Shown here one piece after another: positions 1-41,912 of a stretch of 41,912 nt of DNA. The notes under the pieces are model-generated. The model saw only the letters and a list, made by a program, of their open reading frames with translations, made no database searches and was not told where the DNA came from. A program made the position numbers and the translations under genes. This DNA is from an uncultured Acetobacteraceae bacterium (GTDB taxonomy: Bacteria; Pseudomonadota; Alphaproteobacteria; Acetobacterales; Acetobacteraceae), in NCBI GenBank assembly GCA_937873225.1, contig CALMVN010000273.1:26295-68206 (forward strand), read 5' to 3'. Numbering within the stretch: position 1 is the stretch's first letter; the number at the start of each line of letters is the position of its first letter.

Positions 1-3
1 GCC

Positions 4-1488
4 GTGCTTCCGCGCGGACTCCTTCCGGCGGCTGCCGGAATCCTTCCCGCCTTGAACACCATCCCCTCGCCCGAGCGCCTGCCCACGAAGCGCCTGCCCA
101 CGAAGCGCCTGCACGTCATCACCTGGGGCTGCCAGATGAACGTGTACGACAGCGCCCGGATGACCGACGTGCTGCGGCCGCTCGGCTACCGCCCGGCGGA
201 CACGCCGGAGGAGGCCGACATGGTCATCCTGAACACCTGCCACATCCGCGACCGCGCGGCGGAAAAGGTGTTCTCCGAGCTCGGCCGGCTGCGCGTGATC
301 AAGCAGGCGCGTGCCGCCGAGGGCCGTCCCACCGTGCTGGCGGTCGCCGGCTGCGTGGCGCAGGCGGAAGGCCGCGAGATCCTGAGGCGGGCGCCGTTCG
401 TGGACATCGTGCTGGGGCCGCAGACCTATCACCGGCTGCCTGAGATGGTGGCGCGCGCGGCACGCGCCGGCGGGGTGGTGATCGACACCGACTTTCCGCC
501 CGAGCAGAAGTTCGACTTCCTGCCGGACGCTGCCGGACCGCAGCTGCCGGGCGGCGTGACCGCGTTCCTGACCGTGCAGGAAGGCTGCGACAAGTTCTGC
601 TCGTTCTGCGTGGTGCCCTACACCCGCGGCGCGGAAGCCAGCCGGCCTGCCGCCTCCGTGCTGGCCGAGGCGCGCCGCATGGTGCAGGGCGGCGTGCGCG
701 AGATCACCCTGCTCGGGCAGAACGTCAACGCCTACCACGGCGACGGCCCGGACGGCCGGACGTGGGGCCTGGCCCGGCTGATGCACGCCCTGGCCGACAT
801 CCCCGGCCTGCTGCGCCTGCGCTACACCACCTCGCACCCGCGCGACGTGGACGACGCGCTGATCGCAGCCCACCGCGACCTGCCGCAGCTGATGCCGTTC
901 CTGCACCTGCCGGTGCAGTCCGGCTCCGACCGCATGCTGCGCCTGATGAACCGCGGCCACACCGCGGACGACTACCGCCGGCTGGTGGAGCGGCTGCGCG
1001 CGGCGCGGCCGGACCTCGCCTTTTCTTCCGACTTCATCGTCGGCCATCCGGGCGAGACCGACGCCGACTTCGCCGCGACGATGGCGCTGGTGGAGGAGGT
1101 CGGCTTCGCCCAGGCGTTCTCGTTCAGCTATTCGCCGCGCCCCGGCACCCCGGCCGCCGCAGCAGCCGACAGGGTGCCGCCTCCGGCCAGCGACGAGCGG
1201 CTGCAGCGGCTGCAGGCGCTGATCCGCACGCAGCAGGACCGCACCAACGCCAGCAGCGTCGGCCAGGCGATGCCGGTGCTGTTCACCGGGCGCGGCCGCC
1301 GTCCCGGGCAGCTCTCGGGACGAAGCCCCTTTCTCCAGGCGGTGCACGCCTGCGCACCGGAAACCCTGATCGGCACCGTGGCGATGGTGAAGATCGAGGC
1401 GATGCTCACCAACTCCCTGACCGCCACCCTGATCGACCCCACCGCCCTGCCCGACCCGATCCCCCTGCCGGAGAGAGCCTGCGCTTGA
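4..1488 (+). CDS. miaB: MiaB, tRNA-2-methylthio-N6-dimethylallyladenosine synthase
   Basis: Radical-SAM methylthiotransferase that adds a 2-methylthio group to N6-isopentenyl-A37 of tRNAs. Three N-terminal cysteines for the auxiliary 4Fe-4S cluster are visible (WGCQMN, NTCHIRD, AGCVAQ). The radical-SAM CxxxCxxC motif reads GCDKFCSFC, and a TRAM-like C-terminus follows. The start is uncertain. The track uses a GTG at 4, but a TTG at 52 is also possible, because bases 23-40 form a hairpin (TTCCGGC/GCCGGAA) that looks non-coding. No ATG precedes the first conserved cysteine, and upstream sequence is outside the window. A 15-bp unit is duplicated at 76-105, giving RLPTK twice in the leader before the domain. 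The stop overlaps the TTG start proposed for phoH. Confidence 0.95.
76..112 (+). repeat. Tandem 15-bp direct repeat in the miaB leader
   Basis: The unit CGCCTGCCCACGAAG occurs twice head to tail (76-90 and 91-105), followed by a 7-base partial third copy. It encodes the repeated peptide RLPTK before the conserved MiaB domain, so it changes only the length of the N-terminal leader. Confidence 0.85.
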
Positions 1489-2702
1489 CCGAACTCGCCA
1501 CCGCCGCATCCCCCGCTCCCGGCACGGCGCCGGTTCCTCCCGATCACGGGCCGGCCGCGCGAAGCGGCTCGGAAGGCGATGCGAAGGCCGCGACCATGCA
1601 GTTCAACGACAACGCGCTGCTGCAGCTGCTGCTGGGCGACCACGACCGCCACCTGGTGCGCCTGGAGCAGGGCCTGGGCGTGCGCCTGGCCTGCCGCGGC
1701 AACCGGGTCAGCGTCAGCGGCGACCCCGGCCGTGTGGCGCTGGCCCGCTCGGCGCTGGCGGCGCTGTACCGCCGGCTCGAGGAGGGCCGTCCGATCGACG
1801 CGGCGGAGGTGGACACCGCGATCCGCATGTCGGACCTGCACAACACCGTGCTGGACCCCAGGCGCGAGGCGATCCGCGTGCCCGGCCGCGGCGGCGCGCC
1901 CAGGCGGGATCCGGACGGGTTCCCCGGCCTGCCCGGCCCTGCCGGCACCCTGCCGCCGGATCCCGACCCGCGGCTGCCGTTCAGCGACCTGCCGGCGATC
2001 CGCACCCGGCGCGGCGCGATCGAGCCGCGCTCGCCCGGCCAGGCCGCCTACATGGAGCTGCTGGGCAGCCACGAGATGGTGTTCGGCGTCGGCCCGGCCG
2101 GCACCGGCAAGACCTACCTGGCGGTGGCGCAGGCGGTGGCGATGCTGCAGGCAGGAAGGGTCGACCGCATCGTGCTGTCGCGCCCGGCGGTGGAAGCGGG
2201 CGAGCGGCTGGGCTTCCTGCCCGGCGACCTCAAGGAGAAGATCGACCCCTACCTGCGCCCGCTCTACGACGCGCTGCACGACATGATGCCGGGCGACCAG
2301 GTGATCCGGCGCATGGCGTCCGGCGAGATCGAGGTGGCGCCGCTCGCCTTCATGCGCGGCCGCACCCTGGCGCACGCGTTCGTGATCCTGGACGAGGCGC
2401 AGAACACCACCGTCGCCCAGATGAAGATGTTCCTGACACGCATGGGCTCCGGCACCCGCATGGCGATCAACGGCGACCTCAGCCAGGTCGACCTGCCGGC
2501 CGGCGTGTCGTCCGGCCTGCGCGACGCGGTGGAAACCCTGGAAGGCCTGCCCGGGATCGGCTTCGCCCGGTTCGAAAGCCGGGACGTGGTGCGCCATCCG
2601 CTGGTCGCCCGGATCGTCGATGCGTATGATCAGCGCGCGGCGGCCGAGCGGGACACCACCCGGAACCGGACGCGCCGGGAGACCGATGGAACCGCCAGGT
2701 AG
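1485..2702 (+). CDS. phoH: PhoH-family ATPase (PhoH-like protein)
   Basis: Predicted cytoplasmic P-loop ATPase of the PhoH family, often encoded beside ybeY and thought to act in RNA metabolism. Visible motifs are Walker A (GPAGTGKT), the [18 protein letters not shown] block, Walker B (VILDEAQN) and the GDLSQVDLP segment. The start chosen is a TTG whose last two bases form the miaB stop (TTGA), with a purine-rich GAGAGA about 10 bases upstream, giving 405 aa. An internal ATG at 1596 (MQFNDN) would remove a low-complexity leader and is the alternative. The track's 762 start lies inside miaB and is not credible. The N-terminal half carries a Gly/Pro-rich linker before the ATPase domain. The 3' end overlaps ybeY by 17 bases. 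Confidence 0.93.
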
Positions 2703-3309
2703 GACCAAGCCGAAGAAGGACCGCCCCCGAAAACGGGACGCCCGCCCAGGCAAGACAGGTGCGGGCAAGTCGGGCGCGGGCAAGCCAGGAGCGGGCAAGG
2801 CGGTCGCCGGCGTGTCCCGGCACGCGGCCGAACGCCGACGCACCGAGGCGGCGGGCGAGGCCGAGGTGTTCGTGGTCGACCGGCGCTGGCGCCGGCTGGT
2901 GCCGCATGTCGAGCGCCTGGCCCGGCTGGCCGCGATCGCCGGCGGCGGCGCCGGCTCGGTGGTGCTGGACAACGACCTGCGCGTACGCCGCCTGAACGCG
3001 CGCCATCGCGGCCGCAACACGCCGACCAACGTGCTGACCTTCGCCACTCCGCCCGGCATCGCCGGCGGCGACATCGTGCTGGCGCTGGAAACCGTGCGGC
3101 GGGAAGCGCTGGCCGCCGGGCGCCGGCCGCGCCACCACCTGGCGCACCTGGTGGTGCACGGCGCGCTGCACCTGCGCGGCCACCTGCATGGCGGCGCCGG
3201 CGAGGCGCGGCGCATGGAGATGGCCGAAGCCCGCATCCTGCACCGCCTGCGCGTGCCGAACCCGTGGAAGCCGCGCCAGCCGTCCGGACCGAAGGGCGGG
3301 GCACGGTGA
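2686..3309 (+). CDS. ybeY: YbeY, rRNA maturation endoribonuclease
   Basis: Zinc-dependent single-strand endoribonuclease needed for 16S rRNA 3'-end maturation and ribosome quality control. The metal-binding motif reads [11 protein letters not shown]. It keeps the three His at the family spacing (+4, +6) but replaces the usual GYDH ending with GHLH. The preceding LN[15 protein letters not shown] block also fits YbeY. The ATG at 2686 is preferred because a GGGAGA sits just upstream; it overlaps the end of phoH. At 207 aa it is longer than most family members. The excess is a basic N-terminal tail of about 45 residues with repeated GAGK units. This tail is unusual and may contact RNA, which is inference. 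Confidence 0.9.
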
Positions 3310-4226
3310 GCGCCTCCGCCCGGCCGGACGCCGAGCGTCCGCGACGCAGCGGCCTGCTCGGCTGGTGGAGCCGACGCCGCGGCGACCAGGACCTGCGCGC
3401 CCGCGTCGCCGCCCTGGTGCAGGAGGCCGCGGACGCGCCGCAGGAAGAGGGCGAGACGCCGGAGCTCGACCGGCAGGAGCGAGTGCTGATCGCCAACGTG
3501 CTGCGCCTGCGCGGCACCACGGCGGACGACGTGATGGTGCCGCGCGCCGACATCGTCGCCATGCCGGTGAACCTCGGCTTCGAGGACGCGCTGGCGACCA
3601 TGAAGCGGGAGAACCATTCCCGGCTGCCGGTGTACGGCGAGCAGCTCGACGACATCGTCGGCATGGTTCACGTCAAGGACCTGGTCGGCTATGCGGGCCC
3701 GGCGGACGGCTTCCGGCTGCAGTCGATCCTGCGCCAGCCGCTGATGATCGCGCCGCAGATGCCGGTGCTGGACCTGCTGCTGCAGATGCGCCTGCGCCGC
3801 ATCCACCTGGCGCTGGTGATCGACGAGTACGGCGGCATCGACGGGCTGGTGACGATCGAGGACCTGGTCGAGACCATCGTCGGCGACATCGCCGACGAGC
3901 ACGACGAGCCCGACGTGCCGATGCTGGTCGAGCGCCACGACGGCACGCTGGACATCGACGCACGCATGCCGGTCGAGCAGTTCGAGCACCGGCTCGGCGC
4001 GGTGCTGACCGAGCAGGAGCGGGAATCCGAGATCGAGACCGTGGGCGGGCTGGTGTTCCGGCTGGCCGGCCACGTGCCGACGCGCGGCGAGGTGCTGAGC
4101 CACGGCAGCGGCATCCAGTTCCGGGTGATGGACGCCGACGCCCGGCACATCCGGCGCGTGCGCGTCCGCCCGGCGCCCAGGGCCGAGCCGGACCCGGCCG
4201 CCGCGCCGCCGCCGGGAGCGGTCTGA
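3306..4226 (+). CDS. CorC/TlyC-type CBS-domain protein (hemolysin-like)
   Basis: Cytosolic protein with two CBS domains (roughly residues 55-180) and a C-terminal CorC/HlyC domain. The family is linked to Mg2+/Co2+ efflux. Visible features are the [12 protein letters not shown] entry to CBS1, the GYLV-like segment before CBS2, the [23 protein letters not shown] hallmark split around residue 175, and a final domain ending in VRVRPAP. The GTG start overlaps the ybeY stop as GTGA and gives 306 aa; the track's 3264 start would extend into ybeY. No transmembrane DUF21 segment is present, so this is the short CorC type. It is the fourth gene of the miaB-phoH-ybeY string and is probably translationally coupled. 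Confidence 0.88.
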
Positions 4227-4229
4227 GCG

Positions 4230-5204
4230 TTGAGGATCCACGTCCACACGGGCACCGGCCGCGAGCAGCCGATCACGTCCGAGTTGTGGGCCGAGGCGGC
4301 CCGGCGCGCGCCGGATGGCGGCGGCGGTCACGCCGTGAGCTTCGGCGCCACGGCCGAGGCGCTGTGCGAGGCGCTGGCGGAATGCGAGATGGTGGTGTTC
4401 ACCAACCACCTGCCGCGCCCCCTGCCCGCGCCGGCGCCGAGGCTGCGCCACCTGTTCTGCACCTTTGCCGGCATCGACGGGCTGATGCCGCTCGACTGGC
4501 TGCCGCCGGGCGTGGGCCTGCTCAACAACCGCGGCACCCACGCGGACAAGGCGGGCGAGTTCGCGATCATGAGCCTGCTCATGCTGGCGAGCCACATGCC
4601 GGGCTTCGTCGCCGACCAGCGGGCGCAGCGCTGGAACAGGCAGCACGGCACCGTGCTGGCCGGGCGCCGTCTGACGGTGGTGGGGCTCGGCAGCCTGGGC
4701 GAGGAAGCGGCCAGGCGCGCGTCGCAGTTCAGGCTGCGCGTGACCGGGGTGCGCGCCCGTCCGGCGCCGCATCCGGCCTGCGAGCGGGTGGTCGGCACCG
4801 ACGCGCTCGACGCGGTGCTGCCGGAGACCGAGTTCCTGCTGCTGGCCTGCCCGCTCACCCCCGCGACCCGGGAGCTGCTGGACGCGCGCCGGATCGGGAG
4901 GCTGCCGCGCGGCGCGTTCGTGGTGAACATCGGCCGCGGCGCCCTTCTCGCGCAGGACGCGCTGTGCGACGCCCTGGAGGAGGGGCGGCTCGGCGGCGCG
5001 GTGCTGGACGTGTTCACCCCCGAGCCGGTGCCGCCCGGCCACCGTCTCTGGACCACGCCCAACCTTCTCATGACGCCGCACGTGTCCTGCGACGACGGCG
5101 CGTCCTACCTGCCGCGCAGCCTGGACATCCTCCTGGAGAACCTCCGGGCGATCCGGGACGGCCGGACGCCGCCCAACCTGGTGGACCCGTCCCGCGGCTA
5201 TTGA
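4230..5204 (+). CDS. D-isomer 2-hydroxyacid dehydrogenase (hydroxypyruvate/phosphoglycerate dehydrogenase-like)
   Basis: Cytoplasmic NAD(P)-dependent oxidoreductase acting on a 2-hydroxyacid/2-oxoacid pair; the exact substrate cannot be read from the sequence. The Rossmann motif is VVGLGSLGEEA (around residue 150). The catalytic Arg lies in NIGRGALL, the Glu in FTPEPVP and the His in MTPHVS. The length, 324 aa, is normal. It starts with TTG three bases after the corC stop, so it appears co-transcribed with the RNA-processing genes although functionally unrelated. In many alphaproteobacteria this slot holds lnt. Its last bases overlap the convergent MOSC gene by 7 bp. Confidence 0.88.
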   Translation: MRIHVHTGTGREQPITSELWAEAARRAPDGGGGHAVSFGATAEALCEALAECEMVVFTNHLPRPLPAPAPRLRHLFCTFAGIDGLMPLDWLPPGVGLLNNRGTHADKAGEFAIMSLLMLASHMPGFVADQRAQRWNRQHGTVLAGRRLTVVGLGSLGEEAARRASQFRLRVTGVRARPAPHPACERVVGTDALDAVLPETEFLLLACPLTPATRELLDARRIGRLPRGAFVVNIGRGALLAQDALCDALEEGRLGGAVLDVFTPEPVPPGHRLWTTPNLLMTPHVSCDDGASYLPRSLDILLENLRAIRDGRTPPNLVDPSRGY

Positions 5205-5692
5205 AGCCGGACCACCGCATCCCCGCGCCCGATCCGGCCGGACTCCAGCACCCGTGCGGTCACCCCGCCATGGCCGCGCACGGCGTTGTAGCCGCCCGGC
5301 CCGAGCGCCGCTTCCATGCGCGAGCAGGGATGGCACGGGCCGGTGACCTCCAGCACCGCGTCGGCGATGCGCAGGCGGCGTCCGGGAAGGGCCAGCAGGT
5401 TGAGGCCGGACACCAGGAGGTTGCGACGCAGGAGTTCCGGCGCGACCGGGTCCTGCCCGAGGCAGGCCGCGATCACGGAGAGGTGCTCAGCCTGCAGCAG
5501 CGTGACCTGCCGGGCGCCAGCAGCACGGCCGCCGTAATGGTCGCCGGCCAGGCCGCCCTGCGGATCGAGCAAGGCACGGTCCACCGCCGTCATCGCCGCC
5601 CGCCGATCCGGACGGAGGCCGATCCAGCACAGCGTCCCGGGACGAACCGGCGCGTCGATCAGCCGGGCCAGCGGCGAGGCCGGGTTCAGCAT
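5198..5692 (-). CDS. MOSC domain-containing protein
   Basis: Single MOSC domain of 164 aa, a fold that binds sulfur or pterin ligands and is shared with molybdenum-cofactor sulfurases. Conserved pieces are GLAGDHYGG, the RQVTLLQAEHL block, the RRNLLVSGLNLLAL segment and TGPCHPCSRME, where the first Cys is the likely sulfur-carrying residue. The ending GGVTARVLESGRIGRGD is typical. It is encoded convergently with the preceding dehydrogenase and overlaps it by 7 bp. The substrate is unknown. The family is associated with metal-sulfur chemistry and N-hydroxylated base detoxification (YiiM/YcbX relatives), which is only suggestive here. Confidence 0.87.
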   Translation of the reverse strand: MLNPASPLARLIDAPVRPGTLCWIGLRPDRRAAMTAVDRALLDPQGGLAGDHYGGRAAGARQVTLLQAEHLSVIAACLGQDPVAPELLRRNLLVSGLNLLALPGRRLRIADAVLEVTGPCHPCSRMEAALGPGGYNAVRGHGGVTARVLESGRIGRGDAVVRLQ

Positions 5693-5752
5693 CGGCGGCG
5701 CGCGCTCCGACCGATCATGCGGCGGGAAGGACCGATGCCCGGCGGGGGCCGG

Positions 5753-5980
5753 TCACGTCCAGCGGCGGCGCGATCCGGCCACGGCCTCGGCAGCCGAGGG
5801 AACCCCATGGAAATGCCGGGCGGCCTGGTGCCGGAGCGCCGCCAGGCTGGGCAGGATGCTGCCGTGCATCGGGCGCAGCCGGTCGTGGGTGGCGAAGAAC
5901 GCCAGGTCCACGCGGTTGGGCTGCAGGATCGCCGCACCGACGAACACGCCGTCGATCTCGACCACTTCGCTTTCGACCAT
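5753..5980 (-). CDS. Small conserved-looking hypothetical protein (75 aa)
   Basis: I do not recognise a named family. The protein has a coherent globular-looking composition (VEIDGVFVGAAIL, then DLAFFATHDRLRPMHG, then a helical SLAALRHQAARHFHG), unlike the Arg/Pro-rich shadow frames around it. The ATG at 5980 is chosen because AAGGGTGG sits six bases upstream; the track's TTG at 6025 has no comparable site. No signal peptide or membrane segment is visible. It lies between the MOSC gene and the DHH gene on the same strand. The palindrome at 6067-6084 is about 90 bases upstream, so it may be separately regulated. Confidence 0.6.
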   Translation of the reverse strand: MVESEVVEIDGVFVGAAILQPNRVDLAFFATHDRLRPMHGSILPSLAALRHQAARHFHGVPSAAEAVAGSRRRWT

Positions 5981-6066
5981 CGTCGTCCACCCTTGGCGAC
6001 GGAGCCTGATCCTCGCCAGGGTCAAGGTCTATCCCGTCCTCATCCCTCATTCAAGCACATGGACTC

Positions 6067-6084
6067 GTGTAATAGTTATTACAC
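6067..6084. promoter_or_regulatory. Near-perfect AT-rich palindrome, candidate operator
   Basis: GTGTAATA-GT-TATTACAC has two 8-base arms that are exact reverse complements, separated by two bases. It is strikingly AT-rich in a genome of about 70% GC. It lies between the DHH gene and the 75-aa gene, both on the minus strand. Reading that strand, a TTGAAT box (6054-6049) and a weak TAGACC box (6031-6026), 17 bases apart, follow 12 bases downstream of it. This is a plausible activator or repressor site for a dimeric regulator. There is no U-tract or GC-rich stem, so it does not look like a terminator. The regulator is unknown. Confidence 0.6.
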
Positions 6085-6117
6085 TAAAATGATGGAAGGC
6101 GCTGCGCCGGTCGCCCG

Positions 6118-7068
6118 TCAGGCGGCCGCCCTGGAGGGCGTTCCCGACAAGGCTGCGATCAGCTCCGCCTTCACCGCCTCGGCCCGGTCGTTCGGGATCT
6201 GGCAGGTTCCGGCCGCCTCGTGGCCGCCGCCGCCATGGGACAGGCACACGGCACCGACGTCGACGGTCGAGGACCGGTCGAGGATCGACTTGCCGATGGC
6301 GAACACGGTGTTCTGCTTCCTCAGGCCCCACAGCACGTGCGCCGAGATGTCGCAGCCGGGGAACAGGGCATAGACCATGAAGCGGTTGCCGGGATGGATC
6401 ACCGCCTCGTCGCGCAGGTCGATCAGCGCCAGCCTGCCGTGCACGGTGGTGCAGCGGCGGAGCTGGGCCGCGAACAGGTCCCGGTGGGCGGCATACAGGT
6501 CGACGCGCTCCTTCACGTCCGGCAGCGCCAGCACCTCGTCGATGCCGGCGTCGCGGCAGCGCTCGATCAGCTGCATCATCAGGTCGTAGTTGGAGATGCG
6601 GAACTCGCGGAACCGGCCGAGCCCGGTGCGGGAGTCCATCAGGAAGTTGAGCAGCACCCAGCCCTGGGGGTCGAGGATCTCCTCGCGGGTGAACTGCGCC
6701 GAGTCGGCCTGGTCGACGGCTTGCATCAGGTCCGGACGGACGCGCGGGAAGGCGGCGGCACCACCGTAGTAGTTGTACACCACGCGCGCCGCGGACGGTG
6801 CCGCAGGGTCGATGACGTGGTTGGGATAGGACCGCTCGCCCTTGCGCGACATCTCGCTGGCATGGTGGTCGAAGGCGAGGTGGCAGCCGGCGACATAGGG
6901 CAGGTTGGTGACGATGTCGCGCCCCGTGATCGGCACGATCCCATCCTGCATGTCCTTGGGGTGGACGAATTTTATCTCGTCGATCAGGTCGAGCTCGCGC
7001 AGCAGCATGCCGCACACGAGGCCGTCGAAGTCGCTGCGTGTGACGAGGCGGTGTTTGGGGGTCGCCAT
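6118..7068 (-). CDS. DHH-family phosphoesterase (exopolyphosphatase-like)
   Basis: Metal-dependent phosphoesterase of 316 aa with DHH and DHHA1 domains. The Mn-binding motifs are TRSDFDGLVCG (residues 11-21) and the signature FDHHASE (about 67). The C-terminal DHHA1 substrate-binding motif is SHGGGGHEAAGT. The family includes exopolyphosphatases, oligoribonuclease-type NrnA and RecJ. This short architecture fits a polyphosphate or oligonucleotide/cyclic-dinucleotide phosphodiesterase, and I cannot separate these. It starts 47 bp downstream of the opgH stop on the same strand and could be the third gene of an opgG-opgH transcript. Confidence 0.87.
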   Translation of the reverse strand: MATPKHRLVTRSDFDGLVCGMLLRELDLIDEIKFVHPKDMQDGIVPITGRDIVTNLPYVAGCHLAFDHHASEMSRKGERSYPNHVIDPAAPSAARVVYNYYGGAAAFPRVRPDLMQAVDQADSAQFTREEILDPQGWVLLNFLMDSRTGLGRFREFRISNYDLMMQLIERCRDAGIDEVLALPDVKERVDLYAAHRDLFAAQLRRCTTVHGRLALIDLRDEAVIHPGNRFMVYALFPGCDISAHVLWGLRKQNTVFAIGKSILDRSSTVDVGAVCLSHGGGGHEAAGTCQIPNDRAEAVKAELIAALSGTPSRAAA

Positions 7069-7115
7069 GACGGCCTACGGCTCCGGTTGAACACGGCGAC
7101 CGTGACAGCGGAAGG

Positions 7116-9251
7116 TTAAGATTGTCCTATCGGACCTGCGAGAACCAGCAGGCGGTCGAGACCGGACGCGCTACCGAGCACCGCGGCCCGCTCCGGCAGC
7201 GTCAGCAGGACGAGGGCGGCATCCAGCGTGGCCGCCTCGTCGAGCTTGGCCAGGCCAAGCGCCAGCAGCGGATCGAACGGGTCGCGCCCGGGCACGCGAG
7301 GCGGCAGCATGGCGCGGTGCGCCGCCATCAGGACGGGATCGGCCAGCAGGCGGCGCAGGCTGTCGCCGGGCGCTGCGTCCCCCGCGGCCTGCAGGGCGAC
7401 CGCGCGCGCCAGCACCGCGGGCGGCGCCGCCTCCTCGGGGATGCGCAGCAGGCCGAGCCGGCGCAGCGCCAGCCCGGCCCGGCGCCCGGCGGTCAGCGAC
7501 ACCAGCGGCACCGCCAGCAGCAGCCCGAGCAGCACCGGCGACATCCAGGCGAACAGCGCCGGCGACACCGCCCAGGCGATCCCGGCCAGCACGAGCCCGA
7601 ACGCGGTGTAGCGCCAGTAGCCGGCCCACACCACGGCCAGCGGGATCGCCCCGTCGTCGCGTCGCTGCGCGTTCCAGCCGGAGTCGCGGCCGGCCAGGAT
7701 GGAGATCACGCCGCCGGTCTGCACCAGCATGGCGACCGGGGCGATCAGCCCGCCGATCACCGTCTCGACCAGCAGCGACACGAGCGCGCGCAACGCTCCC
7801 CCGGCGCCGCGCCGGTCGGAAGGGTTGAACAGCAGCGCCACGTAGGCCAGCAGCTTCGGCGCCAGCAGCACGGCCATGGTGCCGATGAACACGCCCCTGG
7901 CCAGCACCGGGTCGACCTGCGGCCAGCGCGGGAACAGCAGCTTGGTGCCGCCGAAGTACTCCGGCCGCACGAAGCGCTCCTGCAGCGACACCAGGATGCC
8001 GCACAGCAGGAACACGAGCCACAACGGCGCGGTGACGTAGGAGCCGATCCCCATCAGCAGGTGCAGCCGGCTGACCCAGTGCAGCCCGCGCGCCGGCAGC
8101 ACGCCGGCGTGCTGGAGGTTGCCCTGGCACCAGCGGCGGTCGCGTACTGCGATGTCGGTCAGCGAGGGCGGGCTTTCCTCGAACGAGCCGGGCAGCCCCG
8201 GCACCATGTGGATCGCCCAGCCGCCGCGACGCATCAGCGCGGCCTCGACGAAGTCGTGGCTGAGGATGTGCCCGCCGATCGGCCGCCTGCCTTCCAGCAC
8301 CGGCAACCCGGCCTCCTCCGCGAACGCCGCGGTGCGGATGACGGCGTTGTGGCCCCAGTAGTTGCCGTCCGGCCCGTGCCACCAGGCGATGCCATGGGCG
8401 ATCAGCGGCCCGTACACCCGGCCGGCGAACTGCTGCATCCGGGCGAACAGGGTGGACCCGTTGACGATCACCGGCAGGGTCTGGATCAGGCCGACCCCGG
8501 GATGGCGTTCCATCGCCGCCGCGATCCGCACCAGCGTCGCGCCGTCCATCACGCTGTCGGCGTCCAGCGTGACCATCTGCGGATATGCCCCGCCCCAGCG
8601 GCGCACCCAGTCGCCGACGTTGCCCGCCTTGCGCTCGGTATTCTTCGCCCGCCTGCGGTAGAAGATGCGGTCGTGCCCGCCGGTGGCCTCCCGCAGGGCG
8701 AGGAACGCCGCCTCCTCCTCGAGCCAGACGTCCGGGTCCGTGGTGTCGGACAGGATGAACAGGTCGAACCACGGCAGCCGGCCGGTCGCCTGCAGGCTGT
8801 CGTGGATGGCGGACAGGCCGGCCATCACGCGCGACGGGCTCTCGTTGTAGGTCGGCAGCAGCAGCGCGGTGCGCGTGCCGAGTTCCGGCAATGGCCCGTC
8901 TCGGCTGATGCCGAGCCCGAGCCCGCCGCGCCCCAGCAGCGAGGCGAAGCCGCCGAGTGCGGAGGTGAAGGCGAGCGCGATCCAGGCGAACAGCACCACG
9001 AACAGCGCCAGCACGAGGAGGCCGAGCGGGTGGGGGCCGTTGCCGTTCCGCACCAAGAACAGCTCGTCCCCGCCGCCCCCCGGCAGCCGCACCGCGCCGC
9101 CGATCACGCGGAGGCGGCGCAGGGCGAGGCCTGGCGGCCGGGTGGCCGGTCGCCGTCCGGTCCGGGGCGCCTGCGACAGCGACTGCACCGGCATCAACAG
9201 CGGCGCCTCGGGCGGCAGCGCCGGGGCGTTCGGCATCAGGGCACCGGGCAT
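7116..9251 (-). CDS. opgH: Glucans biosynthesis glucosyltransferase OpgH (MdoH)
   Basis: Inner-membrane GT2 family glucosyltransferase that polymerises UDP-glucose into the beta-glucan backbone of osmoregulated periplasmic glucans and exports it. Visible features are an N-terminal membrane segment pair, the start of the cytoplasmic GT domain (LLLPTYNESPSRV), the metal-binding LDADSVMDG, the acceptor/processivity motif RDRRWCQGNLQH, and several downstream membrane helices. At 711 aa it is in the family range. The ATG at 9251 shares its A with the opgG stop (TGATG), so translation is probably coupled; a second ATG at 9236 is possible. The track's 9905 start would run inside opgG and is rejected. 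Confidence 0.93.
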   Translation of the reverse strand: MPGALMPNAPALPPEAPLLMPVQSLSQAPRTGRRPATRPPGLALRRLRVIGGAVRLPGGGGDELFLVRNGNGPHPLGLLVLALFVVLFAWIALAFTSALGGFASLLGRGGLGLGISRDGPLPELGTRTALLLPTYNESPSRVMAGLSAIHDSLQATGRLPWFDLFILSDTTDPDVWLEEEAAFLALREATGGHDRIFYRRRAKNTERKAGNVGDWVRRWGGAYPQMVTLDADSVMDGATLVRIAAAMERHPGVGLIQTLPVIVNGSTLFARMQQFAGRVYGPLIAHGIAWWHGPDGNYWGHNAVIRTAAFAEEAGLPVLEGRRPIGGHILSHDFVEAALMRRGGWAIHMVPGLPGSFEESPPSLTDIAVRDRRWCQGNLQHAGVLPARGLHWVSRLHLLMGIGSYVTAPLWLVFLLCGILVSLQERFVRPEYFGGTKLLFPRWPQVDPVLARGVFIGTMAVLLAPKLLAYVALLFNPSDRRGAGGALRALVSLLVETVIGGLIAPVAMLVQTGGVISILAGRDSGWNAQRRDDGAIPLAVVWAGYWRYTAFGLVLAGIAWAVSPALFAWMSPVLLGLLLAVPLVSLTAGRRAGLALRRLGLLRIPEEAAPPAVLARAVALQAAGDAAPGDSLRRLLADPVLMAAHRAMLPPRVPGRDPFDPLLALGLAKLDEAATLDAALVLLTLPERAAVLGSASGLDRLLVLAGPIGQS

Positions 9252-10858
9252 CAGGGCGTCCAACGATACACCCACTGCTCCGACAGCGGGCCTCCTTCGC
9301 CCGCCAGGGTGCAGTGCAGCTCGGCCAGCCTGGCCGAGCCGGGATGGAACTCGAAGGTGATGCGCCAGCCCTGGATCGACGGGTTCTGCACCACCACCAC
9401 GTTGCGGATGGCACCCGTGCTGGCACCGAGATCGGCATGCAGCCTGGCATCCGCGCCGAGCGACTTCAGCGCGCCGCCGGCGAAGTCGAGCATCACGAAG
9501 CGTCCCTTGCCGTCGCCGGTGGCGCCGATCCGGGTCTGCGCGGTCCGCGCCAGCCCGCTGCTCCACGGGTTGTCCCAGCACCAGTGCATCCGGTAGGTGT
9601 GGCTGTACTCCCCGCCCGCCGCGAGCGGCGCCCTGGGGCGCCAGAACGCGACGATGTTGTCGTTGACCTCGTTCGGCGTCGGCAGCTCGACCAGCACCAC
9701 CGCGCCCTCGCCCCAGTCGCCGATCGGCTCGATCCACAGCGACGGCCGCTTCTCGTAGTTCAGCGCCAGGTCCTGGAAGTCGGCGAAGGCGCGCTTGCGC
9801 TGCATCAAGCCGTAGCCCTTGGGCGTGGTGTCGGAGAACGCGCTGACCTGCAGGTCGATGGGGTTGGCCAGCGGGCGCCACAGCTGGTCGCCCTTGCCGG
9901 TCCACATCGACAATCCTTCGCTGTCATGCGCGGCGGGGCGGGCGTCGTCGACGTGCTGGCGGTCGTTGGCGTCGAAGAAGAACATGCCGGTGAGCGGCGC
10001 CACGCCGGAGCTGGCGATGGCGCGCCTGGGATACAGCACGCTTTCCACGTCGAAGACGGTCTCGTCGCCCGGCCGTATGGTGAAGCGGTACGCGCCGGCG
10101 ACGCTGGGGCTGTCGAGCAGCGCGTGCACCACGATGGCGCTGGTGCCGGGGGCGGGCCGTTCCAGCCAGAACGCCCGGAACAGCGCGAACTCCTCCTTCT
10201 GCTCGCCGGTGCCGTTGGCGAAGCCGCGCGCCGACAGCCCGTAATCCTGGCCCCGGGCGACGGCGCGGAAGTAGCTCGCGCCGAGGAACACGCAGACCTC
10301 GTCGAAATAGTCCGGACGGTTCAGCGGATAATGCAGGCGGAAGCCCGCGAAGCCGAGGTTGTCCGGCACGCGCAGGTGCGGGTCCTCGTAGTCGAACAGG
10401 CCCGGATCGTAGCCGAGCCGGGCGGCCTGGCCGTCGCGCACCTCGAAGATGTCGATACGCGGCCGGTACAGGAAGCCGCGCGGCAGGAACTCGACCTGGA
10501 AGCCGAGCCCCTGGCCGCGCCACAACGCGCTCTCCTTCCTGAAGCGGATGCCGCGATACTGGTCGAAGCTGAGCGCGTCCACCGGCCCCGGCAGCTTCTC
10601 GTCCGGCGCGGCATAGGGATGTCCCGCCATCGCCTGCGCCAGCCGGCGCACGCTGGCGCCGTCGAACGGGCCGGGCGCCGCGACAGGCGCCGCCGCCGCG
10701 GCGCGTGCGGCCGATCCCGCAGCGCCGGCCGCCATGACCACCGAGGCGGCGGCGCCCGCCTGAACCAGCTCCCGTCGAGACAAGGCCAAACCGATCCTCC
10801 TTCCCCGCCTGCCGGGGAGCATCCATAGCCGGGCATCCCTAGGATCGGGCTGTGTCAT
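9251..10858 (-). CDS. opgG: Periplasmic glucan biosynthesis protein OpgG/OpgD (MdoG family)
   Basis: Periplasmic protein of the MdoG/OpgD family that shapes or branches the glucan made by OpgH. The N-terminus has a twin-arginine motif (SRRELVQ) followed by an Ala/Gly-rich hydrophobic stretch and AAAAAP, indicating Tat export as for E. coli OpgD. The mature domain contains the family blocks FDQYRGIRFR, GFRLHYPLN, PKGYGLMQRKR and IGDWGEGAVVLVELPT. I chose the ATG at 10858 (535 aa). An ATG at 10822 also keeps the complete signal, and neither has a clear ribosome-binding site. It is the first gene of the opgG-opgH unit. Confidence 0.91.
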   Translation of the reverse strand: MTQPDPRDARLWMLPGRRGRRIGLALSRRELVQAGAAASVVMAAGAAGSAARAAAAAPVAAPGPFDGASVRRLAQAMAGHPYAAPDEKLPGPVDALSFDQYRGIRFRKESALWRGQGLGFQVEFLPRGFLYRPRIDIFEVRDGQAARLGYDPGLFDYEDPHLRVPDNLGFAGFRLHYPLNRPDYFDEVCVFLGASYFRAVARGQDYGLSARGFANGTGEQKEEFALFRAFWLERPAPGTSAIVVHALLDSPSVAGAYRFTIRPGDETVFDVESVLYPRRAIASSGVAPLTGMFFFDANDRQHVDDARPAAHDSEGLSMWTGKGDQLWRPLANPIDLQVSAFSDTTPKGYGLMQRKRAFADFQDLALNYEKRPSLWIEPIGDWGEGAVVLVELPTPNEVNDNIVAFWRPRAPLAAGGEYSHTYRMHWCWDNPWSSGLARTAQTRIGATGDGKGRFVMLDFAGGALKSLGADARLHADLGASTGAIRNVVVVQNPSIQGWRITFEFHPGSARLAELHCTLAGEGGPLSEQWVYRWTP

Positions 10859-11084
10859 TTTCACGGCGACGCTGCGGACCCGGAACGTTCCGCCCCCGGA
10901 TAGCGGGACAATGCTGCGGTTCCGGGCGCCCGGCACCGACCAGGGCCCATAGGGCCTCGCGCGTCCGCCTGGGGCCCATGCGATCGGGACGGCAGACAGG
11001 AGCCTCCATCGCGAGGTGTGGCACGAACCGTCGGGGCGGCAAGGGCGTTCCCTCCGGTCGCCATCGCTGCACCAGAGGCCAGGC

Positions 11085-11645
11085 TTGCCACGTCCCGTCA
11101 CCGCGTTCCGTCACCTGCTGCCCATCCTGCTGCCGCTGCTCGGCGCCTGCGCGGTCGAGGATTCGGACGTCGCCGAGCACGCGCAGAAGCGCCTGATCGG
11201 CCTGAGCGAGGTCGACCTGGAATCCTGCCTCGGCGTGCCCGACCAGCACGCGAGCTTCGGCGGCACCGACGTGCTGACCTACTACGCCACCTCCAGCAGC
11301 TCCACGAGCTACGCGGTGCCGATCGTCGGCGGCCTCGGGCTGTCGAACGGCGGCTACTGCCATGCGACGTTCCGGGTCGATGACGGGCGCGTCAGCCGGC
11401 TGCTGTACTCGGGCGAGAAGAACGCGACGCTGGCGCCCAGCTCCTATTGCGCGCCGATCGTGCGCACCTGCCTGGCCTGGCTCGACCGGCATCCGGTGCA
11501 GGCCGGTGCCGTCGGCACGCCCAGCTACCGGGCCGGCAGCGCGGGCCAAAGCGCGGTCGCGCCGGGCAGCCCGAGCGGCGCGCCGCAACCGGGCGCGTCC
11601 AACGCCGCCATGCCGGCCAACGTGCCGACCGCCACCCCGCGCTGA
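11085..11645 (+). CDS. Putative lipoprotein, BamE/SmpA-like pattern
   Basis: A secretion signal ends in a lipobox (LPLLGAC), so the mature protein probably begins at that Cys and is lipid-anchored. A stretch of about 100 residues follows (RLIGLSEVDLESCLGVPDQ, a TYYA strand, then CHATFRVDDGRVSRLLYSG) that recalls the helix-turn-strand layout of BamE/SmpA small lipoproteins. This is inference from pattern only. The C-terminal 45 residues are Ala/Pro/Gly-rich and look disordered. A TTG start at 11085 places a normal-length signal after a purine-rich AGAGGCCAGG; the track's 11016 start adds an unlikely Arg-rich leader. It is the first of three co-oriented genes with the bestrophin and carbonic anhydrase. 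Confidence 0.72.
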   Translation: MPRPVTAFRHLLPILLPLLGACAVEDSDVAEHAQKRLIGLSEVDLESCLGVPDQHASFGGTDVLTYYATSSSSTSYAVPIVGGLGLSNGGYCHATFRVDDGRVSRLLYSGEKNATLAPSSYCAPIVRTCLAWLDRHPVQAGAVGTPSYRAGSAGQSAVAPGSPSGAPQPGASNAAMPANVPTATPR

Positions 11646-11703
11646 AAGCCGGTCACGGGAGGATGCCGCCTGCCATGCGATCCGTTCCACGAGGTCCGGG
11701 CCG

Positions 11704-12579
11704 GTGATCGCCGATCGCCGCGCCGGGATGCGCATCCTGGTCCGCGAAAGCGTGCGCCCGCTGCTGGCACTGTTCGCCTGGGACGTGGTGGTGGTTCTCG
11801 CCTTCCAGCTCGCGCACCGTTCCTGGATGGACCAGCCGGCGCTGCCGTTCTCGCTGATCGGCTCCGCCCTGGTGCTGTTCCTGAACGTGCGCAACACCGC
11901 CGCCTACAACCGCTGGTGGGAGGCGCGCACGCTGTGGGGGGCGGTCACCAACAACGCCCGAAGCTTCGCGCGGCAGATGCAATCGCTGCTCGGCGGCGCG
12001 CCGGAGCTGACGCGGGCGATGATCGGCTACGCCCACGCGCTCCGCGGCGCGCTGGCCGGCGCGGACGTGTCGGGAACGGTGGAAGCGCTGCTGACGCCGG
12101 AGCTGGCGGGCCGGGTGGCCGGGCTCCGCAACCGGCCCACGGCGCTGCTGTTCGAGATCGGCGTGGCGGTGCGGGTCCTGGCCGAGGCCCGCGGCGTCCA
12201 TCCCGCGGCACAGGCCGGGATCGACCGCATCCTGTCCGACCTCGCCAACGCGCAGGGCGGGCTGGAGCGCATCCGCAACACCCCGCTGGCGGTGCAGTTC
12301 TCGGTCCTGCCCTGGCTGCTGGTGCGGGTGTTCTGCCTGGTGCTGCCGCTTTCGATGGTGCAGGAGCTGGGCTGGATCACCCCGCTCGGCTCGACCGTGG
12401 TGGGCTTCCTGTTCGTGGCGCTGGACGAGATCGGCGCCGACCTGGAAGCGCCGTTCGCGCCCGGCCTGCACGCGGTGCCGATGGCGGCGATCACCCGCAC
12501 GATCGAGATCGACCTGAGGCAAGCGATCGGCGATCCTGCGCCGGAGCCGATGCAGCCGGTGGACGGCGTGCTGGCATGA
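11704..12579 (+). CDS. Bestrophin-family ion channel
   Basis: Inner-membrane protein of the bestrophin (RFP-TM, YneE-like) family, 291 aa. Recognisable pieces are the N-terminal helix pair (LLALFAWDVVVVLAF; LPFSLIGSALVLFLNVRNTAAYNRWWEAR split), the RIRNTPLAVQFS segment and the C-terminal FLFVALDEIGADLEAPF block, where the acidic patch corresponds to the family's cytosolic gate or Ca site region. Bacterial members form pentameric channels. The GTG at 11704 has GAGG upstream; an ATG at 11728 is possible. The track's 11362 start overlaps the lipoprotein in another frame and is rejected. It sits 25 bp upstream of a carbonic anhydrase gene, which suggests a link to bicarbonate. Confidence 0.87.
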   Translation: MIADRRAGMRILVRESVRPLLALFAWDVVVVLAFQLAHRSWMDQPALPFSLIGSALVLFLNVRNTAAYNRWWEARTLWGAVTNNARSFARQMQSLLGGAPELTRAMIGYAHALRGALAGADVSGTVEALLTPELAGRVAGLRNRPTALLFEIGVAVRVLAEARGVHPAAQAGIDRILSDLANAQGGLERIRNTPLAVQFSVLPWLLVRVFCLVLPLSMVQELGWITPLGSTVVGFLFVALDEIGADLEAPFAPGLHAVPMAAITRTIEIDLRQAIGDPAPEPMQPVDGVLA

Positions 12580-12604
12580 GGCTCGTCTTCGAGGGGAGGT
12601 CCGC

Positions 12605-13228
12605 ATGGCATCCGCGCCGCTGCCGCATGAGCCGGTCACGCCCGACCAGGCGCTCGCCCGGCTGAAGGAGGGGAACCGCCGCCACCTCAGCGGCGAGGCG
12701 ATCCACCACCGGATGACCAGCCAGGAGCGCCGCGCCGCCCTTGCGCAGGAACAGCGCCCGTTCTGCGTGCTGGTCGGCTGCTCCGACAGCCGGGTGCCGC
12801 CGGAGGTGCTGTTCGGCTGCGGCCTGGGCGAGCTGTTCATCGTCCGCAACGCCGGCAACGTGGTCGACCTCGCCGCCATGGGCAGCATCGAGTACGGCGT
12901 CGTGGTGCTCGGCGCGCCGCTGGTGGTGGTGCTGGGACACGAGCGCTGCGGCGCGGTGCAGGCCGCGGTCAACGTGGTGGAGACGGACGCGACCTATCCC
13001 GGCAGCATCGGCCAGATGATCGAGCCGATCATCCCCGCGGTGCTGCGGGCGCGGCGGGACGGACCGGACAACCTCCTCGACCGCTCGGTGGAGCAGAACG
13101 TCCTGCGCATCGTCGCCCGGCTCCGCAACACCGAGCAGCTGCTGATCGAGCCGCAGCGCGAGGGCCGGCTGAAGATCGTGGGCGCGCGCTACGACCTCGA
13201 CGACGGAAGCGTGGAGTTCTACGAGTAG
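12605..13228 (+). CDS. Beta-class carbonic anhydrase
   Basis: Zinc enzyme interconverting CO2 and bicarbonate, 207 aa. The zinc ligands sit in the CSDSR motif (first Cys and Asp/Arg dyad, near residue 59) and in the distal HERCG motif (His and Cys near residue 115). FIVRNAGNVV between them is also diagnostic. The ATG is preceded by GAGGGGAGG at good spacing. No signal peptide is visible, so it is cytoplasmic. It is the last gene of the lipoprotein-bestrophin-CA trio and is followed directly by a GC-rich hairpin. Confidence 0.95.
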   Translation: MASAPLPHEPVTPDQALARLKEGNRRHLSGEAIHHRMTSQERRAALAQEQRPFCVLVGCSDSRVPPEVLFGCGLGELFIVRNAGNVVDLAAMGSIEYGVVVLGAPLVVVLGHERCGAVQAAVNVVETDATYPGSIGQMIEPIIPAVLRARRDGPDNLLDRSVEQNVLRIVARLRNTEQLLIEPQREGRLKIVGARYDLDDGSVEFYE

Positions 13229-13229
13229 C

Positions 13230-13247
13230 CGTCCGGCCGGCCGGACG
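13230..13247. terminator. GC-rich hairpin after the carbonic anhydrase gene
   Basis: CGTCCGGCCGGCCGGACG is a perfect palindrome starting two bases after the stop codon. It can fold as a 7-bp stem with a CCGG loop. It lies between convergent genes and could end transcription from either side. There is no T-tract, so factor-independent termination is uncertain. Confidence 0.5.
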
Positions 13248-13286
13248 AGCCGGACGCCGACAAACGCGGCGCCCGGCGTCGCGGTC

Positions 13287-13487
13287 TCAGTAGTAGCGGT
13301 AGTAGTGGTGGTGGTAGCGGTCCCAGGCCCAGGCGCGATGGTGCCAATGGTGACCGTGGTAGTAGTAGTGCGGCCCGACCCAGCCCGGCGGCACCGGCTG
13401 CGCCTGGGCGAGCGGCATCGCCGCCAGGGTCGCGACCGCGGCCGCCGCGGCCAGAACGGAACGCCTGAGGTTCCGACGGAAGTCCAT
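13287..13487 (-). CDS. Small secreted His/Tyr-rich protein
   Basis: Sixty-six residues: a signal peptide (RRSVLAAAAAVATLAAMPLAQAQ) and a mature peptide of about 40 residues dominated by His, Tyr and Trp (runs such as HYYYHGHHWHH and YHHHYYRYY). The ATG at 13487 has AGGAGA at ideal spacing, whereas the track's longer start has none. Composition suggests metal binding (Zn, Cu or Ni) or a surface/envelope role, but no family function is known to me. It is encoded convergently with the carbonic anhydrase gene. Confidence 0.72.
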   Translation of the reverse strand: MDFRRNLRRSVLAAAAAVATLAAMPLAQAQPVPPGWVGPHYYYHGHHWHHRAWAWDRYHHHYYRYY

Positions 13488-13633
13488 TCCGGTTCTCCTG
13501 TTTCCGCCCGGACTCGTTGGTGACCCCGGGCGTCCAGGTGATCTGGCCTTCGTTCTGCGGCACGATTCGGGCGGATGTCGTAACCGGGTGTGTCCGCGCA
13601 TCCCGGCGTCGCGGATCGACCGGCTGCGCCCGG

Positions 13634-14743
13634 TCAACCGGACGCGGCACCCACCGTTCCGGCTCCCGCCGCCGCATGCCGCTCCGCCGGCTCCGGCATC
13701 AGCGCGGCGGCAACGTCGGCGACGTCCCGGCTGAGCATCTGCAGGGTGAAGCGGGCCAGCGGCCCGGCCTCATCGCCCAGCCGGTCGAGCCTACCGGACA
13801 GGGCACGCGCCTCGAACACCAGCCGTCCGGCACCAGGCCCGCGCGACTGCGCTTCCCCGTCGAGTGCCGCCTGCAGCGACCGGAACGCCGCCGACACCGC
13901 CGTCGACACCTCGGCCAGGGACGGCGGCGGCCCGTCCGTCGCCGCGGTCTCGCCCAGGGCGCGCGCGACGAACAGCACGTCGCTCTGCAGGCGACGCAGC
14001 ATCGGCACCAGCCGCTCCATCAGCGGGTCGTGCCGTTCCACCACCGCGAAGCGCTCGCGGTTGGCCTCGGTGATCGCCGCCACCAGCGCCCGCAGCGCGT
14101 CGTTGCTGCTGTCGTTCAGCCGCTCGACCTCGTCCATCGCCACCCGCCGGGTCAGCACCGCCGCCTGGGTGGCGTCCACCGTGGCCAGCATGTCGGAGGC
14201 GGCCTTGAAGGCGAGCTGCCGGGCGCGGGTGCGGAACACCAGGTAGGACACCGCCAGCGACACCACCGCCCCCACCAGGATCGCCAGCACGCGGTCGACC
14301 GGACGGCTGAACGCCCCGCCCTGCGCCGGGAACAGGAACACCACCACCAGGGTGACGCCGGCCAGGCGCAGGTTCGGCTTGAACGCGGCCAGCAGCGCCA
14401 GCGGCACCAGCAGCACGGCGAACACCGGCACCTTGGGCAGCCCGGCGAGCCACAGCGCGATCCCGGCCGCCCCGGCGAGGGCGCCGACCAGCGTGCCGAT
14501 GATCTGGTCGCGGCCGGCTTCCAGGGTCGAGCTGATCCGGGCCTGGGTGACGATCACCGCGGTGATCAGCGCCCAGTAGGGTTCGCGCAGGTGCAGCGCC
14601 TGCGCGACCAGGTCGGACAGGAACACCGAGACCAGGGTGCGGACCGCCTGCCGCAGCTCCGGGGTCCAGCCGAGGATCCGGTCCCAGGCCGGGGCGAGGC
14701 GGCCGGTCCGCCCGGGCTCTTGCCGGACAGCGTGGTCGGACAT
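13634..14743 (-). CDS. FUSC-family membrane protein (aromatic acid exporter-like)
   Basis: Membrane protein of 369 aa with the FUSC architecture. About six helices lie in the first 190 residues (e.g. LREPYWALITAVIVTQARIS, FAVLLVPLALLAAF, LAILVGAVVSLAVSYLVF, read in parts), followed by a long cytosolic helical domain (residues 190-350). The PYWA...TAVIV...GRxxGT-type segment is the family hallmark (AGRDQIIGTLVGALAG here). Members export aromatic acids or act in envelope stress; the substrate is unknown. It begins 9 bp downstream of the degP stop and is probably in the same transcript. Confidence 0.86.
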   Translation of the reverse strand: MSDHAVRQEPGRTGRLAPAWDRILGWTPELRQAVRTLVSVFLSDLVAQALHLREPYWALITAVIVTQARISSTLEAGRDQIIGTLVGALAGAAGIALWLAGLPKVPVFAVLLVPLALLAAFKPNLRLAGVTLVVVFLFPAQGGAFSRPVDRVLAILVGAVVSLAVSYLVFRTRARQLAFKAASDMLATVDATQAAVLTRRVAMDEVERLNDSSNDALRALVAAITEANRERFAVVERHDPLMERLVPMLRRLQSDVLFVARALGETAATDGPPPSLAEVSTAVSAAFRSLQAALDGEAQSRGPGAGRLVFEARALSGRLDRLGDEAGPLARFTLQMLSRDVADVAAALMPEPAERHAAAGAGTVGAASG

Positions 14744-14752
14744 CGCCGCCGG

Positions 14753-16465
14753 TCAGCCCGGCGCCTTGCCCGAGCCGTCCGCCGTGCCCGCGATCGGCAG
14801 CGGCACCCAGCGCGAGCCGTCGCCGTTCTGCACCAGCATCACCACCGAGGGCCGGTGCTGCCGCCGCGCCGCGTCGATGCCGGTCTGCACCTGCGCCGGC
14901 GACGACACCTCCGACTGCTGCACCTCCACGATCACGTCGCCCGCCTTGATGCCGCGGTCGGCGGCGGCACCGTCGCCGGCCACGGCCGTCACCACCACCC
15001 CCTTCTGGGTGTCGGCGATCCCGTATTTCTGGCGGAGCAGGTCGTCGAGCGGCGCCAGCGTCATGCCAAGCCCGGCGAGGTCGACCGTGGCCGGAGGCGC
15101 CGGCTTCTTCGGAGCGGGCGTGGCTGCCGGTGCCGCGCCGTCGTCGGGAAACGCGCGCACCGTGACCGGCAGCGTCAGCGCGTGCCCGTCGCGCCACAGC
15201 ACCACCGGTACCGTCTGGCCCACGGGGGTCTCGCCGACGACCCGCGGCAGGCTGCGCCCGTCCACCGGCTTGCCGCCGACCTGCTGGATCACGTCGCCGG
15301 TCCTCATCCCGGCCTTCGCCGCCGGCCCGTCCACTTCCAGCCCGGCGAGCAGCGCGCCCTTCGGCGCCTTGAGCCCCAGGCTGTCGGCGATGTCCTGGCT
15401 CACGTCCTGGATCCGCACCCCGATCCAGCCGCGCGTAGCCTTGCCGAACCGGCGCAGCTGGTCGATCACCCCGCGCGCCTCGTTGGACGGGATCGAGAAG
15501 CCGATGCCGATCGAGTCGCCGGATGGCGAGTAGATCGCGGTGTTGATGCCGATCACGCCGCCGTCCATGTCGAACAGCGGCCCGCCCGAGTTGCCGCGGT
15601 TGATCGGCGCGTCGGTCTGGATGAACTCGTCATAGGGCCCGTTGTCGAACGAGCGGCCGCGCGAGCTCACGATCCCGGCGGTGACGGTGCCGGACAGGCC
15701 GAACGGGTTGCCGATCGCCACCACCCAGTCGCCGACCCGCGCCTTGTCGCTGTCGCCGAACGCCACCGCCGGCAGCGGGTGCGCCGGCTCCACCTTGAGC
15801 AAGGCGAGGTCGGTCTTGTCGTCGTGGCCGAGCAGCCGGGCCTTGAGCACGGTGTCGTCCTGCAGCGTCACGGTGATGAGGTCGGCGCCCTTGATGACGT
15901 GGTTGTTGGTGACGATCAGGCCGGACGGGTCGATCACGAAGCCGGAGCCCAGGCTCTGCATCCGGCGTCCGGGCGACGCCTGCGCGCCATCCTGACCGCT
16001 TCCCTGGCCGTTCCCTTGGCCGCCCCCTTGGCCGCCATGATGGTTCATGAAGTCGTGGAAGAACTTCTCGAACGGCGAGCCGGGCGGAAAGGCGGGCACC
16101 GCGGGGCCGCTCCTGTCGCCGTTCTTGTTGTTGCCGTTCCTGTTCCCCTTGTCCGGCGCGGCAGGCGCGCTCGGCAGGTCGCCCTCGTCGTCGTCCTCGC
16201 TGTCGTCGCTTGCGGTGCCGGTGGAGGAGATGTTGACCACGGACGGCAGCAGCCGGGCGGCGAGGTCCGCGAAGCTGTCCGGCGCGCCGCGCGCCAGGGC
16301 CGGCACGGGTGCTGCCACCGGCAGCGCGAGCCCGCCGCCCGACGCCAGGACAACCGCCAGCAGGCCGGACGCCAGCGGGCGGCTTGCGGACCGGCGCCGG
16401 GGATCCGGAAGGCCGCACGAGCCGCGCGGCGCGGCGCCTCCGCCGGAGGAGGAAGTGAAGCGCAT
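14753..16465 (-). CDS. degP: DegP/HtrA-family periplasmic serine protease (Do-like)
   Basis: Periplasmic trypsin-like protease/chaperone with two PDZ domains, 570 aa. A signal peptide (hydrophobic ASGLLAVVLASGGGLALP) is followed by the protease domain with catalytic His (TNNHVI), Asp (KTDLALLKV) and Ser (GNSGGPL). PDZ1 starts at WIGVRIQDVSQDIADSLG and PDZ2 at LGMTLAPLDDLLRQKYG. Before the catalytic His there is an unusually long low-complexity stretch: an acidic run (DDSEDDDEGD), an Asn/Gly run and a Gly/Gln repeat (HHGGQGGGQGNGQGSGQ), likely an extended flexible loop. The ATG at 16465 has GGAGA upstream. The call is secure; the exact paralogue (DegP, DegQ or MucD) is not. Confidence 0.93.
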   Translation of the reverse strand: MRFTSSSGGGAAPRGSCGLPDPRRRSASRPLASGLLAVVLASGGGLALPVAAPVPALARGAPDSFADLAARLLPSVVNISSTGTASDDSEDDDEGDLPSAPAAPDKGNRNGNNKNGDRSGPAVPAFPPGSPFEKFFHDFMNHHGGQGGGQGNGQGSGQDGAQASPGRRMQSLGSGFVIDPSGLIVTNNHVIKGADLITVTLQDDTVLKARLLGHDDKTDLALLKVEPAHPLPAVAFGDSDKARVGDWVVAIGNPFGLSGTVTAGIVSSRGRSFDNGPYDEFIQTDAPINRGNSGGPLFDMDGGVIGINTAIYSPSGDSIGIGFSIPSNEARGVIDQLRRFGKATRGWIGVRIQDVSQDIADSLGLKAPKGALLAGLEVDGPAAKAGMRTGDVIQQVGGKPVDGRSLPRVVGETPVGQTVPVVLWRDGHALTLPVTVRAFPDDGAAPAATPAPKKPAPPATVDLAGLGMTLAPLDDLLRQKYGIADTQKGVVVTAVAGDGAAADRGIKAGDVIVEVQQSEVSSPAQVQTGIDAARRQHRPSVVMLVQNGDGSRWVPLPIAGTADGSGKAPG

Positions 16466-16565
16466 GGCTCGGTCGGTCTCCTGCGTGCGGCAGCGATCTG
16501 TTCCCGATCTGCTCACGCGTCCGGTCCTGCGGCAAGGGCCCGGGACGCGGGGAAACGGCGGCGCG

Positions 16566-17210
16566 TCAGGCGCGGGCGATCACCCAGCCTGCCACCGCCT
16601 CGCCCAGCAGCGCATAGCCCGGGTCGGCCATGTGCGTCCCGTCCGGGGACAGGGTGTCGCGGGTGAAGGCGGTCCCGTCGCACCAGCCGCGCATCAGCGC
16701 ATGGCGCGGGAACACCGCCACCCCGGCCTCGGCGCCGAGCCGGTGCAGGGCGTCGCAGTAGGCGGCAAACCCCGGCGCCTCCTCCAGCGCGCGGCTGTAC
16801 TGCTGGTCCATCAGCACCAGGTCGGCACCGGTGTGCAGGAGCCGGGCGATGCCGCGCCGCGTCAGGCGCTCGAACAGGTCCAGCGGCACCGGCCGGGTCA
16901 CGTCGTTGGAGCCGGTCTGCCACAGCACGAGGTCCGGTTCCGCGGCGGCCACCGCGTCGAGCCGGCCGTCCATCTCGATCGCGCACTCGCCGCTGACGCC
17001 TTGGTTGGCGAGCGCGATGCCGCCGGGGAAGTGCGGCAGCAGGGCACGCCGCATCACTGCGGGATAGCTGTGCTCCGGGCCGCTGGCGCCGAAGCCTTCG
17101 GTGGTGGAGGAGCCGAACGCCACGACGCGCAGGGCGCGCCGGCCTGGTCCGGGAGGATGGCTCCGGACGACGCGGGTGCGCGGCAGGGACGGAACCGGAC
17201 CGGGACTCAC
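16566..17210 (-). CDS. SGNH/GDSL hydrolase
   Basis: Hydrolase of 214 aa with the SGNH blocks: block I AFGSSTTEGFG (catalytic Ser), block II NQGVSGE (Gly), block III TGSNDV (Asn) and block V DGTHMADPGY (Asp/His). The family includes esterases, acyltransferases and deacylases of carbohydrates. No signal peptide is visible from the GTG at 17210. Another GTG at 17246 would overlap opgC by 29 bp and does not add one. It starts 8 bp after the opgC stop, so the two are co-transcribed. A role in adding or removing substituents on glucans is inference from this position. Confidence 0.85.
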   Translation of the reverse strand: MSPGPVPSLPRTRVVRSHPPGPGRRALRVVAFGSSTTEGFGASGPEHSYPAVMRRALLPHFPGGIALANQGVSGECAIEMDGRLDAVAAAEPDLVLWQTGSNDVTRPVPLDLFERLTRRGIARLLHTGADLVLMDQQYSRALEEAPGFAAYCDALHRLGAEAGVAVFPRHALMRGWCDGTAFTRDTLSPDGTHMADPGYALLGEAVAGWVIARA

Positions 17211-17217
17211 GGTTGGC

Positions 17218-18390
17218 TCATCCGGCGGCGGCTGCCTCGCCGGCACGCCGGGCGACGCGCCGCTTCGCGTCCCGCTTGCGCCGGTCGAGTAGCCCGGCCA
17301 TCAGGTAGAGCGTGCCCAGCCCGACCACGTTCACCGCGACCTGCATCGGCCAGCCGGTGCCGTAGGTGGTCATCAGCAGGCGTGCCAGCAGGTCCAGCAC
17401 GGTGCCGACCGAGAACACCTCCAGCGAGTGTCGCCCATACACCGCCAGCACCTGCCCGACCCGGCCGCCGGCCAGGGTGCGGGCCAGCCGGCTGCTCTGC
17501 ACCAGGTAGAAGATCGCCAGCACGTCGATCAGCCGCAGCGGCGACAGCGGCGTCTTCTGCGGCGGGTCGATCGGCAGCGGCGACAGGTCCGGCAGCCCCC
17601 ACTGCGCCCAGGGAAAGGACTGCACCGCGCTGAAGCCGAGATACAGCCAGCACGCCGCCACCACCCACCGGTTCCACGGGATGTCGCCGCCGGTGCGGCC
17701 GGTCTCGATCGCCGACCAGGCGCCGAGGGTGAACAGGAACTGCCAGGCGAACGGGTCGAAGTACCAGCCGTCCGGATCCAGCCAGTTCGGCAGGTTCAGG
17801 CGCGGGTCGAGGTTGATCAGCAGCCACATCGCCGCACTCAGCCCGAGCGCCGCCCAGCGGCTGGTCCGCAGGCCGACATAGATCACCGGGAACAGCACCA
17901 GCAGCACCATGTAGAGGGGCAGGATGTTGAGGTTGCCCGGCAGCGCCTGCAGCGACAGCACCCGCCAGAACGAGCGCACGCCATGCGCCAGCTCCGGCTC
18001 GAGGAAGTCGACCGGCACCGGGTGGTAGCGCCGCCATTCCCGCACCGCCATCACGGTGGCGACCAGCATCCCCATCTGGAACAGGTACAGCCGCAGCACC
18101 CGCTGCCCGAGCCGGAGCAGCCCGGTGCGCACGCCGTCGCGCTCGAACGCGCGGCCATAGGCCAGCATGGAGGCGTACCCGGCCAGCAGCACGAAGATCT
18201 CGGCCGCGTCGCAGAAGCCGAGGTTGCGTATGGTCAGCCGGTTCAGCAGGTTCTGCGGGATGTGGTCGCAGAACATCATGGTCAGCGCCACGCCGCGCAG
18301 CGCGTCGACCCGGTGGTCGCGGCCGGGCCGGGCCGGCGCCGGGGCCTTCGCCGCCGGAGGCGGTGCGAGGACCGGCTCGCTCATGTCCAT
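17218..18390 (-). CDS. opgC: OpgC-family glucan-modifying membrane acyltransferase
   Basis: Polytopic inner-membrane protein of 390 aa with about ten predicted helices. It matches the OpgC family, which adds succinyl groups to osmoregulated periplasmic glucans in E. coli and Rhodobacter. Recognisable pieces are the N-terminal RDHRVDALRGVALTMMFCDHIP, the FCDAAEIFVLLAGYASMLAYG segment, LNILPLYMVLLVLFPVIY, and the late YGRHSLEVFSVGTVLDL block, each read in parts. The start has no strong ribosome-binding site. With opgG/opgH 7 kb away on the same strand it completes a glucan synthesis and modification set. Confidence 0.92.
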   Translation of the reverse strand: MDMSEPVLAPPPAAKAPAPARPGRDHRVDALRGVALTMMFCDHIPQNLLNRLTIRNLGFCDAAEIFVLLAGYASMLAYGRAFERDGVRTGLLRLGQRVLRLYLFQMGMLVATVMAVREWRRYHPVPVDFLEPELAHGVRSFWRVLSLQALPGNLNILPLYMVLLVLFPVIYVGLRTSRWAALGLSAAMWLLINLDPRLNLPNWLDPDGWYFDPFAWQFLFTLGAWSAIETGRTGGDIPWNRWVVAACWLYLGFSAVQSFPWAQWGLPDLSPLPIDPPQKTPLSPLRLIDVLAIFYLVQSSRLARTLAGGRVGQVLAVYGRHSLEVFSVGTVLDLLARLLMTTYGTGWPMQVAVNVVGLGTLYLMAGLLDRRKRDAKRRVARRAGEAAAAG

Positions 18391-18543
18391 ACCGCCCTCC
18401 CGTCCCGCTGCGTCCGGCTCAACCTATGGAGCCGGGACGCGCGATGCCAGGGCAGGATGCCGGGTGATTATGGCCAAGATGCGATTCGCCACCGGCCGGA
18501 GGGTGCACTAAGCCCGGAGGCGACCGGCGGACGAGGCGATCAC

Positions 18544-19689
18544 GTGGTAAAAGCGGACGGGGCAGAAGCGAACGGGACGCTGGAGCAGGCGGTGCGGCAG
18601 GCGCTGCAGCGGATCCCGGCGCCGGGCGGGGATCGGGACCTGGTGGGCGCCGGGCTGGTGGAAAGCGTGGTGGTGCGCGACGGGCTGGTGCAGGTGGCGA
18701 TCCGCGCCGACCGCGCCGGCGCGGCCGGGCTGGAGCCGGCGCGCGGCGAGGCCGAGCGCGCGGTGCGTGCCCTGCCCGGGGTGCTGAACGCGACCGTGGT
18801 GCTGACCGCGCACCGGCAGGCGGCGCCCGCTCCCGACCCGGCACCGGCGCCCGCCGGCGGCGGCCACCGGCCGCTCGGGCTCGGCGGCGCGGAGCCGCCG
18901 GCAAAGCTGCTGGCCGAGGTGCGTGCTGTGATTGCGGTGGCGTCCGGCAAGGGCGGCGTAGGCAAGTCGACCACCGCGGTCAACCTGGCGATCGGCCTGT
19001 CCCGGCTCGGCCTGTCGGTCGGGCTGCTCGACGCCGACATCCACGGTCCCAGCCTGCCGCGCATGCTGGGCATGTCCGCCGTCCAGCCGGAGGTGCGCGA
19101 CGGGCGGCTGGTCCCGGTGGAGGCCTGGGGCATCAAGGCGATGTCGATCGGCCTGCTGGTCGAGGAGAACAAGGCGATGATCTGGCGCGGACCGATGGTG
19201 ATGGGCGCGCTGACCCAGCTGATGGGCGAGGTCGAGTGGGGCCCGCTCGACGTGCTGGTGGTGGACATGCCGCCGGGCACCGGCGACGCCCAGCTCACCC
19301 TGGCGCAGAAGGTGGCGCTGGCGGGGGCGGTGATCGTGTCCACGCCGCAGGACATCGCCCTGCTCGACGCCAGGCGCGGGGTTGCGATGTTTGAGAAGAC
19401 CCGCGTGCCGGTGCTGGGCATCGTCGAGAACATGAGCGTGTTCTGCTGCCCGAACTGCGGCCACCGCACCCCCCTGTTCGGCCATGGCGGCGCGCGCGCG
19501 GAAGCGGACAAGCTCGGCGTGCCGTTCCTGGGCGAGGTGCCGCTGCTGCTCGACATACGCGAAAGCGGCGACGCCGGAACGCCGATCCTGGCCCAGGACC
19601 CGCACGGCGAGGCGGGACAGGCCTACGTCGCGATCGCCAGGCGGGTGGCCGAGGCCTTGCGGCCGCACCTGCGGCAGGACCGGGTCTAG
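18544..19689 (+). CDS. apbC: Mrp/ApbC iron-sulfur cluster carrier ATPase
   Basis: Cytoplasmic P-loop NTPase that binds and transfers 4Fe-4S clusters, 381 aa. An N-terminal MIP18-type (DUF59) domain covers roughly residues 5-95, then a Pro/Ala linker, then the ATPase domain with deviant Walker A (ASGKGGVGKST), switch motif DADIHGPSLPRMLG and VDMPPGTGDAQL. The cluster-binding CxxC is CPNCGH near residue 302. The GTG at 18544 has GAGG at good spacing; the track's 17428 start is an antisense shadow of opgC. The stop codon TAG coincides with the first bases of the AGTGTCC element. Confidence 0.92.
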   Translation: MVKADGAEANGTLEQAVRQALQRIPAPGGDRDLVGAGLVESVVVRDGLVQVAIRADRAGAAGLEPARGEAERAVRALPGVLNATVVLTAHRQAAPAPDPAPAPAGGGHRPLGLGGAEPPAKLLAEVRAVIAVASGKGGVGKSTTAVNLAIGLSRLGLSVGLLDADIHGPSLPRMLGMSAVQPEVRDGRLVPVEAWGIKAMSIGLLVEENKAMIWRGPMVMGALTQLMGEVEWGPLDVLVVDMPPGTGDAQLTLAQKVALAGAVIVSTPQDIALLDARRGVAMFEKTRVPVLGIVENMSVFCCPNCGHRTPLFGHGGARAEADKLGVPFLGEVPLLLDIRESGDAGTPILAQDPHGEAGQAYVAIARRVAEALRPHLRQDRV

Positions 19690-19803
19690 TGTCCCGAATC
19701 TGAAGTTCGTCGGACTTCAGGTCCTCGGTGGCCACTGATCTTTCCGATAAGTTAGTGGCCTGCTTATCCCCGAGATTCACCCGCGAATTCAAGCCAGGAC
19801 ACT
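19688..19803. repeat. 116-bp element with inverted AGTGTCC ends (MITE or IS-end remnant)
   Basis: The segment starts AGTGTCC and ends GGACACT, exact reverse complements, and the similarity continues inward imperfectly (left CTGAAGTTCG, right-end complement CTTGAATTCG). Inside are a hairpin (CTGAAGT/ACTTCAG) and spaced, inverted GGCCACT/AGTGGCC copies. The left end overlaps the mrp stop codon. It may be a small non-autonomous element or fused insertion-sequence termini. No transposase lies within it. A related end occurs at 35600. Confidence 0.5.
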
Positions 19804-19868
19804 GGTGCCGGTTTCGATCGTATGACGAGCAGGGATGCTCCTGCCGGACGGTAAGCTGTATGGCAGGT

Positions 19869-20897
19869 CTACCTTGGGGTCATGAGATCCGATACGCGCC
19901 AGCAATACCAAACACCGTCATCGACCAGATGGAGCATATCACCTCGACCAGTAAGCAAGGCCGGATGTTCCCATACAGGTGCCGGCTGACTTGTTGGAGC
20001 TGGTAAACGGCGCAGAGGAAGTGCCCATTGAGCGATTGCGCAAACGTCTTCTCCTTGCCCTGGACCATCGAGTGTGACCAGCACCAAACGGTTCGCATCC
20101 TCGCCATAGCCGCCTGCTATGAGCGCGTGAGCGCCGTCCACAGCTATTGCGCTCGACCCTCTGAATTCGCTTCGCCACCACTGGACAGGTCGTCCCGGCA
20201 CGACTCGAATCAGTCGAAAATCCACATGCGAATAGAAGCAAGTCAAGGCGCTCCGGTCTGTGATGTTCAATGCATAGCACTCGATCAACAGACCAGCTTC
20301 AAACAGCCAGTCAGGCAGGGATGAGAGTGCGCCGTTCACATCGAAACATCCGAGTCCGTCCAGTGACGGCGGATACTCATGGCCACGAACATCCCAATCG
20401 CCGTTGCCGCCTGTTCCCTGGTCACTCCAGCCAACCCAGATCCGGTTGGAGGCGTCCGTTACAATGTGTTGGATGCCGTCACCAAGCCTGAGACGGCCTA
20501 GCAAGGCGCCGTCGCGAGAAAACAACCGTGCATTGGCGCCACCATCAAAGCCCGAGTCTGCTGTGAGCCATCGTCCATCATCAAATCGATCGATGATCGG
20601 GTAGGGCTTTTCGAGAGGACAGGCGAATGCCTCCACCCAGCCGGAACTACAGGCCGTCCACACCTGTGCCGTGCCTTCAGAACTGAGGGCCTTAAGGCGC
20701 GAGACAGGATTAAGACGAGGCGACGATGGCAAAACCCGTTTGACGCGCTGATGCTCACCTGCAAGATCGACATTGGTTGACAGTAAGGCAAGCGTTCCAT
20801 CTGCGAAGATCGTGTAACTAATCGGCTGCCAGCCGGTAGGCAGCGGAGAAAGGAGCCGCTGGAAGGAGTGTGGAACAGGCGACGATCGATCTGACAT
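19869..20897 (-). CDS. Conserved hypothetical, beta-propeller-like protein
   Basis: A 342-aa protein with repeated short strand-rich blocks, e.g. ISYTIFADGTLALLST, LGDGIQHIVTDASNRIWVGW, CFDVNGALSSLPDW and AIAVDGAHALIAGGYGED. These read like blades of a beta-propeller. From memory, similar hypothetical proteins with a GDGI...IWVG(Y/W)...D(E/Q)G...GN-G-W pattern occur in other bacteria. No function is known to me. No signal peptide or membrane segment is present. Codon use and GC are visibly lower than in neighbouring genes, and insertion-element debris lies on both sides, pointing to horizontal acquisition. The ATG at 20897 is the only reasonable start. Confidence 0.7.
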   Translation of the reverse strand: MSDRSSPVPHSFQRLLSPLPTGWQPISYTIFADGTLALLSTNVDLAGEHQRVKRVLPSSPRLNPVSRLKALSSEGTAQVWTACSSGWVEAFACPLEKPYPIIDRFDDGRWLTADSGFDGGANARLFSRDGALLGRLRLGDGIQHIVTDASNRIWVGWSDQGTGGNGDWDVRGHEYPPSLDGLGCFDVNGALSSLPDWLFEAGLLIECYALNITDRSALTCFYSHVDFRLIRVVPGRPVQWWRSEFRGSSAIAVDGAHALIAGGYGEDANRLVLVTLDGPGQGEDVCAIAQWALPLRRLPAPTSQPAPVWEHPALLTGRGDMLHLVDDGVWYCWRVSDLMTPR

Positions 20898-21596
20898 GAA
20901 AGAATGCTAGAATAGCTGATCGCTGATGTGGAGGCTGCTCTAGGTGTTCAGTCCCGGCGTGTGGCGACACGGATCACGAGGCGGCACGGGACAGGCTGCC
21001 ATGGGTCGGAAGAGCTTCGCCCGTCGGTTCTGACGCGTGAGGAGGAAGCTGCCGTGGTGGCGTTCTGCCACCGGCAAGGGCCAGGTTCGAAGCCTGTCCG
21101 ATCGGGTTCCTCGAATGCCGGCTTCATCAGGTCGATCAACTGTTCAGCGTCCATGAGCCGCCGTATTCCGGATGATGATCTTCTCGTGCATCCCGTCCGC
21201 CTTCCGTCGGCTGCCTGCTTGGAAGCCTACATGACCTGCTTGGACGCTCCGTTACGACACCGGACCATGCTTCAGGAACATGCGGTGCCTTTCCATGCTA
21301 GCCGTCGCATGTTCCCAGTGAACCCCGAACGTCGCCGCCACGTGGGGATAGTCGAACGCAACCTTGACCAGCCATACCTGCCCAACGGTCAGGTGGGCCT
21401 GTTGCCGTACGACGTGATCGCCGCCGTGTTCGGCGAGCCATGCGAAGACGAGCCCTGGATCCTCCACAAGCAAGGTGAAGCGTTGCACCCTCGTAGATTT
21501 TCCATCCGGATGGCGTCCACCACCCTACTGCATCCATGCTGGCTTCTTCCGGCCACCTTGTGTTGATCGACCGAGCCGGTTCGACCGGACGATGCC
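20898..21596. other. Gene-poor, lower-GC interval with insertion-sequence debris
   Basis: About 700 bases between the beta-propeller gene and the MFS gene, with visibly lower GC than the flanks. No frame gives a convincing intact gene. The plus-strand ORF from 20928 carries a transposase-like patch at its start. A minus-strand frame at 21252-21488 encodes a 78-aa open stretch (e.g. LVEDPGLVFAWLAEHGG) that I cannot place and that may also be a remnant. Confidence 0.6.
20928..21090 (+). pseudogene. Transposase N-terminal remnant (IS481-like)
   Basis: The frame reads GVQSRRVATRITRRHG, then RPSVLTREEEAAVVAF. This resembles the helix-turn-helix and STVLT-x-EEEA-x-VAFRRH stretch of IS481-type transposases. 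The similarity stops after about 45 residues and no DDE catalytic core follows in any frame, so it is a decayed fragment. Boundaries are approximate and the family call rests on memory of the motif. Confidence 0.45.
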
Positions 21597-22931
21597 CTAG
21601 CGCCCGGCCCGCGCCACCCGCCGCCTGAGCAGGAAGCCGCGTCGGGGCCGCATCGGCCGTGCCGGCGCGAACAGGGCGAACACGGCGATCCCGACATAGC
21701 CCGCCAGCGGCACCGCGAAGCCGGCGCTGATGCCCGACCGGTCCGACAGCAGGCCCACCAGCGGCGGCAGGAGCGCCCCGCCCACGATCGCGCTGCACAG
21801 CAGGCCCGACACCGAGGCCGCCGGCGCGTGCGAGCGTTCCAGCGTCAGGGTGAACAAGGTCGGGAACATCACCGAGTTGAAGAAGCCGATCAGAAGGGCG
21901 GCGCAGGCGGCAAGCGGGCCGGCGGTCTGCGACACCGTGAGGCACAGCAGGACGTTGATGATCGCGAACACCCCCAGCACCCGCCCGGCGCTGACGATCC
22001 GCAGCAGCTGGCTGCCGGCGAACCGGCCCAGCATCGCCCCGCCCCAGAACACCGCGCCGAGCAGGATGGCGGCGCGGGCCGCGGACACGCCCAGGATCGT
22101 GGGCTGCGACAGGAAGTTGACCATGATGGTCGATACGCCCACCTCCGCGCCGACATAGACGAACACCGCGAACGCCCCGAACAGCCCCCAGCCGGAGCGG
22201 AACGCCGAGACCAGGCTGCCGCCGAGCACCGACGGCAGCGGATCCGCCGCGATCAGGCGTCGGCGCACCGACCACGCCAGCAGCGCCAGGCCCGCCACCA
22301 GCAGGGCGATCAGCCCGAACTGGCGGTCGATGTTGTGCAGCGACACCAGCCGCGCGGCTCCGGTGGAGGCGATGCTGGGATCGGGCGTGGTGCCGGAGCC
22401 GAACAGGCCGCCCCTGAGCAGCAGGCGCCCGGCCACCACAGGCCCCAGCACGGTGCCGAGCGAGTTGAACGCCTGCGCCAGGGTCAGCCGCGCATGCGCG
22501 CGCGACGGCTCGCCGTGGGCGGCCACCAGCGGGTTCGCCGCCACCTGAAGCAGGGTGATGCCGGACGCGATCACGAACAGCGCCAGCAGGATCACCCCGT
22601 AGCTCTGCGTGCGCGTGCCCAGCAGCACCACCAGGCATCCCGCCACGGTGACGCCCAGCGCCAGCTCGATCGCCCGCGGCGCGCCGACACGCCCCAGCAG
22701 CACCGAAGCCGGCAGAGACACGGCGCCGTAGGCGGCGAAGAAGGCGAACTGGGTGAGCATCTGCGCCGCGTAGCTCAGGTGGAAGATGGCGCGCACCGCC
22801 GGCGCCAGCCCGTCGATCACCGAGGACACGAAGCCCCAGACCAGGAACAGCGCGGTGATGGCGGCGAACGGCACCGGCCGCGGATCGCCCGGCGGATCGG
22901 GGGGAACCGGACCGTGCGACGGGAGCCCCAC
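21597..22931 (-). CDS. Sugar MFS transporter (FucP/GluP-like)
   Basis: Twelve-helix major facilitator protein resembling the fucose/glucose-galactose permease group. Visible are the first helix (FAAITALFLVWGFVSSVIDG), GVILLALFVIASGITLLQVAANPLVAAHG and LAQAFNSLGTVLGPVVAGRLL, the last two being typical of FucP-like carriers. A helix containing FFNSVMFPTLFTL also matches the group; all are read in parts. I chose the GTG at 22931 (444 aa), just after the stop of the small upstream gene. The track's ATG at 23000 would overlap that gene by 59 bases and adds only a Pro-rich leader. Substrate probably a hexose or deoxyhexose. Confidence 0.86.
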   Translation of the reverse strand: MGLPSHGPVPPDPPGDPRPVPFAAITALFLVWGFVSSVIDGLAPAVRAIFHLSYAAQMLTQFAFFAAYGAVSLPASVLLGRVGAPRAIELALGVTVAGCLVVLLGTRTQSYGVILLALFVIASGITLLQVAANPLVAAHGEPSRAHARLTLAQAFNSLGTVLGPVVAGRLLLRGGLFGSGTTPDPSIASTGAARLVSLHNIDRQFGLIALLVAGLALLAWSVRRRLIAADPLPSVLGGSLVSAFRSGWGLFGAFAVFVYVGAEVGVSTIMVNFLSQPTILGVSAARAAILLGAVFWGGAMLGRFAGSQLLRIVSAGRVLGVFAIINVLLCLTVSQTAGPLAACAALLIGFFNSVMFPTLFTLTLERSHAPAASVSGLLCSAIVGGALLPPLVGLLSDRSGISAGFAVPLAGYVGIAVFALFAPARPMRPRRGFLLRRRVARAGR

Positions 22932-22941
22932 CGGACGGCCG

Positions 22942-23118
22942 TCAGGGATGGGGGGAGCAGTCGGTGCGCCCGGTCGCGATGCAGTCCTGCTGGGCGACAT
23001 AGCGCTGGACCATCGGGAACAGCATCACGCCGGCATAGATCAGCAGCAGGATCAGCGCCAGCACGACGAACGGCATCAGGCTCGGCAGCGGGCTCGGCCC
23101 GCGCGGCGGCTCACGCAT
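22942..23118 (-). CDS. Small single-pass membrane protein (58 aa)
   Basis: One strong hydrophobic helix (LMPFVVLALILLLIYAGVML) is followed by a short tail with two Cys (QQDCIATGRTDC). I recall similar tiny proteins with a QDC-x5-TDC tail in alphaproteobacteria, but no function. The ATG at 23118 has AGGAG about ten bases upstream and removes the Arg-rich leader of the track's version. It immediately precedes the MFS gene and is probably co-transcribed. Confidence 0.72.
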   Translation of the reverse strand: MREPPRGPSPLPSLMPFVVLALILLLIYAGVMLFPMVQRYVAQQDCIATGRTDCSPHP

Positions 23119-23225
23119 GAACGGGCACTCCTGCGCGCTGCGGTCCCGCACGATGGCGCCAGGCCGAAGGCGATGCAAGCCGCATGTGAACGTTGTTCAG
23201 GAAACCGGCGGACGCGCCGCCGGCT

Positions 23226-24356
23226 TCAGTCGAGCAGCCAGCGCAGCGAACGGCGCAGCGCCGCGGTGCCGTCCCGCTCGAACCACGCGCCGTGCGCGAA
23301 CACGACCCGCTCCGGCCGCAGGTCGAGGAGGCGCCGGGCGGCGCGGGCGGCGGACGCGCGGCGCAGCCTGATCACCGCGCGCAGGTAGGTGGCCGGCATG
23401 CCGTCCGGCGCCGTCGTGCCGAGCAGGCGGGCCACCGGCCGAAGCGCCGCCGGCAGCTTCTGCGCCTCGAGGTTCAGCACCAGGTCGGTCAGCACCAGGG
23501 TGCGCGACGGCTCGTGGAACAGCGCCACCTCCAGGAAGCCGAGCCCGCCCGGCACCGTCACCAGCGTGATCCCCTCCCATTCCGGCGGCGGCACGTCGCC
23601 CAGGTCGTTGTCCAGACGCACGCGGCTGCGACGCACCGGGCCGCGCTCGCGCAGGCCGGGCGCCGCCCAGGTGACCGCGTCCGGACAGGCGCGCTGCCAG
23701 TCCTGCAGGAACATCCAGTGCGCCACGTTGGGCGCGACCAGGTGGCGGATGCGGCCCAGGGTCTCGAGCTGGGCCTTGAGCGGATAGCTGAACCGCGTCG
23801 GCGAATGGAGCAGCAGGTCGCCGCCGGGCAGGCGGATCACGGTCATGCGCACCGGCAGGGCGCTGCCCAGCGGGCCGGGCATCAGGCTGTCGACCACGAA
23901 CACGTCGCCTGCCACCGGCTTGGGCGTGTCGACCGGTGGATAGCCCACCTGCTCGGCCGAGGGCGGGTGGAGGTCGAGCACCCGCCCGACCGGCCCGGAG
24001 CCCTGCCCCGGGCCGCTCACCGGGCTGGCGCTGCTGAACGCCGTCACCAGCAGCTCCGACGCGCCCACGGCCAGCAGCAGCGCGCGGCTGCCCGCGGGCT
24101 GCCGACGCATCAGCAGGGCGGCGCCGCACAGGGCGGCCCCGCCGGCGGCGTCGAGCAGGAGGTGGGCGCGCATGCCCAGCACCGGCCGCAGCCCGGCCTC
24201 GTAATCCGTGAGCACCGCATAGGAGCCGTGGAAGGCGGACGCCGTGCCCATCACGCGACGCACCGGCCGGGGCAGCGTGCCCGAAACGGCGAGGCTGCCG
24301 AGCAGCGACGCCACGGCGTAGTCGATCGCGCCATGCAACCGGGTCGGGATCTTCAT
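23226..24356 (-). CDS. Membrane-anchored DUF4336-like (metallo-beta-lactamase-fold-related) protein
   Basis: Two-part protein of 376 aa. Residues 1-110 contain about four hydrophobic helices (TRLHGAIDYAVASLLGS; AHLLLDAAGGAALCGAALLM; ALLLAVGASELLVTAF). Residues 145-376 resemble DUF4336: VDSLMPGPLGSALPVRMTVIRLPGGDLLLHSP (read in parts), APNVAHWMFLQDWQRACPDA, then LFHEPSRTLVLTDLVLNL. That domain is related in layout to metallo-beta-lactamases but lacks an obvious HxHxDH motif here, so enzymatic activity is doubtful. The ATG at 24356 has GAGG six bases upstream. Function unknown; the fusion is the notable part. Confidence 0.7.
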   Translation of the reverse strand: MKIPTRLHGAIDYAVASLLGSLAVSGTLPRPVRRVMGTASAFHGSYAVLTDYEAGLRPVLGMRAHLLLDAAGGAALCGAALLMRRQPAGSRALLLAVGASELLVTAFSSASPVSGPGQGSGPVGRVLDLHPPSAEQVGYPPVDTPKPVAGDVFVVDSLMPGPLGSALPVRMTVIRLPGGDLLLHSPTRFSYPLKAQLETLGRIRHLVAPNVAHWMFLQDWQRACPDAVTWAAPGLRERGPVRRSRVRLDNDLGDVPPPEWEGITLVTVPGGLGFLEVALFHEPSRTLVLTDLVLNLEAQKLPAALRPVARLLGTTAPDGMPATYLRAVIRLRRASAARAARRLLDLRPERVVFAHGAWFERDGTAALRRSLRWLLD

Positions 24357-24423
24357 CGGGCACCTCGGACACTGCTGATCCCGGGAACGGCGCAGCGCGG
24401 CGATAGATGCGTCGCCGGCCGGC

Positions 24424-24513
24424 ACGGAAAAGGCCCCGGACGCTTTCGCCGCCGGAGCCTTTCCGTCAGGCCGGACTGTCGGCGACCACGGGCGGCGGAT
24501 CGCTCCGCCGCCC
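24424..24513. terminator. Two hairpins downstream of the S53 peptidase gene
   Basis: A perfect 10-bp stem (GGGCGGCGGA/TCCGCCGCCC, loop TCGC) lies at 24490-24513, seven bases beyond the S53 stop. A longer imperfect hairpin (ACGGAAAAGGC...GCCTTTCCGT) lies at 24424-24466. Both fit the end of the minus-strand S53 transcript before the next gene starts at 24356. No clear T-tract follows. Confidence 0.6.
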
Positions 24514-24519
24514 GGTGCC

Positions 24520-26646
24520 TCAGAAGTTCAGCAGCAGCTGCGGGATGTCCACCGAGCCGAGGCCGGTGGCGAGGTCGTAGCCGACGCCGGCGTTGAAGGC
24601 GGTCGACTGCGTCGTGGTGCTGGTGGACGAGATGCCGATGCCCTTGGTGGACAGGCTGTTGGTGTAGCAGTTCGGGGTGCCGGCCTGGCAGGCCACCGAG
24701 TTGTCGCCCACCGCGACGTCGTGGAACACGCAGAGCGGGTTCGCCGGGAAGTTGGTGGTCTGGCACTGGGTCGCCAGCAGCTTGTTCTTGTACTGGACCT
24801 TGGCGATCTGGTACAGCGCCGGCGCCATGTTGCCGACCTTGCCGTACAGCTCCGCCACCAGGGCGGCGATGCCGGCGAAGTCGGGAGCCGCGAACGAGGT
24901 GCCGCCGAAGGCGGAGCCGAGGAAGTTGTTCGGGTTGGTGAAGTCGCACGGCACGCCGCCTTCGGCCGTGTTCGACATGCACTCGAGATAGAAGTGGTTC
25001 CACTGCCCGTTGGAGGCGAACAGGGAGATGTCCGGCAGGTCGCGCACGCCGTCCTTCGGCACGCCCGGCACGCCGGTCAGCTGCCACGAGGGCTTGGCGA
25101 ACAGCAGGCTCTGCCCGCCGCTGCCGCCGACCACGTTCTGGTAGGTGGCCGCGGTCTGCGGGTTGTTGCAGTTCTGCAGCGGGCCCGCGGCGCCGGCGCC
25201 GGCCCAGTTCACGTAGGAGCCGCAGCTGTTGTCCCAGGGGATCTCCGGCACGTAGCTCTTGGCCGAGCCGCCGGTGGAACTGTTGGTGCTGCTCCAGAAG
25301 GTGCTGTTCAGCCCCACCACGGTGTCGCCGAAATCGGTGCCGCCGACCGCGGTGTCGTAGATGTTGGAGGCCAGCCCGTTGACGTTGATGCCGCTGGTGG
25401 CGAGCGTGGCGCCGGTGTCGGCGATGTCGGCCGCGCCGTCGCCGGTGGACACGAAGATGGAGATGCCCTCGGCCGCTCCCTCCTCGACCAGGTTGGACCA
25501 TTCGGTGAGGAACACGACGCCGTTCTCGAACTCGGCGCCGCCATAGGACACCGAGATCGCCGAGGCCGTGGTGCCGCCCTCGACCAGGTTCTGCAGCGCG
25601 GTCATCACGCCGAACCCGGTCTCGCTGGAGGAGCAGGCCGCCTCGATCACCGTCGCGTCCGGCGCCACCGCGCCCGACCACTCGGCGTCGAGCGCCGCCT
25701 CGCCCTCGTCGGCGGTGAAGCCCGGATCGACGCAGCCGCCCGGATGGGTGATGCTCAGCGTGCCGGCGTATCCCGACAGCCCGAACTGCGAGCGGAAGTT
25801 CTGCACGTCGGCCGGGTTGATGTCGGTCTGCTCGGCGACCGCCAGCGTCACGCCCTTGCCGGTCACCTTGCCGACCACGCTGGAGCCGCTGAACAGCCCG
25901 TTCTCGTCGTAGATGGTGTGGAAGTCGCTGGGCGTCACCGCGTAGAAGGTCGTGCCCTGCACGGCCATGGTGTAGCTGGAGCCGACCTTGTGCACCTGGG
26001 CGCCCGCGAGCGCTGCCGCGGACGGCTTGCGGCTGGCCACCAGCATCGGGCGCGGGAAGAAGTTGCCGAGCACGGCACCCTCCACCACCGGGCTGAGCGC
26101 GGACGGGAAGGACTGCTCGCCCGACGCCGCGAAGTGCCGCTGCCCGGACCGGGTGTAGCCGTGCAGCACGGTGTGGAAGGCGGCGCCGACGCTCGCCGCG
26201 GTACCGGAGAAGTCGATCGACATGCCGGTGGGCGACACCTTGTTCACCACCAGCCCGCGCGACTGCAGCCACGCCACCGTGGTGGCGATGTCGGCGGCGT
26301 CGGGCCCGTACTGGTCACGCAGCTCGGCCGGGGTGAGCCAGCGGTGGTACTCCGCCGAGCCCTTGGTGGTCTGCGCCAGCACCAGCGCGTCCAGCGCCGC
26401 CTGCTTGTCGGCAGGCCGCTTCAGCGCCAGCTGCAGGTGCTCCAGCGCGTGCCCGGACGCGAGCGGGCCCGTGTCGGTGGCGGATGCGAGGGCGGACGGC
26501 ATCGAGTGCGACAGGGTGGCCAACGACGTTTCGGAAACCGAAGCGCCGATCAGGGCGCTGCCGGTTGCGGCCTGCGCGCCTGCCGCGGCGAGACAGGCGA
26601 GCGCACAACCGAGCCCGGCCCGGTGCACGAAGTTTCTGGATGACAA
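24520..26646 (-). CDS. Secreted S53 family peptidase (sedolisin/kumamolisin-like)
   Basis: Acid-active serine-carboxyl peptidase made as a pre-pro-protein, 708 aa. A signal peptide (GLGCALACLAAAGAQAATG) is followed by a pro-domain of roughly 170 residues (HRWLTPAELRDQYGPDAADI). The catalytic domain has Glu and Asp four apart in GEAALDAEW and the Ser in GGTSFAAPDFAG. The C-terminal Ca-site region is GYDLATGLGSVDIP. The TTG at 26646 is chosen because GGGAGG lies eight bases upstream and the signal begins there directly. The track's extended 801-aa version adds an implausible leader. S53 enzymes work at low pH, consistent with an acid-tolerant organism. Confidence 0.92.
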   Translation of the reverse strand: MSSRNFVHRAGLGCALACLAAAGAQAATGSALIGASVSETSLATLSHSMPSALASATDTGPLASGHALEHLQLALKRPADKQAALDALVLAQTTKGSAEYHRWLTPAELRDQYGPDAADIATTVAWLQSRGLVVNKVSPTGMSIDFSGTAASVGAAFHTVLHGYTRSGQRHFAASGEQSFPSALSPVVEGAVLGNFFPRPMLVASRKPSAAALAGAQVHKVGSSYTMAVQGTTFYAVTPSDFHTIYDENGLFSGSSVVGKVTGKGVTLAVAEQTDINPADVQNFRSQFGLSGYAGTLSITHPGGCVDPGFTADEGEAALDAEWSGAVAPDATVIEAACSSSETGFGVMTALQNLVEGGTTASAISVSYGGAEFENGVVFLTEWSNLVEEGAAEGISIFVSTGDGAADIADTGATLATSGINVNGLASNIYDTAVGGTDFGDTVVGLNSTFWSSTNSSTGGSAKSYVPEIPWDNSCGSYVNWAGAGAAGPLQNCNNPQTAATYQNVVGGSGGQSLLFAKPSWQLTGVPGVPKDGVRDLPDISLFASNGQWNHFYLECMSNTAEGGVPCDFTNPNNFLGSAFGGTSFAAPDFAGIAALVAELYGKVGNMAPALYQIAKVQYKNKLLATQCQTTNFPANPLCVFHDVAVGDNSVACQAGTPNCYTNSLSTKGIGISSTSTTTQSTAFNAGVGYDLATGLGSVDIPQLLLNF

Positions 26647-27026
26647 GTAGGGATCCTCCCAGGTTGCGCGGCCAGACTGCCCAGGTTCTGGGCAGAAGCT
26701 GAGACAGCTCTCGGGAACACGAACGATGCTCAACTTCTGGACAGACATTAACGGTATGCAACGGTCCGGCAAGGCTTTGTTTATGGGATTTGACGGACAA
26801 TTCGCTCCGGAACGGCTCGATCCGGATCTGCCGGCCTGATCGGGACCGGACACCACGATCGGCCGGCGCAGCCGGAAGCAACCGGCCTCACGACTCGCCG
26901 CCTCGGGAAGTCCCCGGAGGCCCATGCGGAGGTGGAACGGAACGGCCGGACCGCGACCGGTTCACGTCCTCGCGCCGGCCGCGCTCCGGCTCGTCGTCCG
27001 GGCAGGCATCCTCGCCGACCAGGTGG
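26647..27026. other. 380-bp intergenic region with S53 leader
   Basis: No convincing gene. It holds the 5' leader of the S53 peptidase gene, including the palindrome at 26677-26695 and a moderately AT-rich patch around 26740-26810 where a minus-strand promoter is likely. I could not assign firm -35/-10 boxes. The half nearer thyX is GC-rich and featureless to my reading. Confidence 0.5.
26677..26695. promoter_or_regulatory. Perfect palindrome in the S53 peptidase leader
   Basis: CTGCCCAG-GTT-CTGGGCAG has exact 8-base arms and a 3-base centre, 31 bases upstream of the TTG start. It could be an operator or an mRNA hairpin near the ribosome-binding site. Confidence 0.45.
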
Positions 27027-28028
27027 CTACGCCAGGTCCGGTGATGCTGCGGCCTGGATCCGGCCAGCCAGTTCCGGCACCGTCTCGACCAGCTCGCGCA
27101 GCTCGCGGCCGCCCAGCCCGAAGGCGGCGGGATCCAGCGGCTCCCGCCCGGCCAGCGCCGCACGCAGCAGCGCGGGCGCCGGACCCGACAGGGTGGTGGC
27201 GTTCATCACGTAGTCGGCGAACGCGTCGTGCACCGCCGGCACCCAGGCCTGCACCACGCCCAGGATCGCGTCGGCGAAGGCGCGTATCTCCGCCTGGGCA
27301 TGCGGGTCGGCGCGCAGGCTGAGGAAGCGCAGCAGGTTCCACAGGTCCACCTTCCAGTAGAACTGGGTGTAGATGCCCACCGGCAGGTTGATCCGGGCCA
27401 GCTCCCGGGCGACGCCGGCGCGCCCGGGATCGTGTGCCTCGCCCTCCGCCTCGTTCAGCATCCAAAGGTAGTTGTCGTAGCAGCGCGCCGCGTCGTCGCG
27501 CAGCATCTCGACCACGCGCGCCGCCTGCTCCGGCGCCATCGCCGCCCCCCGTCCCTGCCGGTTCGACGCCGACTGCGCCGCCACCGACTCGGGCGGGGGG
27601 ACGTAGAACTCGCGCTCCAGCACCGAGTAGCGGGCGGAGTACTCGTTGATGGAGGCGGTGCGGTGGCGGAACCACTGCCGGGTGACGAAGATCGGCGCGC
27701 GCACGTGCAGCTTGATCTCGGCCAGCTCGAACGGCGTGGTGTGGCGGTGGCGCATCAGGTAGCGGATCAGGCCGCGGTCGCTCTGCACCGCCCGCGTGCC
27801 GCGGCCGTAGGACACGCGGGCGCCCTGCACCACCGCGTTGTCGTCGCCCATGTAGTCGACGACGCGCACGAAGCCCTTGTCCAGCACCGGGATCGCCTGG
27901 AACAGCAGCGCTTCCAGCCCAGGCGCGGTGGCGCGACGGGTGGAGGCGGAGGCGGCCCGCGCGTCGGCGATCTCGGCCTGTTGCGCGTCGGTCAGGAGGG
28001 AAGCCGGAACGGGGGACGGGTTCTGCAT
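27027..28028 (-). CDS. thyX: ThyX, FAD-dependent thymidylate synthase
   Basis: Converts dUMP to dTMP with methylene-tetrahydrofolate, FAD and NADPH, 333 aa. The ThyX signature RHRTASINEYSARYS is present, along with RHRHTTPFELAEIKLHVRAPIFVTRQW (read in parts), which contributes FAD and dUMP binding. The ATG at 28028 is chosen for its GAGGAAG four bases upstream; the track's 399-aa start would run through the ssrA promoter and acceptor piece. It is transcribed divergently from ssrA. Confidence 0.95.
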   Translation of the reverse strand: MQNPSPVPASLLTDAQQAEIADARAASASTRRATAPGLEALLFQAIPVLDKGFVRVVDYMGDDNAVVQGARVSYGRGTRAVQSDRGLIRYLMRHRHTTPFELAEIKLHVRAPIFVTRQWFRHRTASINEYSARYSVLEREFYVPPPESVAAQSASNRQGRGAAMAPEQAARVVEMLRDDAARCYDNYLWMLNEAEGEAHDPGRAGVARELARINLPVGIYTQFYWKVDLWNLLRFLSLRADPHAQAEIRAFADAILGVVQAWVPAVHDAFADYVMNATTLSGPAPALLRAALAGREPLDPAAFGLGGRELRELVETVPELAGRIQAAASPDLA

Positions 28029-28104
28029 CGGCTTCCTCGGGCGCGGGAATGGCCGGTCCGGGTTAGCATTCCGGGCGGACCGCTTCGAGCCCCGTTCCGA
28101 CATC

Positions 28105-28133
28105 TGGACGCCGGGCCCGGATCGTCCTATATC
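28105..28133 (+). promoter_or_regulatory. Candidate sigma-70 promoter of ssrA
   Basis: TGGACG (28105-28110) and TATATC (28128-28133) are exactly 17 bases apart and lie 7 bases before the predicted start of the tmRNA acceptor piece. They lie between divergent thyX and ssrA and point toward ssrA. Confidence 0.55.
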
Positions 28134-28139
28134 TGACGG

Positions 28140-28425
28140 CGCAAGAGGGAAACCTCGGCTACGGCGATAAACGGTACGTGGAATAAACGTTGTGGACCCG
28201 GGGGCAGTGCCCGGCGTCTCCACCATCCCGGCGACGGGACATGCGGGGACGAAACAGGCTCGACACGCGTGGTAAAGACCTACCTTTTGCTCGGCATGAT
28301 ACCGCCGTTATCGGGTCATATCACAAGTGCCAATGACAATCATGAGGCGCTCGCTGTCGCTGCATAAGTGACAAGCGCGGTTCGGGGGGGCACCGGGCAA
28401 CAGAAGCCCCCCCACTCGCTAGTTG
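28140..28425 (+). ncRNA. ssrA: tmRNA, circularly permuted two-piece form
   Basis: Alphaproteobacterial-type tmRNA gene with the acceptor piece first. The acceptor ends CGTCTCC-ACCA at 28225 and is preceded by a T-arm (CCGGG, loop GGCAGTG, CCCGG; 28198-28214). A 19-base spacer (28226-28244), foldable as TCCCG-GCGA-CGGGA, is presumably cut out. The coding piece begins GGGGACG at 28245, which pairs with CGTCTCC to form the acceptor stem (one G-U). The tag reading frame (28329-28367) encodes ANDNHEALAVAA then TAA, so the tag including the charged Ala is AANDNHEALAVAA. A hairpin surrounds the tag stop (GTCGCT/AGTGAC), and an 8-bp GC stem follows (28384-28413). Outer limits are approximate. Confidence 0.93.
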
Positions 28426-28545
28426 GTGCCCATGTGGGCGCTCGCGTGTTGGCGACTTGCACCGCACCATCGATTGTCGCATGGCTGCGCCGTATCGAGG
28501 CCCGCACCCGGTTCCCGGGCACGCGTCGCAAACGAGGAGCCCAGC

Positions 28546-29097
28546 ATGGCCGAGGACGATCGCGGCGGCGCCGGCGAGGATGGCGGCATGGCGGACAGCC
28601 TGCTGCCCTACGAAGGCTGGATCGAGCAGGCCTACCGGGAGGTGATGGTCCGGGCACTGGAGCATGCCGCCGCCGAGGGCCTGCCCGGCGGCCATCACTT
28701 CTACATCACCTTCCGCACCGACGACCCGCTGACGGTGATCCCCAAGCGCATGCTGGCGCAGTACCCGACCGAGATGACCATCGTGCTGCAGCACCAGTTC
28801 TGGGACCTCAAGGTCGACGAGGACGCCCAGCTGATGACGGTGGGGCTGTCGTTCGGCTCGGTGCCCACCTCGCTCGCGGTGCCGCTGCGCGCCATCACCG
28901 GCTTCGCCGACCCGCACGTGCGCCTGGCGCTTCGCTTCACCCCGGTTCCGGTCGAGGCGGCCGAGCCGGCGCCGGAGCCGGCGACGCAGCTCGCGGTGGT
29001 GCCGGAGCCTGAACAGCAGGAGGGTCCGGCGCCGGACCCGACGCCGCAGGTCGTGAGCCTCGACGCGTTCCGCAAGCGAAGCCCCAACCAGAGCTGA
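28546..29097 (+). CDS. sspB: SspB, ClpXP protease specificity-enhancing adaptor (alpha type)
   Basis: Adaptor that binds ssrA-tagged proteins and tethers them to ClpX, 183 aa. The conserved core is visible: [34 protein letters not shown] (split) and LTVGLSFG-type strands, with [12 protein letters not shown]. After an acidic Pro-rich linker the C-terminal tail [10 protein letters not shown] matches the ClpX-docking end of alpha-type SspB. The ATG at 28546 has GAGGAG upstream; the track's longer version is not supported. It lies about 120 bp downstream of ssrA on the same strand. Confidence 0.9.
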
Positions 29098-29126
29098 ACC
29101 TCGCCGCCCCGATCCGGATCGCCGCC

Positions 29127-30791
<1,665 letters not shown>

Positions 30792-30804
30792 GCAGGACGG
30801 TTCC

Positions 30805-31197
30805 ATGCGCTTCACCGTCGACCGGCTCGACCACCTGGTGATCACCTGCAGGGACGTGGAGAAGACCTCGTCCTGGTACCAGCGCGTGCTCGGCATGGAG
30901 CACGAGGAGTACGGCCGCAACCGCCGCTGCGCGCTCAAGTACGGCGGCCAGAAGATCAACCTGCGCCCCTACGGCGCCGAGGGCTGGACCACCGCCGCCG
31001 ACGCGCTGCCGGGCAGCCAGGACCTGTGCTTCGTCACCGCGGTCGAGAGCGACGACGTGGTCGAGCACCTCGGCCAGTGCGGCGTGGCCGTGACGGAGGG
31101 CCCGGTGACGCGGCTCGGCGCGCTGGGGCCGATCACCTCGGTGTACTGCCTGGACCCCGACGGCAACCTGATCGAGATCGCGTCCTACCAGGGTTGA
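30805..31197 (+). CDS. VOC-family protein (glyoxalase I-like)
   Basis: Single VOC-fold protein of 130 aa. The first metal ligand His lies in RLDHLVIT and the final Glu in GNLIEIASY; the DPDGNLIEI ending is typical. Substrate unknown: the family covers glyoxalase I, dioxygenases and antibiotic-resistance proteins. It begins 13 bp after the fumarase gene, so it is probably co-transcribed. Confidence 0.85.
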   Translation: MRFTVDRLDHLVITCRDVEKTSSWYQRVLGMEHEEYGRNRRCALKYGGQKINLRPYGAEGWTTAADALPGSQDLCFVTAVESDDVVEHLGQCGVAVTEGPVTRLGALGPITSVYCLDPDGNLIEIASYQG

Positions 31198-31209
31198 ACG
31201 CTTGATCCT

Positions 31210-31223
31210 CCCGCCGGGGCGGG
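31210..31223. terminator. Short GC hairpin between convergent genes
   Basis: CCCGCC-GG-GGCGGG lies between the VOC stop (31197) and the MCP stop (31225). A 6-bp stem with a tight loop and no T-tract; weak evidence of a bidirectional end. Confidence 0.35.
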
Positions 31224-31224
31224 G

Positions 31225-32907
31225 TCAGGCCGTCCTGATCGAGGCGATGAACCGGCCCACCTCCGCGGACAGGTTCTCCGCCTGACGCGACAGGTCGCCG
31301 GCGGCGCCCAGCACCTCGGTCGCGGCGGTGCCGGTGTCGTTGGCCGCCCGGCTGACGCCCGAGATGTTGCTGCTCACGACCCGCGTGCTGGCGGCGGTCT
31401 GCTGCACGTTGCGGGCGATCTCGGCCGTGGCAGCCCCCTGCTGCTCCACCGCGGCGGCGATCGCGCTGGTGATGGCACCGACCTCCTCGATCAGCCCGCC
31501 GATCTCGCGGATCGCCTCCACCGCGCCGCTGCTCGCCTGCTGCACCTGGGCGATCTGGGCGGCGATCTCGTCGGTGGCGCGCGCGGTCTGCTGCGCCAGG
31601 CTCTTCACCTCCGACGCCACCACCGCGAAGCCCTTGCCGGCATCCCCCGCGCGTGCCGCCTCTATGGTCGCGTTCAGCGCCAGCAGGTTGGTCTGGCTGG
31701 CGATGCTGGTGATCAGCTCCACCACCTTGCCGATCCGCGCGGCACTTTCCGACAGCGCCCGCACCGTGTCGTCGGTGCGCCGCACGCTGCCGACCGCCTC
31801 CCTGGTGAGGCCGGTCGAGGAGATCACCTGGCGGTTGATCTCGTTGATGGAGGCGGCCAGCTCGCCCGAGGCGGCGGCAACCGTCTGCACGCCGCTGCCG
31901 GATTCTTCCGCGGCCCGTGCCACGGCGACCACCTGGGCTTCGGTGTGCGCGGCGTTCCCGGTCATGGAGGAGGCGGTGGCCTCCATCTCGGTCGAGGCGG
32001 CGGCGAGCACAGACACCGTGCGGCCGATCTGCTGCTCGAAGGCGCCGACGAGGCTCTCGATCCGCGCGTTGCGCCGTTCGCGCGCAAGGCGCTCGGCATC
32101 CTTCTCCGCTGCAAGCCGGTCGGCCTTCTCCATGTCGTCCTTGAACACCTGCAGCGCCGACGCCATCCCGCCGATCTCGTCGCCGCGCCCGGCATGGGGA
32201 ATGGCCGTCGCCATGTCGTGGCCGGCGAGGCGGCGCATCGCCGCCGTCATCGCCACCAGCGGGACCGCGACGCCGCGCACCAGGCTCCAGCCGGCCAGGG
32301 CGCAGAGCAGTGCCGCCAGGCCGATGGCGACCAGGATCCAGCAGCGTGCGGAGGCATGGACCTTGCTCCCGTGCCTCGACGCCGACGCGGCGGCGGCGGC
32401 GTTCTGCGCCATCTCGGCGTGAAGCGCGCCCTGGAACAGCATGAAGCCGTGCTGCATGTCGCCGCGATACAGGCCGACGGCGCCGTCCACGTCGCTCGCG
32501 TGCAGGGCGCTGAAGTACTTCCCGTCCTGTTCCGCATAGCCGGTCCAGGCGCGACGCATCCCCGCCACCCGCACGCGTTCCCCGTCCTGCCGGACCAGCC
32601 GGTCATAGGCGGCGAACGCCTTGTCCGCCGCCTCGCCGGCACGCGCCAGCGCCGCCTCGTCGCCGTGCCGCGCGTCCGGATCGGGTGCCAGCGCGGCGTC
32701 GGCTTCCAGCTGCCGGTAGCGCATGGTCTGGTAGGCGATGTCGTCCAGGCCATGCGTCCTCGGCAGGGTGATGCTGCGCATGGCGGCGGCGGTGTGGTCC
32801 ATCGCGCCGAGCCGCTGCAGGGCGAACAGGCCGAGCCCGATGGTGCAGACCAGCACGGCCGCGAAGCCGCCGACGATCTTGGTGCGTATGGCAAGGTTTG
32901 AAAGCAC
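31225..32907 (-). CDS. Methyl-accepting chemotaxis protein
   Basis: Membrane chemoreceptor of 560 aa. TM1 (about residues 10-30) is followed by a mostly helical sensor region of about 160 residues, probably a four-helix bundle, then TM2 (around 190-208), a HAMP domain and the cytoplasmic signalling coiled coil. The CheA/CheW-binding hairpin tip is clear ([20 protein letters not shown] followed by [12 protein letters not shown]). No C-terminal NWETF-type tether is present. Starts with GTG at 32907 with GGAGA six bases upstream. The ligand is unknown, and no other chemotaxis gene is in the window. Confidence 0.93.
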
Positions 32908-32995
32908 GACGGTCTCCGGCGCTACGGACCGGAACAGTGAAGGCCGCGACCGGTAAAGAAAGGCTTTATCCGTCGGCAGGCGGCGGACGACCCCT

Positions 32996-34816
<1,821 letters not shown>

Positions 34817-34966
34817 GAACGGGCTCGCGACGGGTCGAGCCCCATCGTCGGGCCTCGCGGCACCGAGACTAGGGCCAAGGCGACGTGTTCCGCCAACCCG
34901 GCATTGCCGCGGCCTGCCGGGCACGTCCCGCACCGGCGGATGACGCGCCGGACGCCGACCGGCATC

Positions 34967-35593
34967 ATGCGGGACATGAACGGGAACCGTACGGCCGCCA
35001 CCGAGATCCTGCTGCTCCGCCACGCGGAAAAGCCCGGCGAGGGCGGCGAGACCGTCGGGCTCGGACCCGACGGCCGGCCGGACGCGAAGTCGCTCACGGT
35101 CCGCGGCTGGCAGCGCGCCGGCGGGCTCGCGACGCTGCTGGCGCCGCGCGGTCCGCTGGCAGGGCCGGACGCGCCGGCGCCGCGCCTGCCGCGGCCGGAC
35201 CGGATCCACGCCTCGGCGTTCCGCAAGGGCGGCGGCCACAGCAGGCGGCCGGAACAGACGGTGCTGCCGCTGGCGGCGAAGCTGGGACAGGTCGTGGACC
35301 TCCGCTGGGCGCTGCACCAGGAGGACGCGTTCGGGGAAGCGCTGTCGGCACAGGCCGGGATCGTCCTGGTGTGCTGGCAGCACCAGGGGCTGCCGGCGCT
35401 GGCCCGCGCGGTGGCCGCTCCGCAGCGCCTGCCGGAGCTTCCCGACCGGTGGCGCTGGCCGAAGCGCTGCTTCGACGTGATCTGGTCGCTGCGACGGGAG
35501 CGGCCGGGCGAGGCCTGGCGCTTCGCCCAGCACTGCCAGGGGCTGCTGGCCGGCGACCGCGCCCAACCGTTCGACCTGCCGGACGGGGCCTGA
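34967..35593 (+). CDS. Histidine phosphatase (phosphoglycerate mutase-like) family protein
   Basis: The catalytic RHG-type motif is LLRHAEKP near residue 20. A distal His appears in CWQHQGLPAL. The rest is compact, 208 aa, and divergent from classical phosphoglycerate mutases. No signal peptide is seen. Two closely spaced ATGs (34967 and 34976) are possible starts. It is transcribed divergently from the GH15 gene. The substrate is unknown. Confidence 0.8.
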   Translation: MRDMNGNRTAATEILLLRHAEKPGEGGETVGLGPDGRPDAKSLTVRGWQRAGGLATLLAPRGPLAGPDAPAPRLPRPDRIHASAFRKGGGHSRRPEQTVLPLAAKLGQVVDLRWALHQEDAFGEALSAQAGIVLVCWQHQGLPALARAVAAPQRLPELPDRWRWPKRCFDVIWSLRRERPGEAWRFAQHCQGLLAGDRAQPFDLPDGA

Positions 35594-35599
35594 CCCGCC

Positions 35600-35637
35600 A
35601 GTGTCCTGCCCCTGAAGTTCGCACGCGACTTCCAGGG
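35600..35637. repeat. AGTGTCC-type end sequence with hairpin
   Basis: AGTGTCCTG followed by CCTGAAGTTCG and a stem (CCCTGAAGT/ACTTCCAGGG, one bulge). It shares AGTGTCC-[C/T]-G and CTGAAGTTCG at the same order and spacing with the left end of the element at 19688. No partner GGACACT lies nearby, so it may be a solo end or fragment. Confidence 0.5.
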
Positions 35638-35764
35638 ATGATCCCGGCGGCGTCGGGGTTTGACCGGCAGGCGAGCAAGCCGCAGGGCTCCGCCCATCGA
35701 TCTGCGTCGCAGCTCGGTCCGCTGGGGCCGGAAGCCCCATCAGTGTTGTTTGCGGGTTCCCAAC

Positions 35765-35800
35765 GGGCCCCTGCCTTTTGGGGGGCCCTGGGCAGGGCCC
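35765..35800. terminator. Strong GC hairpin between convergent genes
   Basis: GGGCCCCTGCC (35765-35775) can pair with GGCAGGGCCC (35791-35800) with one bulged C, around a loop with TTTT and a G-run. An alternative fold uses GGGCCCTG-GG-CAGGGCCC inside the same segment. Probable transcription end for the histidine phosphatase and/or MATE genes. Confidence 0.5.
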
Positions 35801-35848
35801 GGGCCTATGCAGGTCGACCCTCCCGCCGTTGGGGTATCCTTGAAAGGC

Positions 35849-37369
35849 CTAGCGTTCGCCAGGACCCGGCGCGGCGTTCTCCAGCTCCGACAGCTCCGCC
35901 ATCGCCGCCTTGGCCGTGCCGCCCGGCACGTCCATCGCCACCCCCGGCCCGGCCTGCTCGGGTTGCAGCCGGCGGGTGACCGCAAAGGCGGTGACCACCG
36001 CGAGCGTGCCGAACACCATCCCGCCCGCCGCCTGGCCCAGCAGCACGCCGACCGGGCCGTAGCGGGTGCCCAGCGTCACGAACGGGATCGTGCCCAGCGT
36101 CGCCCGCCCCCAGTTGAAGGCGGTGGACAGCAGCGGGTGGCCGAGGTTGTTGAACGCGGCGTTGGCCACGAACAGCGCGCCCACCCACAGGAAGCCCGCC
36201 ACCGTCAGCGAGCAGAACAGGTGGATCAGCACGGCCGCGGTGCCGGTGGCGGAGAACAGGACCACCACCTGGTCCTGCAGCGCTGCCAGCAGCGCCCACA
36301 TCAGGAGCACGCAGCCCAGCACCAGCAGCAGCGAGGCGCGCAGCGTGTCCCGCACCCGGCTGCACAGGCCGGCCCCGAGGTTCTGCGCCATGATCGGCCC
36401 GACCGAGCCGGTCAGCGCATAGATGAAGGCGAACGCGACCGGCGTGATGCGGTCGATCGTCGCCTGGCCGGCCACCGCCTGCAGGCCGAACCGGGCCAGG
36501 ACGTGGGTGGTGTAGGCCGCCCCTACAGGGGTGGCGAGGTTGGTGAGGATCGCCGGCATCGCCACCACGCCCACCCGCCTGGCGTCCGGCAGCAGCCGGG
36601 AGGCCATCGGCCGGTGCAGCAGCCCGTGCCGCCGCACGCCGAGATAGCCCAGCAGCGCCGCGGTGCCGCGCGAGGCCACGGTGGAGATCGCCGCCCCGAC
36701 CAGCCCCAGGTGCAGCCCGGTGACGACCCCCAGGATCAGCAGCGGGTCGAGGCAGGCGGTCACCGCCGCCCCCCACAGCGTCACCGTCATGGAGCGGCGC
36801 GCGTCGCCCAGCGCACGCAGCAGGGAGGAGAACCCCATGCCCAGCGTGATCAGCGGCAGGCAGGGCGAGACGATGCGCACGTAGTCCGCCACCGCGTGGA
36901 AGGTGCCGCCGCTGGCGCCGAGCCCGAGGAGGATCGGGCGGAGCAGCAGCACGGTCAGCAGGCCGATCAGCAGCATCACCGCCCCCATCACCAGCAGGGC
37001 GGAGGACGCCACGCGTCCCGCCTCCTCGAACCGGTTGGCGCCGATCAGCCGGGACACCACCGCGCCGAGCCCGATCGACATGCCGATGGACACCGCGAGC
37101 TGCAGCATGCCGACGGCTCCCGTGAAGCCGATCGCCGCGGTCAGCCCGCGGTCGCCGAGGCGGGAGATGTAGAACAGGTTGAGCAGGTCCACCGCGAACA
37201 CCGCGATCAGCCCGACCGCGCCGGTGCCGGCCATCACCGCGGTGTGGCGCATGATCGAGCCGGTGCAGAACCGCGCCCGGCGCCCATTCCCACGGGCCTG
37301 GACCTCCACGGGTCCCGCCGATCCAGCCTTCATTCCCGGAAACCCCGACACGATCCGGTTCTGACCCAT
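35849..37369 (-). CDS. MATE-family efflux transporter
   Basis: Twelve-helix multidrug/toxin extrusion-type carrier of 506 aa driven by a Na+ or H+ gradient. Conserved stretches are LGDRGLTAAIGFTGAVGMLQ, IGANRFEEAGRVA, GFSSLLRALGDARRSMTV and GSVGPIMAQNLGAG, all typical. A basic N-terminal tail and a Pro/Glu-rich C-terminal tail flank the helices. The start has GGGG upstream. It follows the second MATE gene by 33 bp on the same strand. Confidence 0.9.
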   Translation of the reverse strand: MGQNRIVSGFPGMKAGSAGPVEVQARGNGRRARFCTGSIMRHTAVMAGTGAVGLIAVFAVDLLNLFYISRLGDRGLTAAIGFTGAVGMLQLAVSIGMSIGLGAVVSRLIGANRFEEAGRVASSALLVMGAVMLLIGLLTVLLLRPILLGLGASGGTFHAVADYVRIVSPCLPLITLGMGFSSLLRALGDARRSMTVTLWGAAVTACLDPLLILGVVTGLHLGLVGAAISTVASRGTAALLGYLGVRRHGLLHRPMASRLLPDARRVGVVAMPAILTNLATPVGAAYTTHVLARFGLQAVAGQATIDRITPVAFAFIYALTGSVGPIMAQNLGAGLCSRVRDTLRASLLLVLGCVLLMWALLAALQDQVVVLFSATGTAAVLIHLFCSLTVAGFLWVGALFVANAAFNNLGHPLLSTAFNWGRATLGTIPFVTLGTRYGPVGVLLGQAAGGMVFGTLAVVTAFAVTRRLQPEQAGPGVAMDVPGGTAKAAMAELSELENAAPGPGER

Positions 37370-37402
37370 CGCACCCCGTCTGACCAGGGGTTCGGGGACG
37401 CG

Positions 37403-38764
37403 TCAGGCGAGCCGCAGGATCGGCTTGTGACGCCACACCAGCCGGAAATAGGCGCTGTATGCCAGCGCCATCACCACCGTGGCGGTCGGATAGGCGATCC
37501 ACACCCCGTCGAGGCCGAGCAGGCGGCTCAGGTCCCAGGCCACCGGCACCTCCACCAGCGCGATCGACAGCACCAGGATCAGGGTGGGCACCAGCACCAC
37601 GCCGCTGGCGCGCATCTGTCCGGACAGGATGCCGTTGATCCCGCTCACCACCACGCTCCACAGCACGATGTGCAGCAGCGTCTCCGTCATGCCGACCACC
37701 GGGCGGCTGGCGATGAACAGTTCCACCAGGCGGCGCGAGAACAGGGTGGCGATCGCCACCAGCGTCCCGGTGATCACGAGGTTCAGCAGCATCCCGGTGC
37801 GCAGGATCGACGGCAGCCGCGCGGTCCGGCCGGCGCCGATCGCCTGCGCGCTCAGGATGCTCACCGTGATGCCGACCGACATGGCGGGGAACTGCACGTA
37901 GGCCATGACCTGGTTGACCGCGCCGTAGGCCGCCGTCGCGCCCGGTCCGAACCGGTTGACCAGCCCCAGCAGCACCATCTCCGCCAGCGCCATCGCCACC
38001 ATCTGCACCGCCGACGGCACGCCGAGCCGGAGCACCCGGTCCAGGATCCGCCAGTCCGGGCGCATCGCGCGCCAGAAGCGCCGGTCCGGCGCCATCGGGC
38101 TGCCCTGACGGCGCAGGAACCAGCAGAGCCAGGCCCCGCCGACCGTCCACGCGGTCACGGCACCCCAGGCGGCGGCGGCCACGCCCAGTCGCGGCAGGCC
38201 CAGCCAGCCGCGGATCAGCGCCGGCGTCACGGTCATCGACACCCCGAGCGCGATCGCCAGCGCCCGGAGCGGGGTCACGGTGTCGCCGACGCCGCGCAGC
38301 AGCACGGTCATCAGCAGGAAGGCGAAGAACACCGGCATGAAGCCCAGCATCACCGTGGCATAGGCCACCGCGCCCGGCAGCACGCGCGCCGGCGTGCCGA
38401 TCGCCTGGAGCAGCGGCCGCGCCAGCGGCGTCAGCAGCAGCGACACCAGCACGCCGCAGGCCAGCACCGCGACGGTGGTGGAGGCCGCCACCCGGCGCAC
38501 CTGGGCGACGTTCCCGGCACCCCAGGCCTGGCCGATCAGCACCGAGGCGCCGACCCCCATGCCGATCACCAGGGAGACCAGGAAGAAGATCACCGGAAAG
38601 AACACGCTGGCCGCGGCCATGGCGTCGATGCCGATCATCTGGCCGAGATAGATGTTGCTGACGGTTCCCGAGGCCGCCTGCAGCACGTTGCTCAGCATCA
38701 TCGGCCCGAGAAAGGCGAGAAAGCTTCTCCACAGCGGCGGGCTTCGACGGAGCGCCATGTCCAT
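37403..38764 (-). CDS. MATE-family efflux transporter (second copy)
   Basis: A 453-aa MATE protein, the first gene of the tandem pair. Family signatures are MLSNVLQAASGTVSNIYLGQ, GVGASVLIGQAWGAGNVAQVRR (split) and LLRGVGDTVTPLRALAI. The two copies are clearly divergent in sequence, so they are not a recent duplication. The ATG at 38764 is used; the longer track ORF runs antisense through queA. Substrate unknown. Confidence 0.9.
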   Translation of the reverse strand: MDMALRRSPPLWRSFLAFLGPMMLSNVLQAASGTVSNIYLGQMIGIDAMAAASVFFPVIFFLVSLVIGMGVGASVLIGQAWGAGNVAQVRRVAASTTVAVLACGVLVSLLLTPLARPLLQAIGTPARVLPGAVAYATVMLGFMPVFFAFLLMTVLLRGVGDTVTPLRALAIALGVSMTVTPALIRGWLGLPRLGVAAAAWGAVTAWTVGGAWLCWFLRRQGSPMAPDRRFWRAMRPDWRILDRVLRLGVPSAVQMVAMALAEMVLLGLVNRFGPGATAAYGAVNQVMAYVQFPAMSVGITVSILSAQAIGAGRTARLPSILRTGMLLNLVITGTLVAIATLFSRRLVELFIASRPVVGMTETLLHIVLWSVVVSGINGILSGQMRASGVVLVPTLILVLSIALVEVPVAWDLSRLLGLDGVWIAYPTATVVMALAYSAYFRLVWRHKPILRLA

Positions 38765-38866
38765 GGGCCGGTTCAGACCACAAGACGTTCGTTTCCGCCA
38801 GATACCCGGATAGGTTGAGGAGGTGGTGCAAGGGGGCTGGCCCGCCCGGCGGGGAGGACCTAGATC

Positions 38867-39919
38867 GTGCCGGCCATGACCCTGCTCGCCTCGGACTACG
38901 ACTTCGCCCTGCCGTCGGAGCGGATCGCGCAGGAACCGGCGCGTCCGCGCGAGAGCGCCCGCCTGCTGGAGGTGCGCCGGGACTGGAGCACCGACCGGGT
39001 GGTGGCCGAACTGCCCGCCCTGCTGCGCGCCGGCGACCTCCTGGTGGCCAACGACACCCGGGTGATCCCGGCCCGGCTCGAGGCGCTGCGTGGCGAGGCC
39101 CGGATCGGCATCACCCTGGACCGGATCCTGCCCGACGGGAGCTGGCACGTGCTGGTCCGCAACGCCCGCCGCCTCCATGACGGCGACGTGCTGCGCTTTC
39201 CCGGCACGACGGTGTCCGCGCGCGTGCTCGACCGCGAAGGGGGCGGCGGCGCGGTGCTGCGCTTCGATGCCGCGGGCGACGCGTTCGACCGCTTCCTGCG
39301 CACCGCCGCCGCCCTGGCGCTGCCGCCCTACATAGACCGGCCGGACGGGCCCACCGTAGCAGACCAAGCCGACTACCAGACCGTGTTCGCGGCGCATGAC
39401 GGCGCCGTCGCCGCCCCCACCGCCGGGCTGCACTTCACCCCGGCGCTGCTCGACGCGGCGCGGGCGCGCGGCGTCGGCCACGTCACGGTGACGCTGCATG
39501 TCGGCGCCGGCACCTTCCTGCCGATGCGCGAGGAAACGGTGGACGCGCACCGGATGCATCCCGAACGGGGCATCGTGAGCCGGGCGGCGGCAAACGCGAT
39601 CAACGAGACCCGCGCCAGCGGCGGCCGGATCGTCGCGGTCGGCACCACGTCGCTGCGCCTGCTGGAAACCGCCGCCGATGCCGACGGCACGGTGCGCGCC
39701 TTTGACGGCGAGACCAGCCTGTTCATCAGGCCCGGCCACCGGGTCCGCGGCGCCGACCTGCTGCTGACCAACTTCCACCTGCCGCGCTCGACCCTGTTCA
39801 TGCTGGTCTGCGCCTTTTCCGGACGGGACCGGATGCTGGACGCGTATGCGCACGCGATCGCGTCCGGCTACCGCTTCTATTCCTACGGCGACGCCTGCCT
39901 GCTGGAGCGGGACGCGTGA
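38867..39919 (+). CDS. queA: QueA, S-adenosylmethionine:tRNA ribosyltransferase-isomerase
   Basis: Transfers and isomerises the ribose of SAM onto preQ1-tRNA to form epoxyqueuosine, 350 aa. Characteristic pieces: [53 protein letters not shown] and [17 protein letters not shown]. The GTG at 38867 is preferred because GGAGG sits nine bases upstream; an ATG at 38876 is close by. The end overlaps tgt as GTGA, indicating coupled translation. Confidence 0.96.
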
Positions 39920-41037
39920 CGGGCTTCTCCTGGACCGCCGAGGCGCGCGACGGCGCCGCCCGCGCCGGACACCTGCACACCGCGCACGGCACGGTGCCGA
40001 CGCCGACCTTCATGCCGGTCGGCACCGCCGGCACGGTCAAGGCGATGACCGCCGATGCGGTGCGATCGACCGGCGCCGGCATCGTGCTCGGCAACACCTA
40101 CCACCTGATGCTCCGGCCGGGGGCCGAGCGGGTGCAGGCGCTGGGCGGGCTGCACCGGTTCATGGACTGGCCCGGCCCGATCCTGACCGATTCCGGCGGG
40201 TTCCAGGTCATGTCGCTGGGGCACCTGCGCAAGCTGGATGGTGACGGCGTCACCTTCCGCTCGCACCTGGACGGCACCACGCACCGCCTGACCCCGGAGC
40301 GCTCGACGGCGATCCAGCACGCGCTGGATTCCACGATCACCCTGTGCTTCGACGAGTGCCCTGCCCTGCCCGCCAGCACCGACGCGATCGCCGCCTCCAT
40401 GCGGCTGTCGATGCGCTGGGCCGCCCGCTCGCGCGACGCCTTCGTGCCCCGCGACGGCTATGCCCAGTTCGGCATCGTGCAGGGTGGCGTCGAGCCGGAC
40501 CTGCGCGCGGAAAGCGTGCGCGCGCTGCGGGAGATCGGCTTCGAGGGCTATGCGGTCGGCGGCCTCGCCGTGGGCGAAGGCCAGGCGCTGATGTTCTCGA
40601 CCCTGGACGCCACCGTGCCGCTGCTGCCCGCCGACCGGCCGCGCTACCTGATGGGCGTCGGCACCCCGGACGACCTGCTGGGCGCGGTGACGCGCGGCCT
40701 CGACATGTTCGACTGCGTGATGCCGACCCGCGCCGGCCGCACCGCGCGCGCCTATACCGGCCTGGGCATCCTGAACCTGCGCAACGCCCGGCACGCCAGC
40801 GATCCCCGACCGGTGGAGCCCGGCTGTTCCTGCCCGGCCTGCGCCCGGCACAGCCGTGCCTACCTGCATCACCTGTTCCGGGCGGACGAGATCCTGGGTC
40901 CGATGCTGCTGACCTGGCACAACCTCCACTACTACCAGCACCTGATGCGGAGCCTGCGCGCGGCGATCGTGGCCGGCCGGCTGGCGGCCCACGCGGAGGC
41001 CCTGCGCACCGGCTGGGCGGCGGGCGACCCGACGTGA
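39916..41037 (+). CDS. tgt: Tgt, queuine/preQ1 tRNA-ribosyltransferase
   Basis: Exchanges guanine-34 of GUN-anticodon tRNAs for preQ1, 373 aa. The proton-acceptor Asp lies in [12 protein letters not shown] and the base nucleophile Asp in [15 protein letters not shown] and [12 protein letters not shown] are also diagnostic. The zinc site is [17 protein letters not shown]. The GTG start overlaps the queA stop, and the stop overlaps the queG start in the same GTGA fashion, so the three are one operon. Confidence 0.97.
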
Positions 41038-41912
41038 ACGCCGCGGCGCTGCGCGACCGGATCCGCGACCATGCCTTTTCCCTCGGCTTCGACGCGTTCG
41101 GGGTGTGCGACGCCACCCTCGGCCCGGAAGCGCGCACCCGTCTGGCCGACTTCCTCGCCAGCGGCCACCACGGCGAGATGGGTTGGCTCGCCGAGCGCGC
41201 CGATGCGCGCAGCCATCCCCAGGCGCTGTGGCCCGAAGCGCGCAGCGTGCTGGCGCTGGGCCTGAGCTACGCGCCGGGCGAGGACCCGCGGCACATCCAG
41301 GACCGGCCCGACCGCGGCGGCATCTCGGTGTATGCCCGGCACCGCGACTACCACGACGTCATGAAGGGCATGCTCAAGCACCTGGCGCAGTTCGTGGTGA
41401 AGCAGGCCGCCGCCGACGGCCCCGAGGTCAAGGTGTTCGTCGACACCGCGCCGGTGATGGAGAAGCCGCTCGCCGCGCGCGCCCGGCTCGGCTGGCAGGG
41501 CAAGCACACCAACCTCGTGTCCCGTGAACATGGTTCATGGCTGTTCCTGGGCGAGGTCTACACCACGCTCCCCCTGCCGCCGTCCGAGCCGCGCGCCGGC
41601 GGCTGCGGCTCCTGCACGCGCTGCCTCGAGGCCTGCCCGACCGACGCCTTTCCGGCGCCGTACCGGCTCGACGCCCGGCGCTGCATCTCCTACCTGACCA
41701 TCGAGCATCCGGGCCCGATCCCGGACGAGTTCCGCACCGCCATCGGCAACCGGATCTACGGCTGCGACGACTGCCTGGCCGTCTGCCCCTGGAACAAGTT
41801 CGCCCGCACGGCCCAGGAAAGCGCCCTGCACGCCCGCGAGGCCCTGCGCGGGCCCTCGCTCGCCGACCTCGCCGCCCTGGACGACGGCGCCTTCCGCGAG
41901 CTGTTCCGCAAG
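41034..41912 (+). CDS. queG: QueG, epoxyqueuosine reductase (partial, runs off the window)
   Basis: Cobalamin-dependent, 8Fe-containing reductase converting epoxyqueuosine-tRNA to queuosine-tRNA. Not in the ORF track because it has no stop in the window, but an unbroken frame of 293 codons starts at a GTG overlapping the tgt stop (GTGA). Visible are [14 protein letters not shown] at the start, [19 protein letters not shown] (read in parts), the first ferredoxin-type cluster motif [16 protein letters not shown], the [11 protein letters not shown] stretch and the second motif [14 protein letters not shown]. Short internal shadow ORFs in the track (e.g. 41071-41265) are not genes. Confidence 0.95.

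Follow-up and report, generated by a model that had tools for sequence, protein, structure and literature searches.

A bestrophin–carbonic anhydrase gene pair in an uncultured Acetobacteraceae bacterium is a reversed example of an association found repeatedly in distant bacteria

A stretch of 41,912 nucleotides from an uncultured Acetobacteraceae bacterium (hereafter the window) carries a gene for a bestrophin-family channel next to a gene for a beta-carbonic anhydrase (CA). The pair is specific to this genome and its gene order is reversed, but bestrophin and CA genes have repeatedly become neighbours in distant bacteria. The recurrence is real and far above chance, and because the adjacency has arisen independently in other lineages we read the two genes as a functional pair. 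We propose, with middling confidence, that they encode a two-part bicarbonate-handling unit acting as a CO2/bicarbonate and pH valve.

Gene content of the window

The preliminary description of this DNA had placed a bestrophin gene and a beta-CA gene 25 bp apart on the same strand; the coordinates and spacing proved exact, and profile searches confirmed both gene products (Table 1). The bestrophin matched the Bestrophin_2 profile PF25539 with an E value of 3.6e-61, scoring 207.6 bits against a profile cut-off of 27 and covering profile positions 25-287 of 288, and its residues 21-285 aligned with the solved Klebsiella bestrophin KpBest (4wd7; E 1.3e-34). The older model PF01062 gave no match to this protein, a search that was uninformative because the control genomes also gave zero PF01062 matches. 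PF25539 is the right model for the window bestrophin, a predicted ion channel encoded by the one Bestrophin_2 gene of the genome (G000). The second protein matched the Pro_CA profile PF00484 (E 8e-40), and its closest solved structure was 1ym3 (E 3e-44). In the alignment to 1ym3 the CSDSR and HERCG motifs, which hold the zinc ligands (Cys-His-Cys) and the catalytic Asp/Arg dyad of a beta-CA, were both intact. With its active-site motifs complete, the protein is predicted to interconvert CO2 and bicarbonate; no signal peptide is evident, and we take the enzyme to be cytoplasmic. The genome encodes two beta-CAs of different subtypes, one of which belongs to the subtype of the window CA in the CA tree.

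Inside the spacer, GGGGAGG forms a strong Shine-Dalgarno sequence ahead of the CA start codon. Judged from its length, the spacer is too short to hold a separate promoter plus terminator, and we infer that the bestrophin and CA genes are co-transcribed. Scanning positions 10900-13400 returned no promoter- or terminator-like site, a result that says little in a high-GC genome, and promoter, terminator and hairpin scans near the pair were all treated as uninformative. Between the CA and FUSC genes, a short ORF combines a signal-peptide-like start with a His/Tyr-rich tail (YYYHGHHWHHRAWAWDRYHHHYYRYY) and had no Pfam or NCBIfam match.

Table 1. Features of the window, and bestrophin loci in other genomes and plasmids
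Feature	Position or source	Strand	Details
Lipoprotein-like gene	11085-11645		Ends 58 bp upstream of bestrophin gene
Bestrophin_2-family channel gene	11704..12579	+	291 aa, GTG start, stop ends 12579
Bestrophin-CA spacer	12580..12604	+	25 bp
Beta-CA gene	12605..13228	+	207 aa, ATG start
Short ORF	13287-13487	-	66 residues
FUSC gene	13634-14743		Downstream of pair
CA-linked loci, Acetobacteraceae	G010 (two loci), G043, G045, G486, G503, G597
CA-linked loci, other genomes	G272, G131, G406
CA-linked loci, one genus	G330, G257, G170, G1138		4/4 species
CA-linked loci, Burkholderiales plasmids	Comamonadaceae OTU4NAUVB1, Caballeronia zhejiangensis
CA-linked locus, Cytophagales MAG	L027
Dyp-type peroxidase, encapsulin shell protein and bestrophin genes (L274)	Paracoccus sp. 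MA plasmid NZ_CP087599.1, 1082-3825		In a row, gaps <10 bp

Origin of the pair in the window

The pair fills a variable slot that the lipoprotein gene bounds on one side and the FUSC gene on the other. In three congeners (G002, G003 and G004) these two genes are also neighbours, with other material and no pair between them, the slot measuring ~0.36 kb in G002, ~0.67 kb in G004 and 1.5 kb in G003, where it contains a DHDPS-like ORF; in G001 the lipoprotein and FUSC genes lie ~10 kb apart. Across loci L288, L289, L290 and the window, slot contents differ from congener to congener, as at a variable insertion site. The lipoprotein gene does precede the pair, as had been described, but we rejected it as a member of the module: it is kept beside FUSC in congeners that lack the pair, and so belongs to the locus. 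CAs related to that of the window are present in G001, G002 and G003, away from the bestrophins of those genomes, so that genes at separate loci in congeners occupy one site in G000, a relocation relative to the congeners. In gene trees both window proteins group with congener proteins, and the pair consequently looks like native genes brought together in the variable slot, not like a foreign import.

The bestrophin tree puts the window in a well-supported clade of 36 acetic-acid-bacterium representatives, its congeners among them; no other member of this clade has a CA next to its bestrophin, and this exact pair thus occurs in a single genome there. No acetic-acid bacterium among the named relatives had a CA beside its bestrophin, the distant Cytophagales MAG L027 being the only such case there. 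From the named-genome scan alone no conservation was apparent, and recurrence became visible only in whole-genome scans that included both families. By sequence reading, the bestrophin genes of acetic-acid bacteria have other neighbours: in 23 loci (e.g. L034, L006 and L043) a conserved CarD-like gene follows directly downstream in the same orientation, and in 19 loci a gene resembling S-(hydroxymethyl)glutathione dehydrogenase lies upstream and is divergently oriented.

The window adjacency might be a chance relocation into a variable slot, with no functional meaning here even if the operons elsewhere have one. This is the only genome of its clade to carry the pair, the gene order is reversed, the contents of the slot differ in G002, G003 and G004, and the probability of one such adjacency arising by chance in a clade of 36 is ~0.03, which for the window alone is suggestive, not decisive. 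Against chance stand the 25-bp spacing with its good ribosome-binding site, the presence at one site of two native genes that lie apart in congeners, and the pairing of the same gene families elsewhere, and we regard a meaningless relocation as highly unlikely.

Recurrence of the pairing across bacteria

Bestrophin_2 genes were searched for in 100 relatives and in 387 class, 398 family and 398 phylum genomes (sets that overlap), and the flanking DNA was examined for representative matches. The profile scan yielded 229 bestrophin loci, some genomes being counted twice, to which plasmid records and one later locus were added; the survey leans toward Pseudomonadota, and a neighbour can be missed where a contig ends. 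Besides the window, a CA gene sits immediately upstream of the bestrophin gene, in the same orientation, at 17 loci (Table 1). They are spread over several alphaproteobacterial families, two Burkholderiales plasmids and a Cytophagales MAG, and include families f10, f16, f72 and f111 (4/4 species sampled) as well as several Acetobacteraceae genera. The linked CA of G597 is truncated by the contig end, and G057, whose CA lies ~1.1 kb off on the opposite strand, was left out of the count. Start and stop codons overlap by 4 bp (ATGA/GTGA) in L115, L118, L135, L136 and L267, a geometry typical of translational coupling, and the other CA-bestrophin junctions range from -1 to +15 bp, or from 40 to 94 bp in the genus of G330 and in L072. 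The window shares adjacency and strand with these loci but not order, since in it the bestrophin precedes the CA, whereas every other same-strand pair has the CA first. The preliminary description had suggested a functional pairing and proposed counting adjacencies across genomes; that count bears out the pairing through its independent, above-chance recurrence in other bacteria, but not through conservation in the clade of the window or among its own orthologues.

No annotated CA lay beside the plasmid-borne bestrophins of Sphingomonas, Rhizobium, Caulobacter, Hymenobacter, Aureibacter, Spirosoma, Variovorax, Paracoccus and Haliscomenobacter; a Persicobacter record, which is unannotated, was left out of this judgement. 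The Paracoccus row of peroxidase, encapsulin and bestrophin genes is another possible bestrophin partnership. In six genomes with the pair (G043, G272, G330, G257, G170 and G406) the linked CA was the sole beta-CA found, and the pair there thus includes the main beta-CA of the cell. One bestrophin of the CA-linked alpha lineage (locus L074 of G355) comes from a genome in which a beta-CA was not found; the partner may have been lost or may belong to another CA class.

Among representatives taken at 90% identity, the bestrophin tree separated a clade A, with 14 of 76 members linked to a CA, from a clade B, with none linked among 92. The linked lineages of clade A comprise alpha families, an Acetobacteraceae/Comamonadaceae clade, Caballeronia, L027 and the window, and the linked Caballeronia bestrophin sits beside unlinked Sphingomonadaceae and Rhizobium bestrophins. 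Linkage state changed a minimum of 6-7 times on the trees, a count that cannot tell gain from loss and that includes some long branches, L027 among them. A single clade of all linked bestrophins was rejected (AU p 6e-4), as was one uniting the window, the other linked Acetobacteraceae and L267 (AU p 8e-38), both groups having been named after tree inspection. These phylogenies indicate that CA-bestrophin linkage arose at least four times. The linked CAs themselves fall in two deep beta-CA subtypes: that of G045 belongs to the subtype of the window CA, but the CAs next to its sister bestrophins belong to the other, and so the CA partner appears to have been exchanged there while linkage and order were retained. 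By chance, 0.06 adjacencies would be expected among the 76 representatives, with a probability of 4e-7 for four or more, taking 1.33 CAs per family genome and an assumed ~3500 genes.

Pore residues and the conducted ion

Read from the alignment to KpBest, the window bestrophin has S/L/V at the neck positions I62/I66/F70 and A at the aperture position I180, and so does not have the hydrophobic three-residue neck (I/I/F or I/F/F). That neck is a trait of characterised bestrophins and not part of the PF25539 profile; the S/L/V neck is, as far as an alignment can tell, a variant pore inside the Bestrophin_2 family and not grounds for exclusion from it. Neck position 1 is S or T in the tabulated clade A groups, except for the alpha lineage, which keeps I, and is hydrophobic in 92/92 clade B members. 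Since the S/T neck is common to CA-linked and unlinked members, it marks clade A and not CA linkage.

The bestrophin may instead pass another ion, such as chloride or a cation, with the CA linked to it through a common stress (pH or an osmotic shift) and no flux of bicarbonate. KpBest (4wd7 and the 6iv series), with which it aligns over ~265 residues at E 1e-34, is reported as a Na+ channel in which the I66F neck change favours chloride (PMC8496536). Laboratory evolution tied a bestrophin homologue of Methylobacterium, BesA, to chloride export; chloride is its hypothesised substrate, and in the part of the source available to us CA pairing is not mentioned (PMC4271186). The Paracoccus locus likewise indicates that the family has other partners. 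The repeated independent pairing with a CA, the translational-coupling geometry and the variety of CA subtypes point to a shared substrate, however, and neck position 1, with its S or T in clade A outside the alpha lineage, is unlike that of KpBest, whose hydrophobic neck is matched in clade B, where no CA linkage occurs. We consider conduction of another ion unlikely. Human bestrophins have a P(HCO3)/P(Cl) of 0.44-0.69 (PMC8496536), and bicarbonate permeation together with pH/CO2 homeostasis remains plausible for the window protein.

Proposed role in bicarbonate handling

For a bicarbonate valve, we postulate that the cytoplasmic beta-CA would interconvert CO2 and bicarbonate (with H+) and that the bestrophin would act as a passive inner-membrane channel for bicarbonate, and perhaps for chloride too, the CA supplying or clearing bicarbonate at the inner mouth of the channel. 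The inside-negative membrane potential would drive net anion flow outward through such a channel, so that CO2 hydrated inside could exit as bicarbonate while the proton is retained, making the unit a valve and not a carbon-concentrating pump. Because membrane energetics favour outward bicarbonate flow, we prefer a valve that brings CO2 and bicarbonate to equilibrium and adjusts pH; bicarbonate as the substrate, the direction of flow and any physical contact between the two proteins would follow from this model. Most bestrophins, including the whole of clade B and the larger part of clade A, are unlinked, and CA pairing is therefore not needed for bestrophin function generally. The Na+ selectivity reported for KpBest, the nearest characterised bacterial bestrophin (PMC8496536), and the reversed gene order in the window also count against the valve.

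Bicarbonate import offers a different account, modelled on algae. In Chlamydomonas, bestrophins of the thylakoid are proposed to supply a CA with bicarbonate, where BST1-3 would work with the lumenal CAH3 (PMC6708349), and a bacterial bestrophin could similarly admit external bicarbonate, from which the CA would make CO2 or keep a pool for carboxylases or RuBisCO. RuBisCO-level matches to PF00016 (E ~1e-134) were found only in four CA-linked Acetobacteraceae (G043, G045, G503 and G597), and the six genomes in which the linked CA is the sole beta-CA also fit import. The profile detected no RuBisCO in the window genome or in G272, G131, G330, G257 and G170, however, and matched only more weakly (E ~1e-65) in G406 and G486. 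In algae, moreover, a pH gradient generated by light drives transport through the channel into an acidic lumen, whereas a passive anion channel in a bacterium would mostly leak bicarbonate outward. The analogy with algal carbon concentration raised in the preliminary description is accordingly weak as a general role, RuBisCO being missing here and in most linked non-Acetobacteraceae genomes, and passive anion inflow against an inside-negative potential being unfavourable. Carbon concentration could serve some hosts but is not the common role, and we judge import an improbable explanation of the pair.

What the algal and bacterial systems have in common is a bestrophin-family channel thought to act with a CA on bicarbonate. 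Since that partnership is known, the window pair would be its bacterial version. The algal one operates in an organelle, with the CA across the membrane, a light-driven pH gradient and RuBisCO present, while in the present genome the channel is a bacterial Bestrophin_2 protein, the CA shows no evident signal for export and RuBisCO is lacking. Bestrophin and CA are also co-expressed in BEST4+/CA7+ cells of the animal intestine, where, as far as the portion of the report available to us goes, an animal channel is linked to the enzyme by cell type and not by operon (PMC11371329). A survey of the open-access literature, with subscription papers outside its reach, found no paper on a bacterial bestrophin-CA operon.

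Bacteria also join a bicarbonate transporter to a CA in SulP transporter-CA fusions. These differ from the window pair in being fusions built on a secondary transporter of another fold, where the window has a channel gene and a CA gene, unfused.

Significance for bacterial bestrophins

The ions that bacterial bestrophins conduct in the cell are poorly known, and the recurrent pairing with a CA suggests that the bestrophin carries bicarbonate, naming it as a substrate for which the natural CA-bestrophin operons form a test set. More tentatively than for the window pair itself, we suggest that the bestrophins of clade A, whose neck is altered except in the alpha lineage, conduct bicarbonate and work with a dedicated cytoplasmic beta-CA as a CO2/bicarbonate valve in non-autotrophs; evolution would have put this pairing together repeatedly in bacteria and, on a separate occasion, in algae. 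If so, the bestrophin-CA partnership of algae and animals would extend to heterotrophic bacteria, and these operons would be a source of small bacterial channels suited to structural studies of bicarbonate selectivity.
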